Assembly: GCA_028688815.1 (NCBI GenBank)
Contig: JAQTXJ010000022.1
Span: 1-35,047, forward strand
Direction of reading: 5' to 3'
DNA length: 35,047 bases
DNA from: a bacterium
GTDB lineage: Bacteria > Hydrothermota > UBA3073 > JACQXS01 > JAQTXJ01
Of this stretch, positions 1-35,047 are shown one piece after another. The translations under genes and the position numbers were made by a program. A model generated the notes under the pieces. That model did not search any database. It was not told where the DNA came from and worked only from the letters and a program-made list of their open reading frames with translations. How positions within the stretch are numbered: the stretch's first letter is position 1; the number at the start of each line of letters is the position of its first letter.

Positions 1-3
1 CTT

Positions 4-40
4 CCTACTACCTACTACCTACTTCATACTACCTACTTCT
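4..40. repeat. Heptanucleotide tandem repeat (CCTACTA-type)
   Basis: About five degenerate copies of a 7-base unit (CCTACTA, CCTACTT, CATACTA) run from the window edge to the stop codon of the minus-strand methyltransferase. The TAG stop at 33-35 lies inside the repeat. The array may continue outside the window, so its full length is unknown. Confidence 0.7.
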
Positions 41-821
41 TTTCCCCTTCCACCATCACCCAGTAACTATATTTCCTCAATCCCGGCAAATACTTCCCAA
101 CAACCCCATCCGGAATAATAAAAAACGAAAGAACAATTTTTTCCAGTATTGTTTTCCTCAACGGCCTCGCAATAATACTCCCTATAAGTTGTAAAAAAAT
201 AAACGAAAAATAGTGAAACCTGACACCCGTAAATGCCGATTTTATATATTTTAAGGACTTCAACGTTAACGGCTTCTCGCAAGGCGACCCGTGTCGTAAA
301 AATCTAATCTTATAAATCGGAGACTCTACCAATGTCCGTAAAAACACATTTCTTAATTGCGTCTCCAAAAACAATATTTTTCCGCCTTTTTTTAATACTC
401 TTTTTATTTCGTTAACCGCGCCTTCAGGCTCCGTATGATGAAGAATCATAGCTCCGACTACAATATCAAAACTATTATCCTTAAAAGGCAGGTTTTCAAA
501 AGCAGATTCAACAACCGGGATATTAAGTTTCCAACTTGATGCCCTTTTTTGGGCAACTTTCAGCATTCCATTGGACAAGTCAAACGCCGTTACTTTTGCC
601 CCGTTCTGACTTAAAGCCGCGCTGATAAATCCGGTTCCGCATCCGCAATCCAAAACGGACTTACCCGTCAAATCACCTAATATCTCGGGAAAATGTTTGA
701 GCCATACATCATTTTTTATGGCTTCTTTCGGTGGAGTTTTTAAAAAGCTCTCCCCCTCATCTTCTACGAATAAGTGAACTTTCGAGTCATGAAACTTCTG
801 CTCAACTTTCAAATCTTTCAT
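33..821 (-). CDS. Class I SAM-dependent methyltransferase
   Basis: 262 aa. The Rossmann-fold methyltransferase signature is clear: motif I VLDCGCGTGF at about residues 56-65, the acidic strand-2 end FDLSNGML at about 80-87, and motif DIVVGAMILHHTEPEGA followed by VLKKGGKILFLE. This pattern is typical of the Methyltransf_11/25 families (UbiE/BioC-like). The C-terminal third (about 165-262) is hydrophobic with basic patches and could lie against a membrane; its substrate cannot be read from the sequence. The ATG overlaps the TAA of the upstream GIY-YIG gene by one base (TAATG), so the two are probably translationally coupled. The stop falls inside a heptanucleotide tandem repeat. The fold is certain; the substrate is unknown. 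Confidence 0.88.
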   Translation of the reverse strand: MKDLKVEQKFHDSKVHLFVEDEGESFLKTPPKEAIKNDVWLKHFPEILGDLTGKSVLDCGCGTGFISAALSQNGAKVTAFDLSNGMLKVAQKRASSWKLNIPVVESAFENLPFKDNSFDIVVGAMILHHTEPEGAVNEIKRVLKKGGKILFLETQLRNVFLRTLVESPIYKIRFLRHGSPCEKPLTLKSLKYIKSAFTGVRFHYFSFIFLQLIGSIIARPLRKTILEKIVLSFFIIPDGVVGKYLPGLRKYSYWVMVEGEKK

Positions 822-1201
822 TAGTTTTTTTCTATATTAAGTCGTTTTTCTTTTCTCAGTGCCCTCTGTGGTTTATATTTTGTGTTCTGTTTTTTGTGTT
901 TTAGTGCTTTTGTGGCAGGTCTTTGTTTTCTCTGCTCTTTTTCTCCTCTACTCCACAATTCTTTCTTGGCTTTAGGAAATTTTTTCAGTTCTCTTTCGCG
1001 TCTCATCGCAGAGCCTATATCTCCACATTTTTCAGAACAAAGAAGTTTTACGGGTCTTCTTGAACGAGTATATTTCGCTCCGGTCCCTTTGTTATGTTTT
1101 TCTATTCTTGCTTTTAAGTTATTAGTTATCCCAACGTATAAAGTGCTATCCGAACACCTTACCCCATACACATACCATACCTTACTCTTTTTAGATTTCA
1201 A
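821..1201 (-). CDS. GIY-YIG nuclease superfamily protein (YhbQ/URI-like)
   Basis: 126 aa. Residues about 7-85 form a compact GIY-YIG domain: WYVYGVRC and STLYVGITNNLKAR carry the VYG...YVG version of the signature, followed by the Arg (NNLKAR), HNKGTGAKYTRSRRPVKLL and the RERELKKFPKAKKELW end typical of small URI-family proteins. The start is TTG at 1199-1201; an in-frame TAA lies ten codons upstream and no ATG fits the domain. The last 40 or so residues are highly basic (Lys/Arg/Gln-rich) and are not part of the normal domain: this DNA is a copy of a dispersed intergenic repeat (see 892-917), so the tail looks repeat-derived. The gene lies downstream of tRNA-Ser and may be cotranscribed with it. 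The cellular role of this family is poorly defined. Confidence 0.82.
   Translation of the reverse strand: MKSKKSKVWYVYGVRCSDSTLYVGITNNLKARIEKHNKGTGAKYTRSRRPVKLLCSEKCGDIGSAMRRERELKKFPKAKKELWSRGEKEQRKQRPATKALKHKKQNTKYKPQRALRKEKRLNIEKN
892..917 (-). repeat. Dispersed intergenic repeat, copy A (inside GIY-YIG 3' end)
   Basis: On the minus strand this 26-nt block starts TGCCACAAAAGCACTAAAAC. It matches the block at 6094-6119 (plus strand) at 22 of 26 positions, and all four differences are A versus G. The flanking sequence continues as CAC/AAA-rich text including CCACAGAGGGCACTGAG, the style of a dispersed repeat seen in many bacterial genomes. Here it is translated as the basic tail of the GIY-YIG protein. 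Confidence 0.65.
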
Positions 1202-1243
1202 TTTTTGCTTGCTGGGTAACTTGAATCCTTAACAGCGGATCCA

Positions 1244-1299
1244 CCATTTTGTACTACAAAATGGCGAAATCTCGCCAAAAATTACAAGGTAAATTTTGG
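1244..1299. other. Chain of three inverted repeats 3' of tRNA-Ser
   Basis: Three hairpins share their edges: CCATTTTGT-ACT-ACAAAATGG (1244-1264), GGCGA-AATC-TCGCC (1263-1276) and an 11-bp stem with one mismatch, 1275-1285 with 1289-1299. The last includes the encoded CCA of the tRNA. They may serve tRNA 3' processing or attenuation before the GIY-YIG gene. No clean U-tract follows, so a classic terminator is not supported. Confidence 0.55.
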
Positions 1300-1388
1300 C
1301 GGAGAGAGAGGGATTCGAACCCTCGGTAAGGAATTACCCCTACAAACGATTAGCAATCGTTTGCCTTAAGCCGCTCGGCCATCTCTCC
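1297..1388 (-). tRNA. tRNA-Ser (anticodon GCT)
   Basis: Cloverleaf read on the minus strand: acceptor 5' GGAGAGA (1388-1382) pairs with TCTCTCC (1307-1301). The anticodon arm is CAAACGA-TTGCTAA-TCGTTTG with anticodon GCT. A long variable arm typical of class II serine tRNAs follows, then the T-arm GAGGGTTCGAATCCCTC. The discriminator is G (1300) and the CCA end is encoded (1299-1297). Its own promoter lies at 1409-1434. Confidence 0.96.
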
Positions 1389-1408
1389 ATTACTTTATTA
1401 GTATGGAA

Positions 1409-1434
1409 TTTATACTAAATAATTTACTTGTCAA
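1409..1434 (-). promoter_or_regulatory. Promoter of tRNA-Ser
   Basis: Minus strand TTGACA (1434-1429), 14 nt, TATAAA (1414-1409). An alternative -10, TAAATT, gives a 16-nt spacer. The expected start site is about 10 nt before the mature tRNA 5' end. The same TTGAC-N14-TATAARTTC layout recurs upstream of iorA and the 12586 gene. Confidence 0.65.
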
Positions 1435-1465
1435 GAAAAGTCATAAAAACAGGAATTCAATTGGT

Positions 1466-2632
1466 TTAGAATTTATATTGGAGCGCTAGTTTCCAAGGAT
1501 CCCAATCCATTGGCTCCATCGTCAAGTCTAAATTTAACTTGCTAGTTAAATGATACCCAATCCCAACCTTCGGGTCAAAAACATAATCTTTCCAACCGTC
1601 ATATGCCTGACAGGCTTCTAACCCGCATCGAAATGTAAATTGTCCTACAAGCCTTTCGGTGCCGATTACTATGCGAGGATAACTCATCCGGACAGAATCA
1701 GTGCTAATCTTAATTAAATCATATACATCCATACCGATTATTGTCTGGCTATCCGGAGAAATAATAATTCCTAATGGAATCCCACTCCAGTGCCAATAAG
1801 AATTATTAAGGACTCCAAAGGGAGTCACCCAATGGTCATACCAGTATCTATAATATGTTTTTGTTCCAATAGTCAACCAATCCGTAATTTTTCTCCGAAC
1901 TAATAAATTGACCTTAGTATAGTAGGAATTATTATCGAAATCGTCTGTCTTAGAATACAACCGCTTATATTCACTATATTCAACACTCCCTGAAATATAG
2001 ATTTTTGGAACACCACTGGTCGTAATTCCCAAAATATAAGAATAGTTAGAGGTAGAAAAATCAGATGTGTCTGAGCGATAGCATATACTGTCAAAATAAT
2101 AAGTAGTTACTGAATTATATATTGACGGAGGGGCATTAGAAAGCTTTGCCATAACTCCGATATTTATTGATTTCAATTTAATTCCTGCACAGAAGATAGG
2201 ACAATGGCCTCTAACAAATTCATAGGATGCAATTGTAAAAGAACCCTCTACATACGCTCCATTATTATAAGGTCCCAAGGACCAATATTTATATTTATTT
2301 AAATTATCCGTATATCCAAGTCCAAAAACTGCTTTTCTGAAAGGATAAAGTGCGTATCCTTCAAGTTTTCTTGTAAAAAAATTGCGATAATGGAAGCAAT
2401 CAATAAGATTATTATAATCGTCAAAGTACTCACATTCACTATAAAATCCGTTAAACATAAGTGCTGGTTTATTAAAATCCAGCCATTTAGCAGGGTTTTC
2501 TGACATTTCACTCTCTATGTCTTCTACTGCAATATCTACTCCGCCCATTCCATCCAACCTTACAGAACTGGCATTGAGTTTTAAAACTCCAAATACTATA
2601 CTACAAAATATACAAAAAATATTCTTTTCCAT
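1466..2632 (-). CDS. Putative outer-membrane beta-barrel protein, signal peptide
   Basis: 388 aa, function not recognised. The N-terminus (about 1-22, MEKNIFCIFCSIVFGVLKLNAS) is a signal peptide. It is followed by RLDGMGGVDIAVED and NPAKW, resembling the first strand of PorV/FadL-like barrels in which the mature protein starts at a conserved glycine-rich strand next to a NPA motif. The rest is rich in Tyr, Ser, Asn and alternating aromatic residues, and the protein ends in Phe (LALQYKF), the usual C-terminal aromatic of outer-membrane barrels. It follows the glucuronyl-epimerase-like gene on the same strand after 47 nt, with a possible weak terminator between. A role in assembly or passage of the polymer handled by that enzyme is possible but unproven. 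Confidence 0.68.
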   Translation of the reverse strand: MEKNIFCIFCSIVFGVLKLNASSVRLDGMGGVDIAVEDIESEMSENPAKWLDFNKPALMFNGFYSECEYFDDYNNLIDCFHYRNFFTRKLEGYALYPFRKAVFGLGYTDNLNKYKYWSLGPYNNGAYVEGSFTIASYEFVRGHCPIFCAGIKLKSINIGVMAKLSNAPPSIYNSVTTYYFDSICYRSDTSDFSTSNYSYILGITTSGVPKIYISGSVEYSEYKRLYSKTDDFDNNSYYTKVNLLVRRKITDWLTIGTKTYYRYWYDHWVTPFGVLNNSYWHWSGIPLGIIISPDSQTIIGMDVYDLIKISTDSVRMSYPRIVIGTERLVGQFTFRCGLEACQAYDGWKDYVFDPKVGIGYHLTSKLNLDLTMEPMDWDPWKLALQYKF

Positions 2633-2649
2633 TTTCTCAGGTCATAAAA

Positions 2650-2669
2650 AATTACTTCTTTTAGTAATT
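2650..2669 (-). terminator. Possible weak terminator after the epimerase-like gene
   Basis: On the minus strand AATTACT-AAAAGA-AGTAATT forms a 7-bp AT-rich hairpin followed by a short T run. It lies just past the epimerase-like gene and just before the barrel gene. The stem has a single G-C pair, so any effect would be weak. Confidence 0.3.
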
Positions 2670-2679
2670 AATTCAACCT

Positions 2680-3702
2680 CTAGTTTATATGTTTTCTTTT
2701 TTTTAAACTTACTATAATTTCAAGCAATCCAAATAAAATAAAAAAATTAAAAACAAAGATAGCTATTCCTGCCTTTGTAGGTTTTTCTATCATTCTCAAT
2801 ATAAGAGGAGTTTTTTTATATTTTTTCCATATATTACTGTATTCTTTGAAAAGTGTTTCGTTTGTAATATTATATAAACTATCTAATAATTGAATATAGA
2901 TGTTGTGATATACTGCACCTGCAGGATGTTCAAGGATATCATAATAAGAGTACCCATTTTTATTATATCTATAAAGATTTTCTTTTAAACCAATAATGCC
3001 TTGGTCAAAAAGATACTTGGCATCCGAATTCTGGGTGTATTCATAGTATTCATATATCCCTAAAACTGTAAACATCATGCCATTTAGAACCATCGATTTT
3101 GTACACCCTTCATCTGCATATTCCTCATACCACCATCCGTTGTTTACTGTTTTATAAGTAACGCCCCCATCTTTAACTTCTACAAAGAAAGCATTTAACA
3201 ATTCTTTTGCACAATTTAAATACTTAATATCTTTTGTAAAATCGTAAGCTCTAGTTAACACTTGTATTGCTTGAGCCTGTGCCATTCCTGAACGCCAGGG
3301 AGAAGTTAAATTAAAGATTGGCCAGGGAAAATCATACTCCAAAATAGAATACTCCCCAAAAGGTTTTGAATTATCTACTAGCCAATTTGCACAATTAATA
3401 AATTCCCTTTTTTTTTCACACTCAAAAAATTCTATTGCGTGTTGACTAACTGTCACCGGGTTCCTTTGCTTACCAAACCCGTAATCTACAATGGGAATAC
3501 CTAAACTATCATACACAACTTTTATCCTAACCACACTTTTAAAATAAACCTTCCCAATTATTTTATATGATATGTCTTCAGTAAAATTAAATACCATAAG
3601 AGCACTAATTAAAGATAATATCAATATAATAAGATGTCTTTTTATATTAATCGGCATCCGCCATATTAAAATTTTCAGATGCTTTTTTATCATCTCTGAC
3701 AT
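2680..3702 (-). CDS. D-glucuronyl C5-epimerase C-terminal domain protein, membrane anchored
   Basis: 340 aa. Residues about 85-300 match the D-glucuronyl C5-epimerase C-terminal family (alpha/alpha toroid): PWRSGMAQAQAIQVLTRAYD (135-154), NGWWYEEYADEG (188-199), VLNGMMFTVLGIYEYYEY (205-222), YSYYDILEHPAG (251-262) and YHNIYIQLL (265-273). Several aromatic and acidic residues of the family active-site cleft are in these blocks. The protein has a hydrophobic N-terminal anchor at about 24-42 and a second membrane segment at about 311-331, so the catalytic domain should be exported between two anchors. The family epimerises glucuronate to iduronate in glycosaminoglycans in animals; bacterial members are less well known. 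No polysaccharide polymerase is nearby except a GT-C enzyme 3 kb away. A second possible ATG lies three codons downstream; no strong RBS is visible for either. Confidence 0.8.
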   Translation of the reverse strand: MSEMIKKHLKILIWRMPINIKRHLIILILSLISALMVFNFTEDISYKIIGKVYFKSVVRIKVVYDSLGIPIVDYGFGKQRNPVTVSQHAIEFFECEKKREFINCANWLVDNSKPFGEYSILEYDFPWPIFNLTSPWRSGMAQAQAIQVLTRAYDFTKDIKYLNCAKELLNAFFVEVKDGGVTYKTVNNGWWYEEYADEGCTKSMVLNGMMFTVLGIYEYYEYTQNSDAKYLFDQGIIGLKENLYRYNKNGYSYYDILEHPAGAVYHNIYIQLLDSLYNITNETLFKEYSNIWKKYKKTPLILRMIEKPTKAGIAIFVFNFFILFGLLEIIVSLKKRKHIN

Positions 3703-3832
3703 TGTTTTTTATACCCGACAAATACTCAATATCCTCAAAATCCATCTTTGTCAATCTTTAATGCCAACTTTTTTAACTTCCTATATAAATCAAAAAATTG
3801 AGGGTGAATTCCTGTGCCAAACGGGGGAAAAC

Positions 3833-3847
3833 TTTTGGTGACCAAAA
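3833..3847. other. Perfect 15-nt palindrome TTTTGGT-G-ACCAAAA
   Basis: It lies in the 207-nt gap between the nitroreductase stop and the epimerase-like start, about 130 nt upstream of the latter. It could be an operator or a small hairpin. The rest of the gap shows nothing else clear. Confidence 0.35.
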
Positions 3848-3909
3848 TGTGACTAAAAAAGGTCAAAATTTATAAAAATTCGTCAAAACAAAATTATCAA
3901 AATACTTAC

Positions 3910-4464
3910 TCAAATAACCTTATTTTTATAAACAAACTTATCCAATGGTATCCTATCCGGTCTGCTTTGCTCATCCTTGACCTGCTTCTCCGAAAGAATA
4001 GGATTAATTATTTCTGAATGCTTCCCTACCAGTATAAGCGTTATAACTTTCATATCCGCAGGAATACCAACTATTTCCTTAACCTTATCTTCATTATACC
4101 CCGCAATAGGATGCGCTACAAGCCCGAGTTCGGTTGCAGTTAACATCATAAAACCAACTGACATTCCCGTATCAAACAAATAATACTCTCTTCCCTTTAT
4201 GTCACAATCGGATTCTTTTTTGCTGAAAACAACTATTATCATAGACGCATATTGCGCCCACTCATTCCCTTTGGAAAAAGCAGAATGCATACTTTTCAAT
4301 AATTCAGGTTCATAAACGAATACAAACCTCCACGGTTGGTTATTGAAACACGAAGGAGCTAAACCCGCGCTTTCTGCAAACTTATTAATTAACTCGTCCG
4401 TGATTTCCACAGACTCAAACGACCTATACGCCCTTCTTTCTGATATTGCTTGTTTAACGTCCAT
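3910..4464 (-). CDS. Nitroreductase family protein (FMN-dependent)
   Basis: 184 aa, the normal size of compact nitroreductase-family flavoproteins. The start MDVKQAISERRAYRSFE carries the family R-x-x-R-x-F/Y FMN-binding region, followed by GLAPSCFNNQPWRFVFV (the SxxNxQPW FMN-binding motif), DTGMSVGFMMLTATELGLV (the helix with D-x-G) and the glycine-rich pocket GIPADMKVITLILVGK. It probably catalyses NAD(P)H-dependent two-electron reduction; the substrate is unknown. A good RBS (AAGGAG) lies 7 nt before the ATG. It is the last gene of a run with the small membrane protein (19-nt gap) and phosphofructokinase. Confidence 0.9.
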   Translation of the reverse strand: MDVKQAISERRAYRSFESVEITDELINKFAESAGLAPSCFNNQPWRFVFVYEPELLKSMHSAFSKGNEWAQYASMIIVVFSKKESDCDIKGREYYLFDTGMSVGFMMLTATELGLVAHPIAGYNEDKVKEIVGIPADMKVITLILVGKHSEIINPILSEKQVKDEQSRPDRIPLDKFVYKNKVI

Positions 4465-4483
4465 TTATTTTCTCCTTGAATTC

Positions 4484-4747
4484 TTATCTTTTTATAATAA
4501 ACTTCAGCAAGAGAACAATTATTGCATGAATAGTTGCAAAACTAATTGCAATTATCGCAATTAACTTATGTTTTTTTATTTCCCAGCCACGAATTCCCGA
4601 AAAAGCGACAAGACCTATTAAAAGATATGTTGCAATCCCTAGAAGTTTAATAGTGCTGAAAACTTGCGGAGCATTACCGCCTGCCGCAAATAAACAAAAA
4701 GGAACCAATAACATCCCGCCAAATAAAAATTTCTTCATCATTTTCAT
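4484..4747 (-). CDS. Small membrane protein, unknown function
   Basis: 87 aa, not recognised. A signal-like N-terminus (MKMMKKFLFGGMLLVPFCLFAAGG) is followed by two further hydrophobic segments at about 32-50 and 61-83. The second reads HKLIAIIAISFATIHAIIVL, with two histidines about one membrane pass apart. That arrangement resembles heme-ligand helices of cytochrome b561/ferric-reductase-like membrane proteins, but the protein is too short to be a complete one. RBS AGGAG lies 5 nt before the first ATG. It sits between phosphofructokinase (43-nt gap) and the nitroreductase (19-nt gap), so a redox link with the latter is possible. That link is inference only. Confidence 0.7.
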   Translation of the reverse strand: MKMMKKFLFGGMLLVPFCLFAAGGNAPQVFSTIKLLGIATYLLIGLVAFSGIRGWEIKKHKLIAIIAISFATIHAIIVLLLKFIIKR

Positions 4748-4790
4748 ATTTCTCCTTTTCTACTATTGTTTTAATTCTGGGAAACGACAA

Positions 4791-5759
4791 CTACCCTGCA
4801 AGCATTTTAATTAACCCATAACATTTTTCTACCTCAATATTCTTGGGTTTAATTGCCTCTTCTAAGGGGAAACTCACCATAGTATTATTCTTTTCTAAAC
4901 GCATACACTTATTAATCTCACCTTTTCTAAAAAGTTCCACGGCAAAATTCCCGTAATATGCCGCAAGTACCCTGTCAAAAGCAGTCGGACGCCCGCCTCT
5001 CTGGATATGTCCCAACACTACTGCCCGTATGTCAAACCCCGTTTTTTCTTTAATCGTTTGAACTATATCAAGAGCCTTCGCTTTGCCTTCCGCCGTTATA
5101 ATTATCCAACTTACTTTTCCCTTTTTGCTTGCTTTTTCAATATCTTCACAAAGATTATCCATATTGAAATCTCTTTCCGGCAGTAAAACTTCCTCACACC
5201 CACCCGCTAATGCAACTTTTGAAGCTATGTAACCACAATTTCGCCCCATAACTTCCACAACAAATATCCTCTCCAAAGAAACTGCCGTATCCCTTATTTT
5301 ATCTAATGCATCTATTGCTACGTTTATTGCAGTATCCGCTCCAATCGCATTGTCCACCCCGTTTATATCATTGTCAATCGTAGTAGGCACCCCTATTACA
5401 GGTATATTATGTTCAACGGCTAATAAATTCGCCCCGGTTAATGAACCATTTCCACCTACGACAATTAATCCATCAATTCCATTAGCTTTTACATTTCTTG
5501 CCGCTTGCGCCCTACCCTCACTATTGCAAAATGTCTTGGAACGGGAAGTTTTCAAAATAGTTCCGCCTAAATTAATTATCCCCGAAACCGAACGGCTGGA
5601 AAGAGGTATAATCTCATTGTTTATCAAACCTTCATACCCTCTCATTATACCAACGGTTTCCATATCATAAGCGCAAGCCGTTCTGACAATTGCTCTTATG
5701 GCTGCATTTACTCCTGCACAGTCGCGCGTCAAAATACCTATCTTTTTGATATTACTCAT
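4791..5759 (-). CDS. pfkA: 6-phosphofructokinase, atypical ATP-binding loop
   Basis: 322 aa, normal PfkA length. Diagnostic blocks: SRSVSGIINLGGTILKTSRS (55-74), GVPTTIDNDINGVDNAIGAD (123-142) with catalytic Asp129 in TIDND, VMGRNCGYIAS (170-180) and LGHIQRGGRPTAFDR. It should phosphorylate fructose 6-phosphate to the 1,6-bisphosphate. Two nucleotide-site positions are unusual. The usual LTSGGDAPGMNA loop is two residues shorter here (LTRDCAGVNA, 10-19), losing the paired glycines. The usual GGDGS is GGNGS (102-106), replacing the Mg-ligand Asp by Asn. The donor (ATP, PPi or another) and activity are therefore uncertain, but the frame is intact and the sugar-phosphate site looks normal. No RBS is visible. 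It is probably transcribed with the upstream small ORF from the promoter at 6010-6037. Confidence 0.9.
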   Translation of the reverse strand: MSNIKKIGILTRDCAGVNAAIRAIVRTACAYDMETVGIMRGYEGLINNEIIPLSSRSVSGIINLGGTILKTSRSKTFCNSEGRAQAARNVKANGIDGLIVVGGNGSLTGANLLAVEHNIPVIGVPTTIDNDINGVDNAIGADTAINVAIDALDKIRDTAVSLERIFVVEVMGRNCGYIASKVALAGGCEEVLLPERDFNMDNLCEDIEKASKKGKVSWIIITAEGKAKALDIVQTIKEKTGFDIRAVVLGHIQRGGRPTAFDRVLAAYYGNFAVELFRKGEINKCMRLEKNNTMVSFPLEEAIKPKNIEVEKCYGLIKMLAG

Positions 5760-5813
5760 TTTTTAGGAAAATTTTATTACTTGGTGAGTGTACTTATTAA
5801 AAATTGAGAGCCT

Positions 5814-5975
5814 TTAGTTCTTTTTCTCTGCTTTTTCCGCTTCGTGCAGTTTTCTCAAAACTCCCTGGAATTTCTCTGTTTTTAAATCATTGGCTGAAGG
5901 TTTTAGTCTGGTACTTAGCTTTCTCCAGGTTCTTCTGTTGTGCCTGCGGCTTCTCTCCATATGTGTTCTTCTCAT
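5814..5975 (-). CDS. Small basic protein, 53 aa, unknown
   Basis: ATG at 5975-5973 to TAA at 5816-5814. The product starts MRRTHMERSRRHNRRTWRKL and ends HEAEKAEKKN: an Arg-rich first half and a charged, probably helical second half. A G-rich RBS (AGGGGGA) lies 5 nt upstream, and a TTGACT-N16-TAACAT promoter at 6010-6037 would give a leader of about 28 nt. This combination argues for a real gene rather than chance. It is 54 nt upstream of pfkA on the same strand. I do not recognise it; a nucleic-acid or ribosome-binding role would fit the charge but is speculation. Confidence 0.5.
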   Translation of the reverse strand: MRRTHMERSRRHNRRTWRKLSTRLKPSANDLKTEKFQGVLRKLHEAEKAEKKN

Positions 5976-6009
5976 TATTATCCCCCTGCTATTTTATACT
6001 TATTTTGTT

Positions 6010-6037
6010 ATGTTAATACCTTATTCGCAAAAGTCAA
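6010..6037 (-). promoter_or_regulatory. Promoter of the small ORF-pfkA-nitroreductase unit
   Basis: Minus strand TTGACT (6037-6032), 16-nt spacer, TAACAT (6015-6010). It is the only promoter-like sequence found for the run 5975-3910. Confidence 0.5.
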
Positions 6038-6093
6038 TTCCTTTTTTTATATCTCTTATAAAAACTGCTTTATTGTTGAAAAATAACAAAGAA

Positions 6094-6119
6094 TGCCACA
6101 AAGGCGCTAAAGCACGAAA
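6094..6119 (+). repeat. Dispersed intergenic repeat, copy B
   Basis: Starts TGCCACAAAGGCGCTAAAGC and matches the minus-strand copy at 892-917 at 22 of 26 positions, all differences being A/G. It lies in a gene-free stretch. Confidence 0.65.
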
Positions 6120-6437
6120 TGACACTAAACAGAAAATTTCGGAAAGCAAATTAATGCCCCAGAATTTTTTTTCGTAGGGATATCGCGTGCTATATCCTGA
6201 TAGGCAATTTATCTTTTCTGTATTTCTTATTTATGCATAGACAATCTGACATATAATTTATTTTGCCTTGTATATGCAAGAGTAGAGCTGGGCAACTGCC
6301 CCGACTAAGAAAAACAGTAGCTGAACGTAAAGCGACCTTTTAAGGTCGCTTTTTCTCTAAATTGATAATATAAGACAGTAGCGCCACACCGACAAGCAAG
6401 TTATCCTCGACTACTAAATGTCCTGTGTATTTTTAAT
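6120..6437. other. Gene-free stretch with hairpins and an orphan terminator
   Basis: No convincing reading frame. It holds a hairpin GGATAT...ATATCC (6178-6197), a TATAAT-like box at 6252-6257 without a good -35, a GGGC-AACT-GCCC hairpin at about 6290-6301, the terminator at 6331-6356 and a repeated ACAGTAGC (about 6314 and 6375). No protein gene lies upstream of the terminator on the plus strand, so an untranslated RNA of roughly 100 nt ending at about 6355 is possible. I recognise no RNA family. Confidence 0.35.
6331..6356 (+). terminator. Rho-independent terminator (orphan)
   Basis: AGCGACCTT-TT-AAGGTCGCT forms a 9-bp stem in pairing terms (7 bp with a 6-nt loop in practice), followed by TTTTTCTC on the plus strand. 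The nearest upstream genes are on the minus strand, so what it terminates is unclear. Confidence 0.75.
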
Positions 6438-6465
6438 TTGACAAACTTAACTTAAAAAATACTAT
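6438..6465 (+). promoter_or_regulatory. Promoter of the glycosyltransferase gene
   Basis: TTGACA (6438-6443), 16-nt spacer, TACTAT (6460-6465). The ATG is only 12 nt past the -10 box and no RBS is present, so the mRNA is probably leaderless or nearly so. Confidence 0.65.
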
Positions 6466-6477
6466 TACCGATAGATT

Positions 6478-8202
6478 ATGAAAAAAAGTCTATCTAAAAA
6501 CATACTCGTAATACTATTGGTTACAATCATTTCTTTCTCCATATACACAATTATTCCAATCTTAATAAAAAAATTCTCATTTTTTAATCATATAATAATT
6601 TCTTTTTATTTTGAACAGTTAAGACATATAATTCTGCTTCTGCCCGTTGCCGTTATACTCTATTTTATTACTCCTCTCAGAAAATTCCTGGACTACAAAA
6701 ATCACATTATGAAAATAAAAGAACCTTATTTTCTTATCGGAATTGTTCTATTATCCTTATTGGCTACAAATTTCATATCCTGGAAATGTTACAACCACTA
6801 CCCAAAAGAAGACGACACCGCCGTATACAAACAGGCTCAAATATTCCTAACAGGCGAAAGATGGGTACCTTCTCAGGCATATCCCGAATTTTTTGATGGT
6901 TTCAATATGGTCAATAATAACGGCAGGTTCTTTTCTATGCCCGCACCGGGACACCCGTTTATTCTTCTTTTAGGATTTCTAATCAAAGCCCCCTGGATAA
7001 TTTGCCCATTAATAGGAGTTTTCTTATTGCTGGTTTTATATTTCCTACTTAAAAACTTATATACACCTTTTACCGCCCGCACGGGAGCAGTATTCCTGCT
7101 TTTATCCCCTGCATTTTTGTTCTTTTCCGCATCATTCCTAAACCAGAACTCAAGCGCATTGTTCTCATTACTCGGGCTACTTCTAATCATAAAACTTTTC
7201 AATAAAAAATCTCAATGGTACCTCGCTCTATTATCTGGATTCGCCATAAGCATTGCCTTTTTATCAAGACCAACGTTGCCTTTTGCTTTCTTCCTATCCT
7301 CGCTGATATTTATTATTATAATGGAATACAAAAAACAATTAAACAAGGGAACGGCTATTTTATTTGTCACTGGATTCCTGCCATTACTGGTTTTTCAGTT
7401 GTATGATAATTTCACCCTTACCGGACACCCTTTACATTATGGTTATTCTTTGTGCGAATTCGCTAAATTAAATATTGCAGGTTTTGGCACGGATATTGGC
7501 TCTCTATCCGTTAATATGGAAGGGCATTCTTTATTAAAAGCTATCGTAAATTTAATGTATAATGTTTTTACAATTTCGTTACATCTATTCGGTTGGCCGC
7601 TGCTATCCCTTGTATTTGTGGCTTTATGGATATTCAAAAATAAAAAGACAGGTTTTGAATGGATGTTTATTGGCATAATCGGACTTTCCATAATATTTAT
7701 GGGGTTTTTCTGGGCGCACGGAAATACTCCGACAGGACCTCATTACTACTACGAAATCATACCTTTGTTAGTAATTATTACTGCCGTAAAACTTGAATCT
7801 ATGTCCGCCTCAGGCGGACCGAATATAAGGACAATGGTTACATTATTATTTTTAATAGGTATTTTTTCTTACATACCGAATGCGACCAAAGTATTTAAAG
7901 TATGGGGCACAAATAACAACTGTTACAATGAAGTAACTAACCGAAATATCCATAATGCAATAGTTTTTATCAAAGACCCTGTGGGCAGCGATGAAAAAAC
8001 GGTAACGCTTAGAAGATATAATTATTTATCCGTAATCTGCAGGAATGAAGCCATAATTGAAAACGGCGACATTATGTATGCGGAAGATTTGGAAAGTAAA
8101 AACAACGCCAAACTCATAAAATTATATCCTAATAGGAAAATTTATTTATTCGAATACCTGAACAATGGGAACAACTGGCAAGTAGTACCGTATACGCCAT
8201 AA
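6478..8202 (+). CDS. GT-C type glycosyltransferase, polytopic membrane protein
   Basis: 574 aa with about eleven to thirteen hydrophobic segments. The layout resembles GT-C fold lipid-linked-sugar glycosyltransferases (PMT/ArnT, GT39-like): membrane segments near 10-30, 50-65 and 86-102, a first extracytoplasmic loop with acidic KEDDTAVYKQA at 110-120, a soluble stretch with NGRFFSMPAPGHPF, then a dense membrane region (about 165-460) and a C-terminal soluble tail. The EDD motif in the first large loop fits the catalytic acidic position of GT-C enzymes. It should transfer a sugar from a polyprenyl-phosphate donor on the outer face of the inner membrane; the acceptor is unknown. A GC-rich palindrome (7803-7819) is embedded in the reading frame. 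It is probably monocistronic and leaderless. Confidence 0.78.
   Translation: MKKSLSKNILVILLVTIISFSIYTIIPILIKKFSFFNHIIISFYFEQLRHIILLLPVAVILYFITPLRKFLDYKNHIMKIKEPYFLIGIVLLSLLATNFISWKCYNHYPKEDDTAVYKQAQIFLTGERWVPSQAYPEFFDGFNMVNNNGRFFSMPAPGHPFILLLGFLIKAPWIICPLIGVFLLLVLYFLLKNLYTPFTARTGAVFLLLSPAFLFFSASFLNQNSSALFSLLGLLLIIKLFNKKSQWYLALLSGFAISIAFLSRPTLPFAFFLSSLIFIIIMEYKKQLNKGTAILFVTGFLPLLVFQLYDNFTLTGHPLHYGYSLCEFAKLNIAGFGTDIGSLSVNMEGHSLLKAIVNLMYNVFTISLHLFGWPLLSLVFVALWIFKNKKTGFEWMFIGIIGLSIIFMGFFWAHGNTPTGPHYYYEIIPLLVIITAVKLESMSASGGPNIRTMVTLLFLIGIFSYIPNATKVFKVWGTNNNCYNEVTNRNIHNAIVFIKDPVGSDEKTVTLRRYNYLSVICRNEAIIENGDIMYAEDLESKNNAKLIKLYPNRKIYLFEYLNNGNNWQVVPYTP
7803..7819. repeat. GC palindrome GTCCGCCT-C-AGGCGGAC inside a CDS
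   Basis: A perfect 8-bp inverted repeat with a one-base centre, strikingly GC-rich in an AT-rich gene. It is translated as part of MSASGGPN between hydrophobic segments, where an insertion is tolerable. Related CCGCC/GGCGG palindromes occur at 8262-8275, 8350-8364 and about 20533-20545. Confidence 0.6.
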
Positions 8203-8254
8203 ATTTTTCCCAAATTACTTCATTAGCACTATTCTTTTTCTCCTTTCTTAAAGC

Positions 8255-8281
8255 ACTTAACCCCGCCGAGGCGGGATAAGT
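8255..8281. repeat. Intergenic GC palindrome hairpin
   Basis: ACTTA (8255-8259) and CCCGCC (8262-8267) pair with GGCGGG (8270-8275) and TAAGT (8277-8281). No T-run follows, so it is not a standard terminator. It resembles the palindrome inside the upstream gene. Confidence 0.5.
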
Positions 8282-8386
8282 TAGAGTCCAACAGACTGGA
8301 TACGAATCCCTAAGGGCAAAAGCTCCAAGGGCTTCGTATAACGTTCCTTTCCTCCAAAGGCGGACAAGTGCGTCACGAACTCTAAC
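8280..8386. other. Nested inverted-repeat region, possible structured element
   Basis: Outer arms GTTAGAGT (8280-8287) and ACTCTAAC (8379-8386) enclose TCCA/TGGA (8287-8300), an 11-nt pair with one mismatch (ATACGAATCCC 8300-8310 with GGGCTTCGTAT 8329-8339), and a TCCTCC/GGCGGA hairpin (8350-8364). It ends 12 nt before the iorA promoter. No known RNA or mobile element is recognised. Confidence 0.45.
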
Positions 8387-8398
8387 TAAAAAAGAAGC

Positions 8399-8424
8399 TT
8401 GACAGATTTATAAATAAATATAAG
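8399..8424 (+). promoter_or_regulatory. Promoter of iorA
   Basis: TTGACA (8399-8404), 14 nt, TATAAG (8419-8424); TAAGTT at 8421-8426 gives a 16-nt spacer. The ATG follows 11 nt after TATAAG with no RBS, so the mRNA is probably leaderless. Confidence 0.6.
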
Positions 8425-8435
8425 TTCCCAGTATT

Positions 8436-10166
8436 ATGAAAGTTTTGCTTTCAGGCAATGAAGCTGTCGCCCGCGGGGCTTATGAAGCAGGTTGCAATAT
8501 CGCCAGTGCTTACCCTGGAACGCCTTCAACTGAAATACTTGAAAACCTGAGAAAATACAAAGACGTCTATGTTGAATGGTCAACTAACGAGAAAGTCGCT
8601 TTTGATGTCGCAGTAGGCGCTTCATTCGCCGGCGCAAGAACACTCGTCGCAATGAAACACGTAGGTCTTAACGTTGCCGCCGACCCGTTTTTTACCGTCA
8701 GCTACGAAGGAGTAAACGGTGGGTTTATAGTCATCACCGCAGACGACCCCGGTATGTGGTCATCCCAGAACGAACAAGATAACCGTTGGTATGCGCTTAT
8801 GGCTAAAATACCTATGCTCGAACCTTCGGATTCACAGGAAGCAAAAGACTTAATAAAACTCGGCTTTGACATATCCGAAGAGTTCGACACACCTCTTCTT
8901 TTTAGACTTACCACAAGAATATGTCACTCAAGCACACCTGTAACACTTGGAGATAACATTACTCATAAAATAAAAGGCTATGTGCCAAATGTTTCAAAAT
9001 TCCTTTGCCTGCCGTCTAATGCCCGACGCTGGCATCCTATAGTAGAAAACAGACTGCTCAAACTTCAGGCTTATAATGAAAAACTTAATAAAAATATTAT
9101 GGAAATAAACGATACCTCAATCGGTATCATTACTTCGGGAATATCCTATCAATACGCCAGAGAAGTATTCCCGGATGCATCATTCCTTAAATTGTCAATG
9201 ACTTATCCCCTGCCAATCAAACTTATAAAAGAATTTGCAGGCAAAGTGAAAAAAATATACGTAATAGAGGAAAATGACCCGTTCCTCGAAAATAACATAA
9301 AAATCTTAGGGATACAGGTAACGGGAAAAGACAAAATCCCAATCTGCGGGGAACTCAGTCAAACTGTACTTAAAAAAAGTTTTAATATAAGCACTCCCGA
9401 GCCGACCGAATTGACGGTAAAAATTCCCGAAAGGCCACCGGTGCTTTGTCCCGGGTGCCCGCACAGAGGAGTTTTCTATACTATAAATAAATTAAAACTT
9501 CATGCTATGGGAGATATCGGATGTTATACTCTTGGCGCATTTCCACCGCTAAACGCTATGGAAACCTGCGTATGTATGGGCGCTTCCATAAGCAATGCTT
9601 ATGGAATTGAAAGAGCATCTACCCCGGAAGATAAGACAAAACTTGTTGCGGTAATCGGCGACTCTACTTTCTTCCATACGGGAGTCCCTGCGCTTATAAA
9701 CCTTGTCTATAATAACGGATGCACTACTACTTTAATCCTTGATAACCTTATCACCGCAATGACCGGTCATCAACAACACCCGGGAACAGGCAAAACCGCA
9801 AGAGAAGAACCTGCAAGAAAGGTATCAATAGAGGAACTCGTTAAAGGATCCGGCGTAAATAGGGTTTTCATAGTAGACCCTTATAACTTAGATGAATTAA
9901 AAACTATTCTCAAAAGAGAAGTTTCCATTCCCGAACCTTCGGTTATCATAGCAAGACGGGACTGCGTTTTAAGAATAAAACCACAATTCGCAATGAAAGT
10001 AAATAATGATATTTGTACAGGCTGTAAATTATGTGTAAATCTAGGATGTCCGGCGCTTACATTTAAAGACAATAAAGCCTATATTGACCATATACTGTGC
10101 ACCGGTTGCGGTTTATGTCAGCAGGTGTGCGTAAAAAAATCAATATCAAAGGAGCAAAAATGTTAA
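8436..10166 (+). CDS. iorA: Indolepyruvate ferredoxin oxidoreductase, alpha subunit
   Basis: 576 aa. It catalyses CoA-dependent oxidative decarboxylation of aryl-pyruvates, reducing ferredoxin, with IorB. Domains in order: N-terminal pyrimidine-type domain (GCNIASAYPGTPSTEILEN; GASFAGARTLVAMKHVGLN), a transketolase C-like middle domain, CPGCPHRG (338-345), the TPP-binding core (GDIGCYTLG, MGASISNAYGIE, VIGDSTFFHTGVPALINLVYN, ITAMTGHQQHPGTG) and two C-terminal [4Fe-4S] sets (CTGCKLC at 527-533 with downstream GCP; CTGCGLC at 555-561 with downstream VC). All standard features are present. It starts a unit with a small barrel-like gene (7-nt overlap) and iorB. It implies anaerobic amino-acid fermentation, or synthesis in reverse. 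Confidence 0.97.
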   Translation: MKVLLSGNEAVARGAYEAGCNIASAYPGTPSTEILENLRKYKDVYVEWSTNEKVAFDVAVGASFAGARTLVAMKHVGLNVAADPFFTVSYEGVNGGFIVITADDPGMWSSQNEQDNRWYALMAKIPMLEPSDSQEAKDLIKLGFDISEEFDTPLLFRLTTRICHSSTPVTLGDNITHKIKGYVPNVSKFLCLPSNARRWHPIVENRLLKLQAYNEKLNKNIMEINDTSIGIITSGISYQYAREVFPDASFLKLSMTYPLPIKLIKEFAGKVKKIYVIEENDPFLENNIKILGIQVTGKDKIPICGELSQTVLKKSFNISTPEPTELTVKIPERPPVLCPGCPHRGVFYTINKLKLHAMGDIGCYTLGAFPPLNAMETCVCMGASISNAYGIERASTPEDKTKLVAVIGDSTFFHTGVPALINLVYNNGCTTTLILDNLITAMTGHQQHPGTGKTAREEPARKVSIEELVKGSGVNRVFIVDPYNLDELKTILKREVSIPEPSVIIARRDCVLRIKPQFAMKVNNDICTGCKLCVNLGCPALTFKDNKAYIDHILCTGCGLCQQVCVKKSISKEQKC

Positions 10167-10624
10167 TTTTACTTTTACTTATAAATGCGGACAAACTTGC
10201 GCTCGGATTAGGAGCATATCCCACGGGATTCATAACATTCAGAACTTATGTTACCCAAAAAGTAGCTTTACAGGCAACAGCCGGAAATATGTCGTTAAAG
10301 TTCCCTAAAATGGAAAGCACACTGTCGGCAAGCGTAAGAGCCTCTTTCAAGATAGCCAACACGGAAGCTAATTATAAACCGGAGGATGCTGGTTCCCCTA
10401 CATTTAAGGTGAATTATCTTTTAGGTGGTGGCGCAGGTATAAAAAATGACAGCACTATGAAACCGGTAGCCGAAGTCTTCGGGGAAATAGAATATTACCC
10501 GGTATCCGATATATTTCCTTTATCCGTAACACTTGGTGTAGGGCTGTGTGGAGATACAGGAGGATTACACTTTGGACCATTTGTCGGTGTTCATTTTTAT
10601 ATAATAAACTTAAAACTTGAATAA
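10160..10624 (+). CDS. Small beta-barrel-like envelope protein, unknown
   Basis: 154 aa. The start chosen is ATG at 10160, which has a good RBS (AAAGGAG, 10148-10154) and overlaps the iorA stop by 7 nt. The frame is open further upstream, but that would only re-read iorA ferredoxin codons. The N-terminus (MLILLLLINADKLALGLGAYPTG) is hydrophobic and signal-like. The rest alternates polar and hydrophobic residues with Gly/aromatic strands (FITFRTYVTQKVALQATAGNM, GEIEYYPVSD, LSVTLGVGL, HFGPFVGVHFYIINLKLE), as in a small outer-membrane barrel. No family is recognised. Its place between the two subunits of a cytoplasmic enzyme is odd, because iorA and iorB are usually adjacent. Confidence 0.7.
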   Translation: MLILLLLINADKLALGLGAYPTGFITFRTYVTQKVALQATAGNMSLKFPKMESTLSASVRASFKIANTEANYKPEDAGSPTFKVNYLLGGGAGIKNDSTMKPVAEVFGEIEYYPVSDIFPLSVTLGVGLCGDTGGLHFGPFVGVHFYIINLKLE

Positions 10625-10630
10625 AAGGGT

Positions 10631-10654
10631 AGATTGGGTTACTTGACCCAATCT
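10631..10654 (+). other. Strong hairpin immediately upstream of iorB
   Basis: AGATTGGGT (10631-10639) and ACCCAATCT (10646-10654) form a perfect 9-bp stem with a 6-nt loop. It ends 7 nt before the iorB ATG, and only TTTGATAT follows. It could be a leaky terminator, a processing site or a translational control hairpin that tunes the iorB to iorA ratio. Confidence 0.6.
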
Positions 10655-10661
10655 TTGATAT

Positions 10662-11234
10662 ATGAAAGAAACAAGCGTTCTTATATGCGGAGTAGGCGGA
10701 CAGGGAATACTTCTTGCCTCTGATTTACTCGGCAAAGTAGCAATTGAAGCAGGACTTGATGCGAAAAAAAGTGAAGTCCACGGTATGGCTCAACGCGGAG
10801 GCGCCGTCGTTTCTATAGTCAGGTTCGGGGACAAAATTTATTCTCCCATTATAGGAGAAAATGAAGCAGATTTTATACTTTCTTTTGAAATACTGGAAAC
10901 CCTCCGGCAAATAAAATTCCTGAAAAAATCGGGAATATGTATCGTAAATAATTATGAACTGCCGCCGTTCTCCGTATCAACAGGTATAGATAAATATCCC
11001 GAAAATATTCCCGAAGAAATAAAAAAACACTCAAAAGAAATGTTTTTGATAAATGGGTTGAAACTGGCAAAGGAAATAGGCAACTCCAAAACGGTAAATG
11101 TCATTCTTCTTGGCGCACTTGCAAAAAGACTCAGTTTTCCTAAAGAATGCTGGATTAAAACCATCAAGGGACACTTCCCTCCAAAAATAATCGACATAAA
11201 TCTCAAGGCTTTTGAATTAGGATATAATAATTAA
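10662..11234 (+). CDS. iorB: Indolepyruvate ferredoxin oxidoreductase, beta subunit
   Basis: 190 aa, the usual IorB size. This is the gamma-type domain of 2-oxoacid:ferredoxin oxidoreductases: VLICGVGGQGILLASDLLGK (6-25), DAKKSEVHGMAQRGGAVVSIVRFG (34-57), EADFILSFEILETLR (68-82) and NVILLGALAK. It forms the complex with IorA. It lies 37 nt past the small barrel-like gene and 7 nt after a strong hairpin; no RBS is visible between hairpin and ATG. Confidence 0.95.
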   Translation: MKETSVLICGVGGQGILLASDLLGKVAIEAGLDAKKSEVHGMAQRGGAVVSIVRFGDKIYSPIIGENEADFILSFEILETLRQIKFLKKSGICIVNNYELPPFSVSTGIDKYPENIPEEIKKHSKEMFLINGLKLAKEIGNSKTVNVILLGALAKRLSFPKECWIKTIKGHFPPKIIDINLKAFELGYNN

Positions 11235-11266
11235 ATAAATCCAAAGCTGAACTTATTTACTTTTTT
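11232..11266 (+). terminator. Possible weak terminator after iorB
   Basis: TAAATAA (11232-11238) pairs with TTATTTA (11253-11259), followed by CTTTTTT. The all-AT stem and long loop make it weak. A new promoter follows directly. Confidence 0.3.
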
Positions 11267-11268
11267 GC

Positions 11269-11296
11269 TTGACATAAGAGAATGTTTTTTTATAGT
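11269..11296 (+). promoter_or_regulatory. Promoter of the SPOR-rdgB unit
   Basis: TTGACA (11269-11274), 16 nt, TATAGT (11291-11296). The leader of about 20 nt contains the RBS GAGGGGG (11311-11317) 5 nt before the ATG. Confidence 0.7.
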
Positions 11297-11322
11297 GTAT
11301 AGTAATAAAAGAGGGGGAATCT

Positions 11323-11808
11323 ATGTATAAAAATATAGGAATAGCGTTTTTTACAATATGTATTTCCACGGGTTTAACAATGGCATCAACAACAATAGAT
11401 ACCATTTTAATTACGGATATGCCTGCTGAAGTCGAAACAGTAGCAGTAACAAAAACAAACGTTGAAACCGTTACAGTAGTAAAAGATGTAACTCCACCGG
11501 TAACCGAGGTAGCTCAACCTGTTGTAACTGAGGTAACGCCATCGGTAGTAAAAGAAGAACCCGTAAAAACAGAAAAAGTCTCAAAATCAGGAGCTATTAG
11601 AATACAATTCGGCGCATTTTATGTAAAAGAAAATGCAGAAAAATTGTATAACCTTTTAAAAACACAATATGGAGATATTTTTTATATGGACAATATAAAT
11701 TCTTACTGGAAAGTAGGAGCTCAAAACTATACTACACTAAAATCGGCAAAAGCTGCAAGAAAAACTTTTATTTCCCAGGGATTTACAACTATCTTCATAA
11801 CCCATTAA
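11323..11808 (+). CDS. SPOR domain-containing secreted protein
   Basis: 161 aa. A signal peptide (about 1-21) is followed by a Val/Thr/Glu/Pro-rich low-complexity linker (about 25-88, repeated VTEV/VVKE/PVVTE motifs) and a C-terminal SPOR domain (about 90-161: IRIQFGAFYVKENAEKLYNL, then YWKVGAQNYTTLKSAKAARK). SPOR domains bind peptidoglycan stripped of stem peptides and place proteins at division sites, so this is probably a periplasmic, septum-directed protein. It has its own promoter and RBS, and rdgB starts 4 nt after its stop. Confidence 0.87.
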   Translation: MYKNIGIAFFTICISTGLTMASTTIDTILITDMPAEVETVAVTKTNVETVTVVKDVTPPVTEVAQPVVTEVTPSVVKEEPVKTEKVSKSGAIRIQFGAFYVKENAEKLYNLLKTQYGDIFYMDNINSYWKVGAQNYTTLKSAKAARKTFISQGFTTIFITH

Positions 11809-11812
11809 TTTA

Positions 11813-12406
11813 GTGAGTAAACAGAAACTACTGGTAGCAACCAATAATAAAGATAAGTTCAAAGAGATTACGGCAATCCTGGATTCCTTGAATGTAGAAT
11901 TTGTAAGCCTCGGAGATATCGAATTACCTGAAGAAGATGGAAAGACTATAGAAGAAAATGCAATTAAAAAATCAGAATTCGGATTTGAAATAAAAAAAAT
12001 GCTAACAATTGCAGATGATACGGGACTTGAAGTAGATGCGCTCAATGGAGCGCCGGGAGTCTATTCGTCAAGATTTGCAGGAGAAAATGTAAGCTATGAA
12101 GATAACAGGAAAAAATTATTAAACGAACTTGCAGGGAAAAAATTAGAAGAAAGAAAAGCAAAATTCAGATGCATAATAGCGGTTTCCGGGTTAGAAAAAG
12201 GAACGAAAACTTTTGAAGGCTCCGTTGACGGCTACATAACGGAAGATGAACGCGGAAATTCTGGGTTTGGCTATGATGCGATATTCTTTGTCCCGGAAAT
12301 AGGCAAAACTATGGCGGAAATGAGCCCGGAAGAAAAAAACAAAATTTCGCATCGTGGAAGGGCAATAGTTAAAGCAAAAAAATATCTCGAAAATTACCTA
12401 AATTAA
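11813..12406 (+). CDS. rdgB: XTP/dITP diphosphatase (RdgB/HAM1 family)
   Basis: 197 aa, full length. It hydrolyses non-canonical purine triphosphates (dITP, XTP) to monophosphates. Family motifs: LLVATNNKDKFKEI at the start, EENAIKKSEFG, the Mg-binding TIADDTGLEVDALNGAPGVY, SSRFAG, then FGYDAIFFVPEIGKTMAEMS and KISHRGRAI near the end. The start is GTG at 11813, 4 nt past the SPOR stop; no ATG fits and no RBS is evident, so translation probably depends on the upstream gene. tRNA-Pro follows 5 nt after the stop and may share the transcript. Confidence 0.96.
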   Translation: MSKQKLLVATNNKDKFKEITAILDSLNVEFVSLGDIELPEEDGKTIEENAIKKSEFGFEIKKMLTIADDTGLEVDALNGAPGVYSSRFAGENVSYEDNRKKLLNELAGKKLEERKAKFRCIIAVSGLEKGTKTFEGSVDGYITEDERGNSGFGYDAIFFVPEIGKTMAEMSPEEKNKISHRGRAIVKAKKYLENYLN

Positions 12407-12411
12407 TAAGT

Positions 12412-12487
12412 CGGGGAGTAGCGCAGTTGGTAGCGCACATGGTTTGGGACCATGGGGTCGCAGGTTCGAGTCCTGTCTCCCCGACCA
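12412..12487 (+). tRNA. tRNA-Pro (anticodon TGG)
   Basis: Acceptor CGGGGAG (12412-12418) pairs with CTCCCCG (12477-12483). The anticodon arm is CATGG-TTTGGGA-CCATG with anticodon TGG, the T-arm is CGCAGGTTCGAGTCCTGTC, the discriminator is A, and CCA is encoded (12485-12487). 76 nt in total. No separate promoter is seen, so it may be processed from the rdgB transcript. Confidence 0.96.
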
Positions 12488-12551
12488 AAAAATTTCATCC
12501 TTACACCAGAAGCACAAATACAGGAAAATTTCCCCCCTTAATTATTTTATC

Positions 12552-12577
12552 TTGATTTTTATTTTTTCCCATATAAA
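12552..12577 (+). promoter_or_regulatory. Promoter of the methyltransferase-lnt unit
   Basis: TTGATT (12552-12557), 14 nt, TATAAA (12572-12577); TAAATT (12574-12579) gives a 16-nt spacer. The ATG is 8 nt past the TATAAA box with no RBS, which suggests a leaderless mRNA. Confidence 0.5.
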
Positions 12578-12585
12578 TTCAATTA

Positions 12586-13191
12586 ATGCATTATTATAGC
12601 TTTCCGTCTTTGTATGAACTGGCTTTTAAGCTTCCACCTCTTTTATTATGGCGAAAAAAGAGCCTTAAAGCGCTTACGAAAACACTTGCGGAACTAAAAA
12701 ATACCCATTCCCCAAAAACAATATTAGATGTTGGCTGCGGAGCAGGAGTTCTGACTAAAACACTCAGAAAAATATACCCCGGCGCTGAAATATTGGGCAT
12801 AGACAAATCCAACGATATGATTGGATTTGCTCATAAAAAACATAACAAAATAGCAAAATTTAAGCAAGCAGATTTCCTTGCTTATGAAGGTAAACACGAT
12901 TTGCTCGTTTCTTTTTATAGCTTTTGTTTTTTTCCACTGAATGAAGGCGTCGAAAAAATTAAACATATTATAGGGCAAAAAGGCAAGTGTATTATCGTAA
13001 CCTGCGGCAAAGCAGCTTTCAGCGTTCCGCATAAATTCCTATTGAAAAAAATCACAGGTTCACAAATAGGACTTTATTCACCCGAAGACTTTAAAAAATT
13101 ATTACCGTCATCAGAATTTGAGGTAAGTTCCAAAATTATCAGCAAAACAGAAGGTAGTTTTGTTCTGGTTATATCTGCTAAAAACAAATGA
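12586..13191 (+). CDS. Class I SAM-dependent methyltransferase
   Basis: 201 aa. Motif I is ILDVGCGAGVLTKTL (46-60), motif II region is EILGIDKSNDMIGFA (about 68-82), followed by ADFLAYEGKHDLLVSFYSFCFF and QKGKCIIVTCG. The N-terminal HYYSFPSLYELAFKLPPLL helix may act as a lid or membrane contact. The substrate is unknown. The ATGA overlap with lnt indicates translational coupling, so a role in envelope lipid or lipoprotein metabolism is possible. Confidence 0.85.
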   Translation: MHYYSFPSLYELAFKLPPLLLWRKKSLKALTKTLAELKNTHSPKTILDVGCGAGVLTKTLRKIYPGAEILGIDKSNDMIGFAHKKHNKIAKFKQADFLAYEGKHDLLVSFYSFCFFPLNEGVEKIKHIIGQKGKCIIVTCGKAAFSVPHKFLLKKITGSQIGLYSPEDFKKLLPSSEFEVSSKIISKTEGSFVLVISAKNK

Positions 13192-14672
13192 TAGATAATT
13201 ATTTTCTTACAAATAAAATTCGTATAGTTCTAAGTTTACTTACCTCTTTTTTACTGCTTTTTTCTTTTTATTTTGCACCTTTTATCATTTTTGTAAGTTT
13301 TATACCTTTACTCTTTGCCTGTCTTTATGAATCTCCGTCTCACAGGAATGCTTTTAAATATAGTTTCATATCGGGTGGAATATTTGCAGCAGGATTGCTT
13401 TACTGGATATTATTTCTTGATGCTCCAATAAAAGCATGGTTGTGGCTGGGCGTTTTTTTACTTTTTATCTATTTTGGACTGGTTTTCGGAGTAACTCTCT
13501 GGATAATACGCCACTTGCACAAAAAAAGCGTACTCCTTATTCCGATTGTGTGGACAGCTATAGAATTCTTGCGTTCATTAACTAACGACGTGGGCTTCCC
13601 TTGGGGCAGTATGGGTTACACGATTATTTCTTACCTTCCTCTTATTCAATCTGCAGAATTCGCCGGATTACCCGGAATAACATTTTTCATATTACTAATA
13701 AACGCTCTTTTGTTCTACGCTATAAGTAAACGTAAAATTAAATATATCTATTTATCGCTTGCTGTTTTTGGAATCGTATGTTTACAAGGCATTGTTTCAT
13801 TAAAAACAATTTCTTATCCTGCCAAATTAAGAGTAGGCATTATACAACCAAATTTTATGCCTGAATTAAAACAAAGCGAAGATTTTTATTATAGGATGAA
13901 TGTGCTTTACAAACTAAGTAAAACTGCAGGAAAATGCGATTTACTCGTTTGGCCTGAATCGGCAGTGCCGGGATATTTTAATCTGGATAATGCGGAAACT
14001 GATGTAACTAAACTTGTATCTTCATTGAATATTCCCATAGTTTTCGGAAGCGGAAGATATACTTCCGATAATGTATATAACTCGTCTTTTCTAATGACTC
14101 CCGCAGGACTTAATGGATTTTATGACAAACAATATCTAGTTCCCTTTGGCGAAAGATTACCTTTTGATAACGTTTTTCCCCGTTTAAGGAAATTAGGTTT
14201 CGGACAGGGCGACTATGCTCCGGGCAACGAATATAAAATATTTGAACTCCCCGATAAAACACCATTTTCAGTACTGATATGTTTTGAATCAATCTTTCCA
14301 CGTGTATCAAGAAGGTTTGTCCGTGAAGGAGCAAAGTTCCTCGTAAATATAACAAATGACTGTTGGTTCGGAAGAACCGTAGCCCCTTACCAACACGCCC
14401 AACAGGGAATATTAAGAGCAGTAGAATACCGCATTCCAATAATAAGATGCGCTAATACGGGAATCTCTTACTTTGTAACACCAACCGGAGAATTAAAACA
14501 ACGAACTGCTATTTTTACTCAACGCGTAATTGTGGAAAACATATCTTTACGTGAAGGACTTACGTTTTATGCCAAATTCGGTGATTGGTTTGCCTGGTTA
14601 TGCGTAATAGTTATGTTTCTTCTAATACTTTATTCTAAAATACGTATTCCCCGAAAATCACAAAATAAATAA
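13188..14672 (+). CDS. lnt: Apolipoprotein N-acyltransferase
   Basis: 494 aa, normal length. It N-acylates the diacylglyceryl-Cys of lipoproteins at the outer face of the inner membrane. The N-terminal half has about seven to eight membrane segments (residues about 10-205), including GFPWGSMGYTIISYLPLIQSA. The nitrilase domain (about 214-460) carries the Glu-Lys-Cys triad at Glu257 (WPESAVPG), Lys314 (DKQYLVPFGERLPF) and Cys365 (LICFESIFP), followed by NDCWFG. A last membrane segment lies at about 468-488. The ATG overlaps the stop of the upstream methyltransferase gene. It supports a double-membrane cell envelope, and a lipoprotein with a clear lipobox occurs at 25108. Confidence 0.96.
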   Translation: MIDNYFLTNKIRIVLSLLTSFLLLFSFYFAPFIIFVSFIPLLFACLYESPSHRNAFKYSFISGGIFAAGLLYWILFLDAPIKAWLWLGVFLLFIYFGLVFGVTLWIIRHLHKKSVLLIPIVWTAIEFLRSLTNDVGFPWGSMGYTIISYLPLIQSAEFAGLPGITFFILLINALLFYAISKRKIKYIYLSLAVFGIVCLQGIVSLKTISYPAKLRVGIIQPNFMPELKQSEDFYYRMNVLYKLSKTAGKCDLLVWPESAVPGYFNLDNAETDVTKLVSSLNIPIVFGSGRYTSDNVYNSSFLMTPAGLNGFYDKQYLVPFGERLPFDNVFPRLRKLGFGQGDYAPGNEYKIFELPDKTPFSVLICFESIFPRVSRRFVREGAKFLVNITNDCWFGRTVAPYQHAQQGILRAVEYRIPIIRCANTGISYFVTPTGELKQRTAIFTQRVIVENISLREGLTFYAKFGDWFAWLCVIVMFLLILYSKIRIPRKSQNK

Positions 14673-14676
14673 AAAA

Positions 14677-15132
14677 TTATCTGTTCTTCAATAAATGTTT
14701 CACTTCTTCAAGAAATTCGCTGGTGTCTTTAAAGGAGCGGTACACAGAGGCAAATCTTATATAGGTTACATCATCCAATTTTTTAAGTCTTTTCATTACT
14801 TCTTCACCTATTATTTTAGATTCTATTTCCTTTTTCCCTAAATCCTCAATCGCCAATATCACTTCATCTATAAGTTGTTCCAGCGTATCTACGGAAATAG
14901 GTCTTTTACTAGAGGCTATATTTATCCCCTGAGTCAATTTCTGGCGGTCAAAAGGTTCTCTTCTGCCATCTCTTTTTATTACCGTAAGAGGAATTTTCTC
15001 TATGTACTCATGAGTTGTATACCTTTTACTGCACTTAAGACATTCTCTTCGTCTCCTGACCGAGCTTCCATCTTTACCCGTTCTTGAGTCAATAACTTTA
15101 TCCTCTTCGGAACTACAGTATGGACATTTCAT
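14677..15132 (-). CDS. nrdR: Transcriptional repressor NrdR
   Basis: 151 aa. A zinc ribbon with Cys3, Cys6, Cys31 and Cys34 (MKCPYCSSEEDKVIDSR; CLKCSKRYTTHE) precedes an ATP-cone domain (about 50-140: VIKRDGRREPFDRQKLTQGI, VTYIRFASVYRSF). NrdR senses ATP/dATP and represses ribonucleotide reductase genes at NrdR boxes; no such gene lies in the window. The ATG overlaps the stop of the T9SS propeller gene by 4 nt, making it the last gene of the DUF3467-acc-holA operon. It ends 4 nt from the convergent lnt stop. Confidence 0.97.
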   Translation of the reverse strand: MKCPYCSSEEDKVIDSRTGKDGSSVRRRRECLKCSKRYTTHEYIEKIPLTVIKRDGRREPFDRQKLTQGINIASSKRPISVDTLEQLIDEVILAIEDLGKKEIESKIIGEEVMKRLKKLDDVTYIRFASVYRSFKDTSEFLEEVKHLLKNR

Positions 15133-17201
15133 TTCTTTACCGAGACTAAGATTACTTTCTTTGTACCCATAATCTTATCATTCATTATAAACTTAACAAA
15201 ATATATTCCTCTAGTCAAATTATTATTTTCTAATTTCATAAAATATGTTCCTTTTTCTTTTTCTTCGTTAACCAACACTTTTGACAATCTACCAACACAA
15301 TTATATATTTTTATGGAAACGGTACTCTTAAAAGGCACACTATAACTTATTTTTGATAACTGATTAAAAGGATTCGGAGTTATGGATAATTCCGGATATA
15401 ATTTTTCATTATTTTCACTTATTTCCGGTTTTACGCTAATGCTAACAATTGTGGGTTGCAAACAAGGATTTCCAAGAGTATCTTTAACAACATAAGAATC
15501 AGGATATACGGTATCTCCCAGAGTAATTGTTGGATAATATCCTTCGCCGCTACCAATTCTTAACGTAGATAAAGGAATTTTTAACAATGAAGGGGTTATC
15601 CATTCCCCCGGAGCTTTTATAATGCCTCTTCCGGTATCACTTCTCCATGAATGGTTATTATTTAATCTAAAAATACTATCAATATTTGAGGAATTAACCG
15701 AAAACTGATCAATATATTTATTAAAATAAATAAGAACATAACTGTTCCATTTTACGGAAGAGTCACTTAGAATAATAGAATCTATAATAGGTTCTTCTAT
15801 GTCTATACTATACTTTATGTAAATTTCTGACAAATTCGGACTTTTATAACCATTATTAGTCTTTAAGTTTACTTTGTATTGAATGTATCTATCACCATTT
15901 TTAGCTCCATCATATTTTGTAGGGTTAGAATCATTAGAAACATTATTGCCCCAATTACCAAGGGAATCAGGGTATTTAGATGACCGGACTTTGACTTTCA
16001 TACTATCTCCGATATTACAAGTATAGTGAATATTTATAAATTTTAGACTGTTATTTATTCTGGGTAAAGTATCAAACGCATCATAAACGGAAGAAACCAG
16101 CCATCCTGAATCTGCATACCCCGAAACAAAACAAACAGTCGTGTCCCCGCCTATAACCATAAAACCTTCATTTGATTGAGTCATAGCAAGTATTCTTGTA
16201 GGCAAAGCACCTGTCGGATATTCAAAAACCGTATCCCAACTTATTCCTTCATCTTTAGTACTAAATACCATTCCTTTAGCCGTCTTCAACGCCCCACGAC
16301 ATTCCCCCGCAGTATAAACTTCCCCCATAGAATTGCATAAAATAGAATAAAAATCAGCTGTCTGCCATGGCGACGGTATTTCCTGCCAGGAGGTCCCAAA
16401 ATTAGAAGACTCAAATATCTTTCCATTATACCCCGTACTAACATATAAGTTATGTTTATAATCCTCTGCGATCGAATAAACTGCCTCAACACCGGTAAAA
16501 GTGTTTACTATTGTCCAATCCCTGCCATCTACCGATTTGTATATCTGTCCCTGCCCGATTGAAGATTGTGTACACGCATAAAGAAAACCGTTAATAGGTT
16601 TAATATTATATATATTAATAGTCCCCGGAATTCTGCTGGTATCAAGCGGATCCCATGTTAGACCATTAGTCTTTGACCAGTATATTTTTCCACTTTCCAG
16701 CCCGGCATATACCCAGCTGCCATCATTACATAATGTCTGAACTTTGTACCCTGTCGCAATTTTCGATGTGGCAACCGTATCTTGTAATAAAAGTATATCT
16801 CCCCGTTCAGTCCCCACAACAAGATTTCCACTTGACAGTTTCAGCATTGACAGTACTTGCCCGGGGTTCCACGCATATTTAAACACTCTGTTGAATATAA
16901 TACTGTCCCCGTAGTTTCCTAATTTAATTACTCTTGTGCTGTCAACTCCACAACCTAAATATATTATTCCGTTGTTTTCGGTTTGAATGGCGTTTACCTG
17001 GTAAATAGGCAGTTCTTTTGAAGCCTTCCATACTCCAGAAGGTGTATATAATTTTAAATTCCCTTTCGTAGTTCTTCCGTCTATTAAATCAAAATCAAAA
17101 TATGATGAAGTATCTACCCATTCGATGTGACCGCTATCTCCACTCCAGTCAGTCTGTACAAAATACCCCGTTAACTGAACAACAAAATAAATTATGAGCA
17201 T
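15129..17201 (-). CDS. Secreted beta-propeller protein with T9SS sorting domain
   Basis: 690 aa. The hydrophobic N-terminus MLIIYFVVQLTGYFV is a short signal-like segment with no basic n-region. Residues about 60-360 are BNR/sialidase-type propeller repeats with Asp-box-like turns (SKTNGLTWDPL, SVDGRDWTIV, SSNFGTSWQEI, STKDEGISWDTV), each about 45-55 residues apart. The middle (about 380-580) has Ig-like strands. The C-terminus (about 610-690: LSITPNPFNQLSKISYSVPF, then GRLSKVLV, then GIYFVKFIMNDKIMGTKKVI) is a type IX secretion (Por) sorting domain. Its function is unknown; probably surface or secreted. The ATG lies inside the holA 3' end (10-nt overlap) and the stop overlaps nrdR, so it is embedded in a housekeeping operon. 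Confidence 0.82.
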   Translation of the reverse strand: MLIIYFVVQLTGYFVQTDWSGDSGHIEWVDTSSYFDFDLIDGRTTKGNLKLYTPSGVWKASKELPIYQVNAIQTENNGIIYLGCGVDSTRVIKLGNYGDSIIFNRVFKYAWNPGQVLSMLKLSSGNLVVGTERGDILLLQDTVATSKIATGYKVQTLCNDGSWVYAGLESGKIYWSKTNGLTWDPLDTSRIPGTINIYNIKPINGFLYACTQSSIGQGQIYKSVDGRDWTIVNTFTGVEAVYSIAEDYKHNLYVSTGYNGKIFESSNFGTSWQEIPSPWQTADFYSILCNSMGEVYTAGECRGALKTAKGMVFSTKDEGISWDTVFEYPTGALPTRILAMTQSNEGFMVIGGDTTVCFVSGYADSGWLVSSVYDAFDTLPRINNSLKFINIHYTCNIGDSMKVKVRSSKYPDSLGNWGNNVSNDSNPTKYDGAKNGDRYIQYKVNLKTNNGYKSPNLSEIYIKYSIDIEEPIIDSIILSDSSVKWNSYVLIYFNKYIDQFSVNSSNIDSIFRLNNNHSWRSDTGRGIIKAPGEWITPSLLKIPLSTLRIGSGEGYYPTITLGDTVYPDSYVVKDTLGNPCLQPTIVSISVKPEISENNEKLYPELSITPNPFNQLSKISYSVPFKSTVSIKIYNCVGRLSKVLVNEEKEKGTYFMKLENNNLTRGIYFVKFIMNDKIMGTKKVILVSVKK

Positions 17202-18199
17202 AAATTATATATTAATTTCGTTACTACAAGATCAGGTTCTCCCTTGCCTGTTTTAATTGCAAATTCAGCATCAAATATCTTTGCAAGTGCATTAACCAAA
17301 CTTTCTTCCTCCCATAAATTAGCTTCTCCCCTTATATAATAGAACTTTCCTTCTTTACACTCTTCAGGATGAATTTTTAGTTTTAACAGGTTCTCAAAAT
17401 ATTTATAAATTTCCCATAAAACCCCATTCGCTTTTTCCCCGCCTGATTTTTCTCTTAAATTAAGCAATAATTCCAATGTCTCTATTGCTTTCGTTCGTTC
17501 TCTTTTGCCTATTAAACGAGTTAAGTTATATATCGAGCCTTCAAGACTATACGATTGCATCGCTTCTACATCACTTAGCTTTATCTCTTTTGAAGGCGCA
17601 ACAAAACTAATAATCTTATCTATTTCCGTTCTTAACATATTCAAATCATTTCCAAAAATCTCCTGTAGAAGCACTATTCCTTCTTTTTCCATTATAACTT
17701 TTTCATTTCTAAGTTTCCTTTTAATCGTATCCCCTATATCATTTCCACCTAATTTCTTAAATTCACAGGTTGTAATATTACTAAATGATAATTCTTTTTT
17801 AGGTTTGTACTTTAATTTATTTTTAGGCAGTGGCTCGGCAACTATTACCAGAACCCCGGAAAATGATGGTTTATCAAGATAAGATTGAATCTTAGATGTA
17901 ATTCCTGCATATTCTTTTTCAAGCATTACTTCGGCTCCCCTAACTATTAGTAAACGTTTTTTAGAACCGAAAGGCATAAGCCATAACCATGAAAGCATAT
18001 CCTCATTCATTTCGTCCCCGTAAGTAAGAAGCCTGTCTATAGAACGAAAATCAGGTTTTACAAGCTGCTTTTCTATGTATTCTACAAATTTTGTTTTTGA
18101 AAAACCGTCATCGCCTGTAATCAGATATGCGGATTTTATCTCTTTTTGTAGTTCGGTTATGTAAGACTCGTAGGAATTTTTCTTCGATGGATAGCTCAT
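17192..18199 (-). CDS. holA: DNA polymerase III, delta subunit (HolA)
   Basis: 335 aa, normal size. Delta is the clamp-loader subunit that opens the sliding clamp. N-terminal domain: AYLITGDDGFSKTKFVEYIE (24-43, the degenerate AAA+ segment lacking a Walker motif, as in HolA), MPFGSKKRLLIVRGAEV and GVLVIVAEPLPKNKLKYK. Then EIFGNDLNMLRTEIDKIISF (the family GNDLxxLxxEIEKL motif) and EGSIYNLTRLIGKRERTKAIETLELLL in the C-terminal collar domain. It starts 2 nt after the accC stop, and the T9SS propeller gene starts inside its end. Confidence 0.93.
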   Translation of the reverse strand: MSYPSKKNSYESYITELQKEIKSAYLITGDDGFSKTKFVEYIEKQLVKPDFRSIDRLLTYGDEMNEDMLSWLWLMPFGSKKRLLIVRGAEVMLEKEYAGITSKIQSYLDKPSFSGVLVIVAEPLPKNKLKYKPKKELSFSNITTCEFKKLGGNDIGDTIKRKLRNEKVIMEKEGIVLLQEIFGNDLNMLRTEIDKIISFVAPSKEIKLSDVEAMQSYSLEGSIYNLTRLIGKRERTKAIETLELLLNLREKSGGEKANGVLWEIYKYFENLLKLKIHPEECKEGKFYYIRGEANLWEEESLVNALAKIFDAEFAIKTGKGEPDLVVTKLIYNLCS

Positions 18200-18201
18200 C
18201 T

Positions 18202-19560
18202 CTAAGTTTTTACAGTATCCCAGTTGGCTTTATGCTCCTCTATGAAATTAACATCAAAGTTACCATCAATGAAATCTTTTTCTTTTATTATATTCTGGTG
18301 AAATGCAACAGTAGTATAAATACCTTCGACCAAAAACTCGCTTAACGCGCGTTCCAATCTCTTTATACACTGGAAACGAGTTTCATCATAAGCAATAAGC
18401 TTAGCAATTAAAGAATCATAATCCGGAGGTATGTCATACCCACTATATATGTGGGTTTCTATACGAATACCGGGTCCACCGGGAATATAAAGCGCTTTAA
18501 TTTTACCGGGACAGGGTCTAAATCCGTTTAACGGATCTTCTGCGTTAATTCTACATTCTATGGCATGCCCTTTAATTTTAACGTCCGATTGTTTAAGAGT
18601 TAATTTATCTTCCATTGCAATTTTTAATTGCTCTTTCACAATATCAATCCCAGTTACCATCTCGGTAACGGGATGCTCAACCTGGATTCTTGCATTTATT
18701 TCCATAAAATAAAAATTTCCCTGTTTGTCACGCAAAAACTCAAGAGTCCCGGCTGAACTGTAATTAATTGCTTTAGCTAATTTAACGGCATATGCGCCTA
18801 ACTTTACGCGGTCTGCATCATTAACTACAGGCGAAGGCGCCTCCTCTATTAACTTTTGATGTCTTCTCTGGATAGAACATTCTCTTTCACCAAGCCATAT
18901 AGCTTCCCCATCCGCCGCAAGAATCTGCACTTCAATGTGTCTTGGATTTTCAAGATATTTTTCAATATATATTTTGTCATCTCCAAATGCTAATTTTGCT
19001 TCTTGTTTCGCCATTAAAAATAATTTTTGTAAGTCATCGCTATTGGTTACAACTCTCATTCCCCTGCCACCGCCCCCAAGTGCCGCTTTTATTATAATGG
19101 GATAACCCGTATTGTTCGCAATTTCAAAAGCTTCTTCTATGGATTTTACAGGATCAGCAGTCCCGGGAATAACAGGTATGCCGATTTCTTTTGCAACTCT
19201 CTTAGCATTGACTTTATCCCCCGATGCCATAATTGCATCCGGGGAAGGACCTATGAATTTAAACCCATTTTCTTCACAAATTTCCGCAAATCGAGCACTT
19301 TCAGCTAAAAATCCATACCCGGGATGCACTCCATCTACACCCGTTAACTCACACACACTGATTATATTGGGAATGGATAAATAAGATAATGCTGATGCAG
19401 ATGGCCCTACACATACAGATTCATCCGCAAATTTCGTATGAAGCGAATTTGAATCACGTTCCGAGTAAATCGCTACAGTTTTTATGCCTAATTCCTTACA
19501 AGCTCTGATGATTCTGATAGCAATTTCACCACGGTTGGCAATAAGTATTTTTTTCAGCAT
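18202..19560 (-). CDS. accC: Acetyl-CoA carboxylase, biotin carboxylase subunit
   Basis: 452 aa, normal AccC length. It carboxylates the biotin of AccB using ATP and bicarbonate, the first step of fatty-acid synthesis. N-terminal ILIANRGEIAIRIIRACKEL (5-24), VDGVHPGYGFLAESARFAE, the ATP-grasp glycine loop KAALGGGGRGMRVV (158-171), ERECSIQRRHQKLIEEAP, the metal/catalytic block FMEINARIQVEHPVTE (285-300; Glu287, Asn289, Arg291), and the C-terminal ECRINAEDP...GPGIRIETHIYSGY and PPDYDSLIAKLI. The ATG overlaps the accB stop by 7 nt. The carboxyltransferase genes accA/accD are not in the window. Confidence 0.97.
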   Translation of the reverse strand: MLKKILIANRGEIAIRIIRACKELGIKTVAIYSERDSNSLHTKFADESVCVGPSASALSYLSIPNIISVCELTGVDGVHPGYGFLAESARFAEICEENGFKFIGPSPDAIMASGDKVNAKRVAKEIGIPVIPGTADPVKSIEEAFEIANNTGYPIIIKAALGGGGRGMRVVTNSDDLQKLFLMAKQEAKLAFGDDKIYIEKYLENPRHIEVQILAADGEAIWLGERECSIQRRHQKLIEEAPSPVVNDADRVKLGAYAVKLAKAINYSSAGTLEFLRDKQGNFYFMEINARIQVEHPVTEMVTGIDIVKEQLKIAMEDKLTLKQSDVKIKGHAIECRINAEDPLNGFRPCPGKIKALYIPGGPGIRIETHIYSGYDIPPDYDSLIAKLIAYDETRFQCIKRLERALSEFLVEGIYTTVAFHQNIIKEKDFIDGNFDVNFIEEHKANWDTVKT

Positions 19561-20081
19561 TCTAACATAAATAAAGGTTGTCCATATTCGACTGGCTTGC
19601 CATTCTCTACAAGTATTTCACGCACTACACCTGACACTTCAGCTTCTATTTCATTCATTACTTTCATCGCTTCAAGAATACACACTACTTTGCCTGTGGT
19701 AACTCTATCGCCGACCTCTATATAAGGTTTCGCTCCGGGCGAAGAAGCACGGTAAAATGTACCTATAATAGGCGCATTTATGGAAACGAAGTTCTTTTGT
19801 GGCTCTGCGGTTTTAGGAGGTTGAGGTGCAGGCTGAGCCGCAGAATTCATAACCGACTCGTTCGGTGTCTCCACCTTTTCTAATGGCTCAGGGATTACCG
19901 CACTAATTTGAGGTGCTTCCGGGACTTTTACTTCTTTTTCTACTCTTCCCTGGACAACTTTAGTATCTGCTCTTTTCTTTGTAACGCGGACAGTTCTACC
20001 TAAAAAGCCTTTTATCTCGATTTCCTCTACATTACTCTCCTCAAGCATTTTTATAAGTTTCTTAAGTTCGTTTAGTTGCAT
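19554..20081 (-). CDS. accB: Acetyl-CoA carboxylase, biotin carboxyl carrier protein
   Basis: 175 aa. The N-terminal segment typical of AccB (LNELKKLIKMLEESNVEEIEIKG) is followed by a Pro/Ala/Glu-rich hinge (about 40-95) and a biotinyl domain (about 98-175: INAPIIGTFYRASSPGAKPY; VCILEAMKVMNEIEAEVSG) with the biotinylated Lys140 in EAMKVM. It carries the carboxyl group between AccC and the carboxyltransferase. An RBS GGGGA, overlapping the end of the DUF3467 gene, lies 7 nt before the ATG. It is the second gene of the operon. Confidence 0.97.
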   Translation of the reverse strand: MQLNELKKLIKMLEESNVEEIEIKGFLGRTVRVTKKRADTKVVQGRVEKEVKVPEAPQISAVIPEPLEKVETPNESVMNSAAQPAPQPPKTAEPQKNFVSINAPIIGTFYRASSPGAKPYIEVGDRVTTGKVVCILEAMKVMNEIEAEVSGVVREILVENGKPVEYGQPLFMLEC

Positions 20082-20084
20082 GTT

Positions 20085-20384
20085 TTATCCCCTGAATCCT
20101 ACTTCTTTATGTTCATCTATATTAATTTTTATTTCGCCAAACTGTTTTTCATACTTTTCTATGTTATCTTTTAATGTATGCATAAGAGCTTTTGCATGCG
20201 AAGGAGTTAATATGATTCTTGAATAAACTTTAGCTTTTTTAAGTCCTGGTAAAATTCTCGTAAAATCAATAATAAATTCCGAAGGAGAATGTGAGACAAT
20301 TGCTAAATTTGAATATGTCCCCTGACCCGACTCTTCACTAAGCTCTACTTGAATTTGTTGCCCAATTGGTTGCTGTGGTTCCAT
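20085..20384 (-). CDS. DUF3467 domain-containing protein
   Basis: 99 aa. It matches the small DUF3467 family: VELSEESGQGTYSNLAIVSH, then SPSEFIIDFTRILPGLKKAKVYSRIILTP and HAKALMHTLKDNIEKYEKQFGEI. The family function is unknown; members are small cytoplasmic proteins that often lie near housekeeping genes. It is the first gene of a six-gene operon (accB starts 3 nt after its stop). The promoter at 20396-20421 puts the ATG 11 nt past the -10 box and no RBS exists, so it is probably translated from a leaderless mRNA. Confidence 0.88.
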   Translation of the reverse strand: MEPQQPIGQQIQVELSEESGQGTYSNLAIVSHSPSEFIIDFTRILPGLKKAKVYSRIILTPSHAKALMHTLKDNIEKYEKQFGEIKINIDEHKEVGFRG

Positions 20385-20395
20385 TATTTTTTAGT

Positions 20396-20421
20396 CTAAT
20401 ATATTATATCCCTATTGTCAA
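20396..20421 (-). promoter_or_regulatory. Promoter of the DUF3467-acc-holA-nrdR operon
   Basis: Minus strand TTGACA (20421-20416), 14 nt, TATTAG (20401-20396); TAGACT (20398-20393) gives a 17-nt spacer. The ATG at 20384 follows 8-11 nt downstream with no RBS. Confidence 0.6.
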
Positions 20422-20508
20422 CCAAAAATTTGCCAGACCTTAGACTTTATCGCTTAGGGCTTGTTATGCATCCCTGCAAAACTGAAAAACCCTGTCTATC
20501 TTCCCATT

Positions 20509-20560
20509 TGTCATTCCCCCGAAAGTCAAAGATCCCGCTTTGGCGGTGGTGGGAATCCAT
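20509..20560. repeat. Degenerate REP-like element
   Basis: It begins TGTCATTCCC and ends GGGAATCCA, which are the ends of the widespread TCATTCCCGC...GCGGGAATCC-type bacterial intergenic palindrome. The interior is degenerate but keeps CCGC-TTTG-GCGG (about 20534-20545). Confidence 0.55.
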
Positions 20561-20666
20561 TGTTTTTTCTTTTACTTTAAACTATCTTGTTCGTATAATC
20601 TGCCTGTCTAACAGCTCGCCTACCGATTTTTTAAGCAGGTCTGTTTGGTATATCCTGTTTATATGT

Positions 20667-20686
20667 ATATTTGATAATATTTGATA
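20667..20686. repeat. Tandem decamer ATATTTGATA x2
   Basis: Two perfect adjacent copies (20667-20676, 20677-20686), with looser TTTAATATTTTTGA continuations to about 20710, just past the subtilase stop on the minus strand. Confidence 0.6.
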
Positions 20687-20716
20687 TTTAATATTTTTGA
20701 TTTTTAATTTATCCTC

Positions 20717-23107
20717 TTACCTCACCAACGTAATCTTCTTGCTTATCCGCCTATCTCCCACCTGCAGCACGGCAAAATATATTCCTGAACTCAGAGTCCT
20801 AATGTCAGTTTTTGAATTATAACTGCCACTCATCTTAGAATCATTAATAAGAGTCTTTGCCTCTCTTCCACTTGCGTCATACATTTTTAAAGTAACATTC
20901 TTGGCATCCGGTATATTAAAACTTATACCTGCAAACCTTGTAGTCGGATTGCTTGAAACTTTAAAATTAAACTCGGAATTATTCATTTCCTCAATTGCAG
21001 GGGCAGCAACAGTAAGAGTAACTGGCACGGCTAACGGATCTTTATCTGTATCCGTTGATCTTATCAGCAAAGTATCATAATACGTTCCCTTGGGAAGTGA
21101 TGCCTGAACTATAACCGTAACTCCATTGGAACTGCCAATCGCTACATTAAAAACTTTCGGGGATACAGACTTAATCCAACTCTGCTTATACGTAATATCC
21201 GTAACATATAAAGCCCCGGTCGCAGAAGATGAATTATAAACGGTTAACATTCCTGTATCAGCAGGACTACCGCCGCTCATTGCCGATTCAACTGCTTTCT
21301 GAAGATTTGGTTTGCCATATCCGTAATACTTATCCCAACCTGCAGTTCCTAAGTCAGTCGCCGTATTAATTAGTATATCTCTTACTTCCGCATTTGTTAA
21401 CGATGGATTTGCCGACCAAACAAGCGCTGCTCCACCCGCAACCTGTGGACATGCCATAGACGTTCCTGCTAACTGGTTAAGACTCCCATCCGGGAAATAA
21501 GAGGCTATCCCCATACCGGGCGCAACAAACTTCAATGCCGAACCATAATTACTCTGTGAGTCCCGAACATCATCGGAAGCTATATTGCCTACTGCTATAA
21601 CTCCATTATACCCTGCTGGATATGCAACAGGCTCTACCCCATTATTCCCGGATGCCGCAAAAAGGAGACACCCCGCATTCCATGCATTTATACATTTAGT
21701 TGCAATAAAAGCATAAGAAGAAGTTCCACCCATACTCATAGATAATATCTTTACACCATTATCTATACACCATTGTATTCCATCAGCAAGCGCTGCAAGA
21801 TCCCCGCCACCTGCTTCCATTACCCTCACTGAATAAAGTCGTGAATTTGAATACCCGGCAATACCTGTACTATTATTAACTGTAGCCATTGCTATACCCG
21901 AACAATGTGTTCCGTGATATTCATTTGTTAGGTCATTCGGTTTGGGGTCACTATCGTCATTCCATGTATCGTATCCCTTAACAGTACCATATCTGGGACT
22001 TAAATCGGTAAGACTATATTGCGACCCATTATCAACTATTGCTAAAGAAATAGCATCACTCCCCCATCCATATTCCCAAGCCTCCGGCGCCTTCAAACTC
22101 CGCTTATCCCATTGATATGAAGCAAAATACGGGTCGTTCGGATTCTTGAAAGGTCTGGTTATACCATTTGGTTCTGCACTACTCACATTCGGTCTCGCTA
22201 ACATACGCCTTACAAAAGCTTTTTCTTCTGCTATATCACCACTTACCTTAACAAGGATAAAATTATCTCCCATATTTTTATTTTTTACGGTTATACCTTT
22301 TTCTGCAATTCCAAGCTGACTTAAAGTCGCCTTCTTTACATCAACAGTATTCTTATATCCAATTATTACCTCACCAGGCACGATATCTTTCCAATAAGCA
22401 TCGTCTTCTATATTTACTTTACAAACGGTCGGAGCCAATAATTGCATCCCCTTCGCTGAACTACTGTCTATTTGAAACGCTAGAGAAGTAGGAGATACAC
22501 TAATTTCTCCCGCTGATGGATAATTAACTGCTGCTGCATGATAATAATCCGCGTTCTCGCCATACCAGTTTACGCTATCTTTAGACCTGTATCCACTCGT
22601 CCCAGCAACGGTAAGAATAGTATCTACAGATGATGTAGGATAAAGCGTATCCATTTCGTAATTTCCTACCCAGAAAGGTCCCGTTACATATATTGGAGGA
22701 TTTATACTATACCAATTATAACTTACCTGCTGTGCTGTAGTAGACGTAGCTGTAACTCTTGCTTTATAAAGGACTGTTCCGGGAGCTTCACTTGCATTAT
22801 CCCAAATAAAAACACTACACTGTTTTGATGAATTCGTGTATCTGGATGAAACACCGTGACATATCGCAAAGACGGAACATCCCGCCGCAGGCGTAAGTTG
22901 CGTTGCCTCATATTCTACTCTATATTTATATGACCATCCTACCTTAAAAGCATCCCATACGGGATGCAAAGTATCAACAACCCCTTTAGTGCCACCAAAT
23001 TTCATAGGCTTATATGCACTCGCAGGAGTAAGTATCGTAGTCTTTTCTGCATTTACTAACATAGGACAAATTACTAATAAAAACGTAATAGACATTATTT
23101 TACGCAT
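20717..23107 (-). CDS. Subtilisin-like (S8) protease with T9SS sorting domain
   Basis: 796 aa from ATG 23107, which sits 4 nt after a G-rich RBS (GGGGG, 23112-23116). An ATG at 23110 and a longer frame to 23134 exist but fit the RBS and signal peptide less well. Order: signal peptide (about 1-20); an unassigned beta-rich, Cys-containing domain (about 40-205); a propeptide-like region (about 235-315, PGEVIIGYK...NFILVKVSGD...VSSAEPNG); S8 domain with Asp359 (AIVDNG, where DTG or DSG is usual), His398 (HGTHCSGIA) and Ser550 (GTSMACPQVAGGAAL), plus oxyanion region ASGNNG; Ig-like strands; and a Por-type sorting tail (last about 80 residues, SSNPTTRFAGISFNIPD...SGIYFAVLQVGDRRISKKI). Probably exported by T9SS and self-processed. 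It is divergent from the gene at 23422. Confidence 0.93.
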   Translation of the reverse strand: MRKIMSITFLLVICPMLVNAEKTTILTPASAYKPMKFGGTKGVVDTLHPVWDAFKVGWSYKYRVEYEATQLTPAAGCSVFAICHGVSSRYTNSSKQCSVFIWDNASEAPGTVLYKARVTATSTTAQQVSYNWYSINPPIYVTGPFWVGNYEMDTLYPTSSVDTILTVAGTSGYRSKDSVNWYGENADYYHAAAVNYPSAGEISVSPTSLAFQIDSSSAKGMQLLAPTVCKVNIEDDAYWKDIVPGEVIIGYKNTVDVKKATLSQLGIAEKGITVKNKNMGDNFILVKVSGDIAEEKAFVRRMLARPNVSSAEPNGITRPFKNPNDPYFASYQWDKRSLKAPEAWEYGWGSDAISLAIVDNGSQYSLTDLSPRYGTVKGYDTWNDDSDPKPNDLTNEYHGTHCSGIAMATVNNSTGIAGYSNSRLYSVRVMEAGGGDLAALADGIQWCIDNGVKILSMSMGGTSSYAFIATKCINAWNAGCLLFAASGNNGVEPVAYPAGYNGVIAVGNIASDDVRDSQSNYGSALKFVAPGMGIASYFPDGSLNQLAGTSMACPQVAGGAALVWSANPSLTNAEVRDILINTATDLGTAGWDKYYGYGKPNLQKAVESAMSGGSPADTGMLTVYNSSSATGALYVTDITYKQSWIKSVSPKVFNVAIGSSNGVTVIVQASLPKGTYYDTLLIRSTDTDKDPLAVPVTLTVAAPAIEEMNNSEFNFKVSSNPTTRFAGISFNIPDAKNVTLKMYDASGREAKTLINDSKMSGSYNSKTDIRTLSSGIYFAVLQVGDRRISKKITLVR

Positions 23108-23157
23108 CATACCCCCTATTTTCCCATTCATCATTTTTAAAATAATATATTGTATTT

Positions 23158-23183
23158 ATGATACTTTTTTAATAATTTGTCAA
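23158..23183 (-). promoter_or_regulatory. Promoter of the subtilase gene
   Basis: Minus strand TTGACA (23183-23178), 14 nt, TATCAT (23163-23158). The leader is about 45 nt with a G-rich RBS. An imperfect dyad CTATAT-N6-ATATAG (23247-23264) lies further upstream in the divergent region; nothing else is clear there. Confidence 0.5.
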
Positions 23184-23391
23184 GTGGCTATGTTATTTTA
23201 TGATATTTTTTTGTGTTTTCTATTTTTTTATATCCAAACTTTTAACCTATATAACCCAATATAGTATAAAAAATAAAAACTTGGAACTTTTCTAACATTA
23301 TTTATATCTAAATTGGAAGAAGGATCTGAAATACCAGATAAAAACAAAACAATTAAGATTATATAAAGAAAAAACTTATGATAAAAAGCCT

Positions 23392-23405
23392 GCCAACATA
23401 TTGGC
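23392..23405 (+). other. Leader hairpin GCCAA-CATA-TTGGC
   Basis: A 5-bp stem with a 4-nt loop directly before the RBS region (AAAAGGG, about 23408-23413) of the 23422 gene. It may influence translation initiation. Confidence 0.35.
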
Positions 23406-23421
23406 GGAAAAGGGCGGGGAG

Positions 23422-25032
23422 ATGATAAGCGTAACAAAATACATTATAGGGACGATGTTTCTTGTAACAAATATAAGTTTTTGTATGGCACAAGGCAACA
23501 AAGAATACTGCATTGGGAAAACTCTTTCTCCTCAGTATTACAGCCTTGCTGCAAAAGATTCCGGATATAATATGGACCAAACCCTTTCGGATGGAGCACA
23601 GAGAAACACAATCGCTTTTGATGGTTTGGCTTTTCTTACCGGAAGCTTAGGTTCGCAGTCTTTTCTTCCTCCCGGGAAAGTAGCGGATTTCTCCGGATTT
23701 CAGTACTTGCGTGACAACGACCCTACCAGTATGGGACACAATACGGCATTTGTAACAATAATTTCCAACAATGTTCTCCATATTCTAACCGCGGGACAGA
23801 TTAATACTCTGATAGCAAGCGCCCAAAACCAGGCAAGTCTTATTAATGACTATGCATATTTCAGATTTCCTATGATGAAGGCGTTCCGTCGCCTTTTAGA
23901 TGGAGACGTGCCTGTAGGAAGTAAAGGATTGAATAAAAGTGTGGTTATGGAGTATTCGGGACAATTATACCGCATTGATGGACAAATCAGTTACAATCGT
24001 GAAAAATTATTTGGAGAAATTTTAAATTCTATGACAATAGGACAAAAGGCAGCGCTGGATAATTTGAAAACTTTTGGCCGGATAGGTAAGTGGGATAGCA
24101 CTCTTATAAATCCTGTAGACACTTTACATCTTCCTCGTGAGATAGGCCAAGGCTTAATGACCTATGCAACTGAGATGTACAGCTGGTATGCAGGTTCTGT
24201 TGATGCAGACGTTTATTTTTGTCCGGAACGGCAGGGAGATTGCTTTGGGGGATTTTACTTAAAAGACTGGCCGGCTATGGGTAATCCAAACTACAGTATA
24301 AACGAACAATTGACGGCAACGACAGGACAGGATTTTCTGTCGGTTCTTAATGGTTCGCAGGCTCCTCTGGTAACAGGACTGGTAGATACTCAGAAAGTTG
24401 ATTCATTTTTGTACCATATTGTTGATAGAAGACATGACATATCCGTAGAATTAAGAAAATTTATGACAGTAGGAATTGCTGACAGCGATACGGTATTGAA
24501 TTTATCTGAAAAGTATGGGGAGCTGGATGGAGCACTTTGTTATTATTATGCGACTTATTTTACCAAAGTGTGGGAAACTCTTGACAGCACGCAGAAGCAG
24601 AAAATAAAAGCTATAGCTGATTCCCTTGGCTATTTACCGCCTCCATCAAATGTGGCGTTTTTGTACTCTGATTCAACAAGTATGCCTTCTATCGGAAACA
24701 CAGATTCCTTTTTTGTATTAGCCGCCGTAGAGGAACAAAAAACCGGAATGTCTAAAAGTATAATGTTGAACCAAAATTACCCAAACCCGTCAAAATATGG
24801 GATTTCTATTGAGTATCAGATACCAAAGGAAAGTTATGTCTCCCTTTGTGTTTATGATAAAGCCGGAATTTTAGTGAAAACAGTAATTACTGGAAATTTA
24901 ACCCCGGGCAGTTACACGGCTACATGGGACAGGATGAATACGCAGAATAAAAGAGTCCCCTCAGGTATATATTTCTATAGGTTAAAAACCGATAGTAATA
25001 CCCTTACTAAGAAAATGATTTTGTTAGACTAA
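23422..25032 (+). CDS. Secreted protein of unknown function with T9SS sorting domain
   Basis: 536 aa from ATG 23422, which directly yields a signal peptide (MISVTKYIIGTMFLVTNISF, cleavage after CMA). The frame stays open a few codons upstream, but those codons form the RBS (AAGGG, then GGGGAG). The body (about 25-440) is soluble and mostly helical-looking, with no motif I recognise; it has scattered Cys residues and phrases such as RFPMMKAFRRLLDGDVP and YYYATYFTKVWETLDSTQKQK. The last about 85 residues (LNQNYPNPSKYGISIEYQIP; GSYTATWD; SGIYFYRLKTDSNTLTKKMIL) form a classic FlgD/Por-type sorting domain of the NYPNP class. It is divergent from the T9SS subtilase, so shared regulation is possible. 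Confidence 0.82.
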   Translation: MISVTKYIIGTMFLVTNISFCMAQGNKEYCIGKTLSPQYYSLAAKDSGYNMDQTLSDGAQRNTIAFDGLAFLTGSLGSQSFLPPGKVADFSGFQYLRDNDPTSMGHNTAFVTIISNNVLHILTAGQINTLIASAQNQASLINDYAYFRFPMMKAFRRLLDGDVPVGSKGLNKSVVMEYSGQLYRIDGQISYNREKLFGEILNSMTIGQKAALDNLKTFGRIGKWDSTLINPVDTLHLPREIGQGLMTYATEMYSWYAGSVDADVYFCPERQGDCFGGFYLKDWPAMGNPNYSINEQLTATTGQDFLSVLNGSQAPLVTGLVDTQKVDSFLYHIVDRRHDISVELRKFMTVGIADSDTVLNLSEKYGELDGALCYYYATYFTKVWETLDSTQKQKIKAIADSLGYLPPPSNVAFLYSDSTSMPSIGNTDSFFVLAAVEEQKTGMSKSIMLNQNYPNPSKYGISIEYQIPKESYVSLCVYDKAGILVKTVITGNLTPGSYTATWDRMNTQNKRVPSGIYFYRLKTDSNTLTKKMILLD

Positions 25033-25071
25033 CTAATGCATACGGCTTCCAATTCTAAAAAAATTCCTATC

Positions 25072-25098
25072 TTGACAAACAACCATTTTTCTTATACT
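25072..25098 (+). promoter_or_regulatory. Promoter of the Ig-like lipoprotein gene
   Basis: TTGACA (25072-25077), 15 nt, TATACT (25093-25098); TACTAA (25095-25100) gives a 17-nt spacer. It lies inside the upstream extension of the reading frame, which rules out the start at 25036. The ATG at 25108 follows 9 nt later with no RBS. Confidence 0.65.
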
Positions 25099-25107
25099 AA
25101 TACTCTA

Positions 25108-25737
25108 ATGTTGAAAAGTTATTTTCTCCTATCTGTTTTTTTCTTAGTCGTATTGTTAACAGGTTGTAAAAGCAGAGATACTGAATCTCCCGAAGTAATT
25201 ATAACCTATCCGCCAAACAACATATATATAGAAGACACTCTCGCAATAAAAGCAGAAGCGATTGATAATATAAAAATTAAAAGAGTTGAATTCTATATAG
25301 ATGGCGACCTTTTCTCAACCGATACAACTGCCCCTTATTCCTCTATTCGCTCCGCGAACAGTAATTCTAGTGCCCATACTATCTTCGCCAAAGCTTACGA
25401 CAACGAAGACAATTACGGGCTTTCCGATGTAGTTACCGTCTATCTTTTGGATACCACAGATACCGAATCACCTATGATTGCGATAACAACCCCCGCATCC
25501 GGAGCTGTCGTAACCGGTACGGTTGAAGTTAAAACCGAGACATCAGACAACAAAGATGTATCAAAAGTCGTATTTTATGTCGACGGAGACTCTATGTCCA
25601 CATCCACGACCAAGCCTTTTACATATTTATGGGATACTATGCCTCTACCCAACAACTCCTACACCATATTGGCAAAAGCTTATGACCCAAGTAACAATTG
25701 GGCAAACTCAATGGTTACGGTAAGAGTTCTGCATTAA
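25108..25737 (+). CDS. Lipoprotein with two bacterial Ig-like (Big_7) domains
   Basis: 209 aa from ATG 25108. This start gives a perfect lipoprotein signal (MLKSYFLLSVFFLVVLLTGC, lipobox LTGC, Cys20), and the promoter lies just upstream; the longer frame from 25036 would run through that promoter. Two tandem Ig-like repeats of about 85-90 residues follow, each with the pattern SP-x-I-x-I-x-x-P, then D-x-x-x-I/V-x-x-V-x-F-Y-I/V-D-G-D, then A-K-A-Y-D (residues about 28-112 and 120-209), characteristic of the Big_7 type. It is a cell-surface or periplasmic adhesion or structural module, acylated by Lnt. The next gene starts on its stop (TAATG). Confidence 0.85.
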   Translation: MLKSYFLLSVFFLVVLLTGCKSRDTESPEVIITYPPNNIYIEDTLAIKAEAIDNIKIKRVEFYIDGDLFSTDTTAPYSSIRSANSNSSAHTIFAKAYDNEDNYGLSDVVTVYLLDTTDTESPMIAITTPASGAVVTGTVEVKTETSDNKDVSKVVFYVDGDSMSTSTTKPFTYLWDTMPLPNNSYTILAKAYDPSNNWANSMVTVRVLH

Positions 25738-26519
25738 TGTTTATCCATTTTTTAATAACCCTACTCTCTCCACAGTTTTATTTTACTCACAGTAATATTC
25801 GCGCATTCCCGGACACATCAATGAATATCTCGGGTAACTCAATTTCTACCTACTGGACAATGGATTATAAAAAAAACTATTTCTCATTTACTTATGATAA
25901 TTACTCGGAAAACTGGCAACCAAAAGTTTTTAGGCAAGATATGTTCTCATTGGGATATAGCAGAGAAATACTACATTTAATGGGAATAAGAATTGTCGGA
26001 TTCCATATATTGGATTCATACGAAAATACCTCTACAACTCTCAGTACCCGTCTGCTTTATGGTTATAATCCAATTTACACACTTGGGTATGCATTCTCCT
26101 GCTATATAAGGCAATATTGGGATGGAAAAATATCTTATGCCGTACACCGGATCAATCCTGAACTCAGATTCTTACTCTATAAAAAAATATGGATTATGCC
26201 GGGAGTTTCTTACACAATTGCAGAAAGTGAAAAATATTTTTCTTTCCCTCTTACCGTATCTTCAAATATACTGTATGATGGAAGTTTCTGGACAAAATTC
26301 AATATGGAAATAAACGCAGCTTATGGAAAAGGTTTTTACAACGTAGATGACAGGCTCTTAATAATTAATAACCGCCCCGATATAGAAAAAATGAAAATCG
26401 CAGGAAAAATTAAATATGACTTCAATAAAAGAATCCAATTAATAGGTGTTGGCGGAAAAGATGTTTTCGAGATATACGATATAACCTACTGTTCAATAGG
26501 GTTAAAAATTAACATTTGA
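25737..26519 (+). CDS. Putative outer-membrane beta-barrel protein
   Basis: 260 aa from ATG 25737, whose A is shared with the TAA of the lipoprotein gene. The frame extends further upstream only through the lipoprotein codons. A signal-like N-terminus (MFIHFLITLLSPQFYFTHSN) is followed by amphipathic aromatic-rich strands (STYWTMDYKKNYFSFTYDNY, STRLLYGYNPIYTLGYAFSC, KIWIMPGVSYTIAE, FSFPLTVSSNILYD, WTKFNMEINAAYGKG, KIAGKIKYDFNKRIQLIGVG, DITYCSIGLKINI), as in a 10-12-strand barrel. The family is not recognised. It is coupled to the Ig-like lipoprotein, so the two may form one surface assembly; that is inference. Confidence 0.68.
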   Translation: MFIHFLITLLSPQFYFTHSNIRAFPDTSMNISGNSISTYWTMDYKKNYFSFTYDNYSENWQPKVFRQDMFSLGYSREILHLMGIRIVGFHILDSYENTSTTLSTRLLYGYNPIYTLGYAFSCYIRQYWDGKISYAVHRINPELRFLLYKKIWIMPGVSYTIAESEKYFSFPLTVSSNILYDGSFWTKFNMEINAAYGKGFYNVDDRLLIINNRPDIEKMKIAGKIKYDFNKRIQLIGVGGKDVFEIYDITYCSIGLKINI

Positions 26520-26543
26520 CATTTATGGAACTTTTTCTACAGA
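26516..26543 (+). promoter_or_regulatory. Promoter of the PqqD/ATP-grasp operon
   Basis: TTGACA (26516-26521, overlapping the upstream stop), 16 nt, TACAGA (26538-26543; a weak -10). A leader of about 25 nt with a strong RBS AAAGGAGG (26562-26569) follows. Confidence 0.45.
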
Positions 26544-26574
26544 ATATGTATCTAACTATAAAAAGGAGGAAAAT

Positions 26575-27006
26575 ATGTTAAAAAAATCTATTGCTGTTTG
26601 TTGTTTGCTTTTTACTTCATTTGTAACCTATGCCCAGAATTCTGTAAAAGTAACTATTGAATACAAAGAAGGCATTCCTGCCAGTATATTAGTATCGGGC
26701 GTTGTTGATAAAAACGAATGGCTGGGAGTTTCTTTATACCCCGCAACAGTCACAGATGCAACAAAAGAAGGCCACCATATAACAAGAGAAATCAAAAAGG
26801 GTAATTTCATAGAAGCTTTTGCAATTGACAATAAACTCGCATCCCAATACGGATCATCTTACGAAATAGCACTATGGAGTAAGAAAATAGAGAAAAAAGA
26901 CTGCACAATACAAGATTGCTACTGGTGCCAACAAAGAGGTTACCATCTCGAAGATGCTGCTTTCTACCAGACAGGATATTTTAATACTATTAAAAATGTA
27001 AAATAA
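26575..27006 (+). CDS. Small exported protein with C-terminal Cys motif
   Basis: 143 aa, no family recognised. A signal peptide (MLKKSIAVCCLLFTSFVTYA, cleavage before QN) is followed by a short domain that reads as beta strands (VKVTIEYKEGIPASILVSGV; NEWLGVSLYPATV; REIKKGNFIEAFAIDN; YEIALWSKKI). The C-terminal region is rich in Cys and aromatics (DCTIQDCYWCQQRGYH, Cys110, Cys115, Cys118; then FYQTGYFN). It has the strongest RBS of the operon (AAAGGAGG, 5 nt before ATG) and is the first of five genes. The PqqD-like gene starts 9 nt after its stop, with the RBS overlapping the stop codon. It could be the substrate or a periplasmic partner of the downstream enzymes. The signal peptide argues against a simple cytoplasmic RiPP precursor. 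Confidence 0.78.
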   Translation: MLKKSIAVCCLLFTSFVTYAQNSVKVTIEYKEGIPASILVSGVVDKNEWLGVSLYPATVTDATKEGHHITREIKKGNFIEAFAIDNKLASQYGSSYEIALWSKKIEKKDCTIQDCYWCQQRGYHLEDAAFYQTGYFNTIKNVK

Positions 27007-27015
27007 GGAGGGTTT

Positions 27016-27300
27016 ATGGGCACTAATGACAATTTCAAAAGACTCGCTATGAGTGAAAATGGGTTCTTATTTGACCCGCAAACCGGTCACAGTTACACGG
27101 TTAATGAAATTAGTATGGAAATCCTGAGCTGTTTAAAAAAAGGAATGGATGAACCGGGAATAATTAAACATATTATGGATAACTATGATGTCACAGAAGA
27201 CCAGATAAAAAGAGATTATAACTCTTTTATCGTTAAATTAAAACAATACAGTTTATATGAAGAAACCGATAAAGAGTTAGCCAAAAAATTTAAAAAATAA
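27016..27300 (+). CDS. PqqD family protein (RRE-like peptide chaperone)
   Basis: 94 aa. The PqqD fold signature is clear: RLAMSENGFLFDPQTGHSYT then VNEISMEILSCLKKG (about 9-43), followed by EPGIIKHIMDNYDVTEDQIK and DYNSFIVKLKQYSLYEE (about 47-82). PqqD-type proteins bind leader peptides and present them to modifying enzymes. No radical SAM partner, the usual companion of PqqD, is present here; instead an ATP-grasp gene starts 1 nt after the stop. No phosphopantetheine attachment motif (DSL) is seen, so it is not an acyl carrier protein. RBS AAGGAGG lies 5 nt before the ATG. Confidence 0.85.
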   Translation: MGTNDNFKRLAMSENGFLFDPQTGHSYTVNEISMEILSCLKKGMDEPGIIKHIMDNYDVTEDQIKRDYNSFIVKLKQYSLYEETDKELAKKFKK

Positions 27301-27301
27301 A

Positions 27302-28408
27302 ATGACTATCCCAAAAGAACTTGTAATTGCAGTAACTGGTTTAAATGCAGGTGAAAACCCGCAACCCGGCGTCCCTGTTATCAGATCTCTTAGAAAAGCA
27401 GGATTTACGGGTAAAATAATAGGTCTTGTTTATGATTCTTTTGAATCCGGAATTTATGCGCCGGATATGGCAGATGAAGTTTATGAAATGCCTTATCCTT
27501 CGGAAGGCGCTGAAGCAATAATGGCAAGGCTTGAATACATAATGAGCGTACACACAAAAATAGACGTTCTTGTCCCAACCCTTGACTCCGAATTATTACC
27601 TTATATCAGCATCGAGAATAAACTGAAATCTTATGGGATAAAAATGTACCTCCCCACAAGAGAACAATTTATGATGCGGGATAAAACAGAACTCGGGAAA
27701 TTGAACGAAAAATTCGGCATACTAACTCCTAAAGTTTTACTAATAAACGATACCGCACAAGCTTATAAAATTCCGGGAAAAATGACACTGCCTGTTATGG
27801 TAAAAGGTCGATTCTACGAAGCTTATAAAGCCCATAATACGGAAGAAATCACAAAATATTTTAACTCCCTGCGGGCCAAATGGGGATTACCTATTATAAT
27901 CCAGGAATTTCTTGCAGGCGAAGAATATAATGTATCTGCAATCGGAGACGGAAAAGGAAATATTGTATGCAGTATTCCTATCAAAAAAACCGTTGTAACC
28001 GAAAAAGGAAAAGGCTTTGCTGCTGTTGTTATTAAAGATGCTACACTGGACAAATTTACAAAAAATATAATGAAAAGTCTCAAATGGCGCGGTCCTTTGG
28101 AACTCGAAATATTAAAATCCAATAAAGACAAACAATATTACTTGCTGGAAATAAATCCACGCCTTCCCGCATGGATAGGTCTCGCTATAGGAGCAGGCCA
28201 AAATATTCCTGAAATACTTGTAAAACTTGCACTTGGCGAAAAAATCACCCCGTTAAAAAAATATACTGTAGGTAAAATATTTGTCCGACATAGCGAGGAT
28301 ATAATATTGGACATTGCTACAATGGGCGAACTAACTTCCATAGGAGAACTACACGATTTAAGAACAAAACCGGTAACTAAAAGAAAAAGCAAATTTATGG
28401 ACAATTAA
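27302..28408 (+). CDS. ATP-grasp domain carboxylate-amine ligase-like protein
   Basis: 368 aa. The pre-ATP-grasp Rossmann-like domain (about 1-115: LVIAVTGLNAGENPQPGVPV, IDVLVPTLDSELLPYI) precedes the ATP-grasp core. TLPVMVKGRFYEAYKAH (162-178) carries the ATP-binding Lys168; then PIIIQEFLAGEEYNVSAIGD (197-216), LELEILKS (266-273) and the Mg-binding LLEINPRLPAWIG (281-293; Glu283, Asn285, Arg287). The architecture is CarB/PylC-like, which usually joins an amino acid to an amine or protein through an acyl phosphate. The substrate is unknown. No RBS is visible; the ATG lies 1 nt after the PqqD-like stop (TAAAATG), so it is translationally coupled. The PLP decarboxylase follows after 11 nt. Confidence 0.88.
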   Translation: MTIPKELVIAVTGLNAGENPQPGVPVIRSLRKAGFTGKIIGLVYDSFESGIYAPDMADEVYEMPYPSEGAEAIMARLEYIMSVHTKIDVLVPTLDSELLPYISIENKLKSYGIKMYLPTREQFMMRDKTELGKLNEKFGILTPKVLLINDTAQAYKIPGKMTLPVMVKGRFYEAYKAHNTEEITKYFNSLRAKWGLPIIIQEFLAGEEYNVSAIGDGKGNIVCSIPIKKTVVTEKGKGFAAVVIKDATLDKFTKNIMKSLKWRGPLELEILKSNKDKQYYLLEINPRLPAWIGLAIGAGQNIPEILVKLALGEKITPLKKYTVGKIFVRHSEDIILDIATMGELTSIGELHDLRTKPVTKRKSKFMDN

Positions 28409-28419
28409 GGAGGCTAATT

Positions 28420-29769
28420 ATGGCTAAAAAATCTTATTACGCACCGACTATTGAGAGAAAAGTTGCAGGTGCACCAGGAAAATTCGCAACCAGTGTCCCT
28501 TCCTACCAGGATAATATAGATGACATCCCAATAAAAGCACTAATTGAGAACTACGGCTCTCCTTTATTTGTATTCTCGGAAAAATCTATCAGATGGAAAT
28601 TCAAAGAAGCACAAAGGGCATTTAGCCTTCATTATCCTAATGTCAAATTCGGATGGTCATACAAAACAAATTATCTTCAGGCAATTTGTGCCACATTCCA
28701 TCAGGAAGGTGCATGGGCAGAAGTAGTTAGTGGAATGGAATACGAAAGAGCCAGATTACTCGGAATACCCGGTAAAAAAATTATATTCAATGGACCAAGC
28801 AAAACTAAAAACGACTTACTAAAAGCAGTTTCTGAAGAGGCAACTATAAATATTGATCACCTCGATGAACTATTTTTACTTGAAGAAATAGCCGTAGAAC
28901 TCCGCAAAAAACCACGCGTAGGGGTACGCGTAAATATGGATACCGGAATTTACCCGCAGTGGAGCAGATTCGGCTTTAATTACGAAAACAGAGAAGCATA
29001 CAGGGCAGTTCAGAGAATCGTAACCGGAAATAAACTTGAACTCATAGGGTTACACACACATATAGGAACTTTTATATTGGAACCAAACGCTTATTACATA
29101 GCCGCTGCAAAACTACTTAATTTGGCCGGTTATATTGAAACTGATTTTGGAATTACTGTACAATTCATAGACCTTGGAGGCGGAATCGCTTCAAATAATA
29201 CCTTATGTGAACAATATTTACCCGGGGATATAGCTTCACCCAATATAGAACAATATGCTGAAGCCGTTGGAAAAGCTTTTAACGAATCGCCTTTCTGCAG
29301 AAAAAACCAGCCTACCCTATTCCTTGAAACAGGAAGAGCATTAATAGATGAAGCGGGTTATTTAGTATCTTCCGTTATAGGTAAAAAAACTCTTGTTGAT
29401 GGACAAAAAGCATTAATATTGGATGCGGGCGTTAATATATTGTACACATCTAACTGGTACAAACATAAATTTACTCCTGCACAACCAATCACGGGAACAA
29501 TAGAAAATACGGTAATCTATGGACCATTATGTATGAATATTGACGTTATGAGACAGGGCATAAGATTTCCTGACTTAAAAATCGGAGATGCTGTCATCAT
29601 ATCTCCTGTAGGCGCATACAATGTGACTCAGTGGATGCAGTTTATCACTTATCGTCCGAATGTTGTACTTATTACCGTAAACGGCGATGTTGAAATAATA
29701 CGCGAAAAAGAAACTTTGAAAGACATACTTCACAAAGAAAAATTGCCAAAACACTTAAACCTGTCATAA
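28420..29769 (+). CDS. Fold-type III PLP-dependent decarboxylase (DapDC/LysA-like)
   Basis: 449 aa. Alanine-racemase-like barrel: PLP Lys82 in FGWSYKTNYLQAI (where diaminopimelate decarboxylase has YAxKAN), LIGLHTHIGTF (208-218, His212/His214), the phosphate loop DLGGGIAS (251-258) and LETGRALIDEAGYLV (302-316, Arg306). The C-terminal beta domain has VIYGPLCMNIDV (365-376, catalytic Cys371) and VGAYNVTQWMQF (397-408, Tyr400). The usual GPxCESGD motif is CMNID here: the Cys and last Asp are kept but the Glu is Met, and the Arg/Glu specificity positions differ. It is therefore probably an amino-acid decarboxylase with a substrate other than meso-diaminopimelate. BtrK of butirosin synthesis, which decarboxylates a carrier-bound amino acid, is a precedent in this fold. 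An N-terminal extension of about 35 residues precedes the barrel. RBS AAGGAGG lies 6 nt before the ATG. Confidence 0.88.
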   Translation: MAKKSYYAPTIERKVAGAPGKFATSVPSYQDNIDDIPIKALIENYGSPLFVFSEKSIRWKFKEAQRAFSLHYPNVKFGWSYKTNYLQAICATFHQEGAWAEVVSGMEYERARLLGIPGKKIIFNGPSKTKNDLLKAVSEEATINIDHLDELFLLEEIAVELRKKPRVGVRVNMDTGIYPQWSRFGFNYENREAYRAVQRIVTGNKLELIGLHTHIGTFILEPNAYYIAAAKLLNLAGYIETDFGITVQFIDLGGGIASNNTLCEQYLPGDIASPNIEQYAEAVGKAFNESPFCRKNQPTLFLETGRALIDEAGYLVSSVIGKKTLVDGQKALILDAGVNILYTSNWYKHKFTPAQPITGTIENTVIYGPLCMNIDVMRQGIRFPDLKIGDAVIISPVGAYNVTQWMQFITYRPNVVLITVNGDVEIIREKETLKDILHKEKLPKHLNLS

Positions 29770-29805
29770 TATCCGAATAGAGAATCACTCTTATTAGCTT
29801 TAGCT

Positions 29806-31962
29806 ATGGATAAAAATATAAAACTCAATTCGTTACTTCCTATTACCAACTCTTTTTTGCATTCTTATTCTATTATCTTATTCTCAAACAATCGCTGGCT
29901 TGGACTCATATTACTATTGGCAACTCTAAATGCTCCTCTTGTAGGTCTTTGCGGAGTAATCGGAACAATCACAGCCATTCTTATCGCAAGATTATTGAAT
30001 TTTACTCCCCCGAACGATAATTCAGGATTCCAGAGCTTCAACAGTTTGCTCGTGTCTTTAGGAATAGGCTATTTTTACCCGGGCACAGCAAGTGAAAGCT
30101 GGCTGTTTTTATTGTTTTTTATTATCCTGAGTTCAATTATCACAACTATGTTATCAATATCGCTCTCCCAGTTTTTTCGTTCACAATTGGCATTACCTTC
30201 TTTAAGCGTTCCTTTTATCATTATGGCTGTTTTAACCTGCTTATTCTATAATGAAATTCAAAGTTCCTTATCAAATCAGAATGTCCATCGCCTTTTAATT
30301 AATTGGAATCCTGCTTTACAAGGCTGGGTTTCCATATATCTCAAAAGCATAGGTGGTATCTTTTTCCAGCCAAATATTATAGGAGGAATGCTTATAGCGC
30401 TGGCAATTCTACTACATTCAAGAATCGCTTTTCTCCTTTCTTTAATAGGATTTGCAATGGGGTACTTGTTTTTACTCAACACCTCTTTCAACGAATTATC
30501 AATCATAATGGCAGGTTTTAATTTTATTTTAACTGCAATAGCCATAGGCGGAGTATTTTTTGTACCTTCTGTTTCATCTTTTATAATCGCAGCTATTACA
30601 AGCTGCGCAGGTGCATTCATAGGACTTTCTCTTGAGTATGTATTTGATGTTTTTAACATCCCGGTTTTAGCTATTCCTTTTAATTTTATCGTCCTTACCT
30701 TAATTTATGCATTCAGACTGCGAACTAAAAATTTACACCCTTATCTTATTGATTTTTTCTCCAATACACCGGAAGAAAGTCTTGAGTATTACCATTCAAA
30801 AATCATAAAAATATCTGAAGAAGGATTATACCCGGTTTACCTTCCATTTAATGGAGAATGGACGGTTACACAGGGATACAACGATGAACCGACTCACAAA
30901 TTACAGTGGGCTTATGCCTGGGATTTTGAAGTGCTGGACGAAAATAAATCAAAATTCAAAAATTCGGGCGGGGAACAAAAAGACTTCTATTGTTTTGATA
31001 AACCTGTTATTGCACCCATAAACGGCACTGTAGTAAAAATAATAAACAACATAGACGATAACCCGATAAACCACCTAAACACTAAAGACAATTGGGGGAA
31101 CTTAATTGTTCTTCAATATGCACCAAATATATTTGCATTGCTGTGTCACTTAAAAAAAGGCAGTATCAAAGTAGTAGTCGGACAATACGTGAAAACAGGC
31201 GAGATAATAGCGCAATGCGGGAATTCAGGACGCTCTGCCATTCCTCATTTACACCTGCAATTACAAACGACTTCTGAACCAGGTTCTCCTACAATTAAAG
31301 CCAATATCGTTAATTTCATAATTAAAAATACTTCCGATTTTATGCACTCCGGAATACCTAAAAAAGATGATACTGTCGTATCTCTGAAACCACAATTAAG
31401 ATTACAGGATATGCTGAAATTCAATTTGAATAATACTTATATGTTTAAAGTAACGGATTATTCGGGAAAAGATGAAAAAACCTTTGATGAAAAATGGACT
31501 ATAAAAGTAGATTTATGGGGCAATTTTTCTATCACCTCGAATAAAGAAAACACCTCAAATTTCACAATTTATAACGGCGTCTTTAGCCTATTGAATTTCA
31601 AAGGAACACATAATACGGCACTTTATACATTAAACCTAGCTTTTTCAAGATTCCCTTATGTTGAAGAAAAAACAATTAACTGGAGCAAAAAACTTCCTAT
31701 AAATTTACTTTTTTCTCATTTCTTAAAATCAGTTATAAACTTCTTCAGTTTTATAATTCCGCCACCTGAACTTATCGGGAAATACACTGCTGCTCACAAA
31801 ACAAATGGAGACATACATATAGACGGAAGAATCAGCATATTTTTCGGAAAACGCACATCTCAAAAATATAATACTAGTTGTGTCTTCAATCCCGAGAAAG
31901 GAATTCTCCAATTAGAACTAATAGAAAAAGGCAAACTCAAAATAAAAGCAGAAAGATTGTAA
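29806..31962 (+). CDS. Urea transporter-like channel fused to M23 metallopeptidase
   Basis: 718 aa. Residues about 5-305 hold roughly ten membrane segments with urea-transporter (UT) family text: APLVGLCGVIGTITAILIAR, FQSFNSLLVSLGIGYFY in the first half and AGFNFILTAIAIGGVFFVPS in the second half, the internal duplication of UT channels. Residues about 345-510 form a LytM/M23 domain: THKLQWAYAWDFEV with Zn ligands His364 and Asp373 (the H-x8-D spacing of one M23 subgroup), CFDKPVIAPINGTVVKI, LLCHLKKGSIKV, GQYVKTGEIIAQCGNSGRS and PHLHLQL with His481/His483. A C-terminal beta-rich domain (about 520-718) is unassigned. The peptidase should face the periplasm and cut peptidoglycan cross-links. 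It starts 36 nt after the decarboxylase gene; no RBS is visible. Confidence 0.88.
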   Translation: MDKNIKLNSLLPITNSFLHSYSIILFSNNRWLGLILLLATLNAPLVGLCGVIGTITAILIARLLNFTPPNDNSGFQSFNSLLVSLGIGYFYPGTASESWLFLLFFIILSSIITTMLSISLSQFFRSQLALPSLSVPFIIMAVLTCLFYNEIQSSLSNQNVHRLLINWNPALQGWVSIYLKSIGGIFFQPNIIGGMLIALAILLHSRIAFLLSLIGFAMGYLFLLNTSFNELSIIMAGFNFILTAIAIGGVFFVPSVSSFIIAAITSCAGAFIGLSLEYVFDVFNIPVLAIPFNFIVLTLIYAFRLRTKNLHPYLIDFFSNTPEESLEYYHSKIIKISEEGLYPVYLPFNGEWTVTQGYNDEPTHKLQWAYAWDFEVLDENKSKFKNSGGEQKDFYCFDKPVIAPINGTVVKIINNIDDNPINHLNTKDNWGNLIVLQYAPNIFALLCHLKKGSIKVVVGQYVKTGEIIAQCGNSGRSAIPHLHLQLQTTSEPGSPTIKANIVNFIIKNTSDFMHSGIPKKDDTVVSLKPQLRLQDMLKFNLNNTYMFKVTDYSGKDEKTFDEKWTIKVDLWGNFSITSNKENTSNFTIYNGVFSLLNFKGTHNTALYTLNLAFSRFPYVEEKTINWSKKLPINLLFSHFLKSVINFFSFIIPPPELIGKYTAAHKTNGDIHIDGRISIFFGKRTSQKYNTSCVFNPEKGILQLELIEKGKLKIKAERL

Positions 31963-32051
31963 TTCAAACTTCCAGCCTGTTGGTAGGCATACTTGATTTA
32001 TAAATAATCTAATGTCTTAATTACCCAACTACCATTAATTAGAATTCGTCT

Positions 32052-33659
32052 TTACTTTATAATTACTATCTTTTGACTTAATGATTTTTCACCCAGACTT
32101 GCCCTAACAAAATATATACCATTCTTAAACTCATCTATATTCAAGTTTGCCGAATAATTTCCTGCCTTTAATGATCTCCCCATACCCATACTGTTTATTT
32201 CTTTGCCGCTAATATCAAAAATAGTAATAGCGACATCGCTCATTCTCTCTATGTTGAATAAAACCGTTATCTTATTTTTACTTTGCAAAACTGTTAATTT
32301 ATTTCCTTCAACACTTGATTGAGCCTCTTCCACAGATGTTGGACATTTTGACTCAATTGCATATACCGGACCATTATTAACACACCCTACTATTTCCAAA
32401 CAACCATCACCATCTATATCACCTATAGCGTGGGTAGGGTGAATATCGTTAGGTGATGCCTGCAAATCCCATTTCAATGAACCATCTCCTTCTAAACAAG
32501 CTACATATCCCTTATGATTTGCACCAATAACTTCAAGGTTGGCATCCCCGTCCACATCTGCAAAAATAGGATTGGAATGGACAGTTTGGTCAGATGGAAA
32601 AACATAAGACCATAATGTATCTACCCCATTCTCATCTAATGCATTTATTCCATGATAATGAAACAAAACTTCATATCTGCCATCATTATCTATATCTCCC
32701 GTTGCTACTCCCGCATTTGCTCCCAAACTTGAGGGACACCCCGGATTAACATACCCCCACTTAATTACTCCGCTTAACCCGTTAATAACAAACACGCCAA
32801 AATATTTATATGACATAACTTCTGTTATCCCATCACCGTCAATATCTCTTATACTTGGAATAAAAAGTACATACGGAGGCGTCCCACCCATTGCACCACC
32901 GCTATCCGTTCTGCACGTCCATTTTACACTTCCATTAGTTCCATTTAATGCATAAACATTCATATTATTTGAGGATACAATAACTTCCGTAGTTGCAGGG
33001 GTGTTATCTATATCGCCAATGGCCGGTGAACAATATTCGTTACTGCACCCTGCAGTCCCTGTTGTCGCTGTCCATATCGTACTTCCAGTTGCACCGTTAA
33101 GACAGAAAGTAGAAGTTTTTGAACATATTACAATTTCCACGGTACTTGCGTTTCCATCAACATCCCCAATAACTGGTGAAGCAGCTAATTCACTCGCAAC
33201 TGTATTTGACCATTTAATTGTTCCTAAATTACCGCTAACCGCATAAACTGTCCCACTTAATGTTCCCACTACAATCTCTATTGCACTATCCCCATCTATA
33301 TCTCCTAATGTTGGCGTAGAGCTATACAGAGAGCCATTTAGCGTGCGATTCCATTTTATAGTCCCGTCTGCTCCCCTAAGTGCATATAATCTACTATCCG
33401 TTCCACCCACAACTACTTCTACTCCATTATCAGTATCTATGTTACCTATTGTTGCAGATGCAAGCGTAGAAACGGCTCTTGTCCATTTAATGCTTACCGT
33501 ATCCATAGTCCCTCGTTCCCCGATTGTAGGATGAAATTCGCCTGTCCTTTGAGCATCACTCATAAGCATTGGCCAGGGTAAATATTTAGAGTAAACGCTC
33601 GAAGAACCAATAAATAAAGTTAATAAAACTATTATTTTACACAAACTAAAATTTTTCAT
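32052..33659 (-). CDS. Secreted FG-GAP/PQQ-like beta-propeller with T9SS sorting domain
   Basis: 535 aa. Signal peptide about 1-24 (cleavage near VYS), then SKYLPWPMLMSDAQRTG, the usual N-terminus of PQQ-like/FG-GAP propellers of this class. Seven or more repeats carry calcium-binding acidic loops (GDIDGDSAIEIV, GDVDGNASTVEIV, RDIDGDGITEV, GDIDNDGRYEV, ADVDGDANLEV, GDIDGDGCLEI) alternating with PQQ-like GADGTIKWNRTL strands. The last about 85 residues (VEEAQSSVEGNKLTVLQSKN; FDISGKEINSMGM; GIYFVRASLGEKSLSQKIVI) form a Por-type sorting domain. It is probably surface-attached; the ligand is unknown. RBS GGAGGG lies just before the ATG, and a promoter lies upstream. Confidence 0.88.
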   Translation of the reverse strand: MKNFSLCKIIVLLTLFIGSSSVYSKYLPWPMLMSDAQRTGEFHPTIGERGTMDTVSIKWTRAVSTLASATIGNIDTDNGVEVVVGGTDSRLYALRGADGTIKWNRTLNGSLYSSTPTLGDIDGDSAIEIVVGTLSGTVYAVSGNLGTIKWSNTVASELAASPVIGDVDGNASTVEIVICSKTSTFCLNGATGSTIWTATTGTAGCSNEYCSPAIGDIDNTPATTEVIVSSNNMNVYALNGTNGSVKWTCRTDSGGAMGGTPPYVLFIPSIRDIDGDGITEVMSYKYFGVFVINGLSGVIKWGYVNPGCPSSLGANAGVATGDIDNDGRYEVLFHYHGINALDENGVDTLWSYVFPSDQTVHSNPIFADVDGDANLEVIGANHKGYVACLEGDGSLKWDLQASPNDIHPTHAIGDIDGDGCLEIVGCVNNGPVYAIESKCPTSVEEAQSSVEGNKLTVLQSKNKITVLFNIERMSDVAITIFDISGKEINSMGMGRSLKAGNYSANLNIDEFKNGIYFVRASLGEKSLSQKIVIIK

Positions 33660-33693
33660 TTTCCCTCCAAAAATTATTTATCATACAAAAACT

Positions 33694-33724
33694 ATTATAT
33701 GACATAAATCAATACTGTTGTCAA
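33694..33724 (-). promoter_or_regulatory. Promoter of the FG-GAP propeller gene
   Basis: Minus strand TTGACA (33724-33719) and a perfect TATAAT (33699-33694), but with a 19-nt spacer; a weaker TGTCAT (33704-33699) gives 14 nt. The leader is about 30 nt, with RBS GGAGGG. Confidence 0.5.
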
Positions 33725-33775
33725 TATTAAACGCTATTTTATAAATTTATCCAATAAATCCAATTTCTTTTGGTT

Positions 33776-34105
33776 TTACTCTACTTTTTCTATCGGCACA
33801 TCCCCAAATATATTTTCTAGTTTATAATACTCTCTTACCGGCTTCAAAAAAATATGAACCACAACATTTATATAATCCAGCAAAATCCAGTTAGCATACG
33901 AATATCCTTCTATATGCCCAGGTTTTCCCGTCTTCTTTTCTATCTCTTCCGCTAAAGCCTTTGCATGGGGAACCGAATTAGCAGTGCAGATTACAAAATA
34001 ATATGCAATGTCCGATACTTTCTGTATATTCATAATTACAATATCATCTGCTTTTTTATCTTTTGCAACATCCGCTATCCTTGCAGCAATTGTTTTTGGT
34101 TTCAC
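33776..34105 (-). CDS. rsfS: Ribosomal silencing factor RsfS
   Basis: 109 aa, normal size. RsfS (Iojap/RsfA) binds ribosomal protein uL14 and blocks 50S-30S joining during starvation. Motifs: KKADDIVIMNIQKVSDIAYYFVICTANSVPHAKALAEEIE (residues about 17-56) and GHIEGYSYANWILLDYINVVVHIFLKPVREYYKLENIFGD (about 63-102). The start is GTG at 34105, overlapping the TGA of the LytR_C gene (GTGA), so it is translationally coupled; no ATG fits. Confidence 0.95.
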   Translation of the reverse strand: MKPKTIAARIADVAKDKKADDIVIMNIQKVSDIAYYFVICTANSVPHAKALAEEIEKKTGKPGHIEGYSYANWILLDYINVVVHIFLKPVREYYKLENIFGDVPIEKVE

Positions 34106-34521
34106 TTGTTTTTTTCTTTTTGCTCCTTGAAATCTTCTCCCAGTACAACCGTTACGTCTACTAATTGAAATGGATGCGGTTCAAAGGTTATTTTTCCCTG
34201 CTTGAAAATCCTGCTTACAAACTTTGCATTTCCTAAATTTACATCCGACCTGTCAAGTATAACTGTTGAAGGAACTCTCTCTTTCGCCGTTCCAAATTCT
34301 AAAACATCAAAACCTTTATCTCGTAACTTTTCCGCTACTCTTTCCGCAAGACCACTTTTGGAACTACCGTTCAATACTTCTACTCTAATTTTACTTGCCT
34401 CTTCTCTTGTTGCCGTTCGATTGGATTTTACAAAATTCTCTATAGTAGAAACAATATAAAATGTAGAAAATATCCCTAATAAAACTAAAAAAAATACCCC
34501 TACTTTATAAAAGTTCCGCAT
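34102..34521 (-). CDS. LytR C-terminal domain-containing protein
   Basis: 139 aa. An N-terminal membrane anchor (about 7-28) is followed by a LytR_C domain (about 44-130: IRVEVLNGSSKSGLAERVAE, LRDKGFDVLEFG, TVILDRS, then FVSRIFKQ and DVTVVLGEDF). No LytR-CpsA-Psr catalytic domain is present, so this is the stand-alone anchored form. The role is presumably in cell envelope assembly. The ATG lies 17 nt inside the end of the GlmU-like gene and the stop overlaps rsfS. A GlmU-like, LytR_C and RsfS cluster fits a coupled envelope and growth-control operon. Confidence 0.85.
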   Translation of the reverse strand: MRNFYKVGVFFLVLLGIFSTFYIVSTIENFVKSNRTATREEASKIRVEVLNGSSKSGLAERVAEKLRDKGFDVLEFGTAKERVPSTVILDRSDVNLGNAKFVSRIFKQGKITFEPHPFQLVDVTVVLGEDFKEQKEKNK

Positions 34522-35047
34522 CTTCTATATTTGAGTCTTCCCCTATCTCACTGCCATCTGAAATTTTTGAATTTATAATTCTTGCATTACGCCCAAGTAT
34601 ACAATTTTTACCTACAAAAGTTTTTCCAAGCAACTCAACTCCGGTTTCAATTATTGTGTTCTCCCCTATCTCTATATCCCAATCTATTCGCGTGTTAGAT
34701 GGATTTCTAATCGTTACTCCTTTTAATTGCATTTTTTCGATTATTCTCTTTTGAAGGATTAATTCCCTTTCCGTAAGCTCTTTTCTGTTATTTATTCCCA
34801 TTACTTCCTGCCAGTCACTTGCGGCAAAACCATATACTCCTAATCCCTTTTTTTGTATAATTTCTATGGTATCCGTAAGATAATATTCTTTCTGGGCATT
34901 TGATGGATTGATTTTATGTAATGCAGAGAATAATTCCTTTTTATCAAAAACATATATCCCGCTATTTATCTCGTTTATTTTCTTTTCTTCTTTATTCGCA
35001 TCCACCGCTTCCACTATTTTTACTACCTTATCACCTTTTCTTACTAC
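34505..35047 (-). CDS. glmU: GlmU-like UDP-GlcNAc pyrophosphorylase, partial, short C-terminus
   Basis: The 5' end is outside the window; 180 residues are visible and the frame is open to base 35047. The sequence reads as the end of the GlmU uridylyltransferase domain (INEINSGIYVFDKKELFSAL, then QKEYYLTDTIEIIQKKG and VMGINNRKELTERE) and the beginning of the left-handed beta-helix (PSNTRIDWDIEIGENTIIET, GRNARIINSKISDG). The helix breaks off after only about 65 residues at a TAA (34507-34505), whereas bifunctional GlmU has roughly 200 more, including the acetyltransferase active site. It therefore probably makes UDP-GlcNAc from GlcNAc-1-P but cannot acetylate. The downstream LytR_C gene overlaps the stop in another frame and is intact, so the end looks natural. 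The gene symbol is given for homology only. Confidence 0.8.
   Translation of the reverse strand, partial: VVRKGDKVVKIVEAVDANKEEKKINEINSGIYVFDKKELFSALHKINPSNAQKEYYLTDTIEIIQKKGLGVYGFAASDWQEVMGINNRKELTERELILQKRIIEKMQLKGVTIRNPSNTRIDWDIEIGENTIIETGVELLGKTFVGKNCILGRNARIINSKISDGSEIGEDSNIEDAELL

Follow-up and report, generated by a model that had tools for sequence, protein, structure and literature searches.

A conserved PqqD–ATP-grasp–decarboxylase–UT/M23 operon as a candidate biosynthesis-and-transport cassette

Within the window (the whole 35,047-nucleotide stretch of DNA analyzed), the region 26516–31962 carries five co-oriented genes encoding a small exported protein, a PqqD-like protein, an ATP-grasp ligase, a PLP-dependent decarboxylase of the DapDC fold, and a UT-type channel fused to an M23 peptidase domain (Table 1). 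An ORF check recovered all five where the initial annotation had placed them, with intergenic gaps of 9, 1, 11, and 36 nt, and Pfam upheld its domain assignments for the last four. Its remark that no radical SAM gene is present also holds, as domain searches of the main ORFs of the window returned no such domain. The single promoter assigned to the set could not be sustained, since sigma-70-like matches occurred at chance level (33 found versus 33.7 expected). An Rfam scan of the window yielded two tRNAs and nothing else.

Table 1. Features of the operon and its upstream neighborhood in the window.
Feature	Position	Strand	Evidence or remark
Exported protein, sorting domain at C-terminus; may belong to the operon	23401..25032	+	FlgD_ig / Por_Secre_tail
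Lipoprotein-like gene with Ig-like (Big_7) domain, probably part of the operon in the window lineage	25036..25737	+	Big_7 1e-33
Putative outer-membrane protein, likely same operon	25698..26519	+	Same position in G001, G086
Accessory exported protein restricted to few lineages, Ig-like with a Cx4-7CxxCx5H motif	26575..27006	+	AF2
Proposed tether: PqqD-like protein with a winged-helix domain of the RiPP-recognition type	27016..27300	+	Pfam PqqD 1.7e-11
ATP-grasp ligase	27302..28408	+	Pfam ATPgrasp_Ter 3e-13, CPSase-like
AR-fold (DapDC-type) PLP decarboxylase, FslC/FigC-related	28420..29769	+	Pfam 4.5e-29 and 2e-13
Leader-like motif Y-Y-A-P-T-I, decarboxylase aa 6-11, proposed PqqD docking site	28435..28452	+	
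Lys21 of decarboxylase tail, possible attachment site or dock part	28480..28482	+	K in 105/106
UT-type channel fused to M23 zinc-peptidase domain	29806..31962	+	UT aa 16-302 (Pfam UT 2.4e-55); M23 aa 398-492 (Peptidase_M23 1e-13)

Three further co-oriented genes (23401–26519) lie tightly spaced upstream of the five-gene set. The first occupies the same position in genome G001, and genome G086, whose ATP-grasp is 62% identical to that of the window, keeps the second and third immediately before the small exported gene. Relatives of the third gene were found in nine loci, where its median place is downstream of the UT–M23 gene. The product of the small exported gene has a signal-peptide-like N-terminus, matches nothing in Pfam or NCBIfam, and is modeled by AF2 as a beta-sandwich (pLDDT 91.5) with three conserved cysteines and one histidine; a fold search with this Ig-like domain returned nothing below E 1e-3. 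Its homologs, which are either single domains or triplets, were found beside the cluster only, in the window lineage and in G086, G100, G355, and G455; G100 encodes two proteins of three copies each. The protein occurs in 2 of the 33 cluster genomes searched and is an accessory rather than a core component; it was also considered as a precursor peptide and set aside because most clusters lack it. Downstream of the UT/M23 gene, the usual continuation is a TPR/outer-membrane-barrel-like protein followed by a TPR protein of approximately 210 aa, and the genes here commonly overlap by a few bases. Additional genes in some Planctomycetota clusters encode another ATP-grasp and a TPR protein of 810 aa. 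An AraC-type regulator with an HMA-like domain stands upstream in about 23 Bacteroidota loci; its candidacy as a metal sensor was dropped, as the CxxC motif is incomplete in many members.

Scanning the named GTDB genomes with the ATP-grasp yielded more than 540 relatives, the best 80 of which were taken as loci. The order PqqD–ATP-grasp–decarboxylase–UT/M23 is kept on one strand in 73 of these best 80, and in five of the seven remaining loci the record is interrupted by a contig end or a gap. At one locus (L095, genome G122) the decarboxylase lies on a different contig from the rest of the set, and at another (L091, from the planctomycetotal genome G100) the contig ends after the decarboxylase, with PqqD on another contig. 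The records are labeled Cloacimonadota, Bacteroidota, Ignavibacteria/Chlorobiota, Myxococcota, 'Deltaproteobacteria', Elusimicrobia, and Planctomycetota. In a separate, evenly drawn sample of 248 Bacteroidota genomes, 23 encode the ATP-grasp, and the full gene set was present in all 20 inspected; among Planctomycetota, 17 of 294 genomes encode it. No relatives were found on viral contigs or plasmids. Three apparent fusions were left out of use: that of ATP-grasp and decarboxylase at L100 is an artifact of a stretch of assembly Ns, and those at L207 and L209 are overlapping frames or unclear. Pairwise gene distances within the set correlate (r 0.86–0.95), which fits joint inheritance but also species kinship. 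The gene arrangement is non-chance. The initial annotation had proposed a candidate new system that would be refuted if the genes rarely co-occurred; the neighborhoods strongly indicate the opposite and support a genuine system of conserved gene order. A search of the open-access literature for this gene combination found no description of it, and the RRE and graspetide surveys leave the gene set unmentioned.

The decarboxylase matches the FslC model with E 7.8e-73 (245.7 bits, below the curated cut-off of 500) and scores 216.6 bits against the lysA model (curated cut-off 297.9), a cut-off that the cluster decarboxylase reaches in none of six genomes. Its best PDB match is 7kh2, an N-citrylornithine decarboxylase. 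Phylogenetic analysis places the cluster decarboxylases and FigC in one supported group separate from LysA, within which the exact position of FigC is unsure owing to its long branch. The family signature reads SYKTN / DAGVNxLxTxxWY / GPLCMNID, and the elements DAGVNxLxTxxWY and CMNID stand where LysA has RPxxY and CESSD-type motifs. Likewise, the cluster enzymes have CM[NAQ]ID in the catalytic loop, and the LysA-type paralogs of the same genomes, where readable, have CES(S/G)D or a similar sequence. The cluster decarboxylases have neither the DAP-binding Arg of the specificity helix nor the acidic residue next to the catalytic Cys, and both are replaced in FigC as well (PMC7857480). The enzyme is not a LysA and groups with FslC/FigC. 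The FigC structure paper concludes that, LysA and D-ODC apart, enzymes of this clade likely serve specialized metabolites (PMC7857480). Of the FigC residues, T327, Y331, and M355 are retained, and H357 and R387, placed at the citryl group in the FigC structure (PMC7857480), are replaced by I and Q; the conjugate is therefore probably not citryl, and the substrate would be an amino acid conjugated to a different, less acidic partner than citrate. Ligation followed by decarboxylation, put forward at the outset on the example of butirosin synthesis and known in the form of BtrJ/BtrK or FigA/FigC, fits these residues. No other DapDC above threshold was detected in G000, G001, G086, or G079, so the enzyme could conceivably play a part in lysine supply in these genomes.

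Approximately 30 N-terminal residues of the decarboxylase lie outside the LysA and FslC alignments. This tail contains the motif [YWF]xxPx[ILVM] at the same position in 110 of 111 aligned sequences, compared with 4.8 expected in shuffled tails. Among the 106 decarboxylases aligned outside the UT–SIR2 fusion clade, Pro9 is 100% and Lys21 99% conserved; within that clade Lys21 is replaced, mostly by R. The motif was not found near the ends of the ATP-grasp or PqqD, nor in LysA-type paralogs. Sequences of the form W/Y/LxxP/L/I are reported in an RRE survey to be bound by the PqqD, FusE, McjB, and StsC groups (PMC12710340), and leader binding with nanomolar affinity is described for B1 of paeninodin, a PqqD-like protein (PMC5067487). 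The sole motif-less decarboxylase (L205) comes from genome G486, in which there is no room for PqqD between the neighboring genes and neither the cluster profile nor the Pfam PqqD model, relaxed to E 0.1, detected one elsewhere. In the same comparison, six of seven other genomes passed the Pfam PqqD cut-off, and in the seventh (G547) the cluster is cut by a contig end exactly at the expected pqqD position. G100, which has no pqqD at the locus, keeps the tail, and the PqqD on its other contig is orthologous. Among the 12 genomes in the class of G486, none was informative about further PqqD losses. The joint loss of PqqD and the tail motif is thus a single event in one draft genome, and it is what would be expected if the partner of PqqD is the tail. 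With the motif lost solely in the genome where no PqqD was detected, the decarboxylase itself, and not a separate precursor, is probably what PqqD tethers, although the tail could have another partner. The earlier interpretation stands as regards a conserved system with ligase–decarboxylase logic, but its proposal that PqqD presents the small exported protein is unsupported, because most cluster genomes lack this protein and the recognition motif lies on the decarboxylase.

The pqqD gene lies immediately 5' of the ATP-grasp gene in every complete cluster, and the nearest NCBIfam models of its product are WgkC and lasso-type PqqD chaperones. An RRE/PqqD-type domain, as in RiPP clusters, is therefore present, whereas no ribosomal precursor peptide was recognized: across the 80 loci, there is no conserved small ORF of at least 45 aa beside pqqD. 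No acyl-carrier domain was found among the cluster proteins scanned, and pqqD is the only recurrent gene of carrier-protein size in the neighborhoods. The ATP-grasp model (AF2, pLDDT 87) resembles most closely 2pn1, biotin carboxylase, and CarB among PDB structures, with the L-amino-acid ligase RizA at rank 15. Its invariant residues include the VKG lysine, E267/E269, and EINPR.

The channel aligns with the UT fold over its whole length. We take a Gln, a Glu, and two Thr of dvUT to be the urea-slot residues; the position of the Glu (E187) is never Glu in 60 relatives, the Gln is mostly retained, and the Thr positions have become Ser or Ala/Ser/Val. These altered slot residues suggest that the cargo is probably not urea. 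In the fused M23 domain, H364, D373, H481, and H483 (numbered as in the 718-aa G001 orthologue) are 100% conserved in 60 relatives, and with these four metal/catalytic residues invariant, the domain is probably active. One Bacteroidota genome encodes UT and M23 as two ORFs. Nine Planctomycetota loci have SIR2 in place of M23, fused to UT in eight and separate in one, and these SIR2 domains keep GAGxS, NVDxLH, and the catalytic His where the ORF is complete. The usual location of M23 peptidases is the periplasm. SIR2 proteins use NAD, so the C-terminal end of the channel should face the cytosol, and the segment past the last UT helix is the most Lys/Arg-rich. By homology and charge, the M23/SIR2 end would thus be cytosolic.

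Several characterized systems share parts of this logic. In FigA/FigC (FslA/FslC) rhizoferrin synthesis, an amino acid is conjugated before it is decarboxylated, as proposed here, and FigC, the closest characterized relative, shares the T327/Y331/M355 pocket with the cluster decarboxylase. However, the ligase there is an NIS synthetase rather than an ATP-grasp, PqqD, UT, and M23 are absent, and the citrate-contact residues of FigC are not conserved in the cluster. Butirosin BtrI/BtrJ/BtrK likewise pairs an ATP-grasp ligase with an AR-fold decarboxylase, whose amino acid substrate is there bound to a carrier, but that pathway needs an acyl-carrier protein, which this cluster lacks, and BtrK is a more distant relative. 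PqqD and lasso B1 RRE systems also combine a PqqD-family protein with a YxxP-type recognition sequence; in the cluster, by contrast, YxxP sits on an enzyme tail instead of a precursor peptide, and there is no radical SAM enzyme, lasso cyclase, or B2 protease. The UT fold is common to the dvUT urea channels, which differ in their slot Glu and Thr and in having no M23 or SIR2 fusion.

Our tentative proposal, held at somewhat less than even confidence, is that the operon is a biosynthesis-and-transport cassette. The ATP-grasp, judging from its family, would link an amino acid to an acceptor through an amide, and the FigC-clade decarboxylase would remove the carboxyl group from the conjugated rather than the free amino acid. 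The PqqD-like protein would bind the decarboxylase tail through [YWF]xxPx[ILVM] and thereby tether the enzyme to the ligase or the acceptor. The hydrolase on the presumed cytosolic end of the channel, M23 or in some Planctomycetota SIR2, would cleave the amide, and the freed product, probably not urea, would move through the channel. Beyond the inner membrane, the outer-membrane barrel and TPR protein, or the exported Ig-like protein, may handle it, although these exported parts could equally serve uptake. The product appears to be a small amine-containing molecule made by two physically coupled enzymes. The proposal draws on operon conservation, intact catalytic residues, loss of the LysA residues, the tail motif, and the M23/SIR2 exchange, from which we infer the order of reactions, the PqqD–tail contact, the topology, and the direction of transport.

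A more speculative version, which we consider doubtful, treats the decarboxylase as a precursor fused to its tailoring enzyme: carrying its own leader, it would be held by PqqD, receive the amino acid on its tail or on the bound ligase, and be relieved of it by M23/SIR2. In a stricter form the tail itself would be the precursor, presented by PqqD, charged by the ATP-grasp at Lys21 (for instance with gamma-linked glutamate), decarboxylated by the PLP domain, and stripped by M23/SIR2. The leader-like YxxP, the nearly invariant K in G-x-x-N-K-F-G, the lysine-deacylase family to which SIR2 belongs, the BtrI/J/K precedent, and the absence of any other small conserved ORF beside the cluster all speak for it. 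However, the lysine is mostly Arg in UT–SIR2 fusion clusters and cannot be the acceptor there, which also removes Lys21 as a universal SIR2 substrate, and G486 keeps an otherwise intact set without PqqD; this form seems quite unlikely. Slightly less credible still is ordinary RiPP logic, in which PqqD would deliver a separate peptide, either the Ig-like protein or an unlinked precursor, to the ATP-grasp and decarboxylase. PqqD does belong to an RRE-type family, and the Ig-like protein stands beside the cluster whenever found, three times per protein in two Planctomycetota, but its rarity, its signal peptide and predicted domain-like fold, and the lack of a small conserved ORF adjoining pqqD argue otherwise.

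A metal-related role is also unlikely, if somewhat less so than these last two. The cluster would then make a chelator, and the metal would be handled by the outer-membrane barrel and the exported protein rich in Cys and His. In its favor are the related AR-fold decarboxylases FigC, SbnH, and AcsE, which are siderophore enzymes, the Cys/His motif, and the AraC–HMA regulator. Against this, the neighborhoods have no recurrent NIS synthetase, TonB receptor, or MFS exporter, the citrate contacts are gone from the decarboxylase, and the HMA CxxC is often incomplete. Uptake and breakdown, with the channel importing an amide, M23/SIR2 hydrolyzing it, and the enzymes assimilating the products, would suit the passive nature of UT proteins and the fusion of a hydrolase to a channel; an ATP-consuming ligase and a biosynthetic-clade decarboxylase misfit such a simple catabolic route, which makes it very unlikely. 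Least probable of all is the salvage of peptidoglycan or DAP, raised as an alternative in the initial annotation, with M23 freeing wall peptides and the decarboxylase acting on DAP. It can call on the full M23 zinc site, the DapDC fold, and the genomes with no other DapDC, yet the LysA specificity residues, including those binding DAP, are lost in every member, LysA-type paralogs coexist in 7 of 13 genomes, and the exchange of M23 for SIR2 is itself evidence against peptidoglycan remodeling.

If the proposed cassette is confirmed, PqqD-type recognition domains would extend from peptide chaperones to enzyme tethers. Further additions would be M23 peptidases acting in the cytosol, the joining of SIR2 to a channel, and the use of the urea-channel fold for other cargo. 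Since its gene order persists across groups as different as Cloacimonadota, Bacteroidota, Myxococcota, Elusimicrobia, and Planctomycetota, the cassette must be useful to its hosts.

In the draft genomes G000, G001, G086 and G079, no second gene of the diaminopimelate decarboxylase type (DapDC/LysA) was detected; thus, either their lysine supply is unaccounted for or the drafts are incomplete. At related loci L038–L058 and others, pqqD is immediately preceded by the gene for an AraC-type regulator with an HMA-like N-terminal domain, whose CxxC motif is often incomplete. In the Planctomycetota loci L205–L210, the stretch from the first ATP-grasp gene to the decarboxylase gene also holds genes for a large TPR protein that is exported and for a second ATP-grasp, which is divergent. 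An intact SIR2 domain is joined to the UT channel in the Planctomycetota loci L203–L210.

Coordinates of features in the window and at related loci
Feature	Record	Position	Strand	Pfam E-value
D-glucuronyl C5-epimerase C-terminal domain protein	window	2680-3702	-	2e-45
Exported Ig-like domain	window	26575-27006	+	
Exported Ig-like domain	L091	4945-7728		
Exported Ig-like domain	L197	8963-11182		
UT–SIR2 fusion (Planctomycetota)	L206	641-2476		

The exported Ig-like domain of the small protein in the window and its relatives belongs to no assigned family and retains three Cys and one His; in two Planctomycetota, each such protein carries three copies of it. These conserved residues possibly form a metal site.
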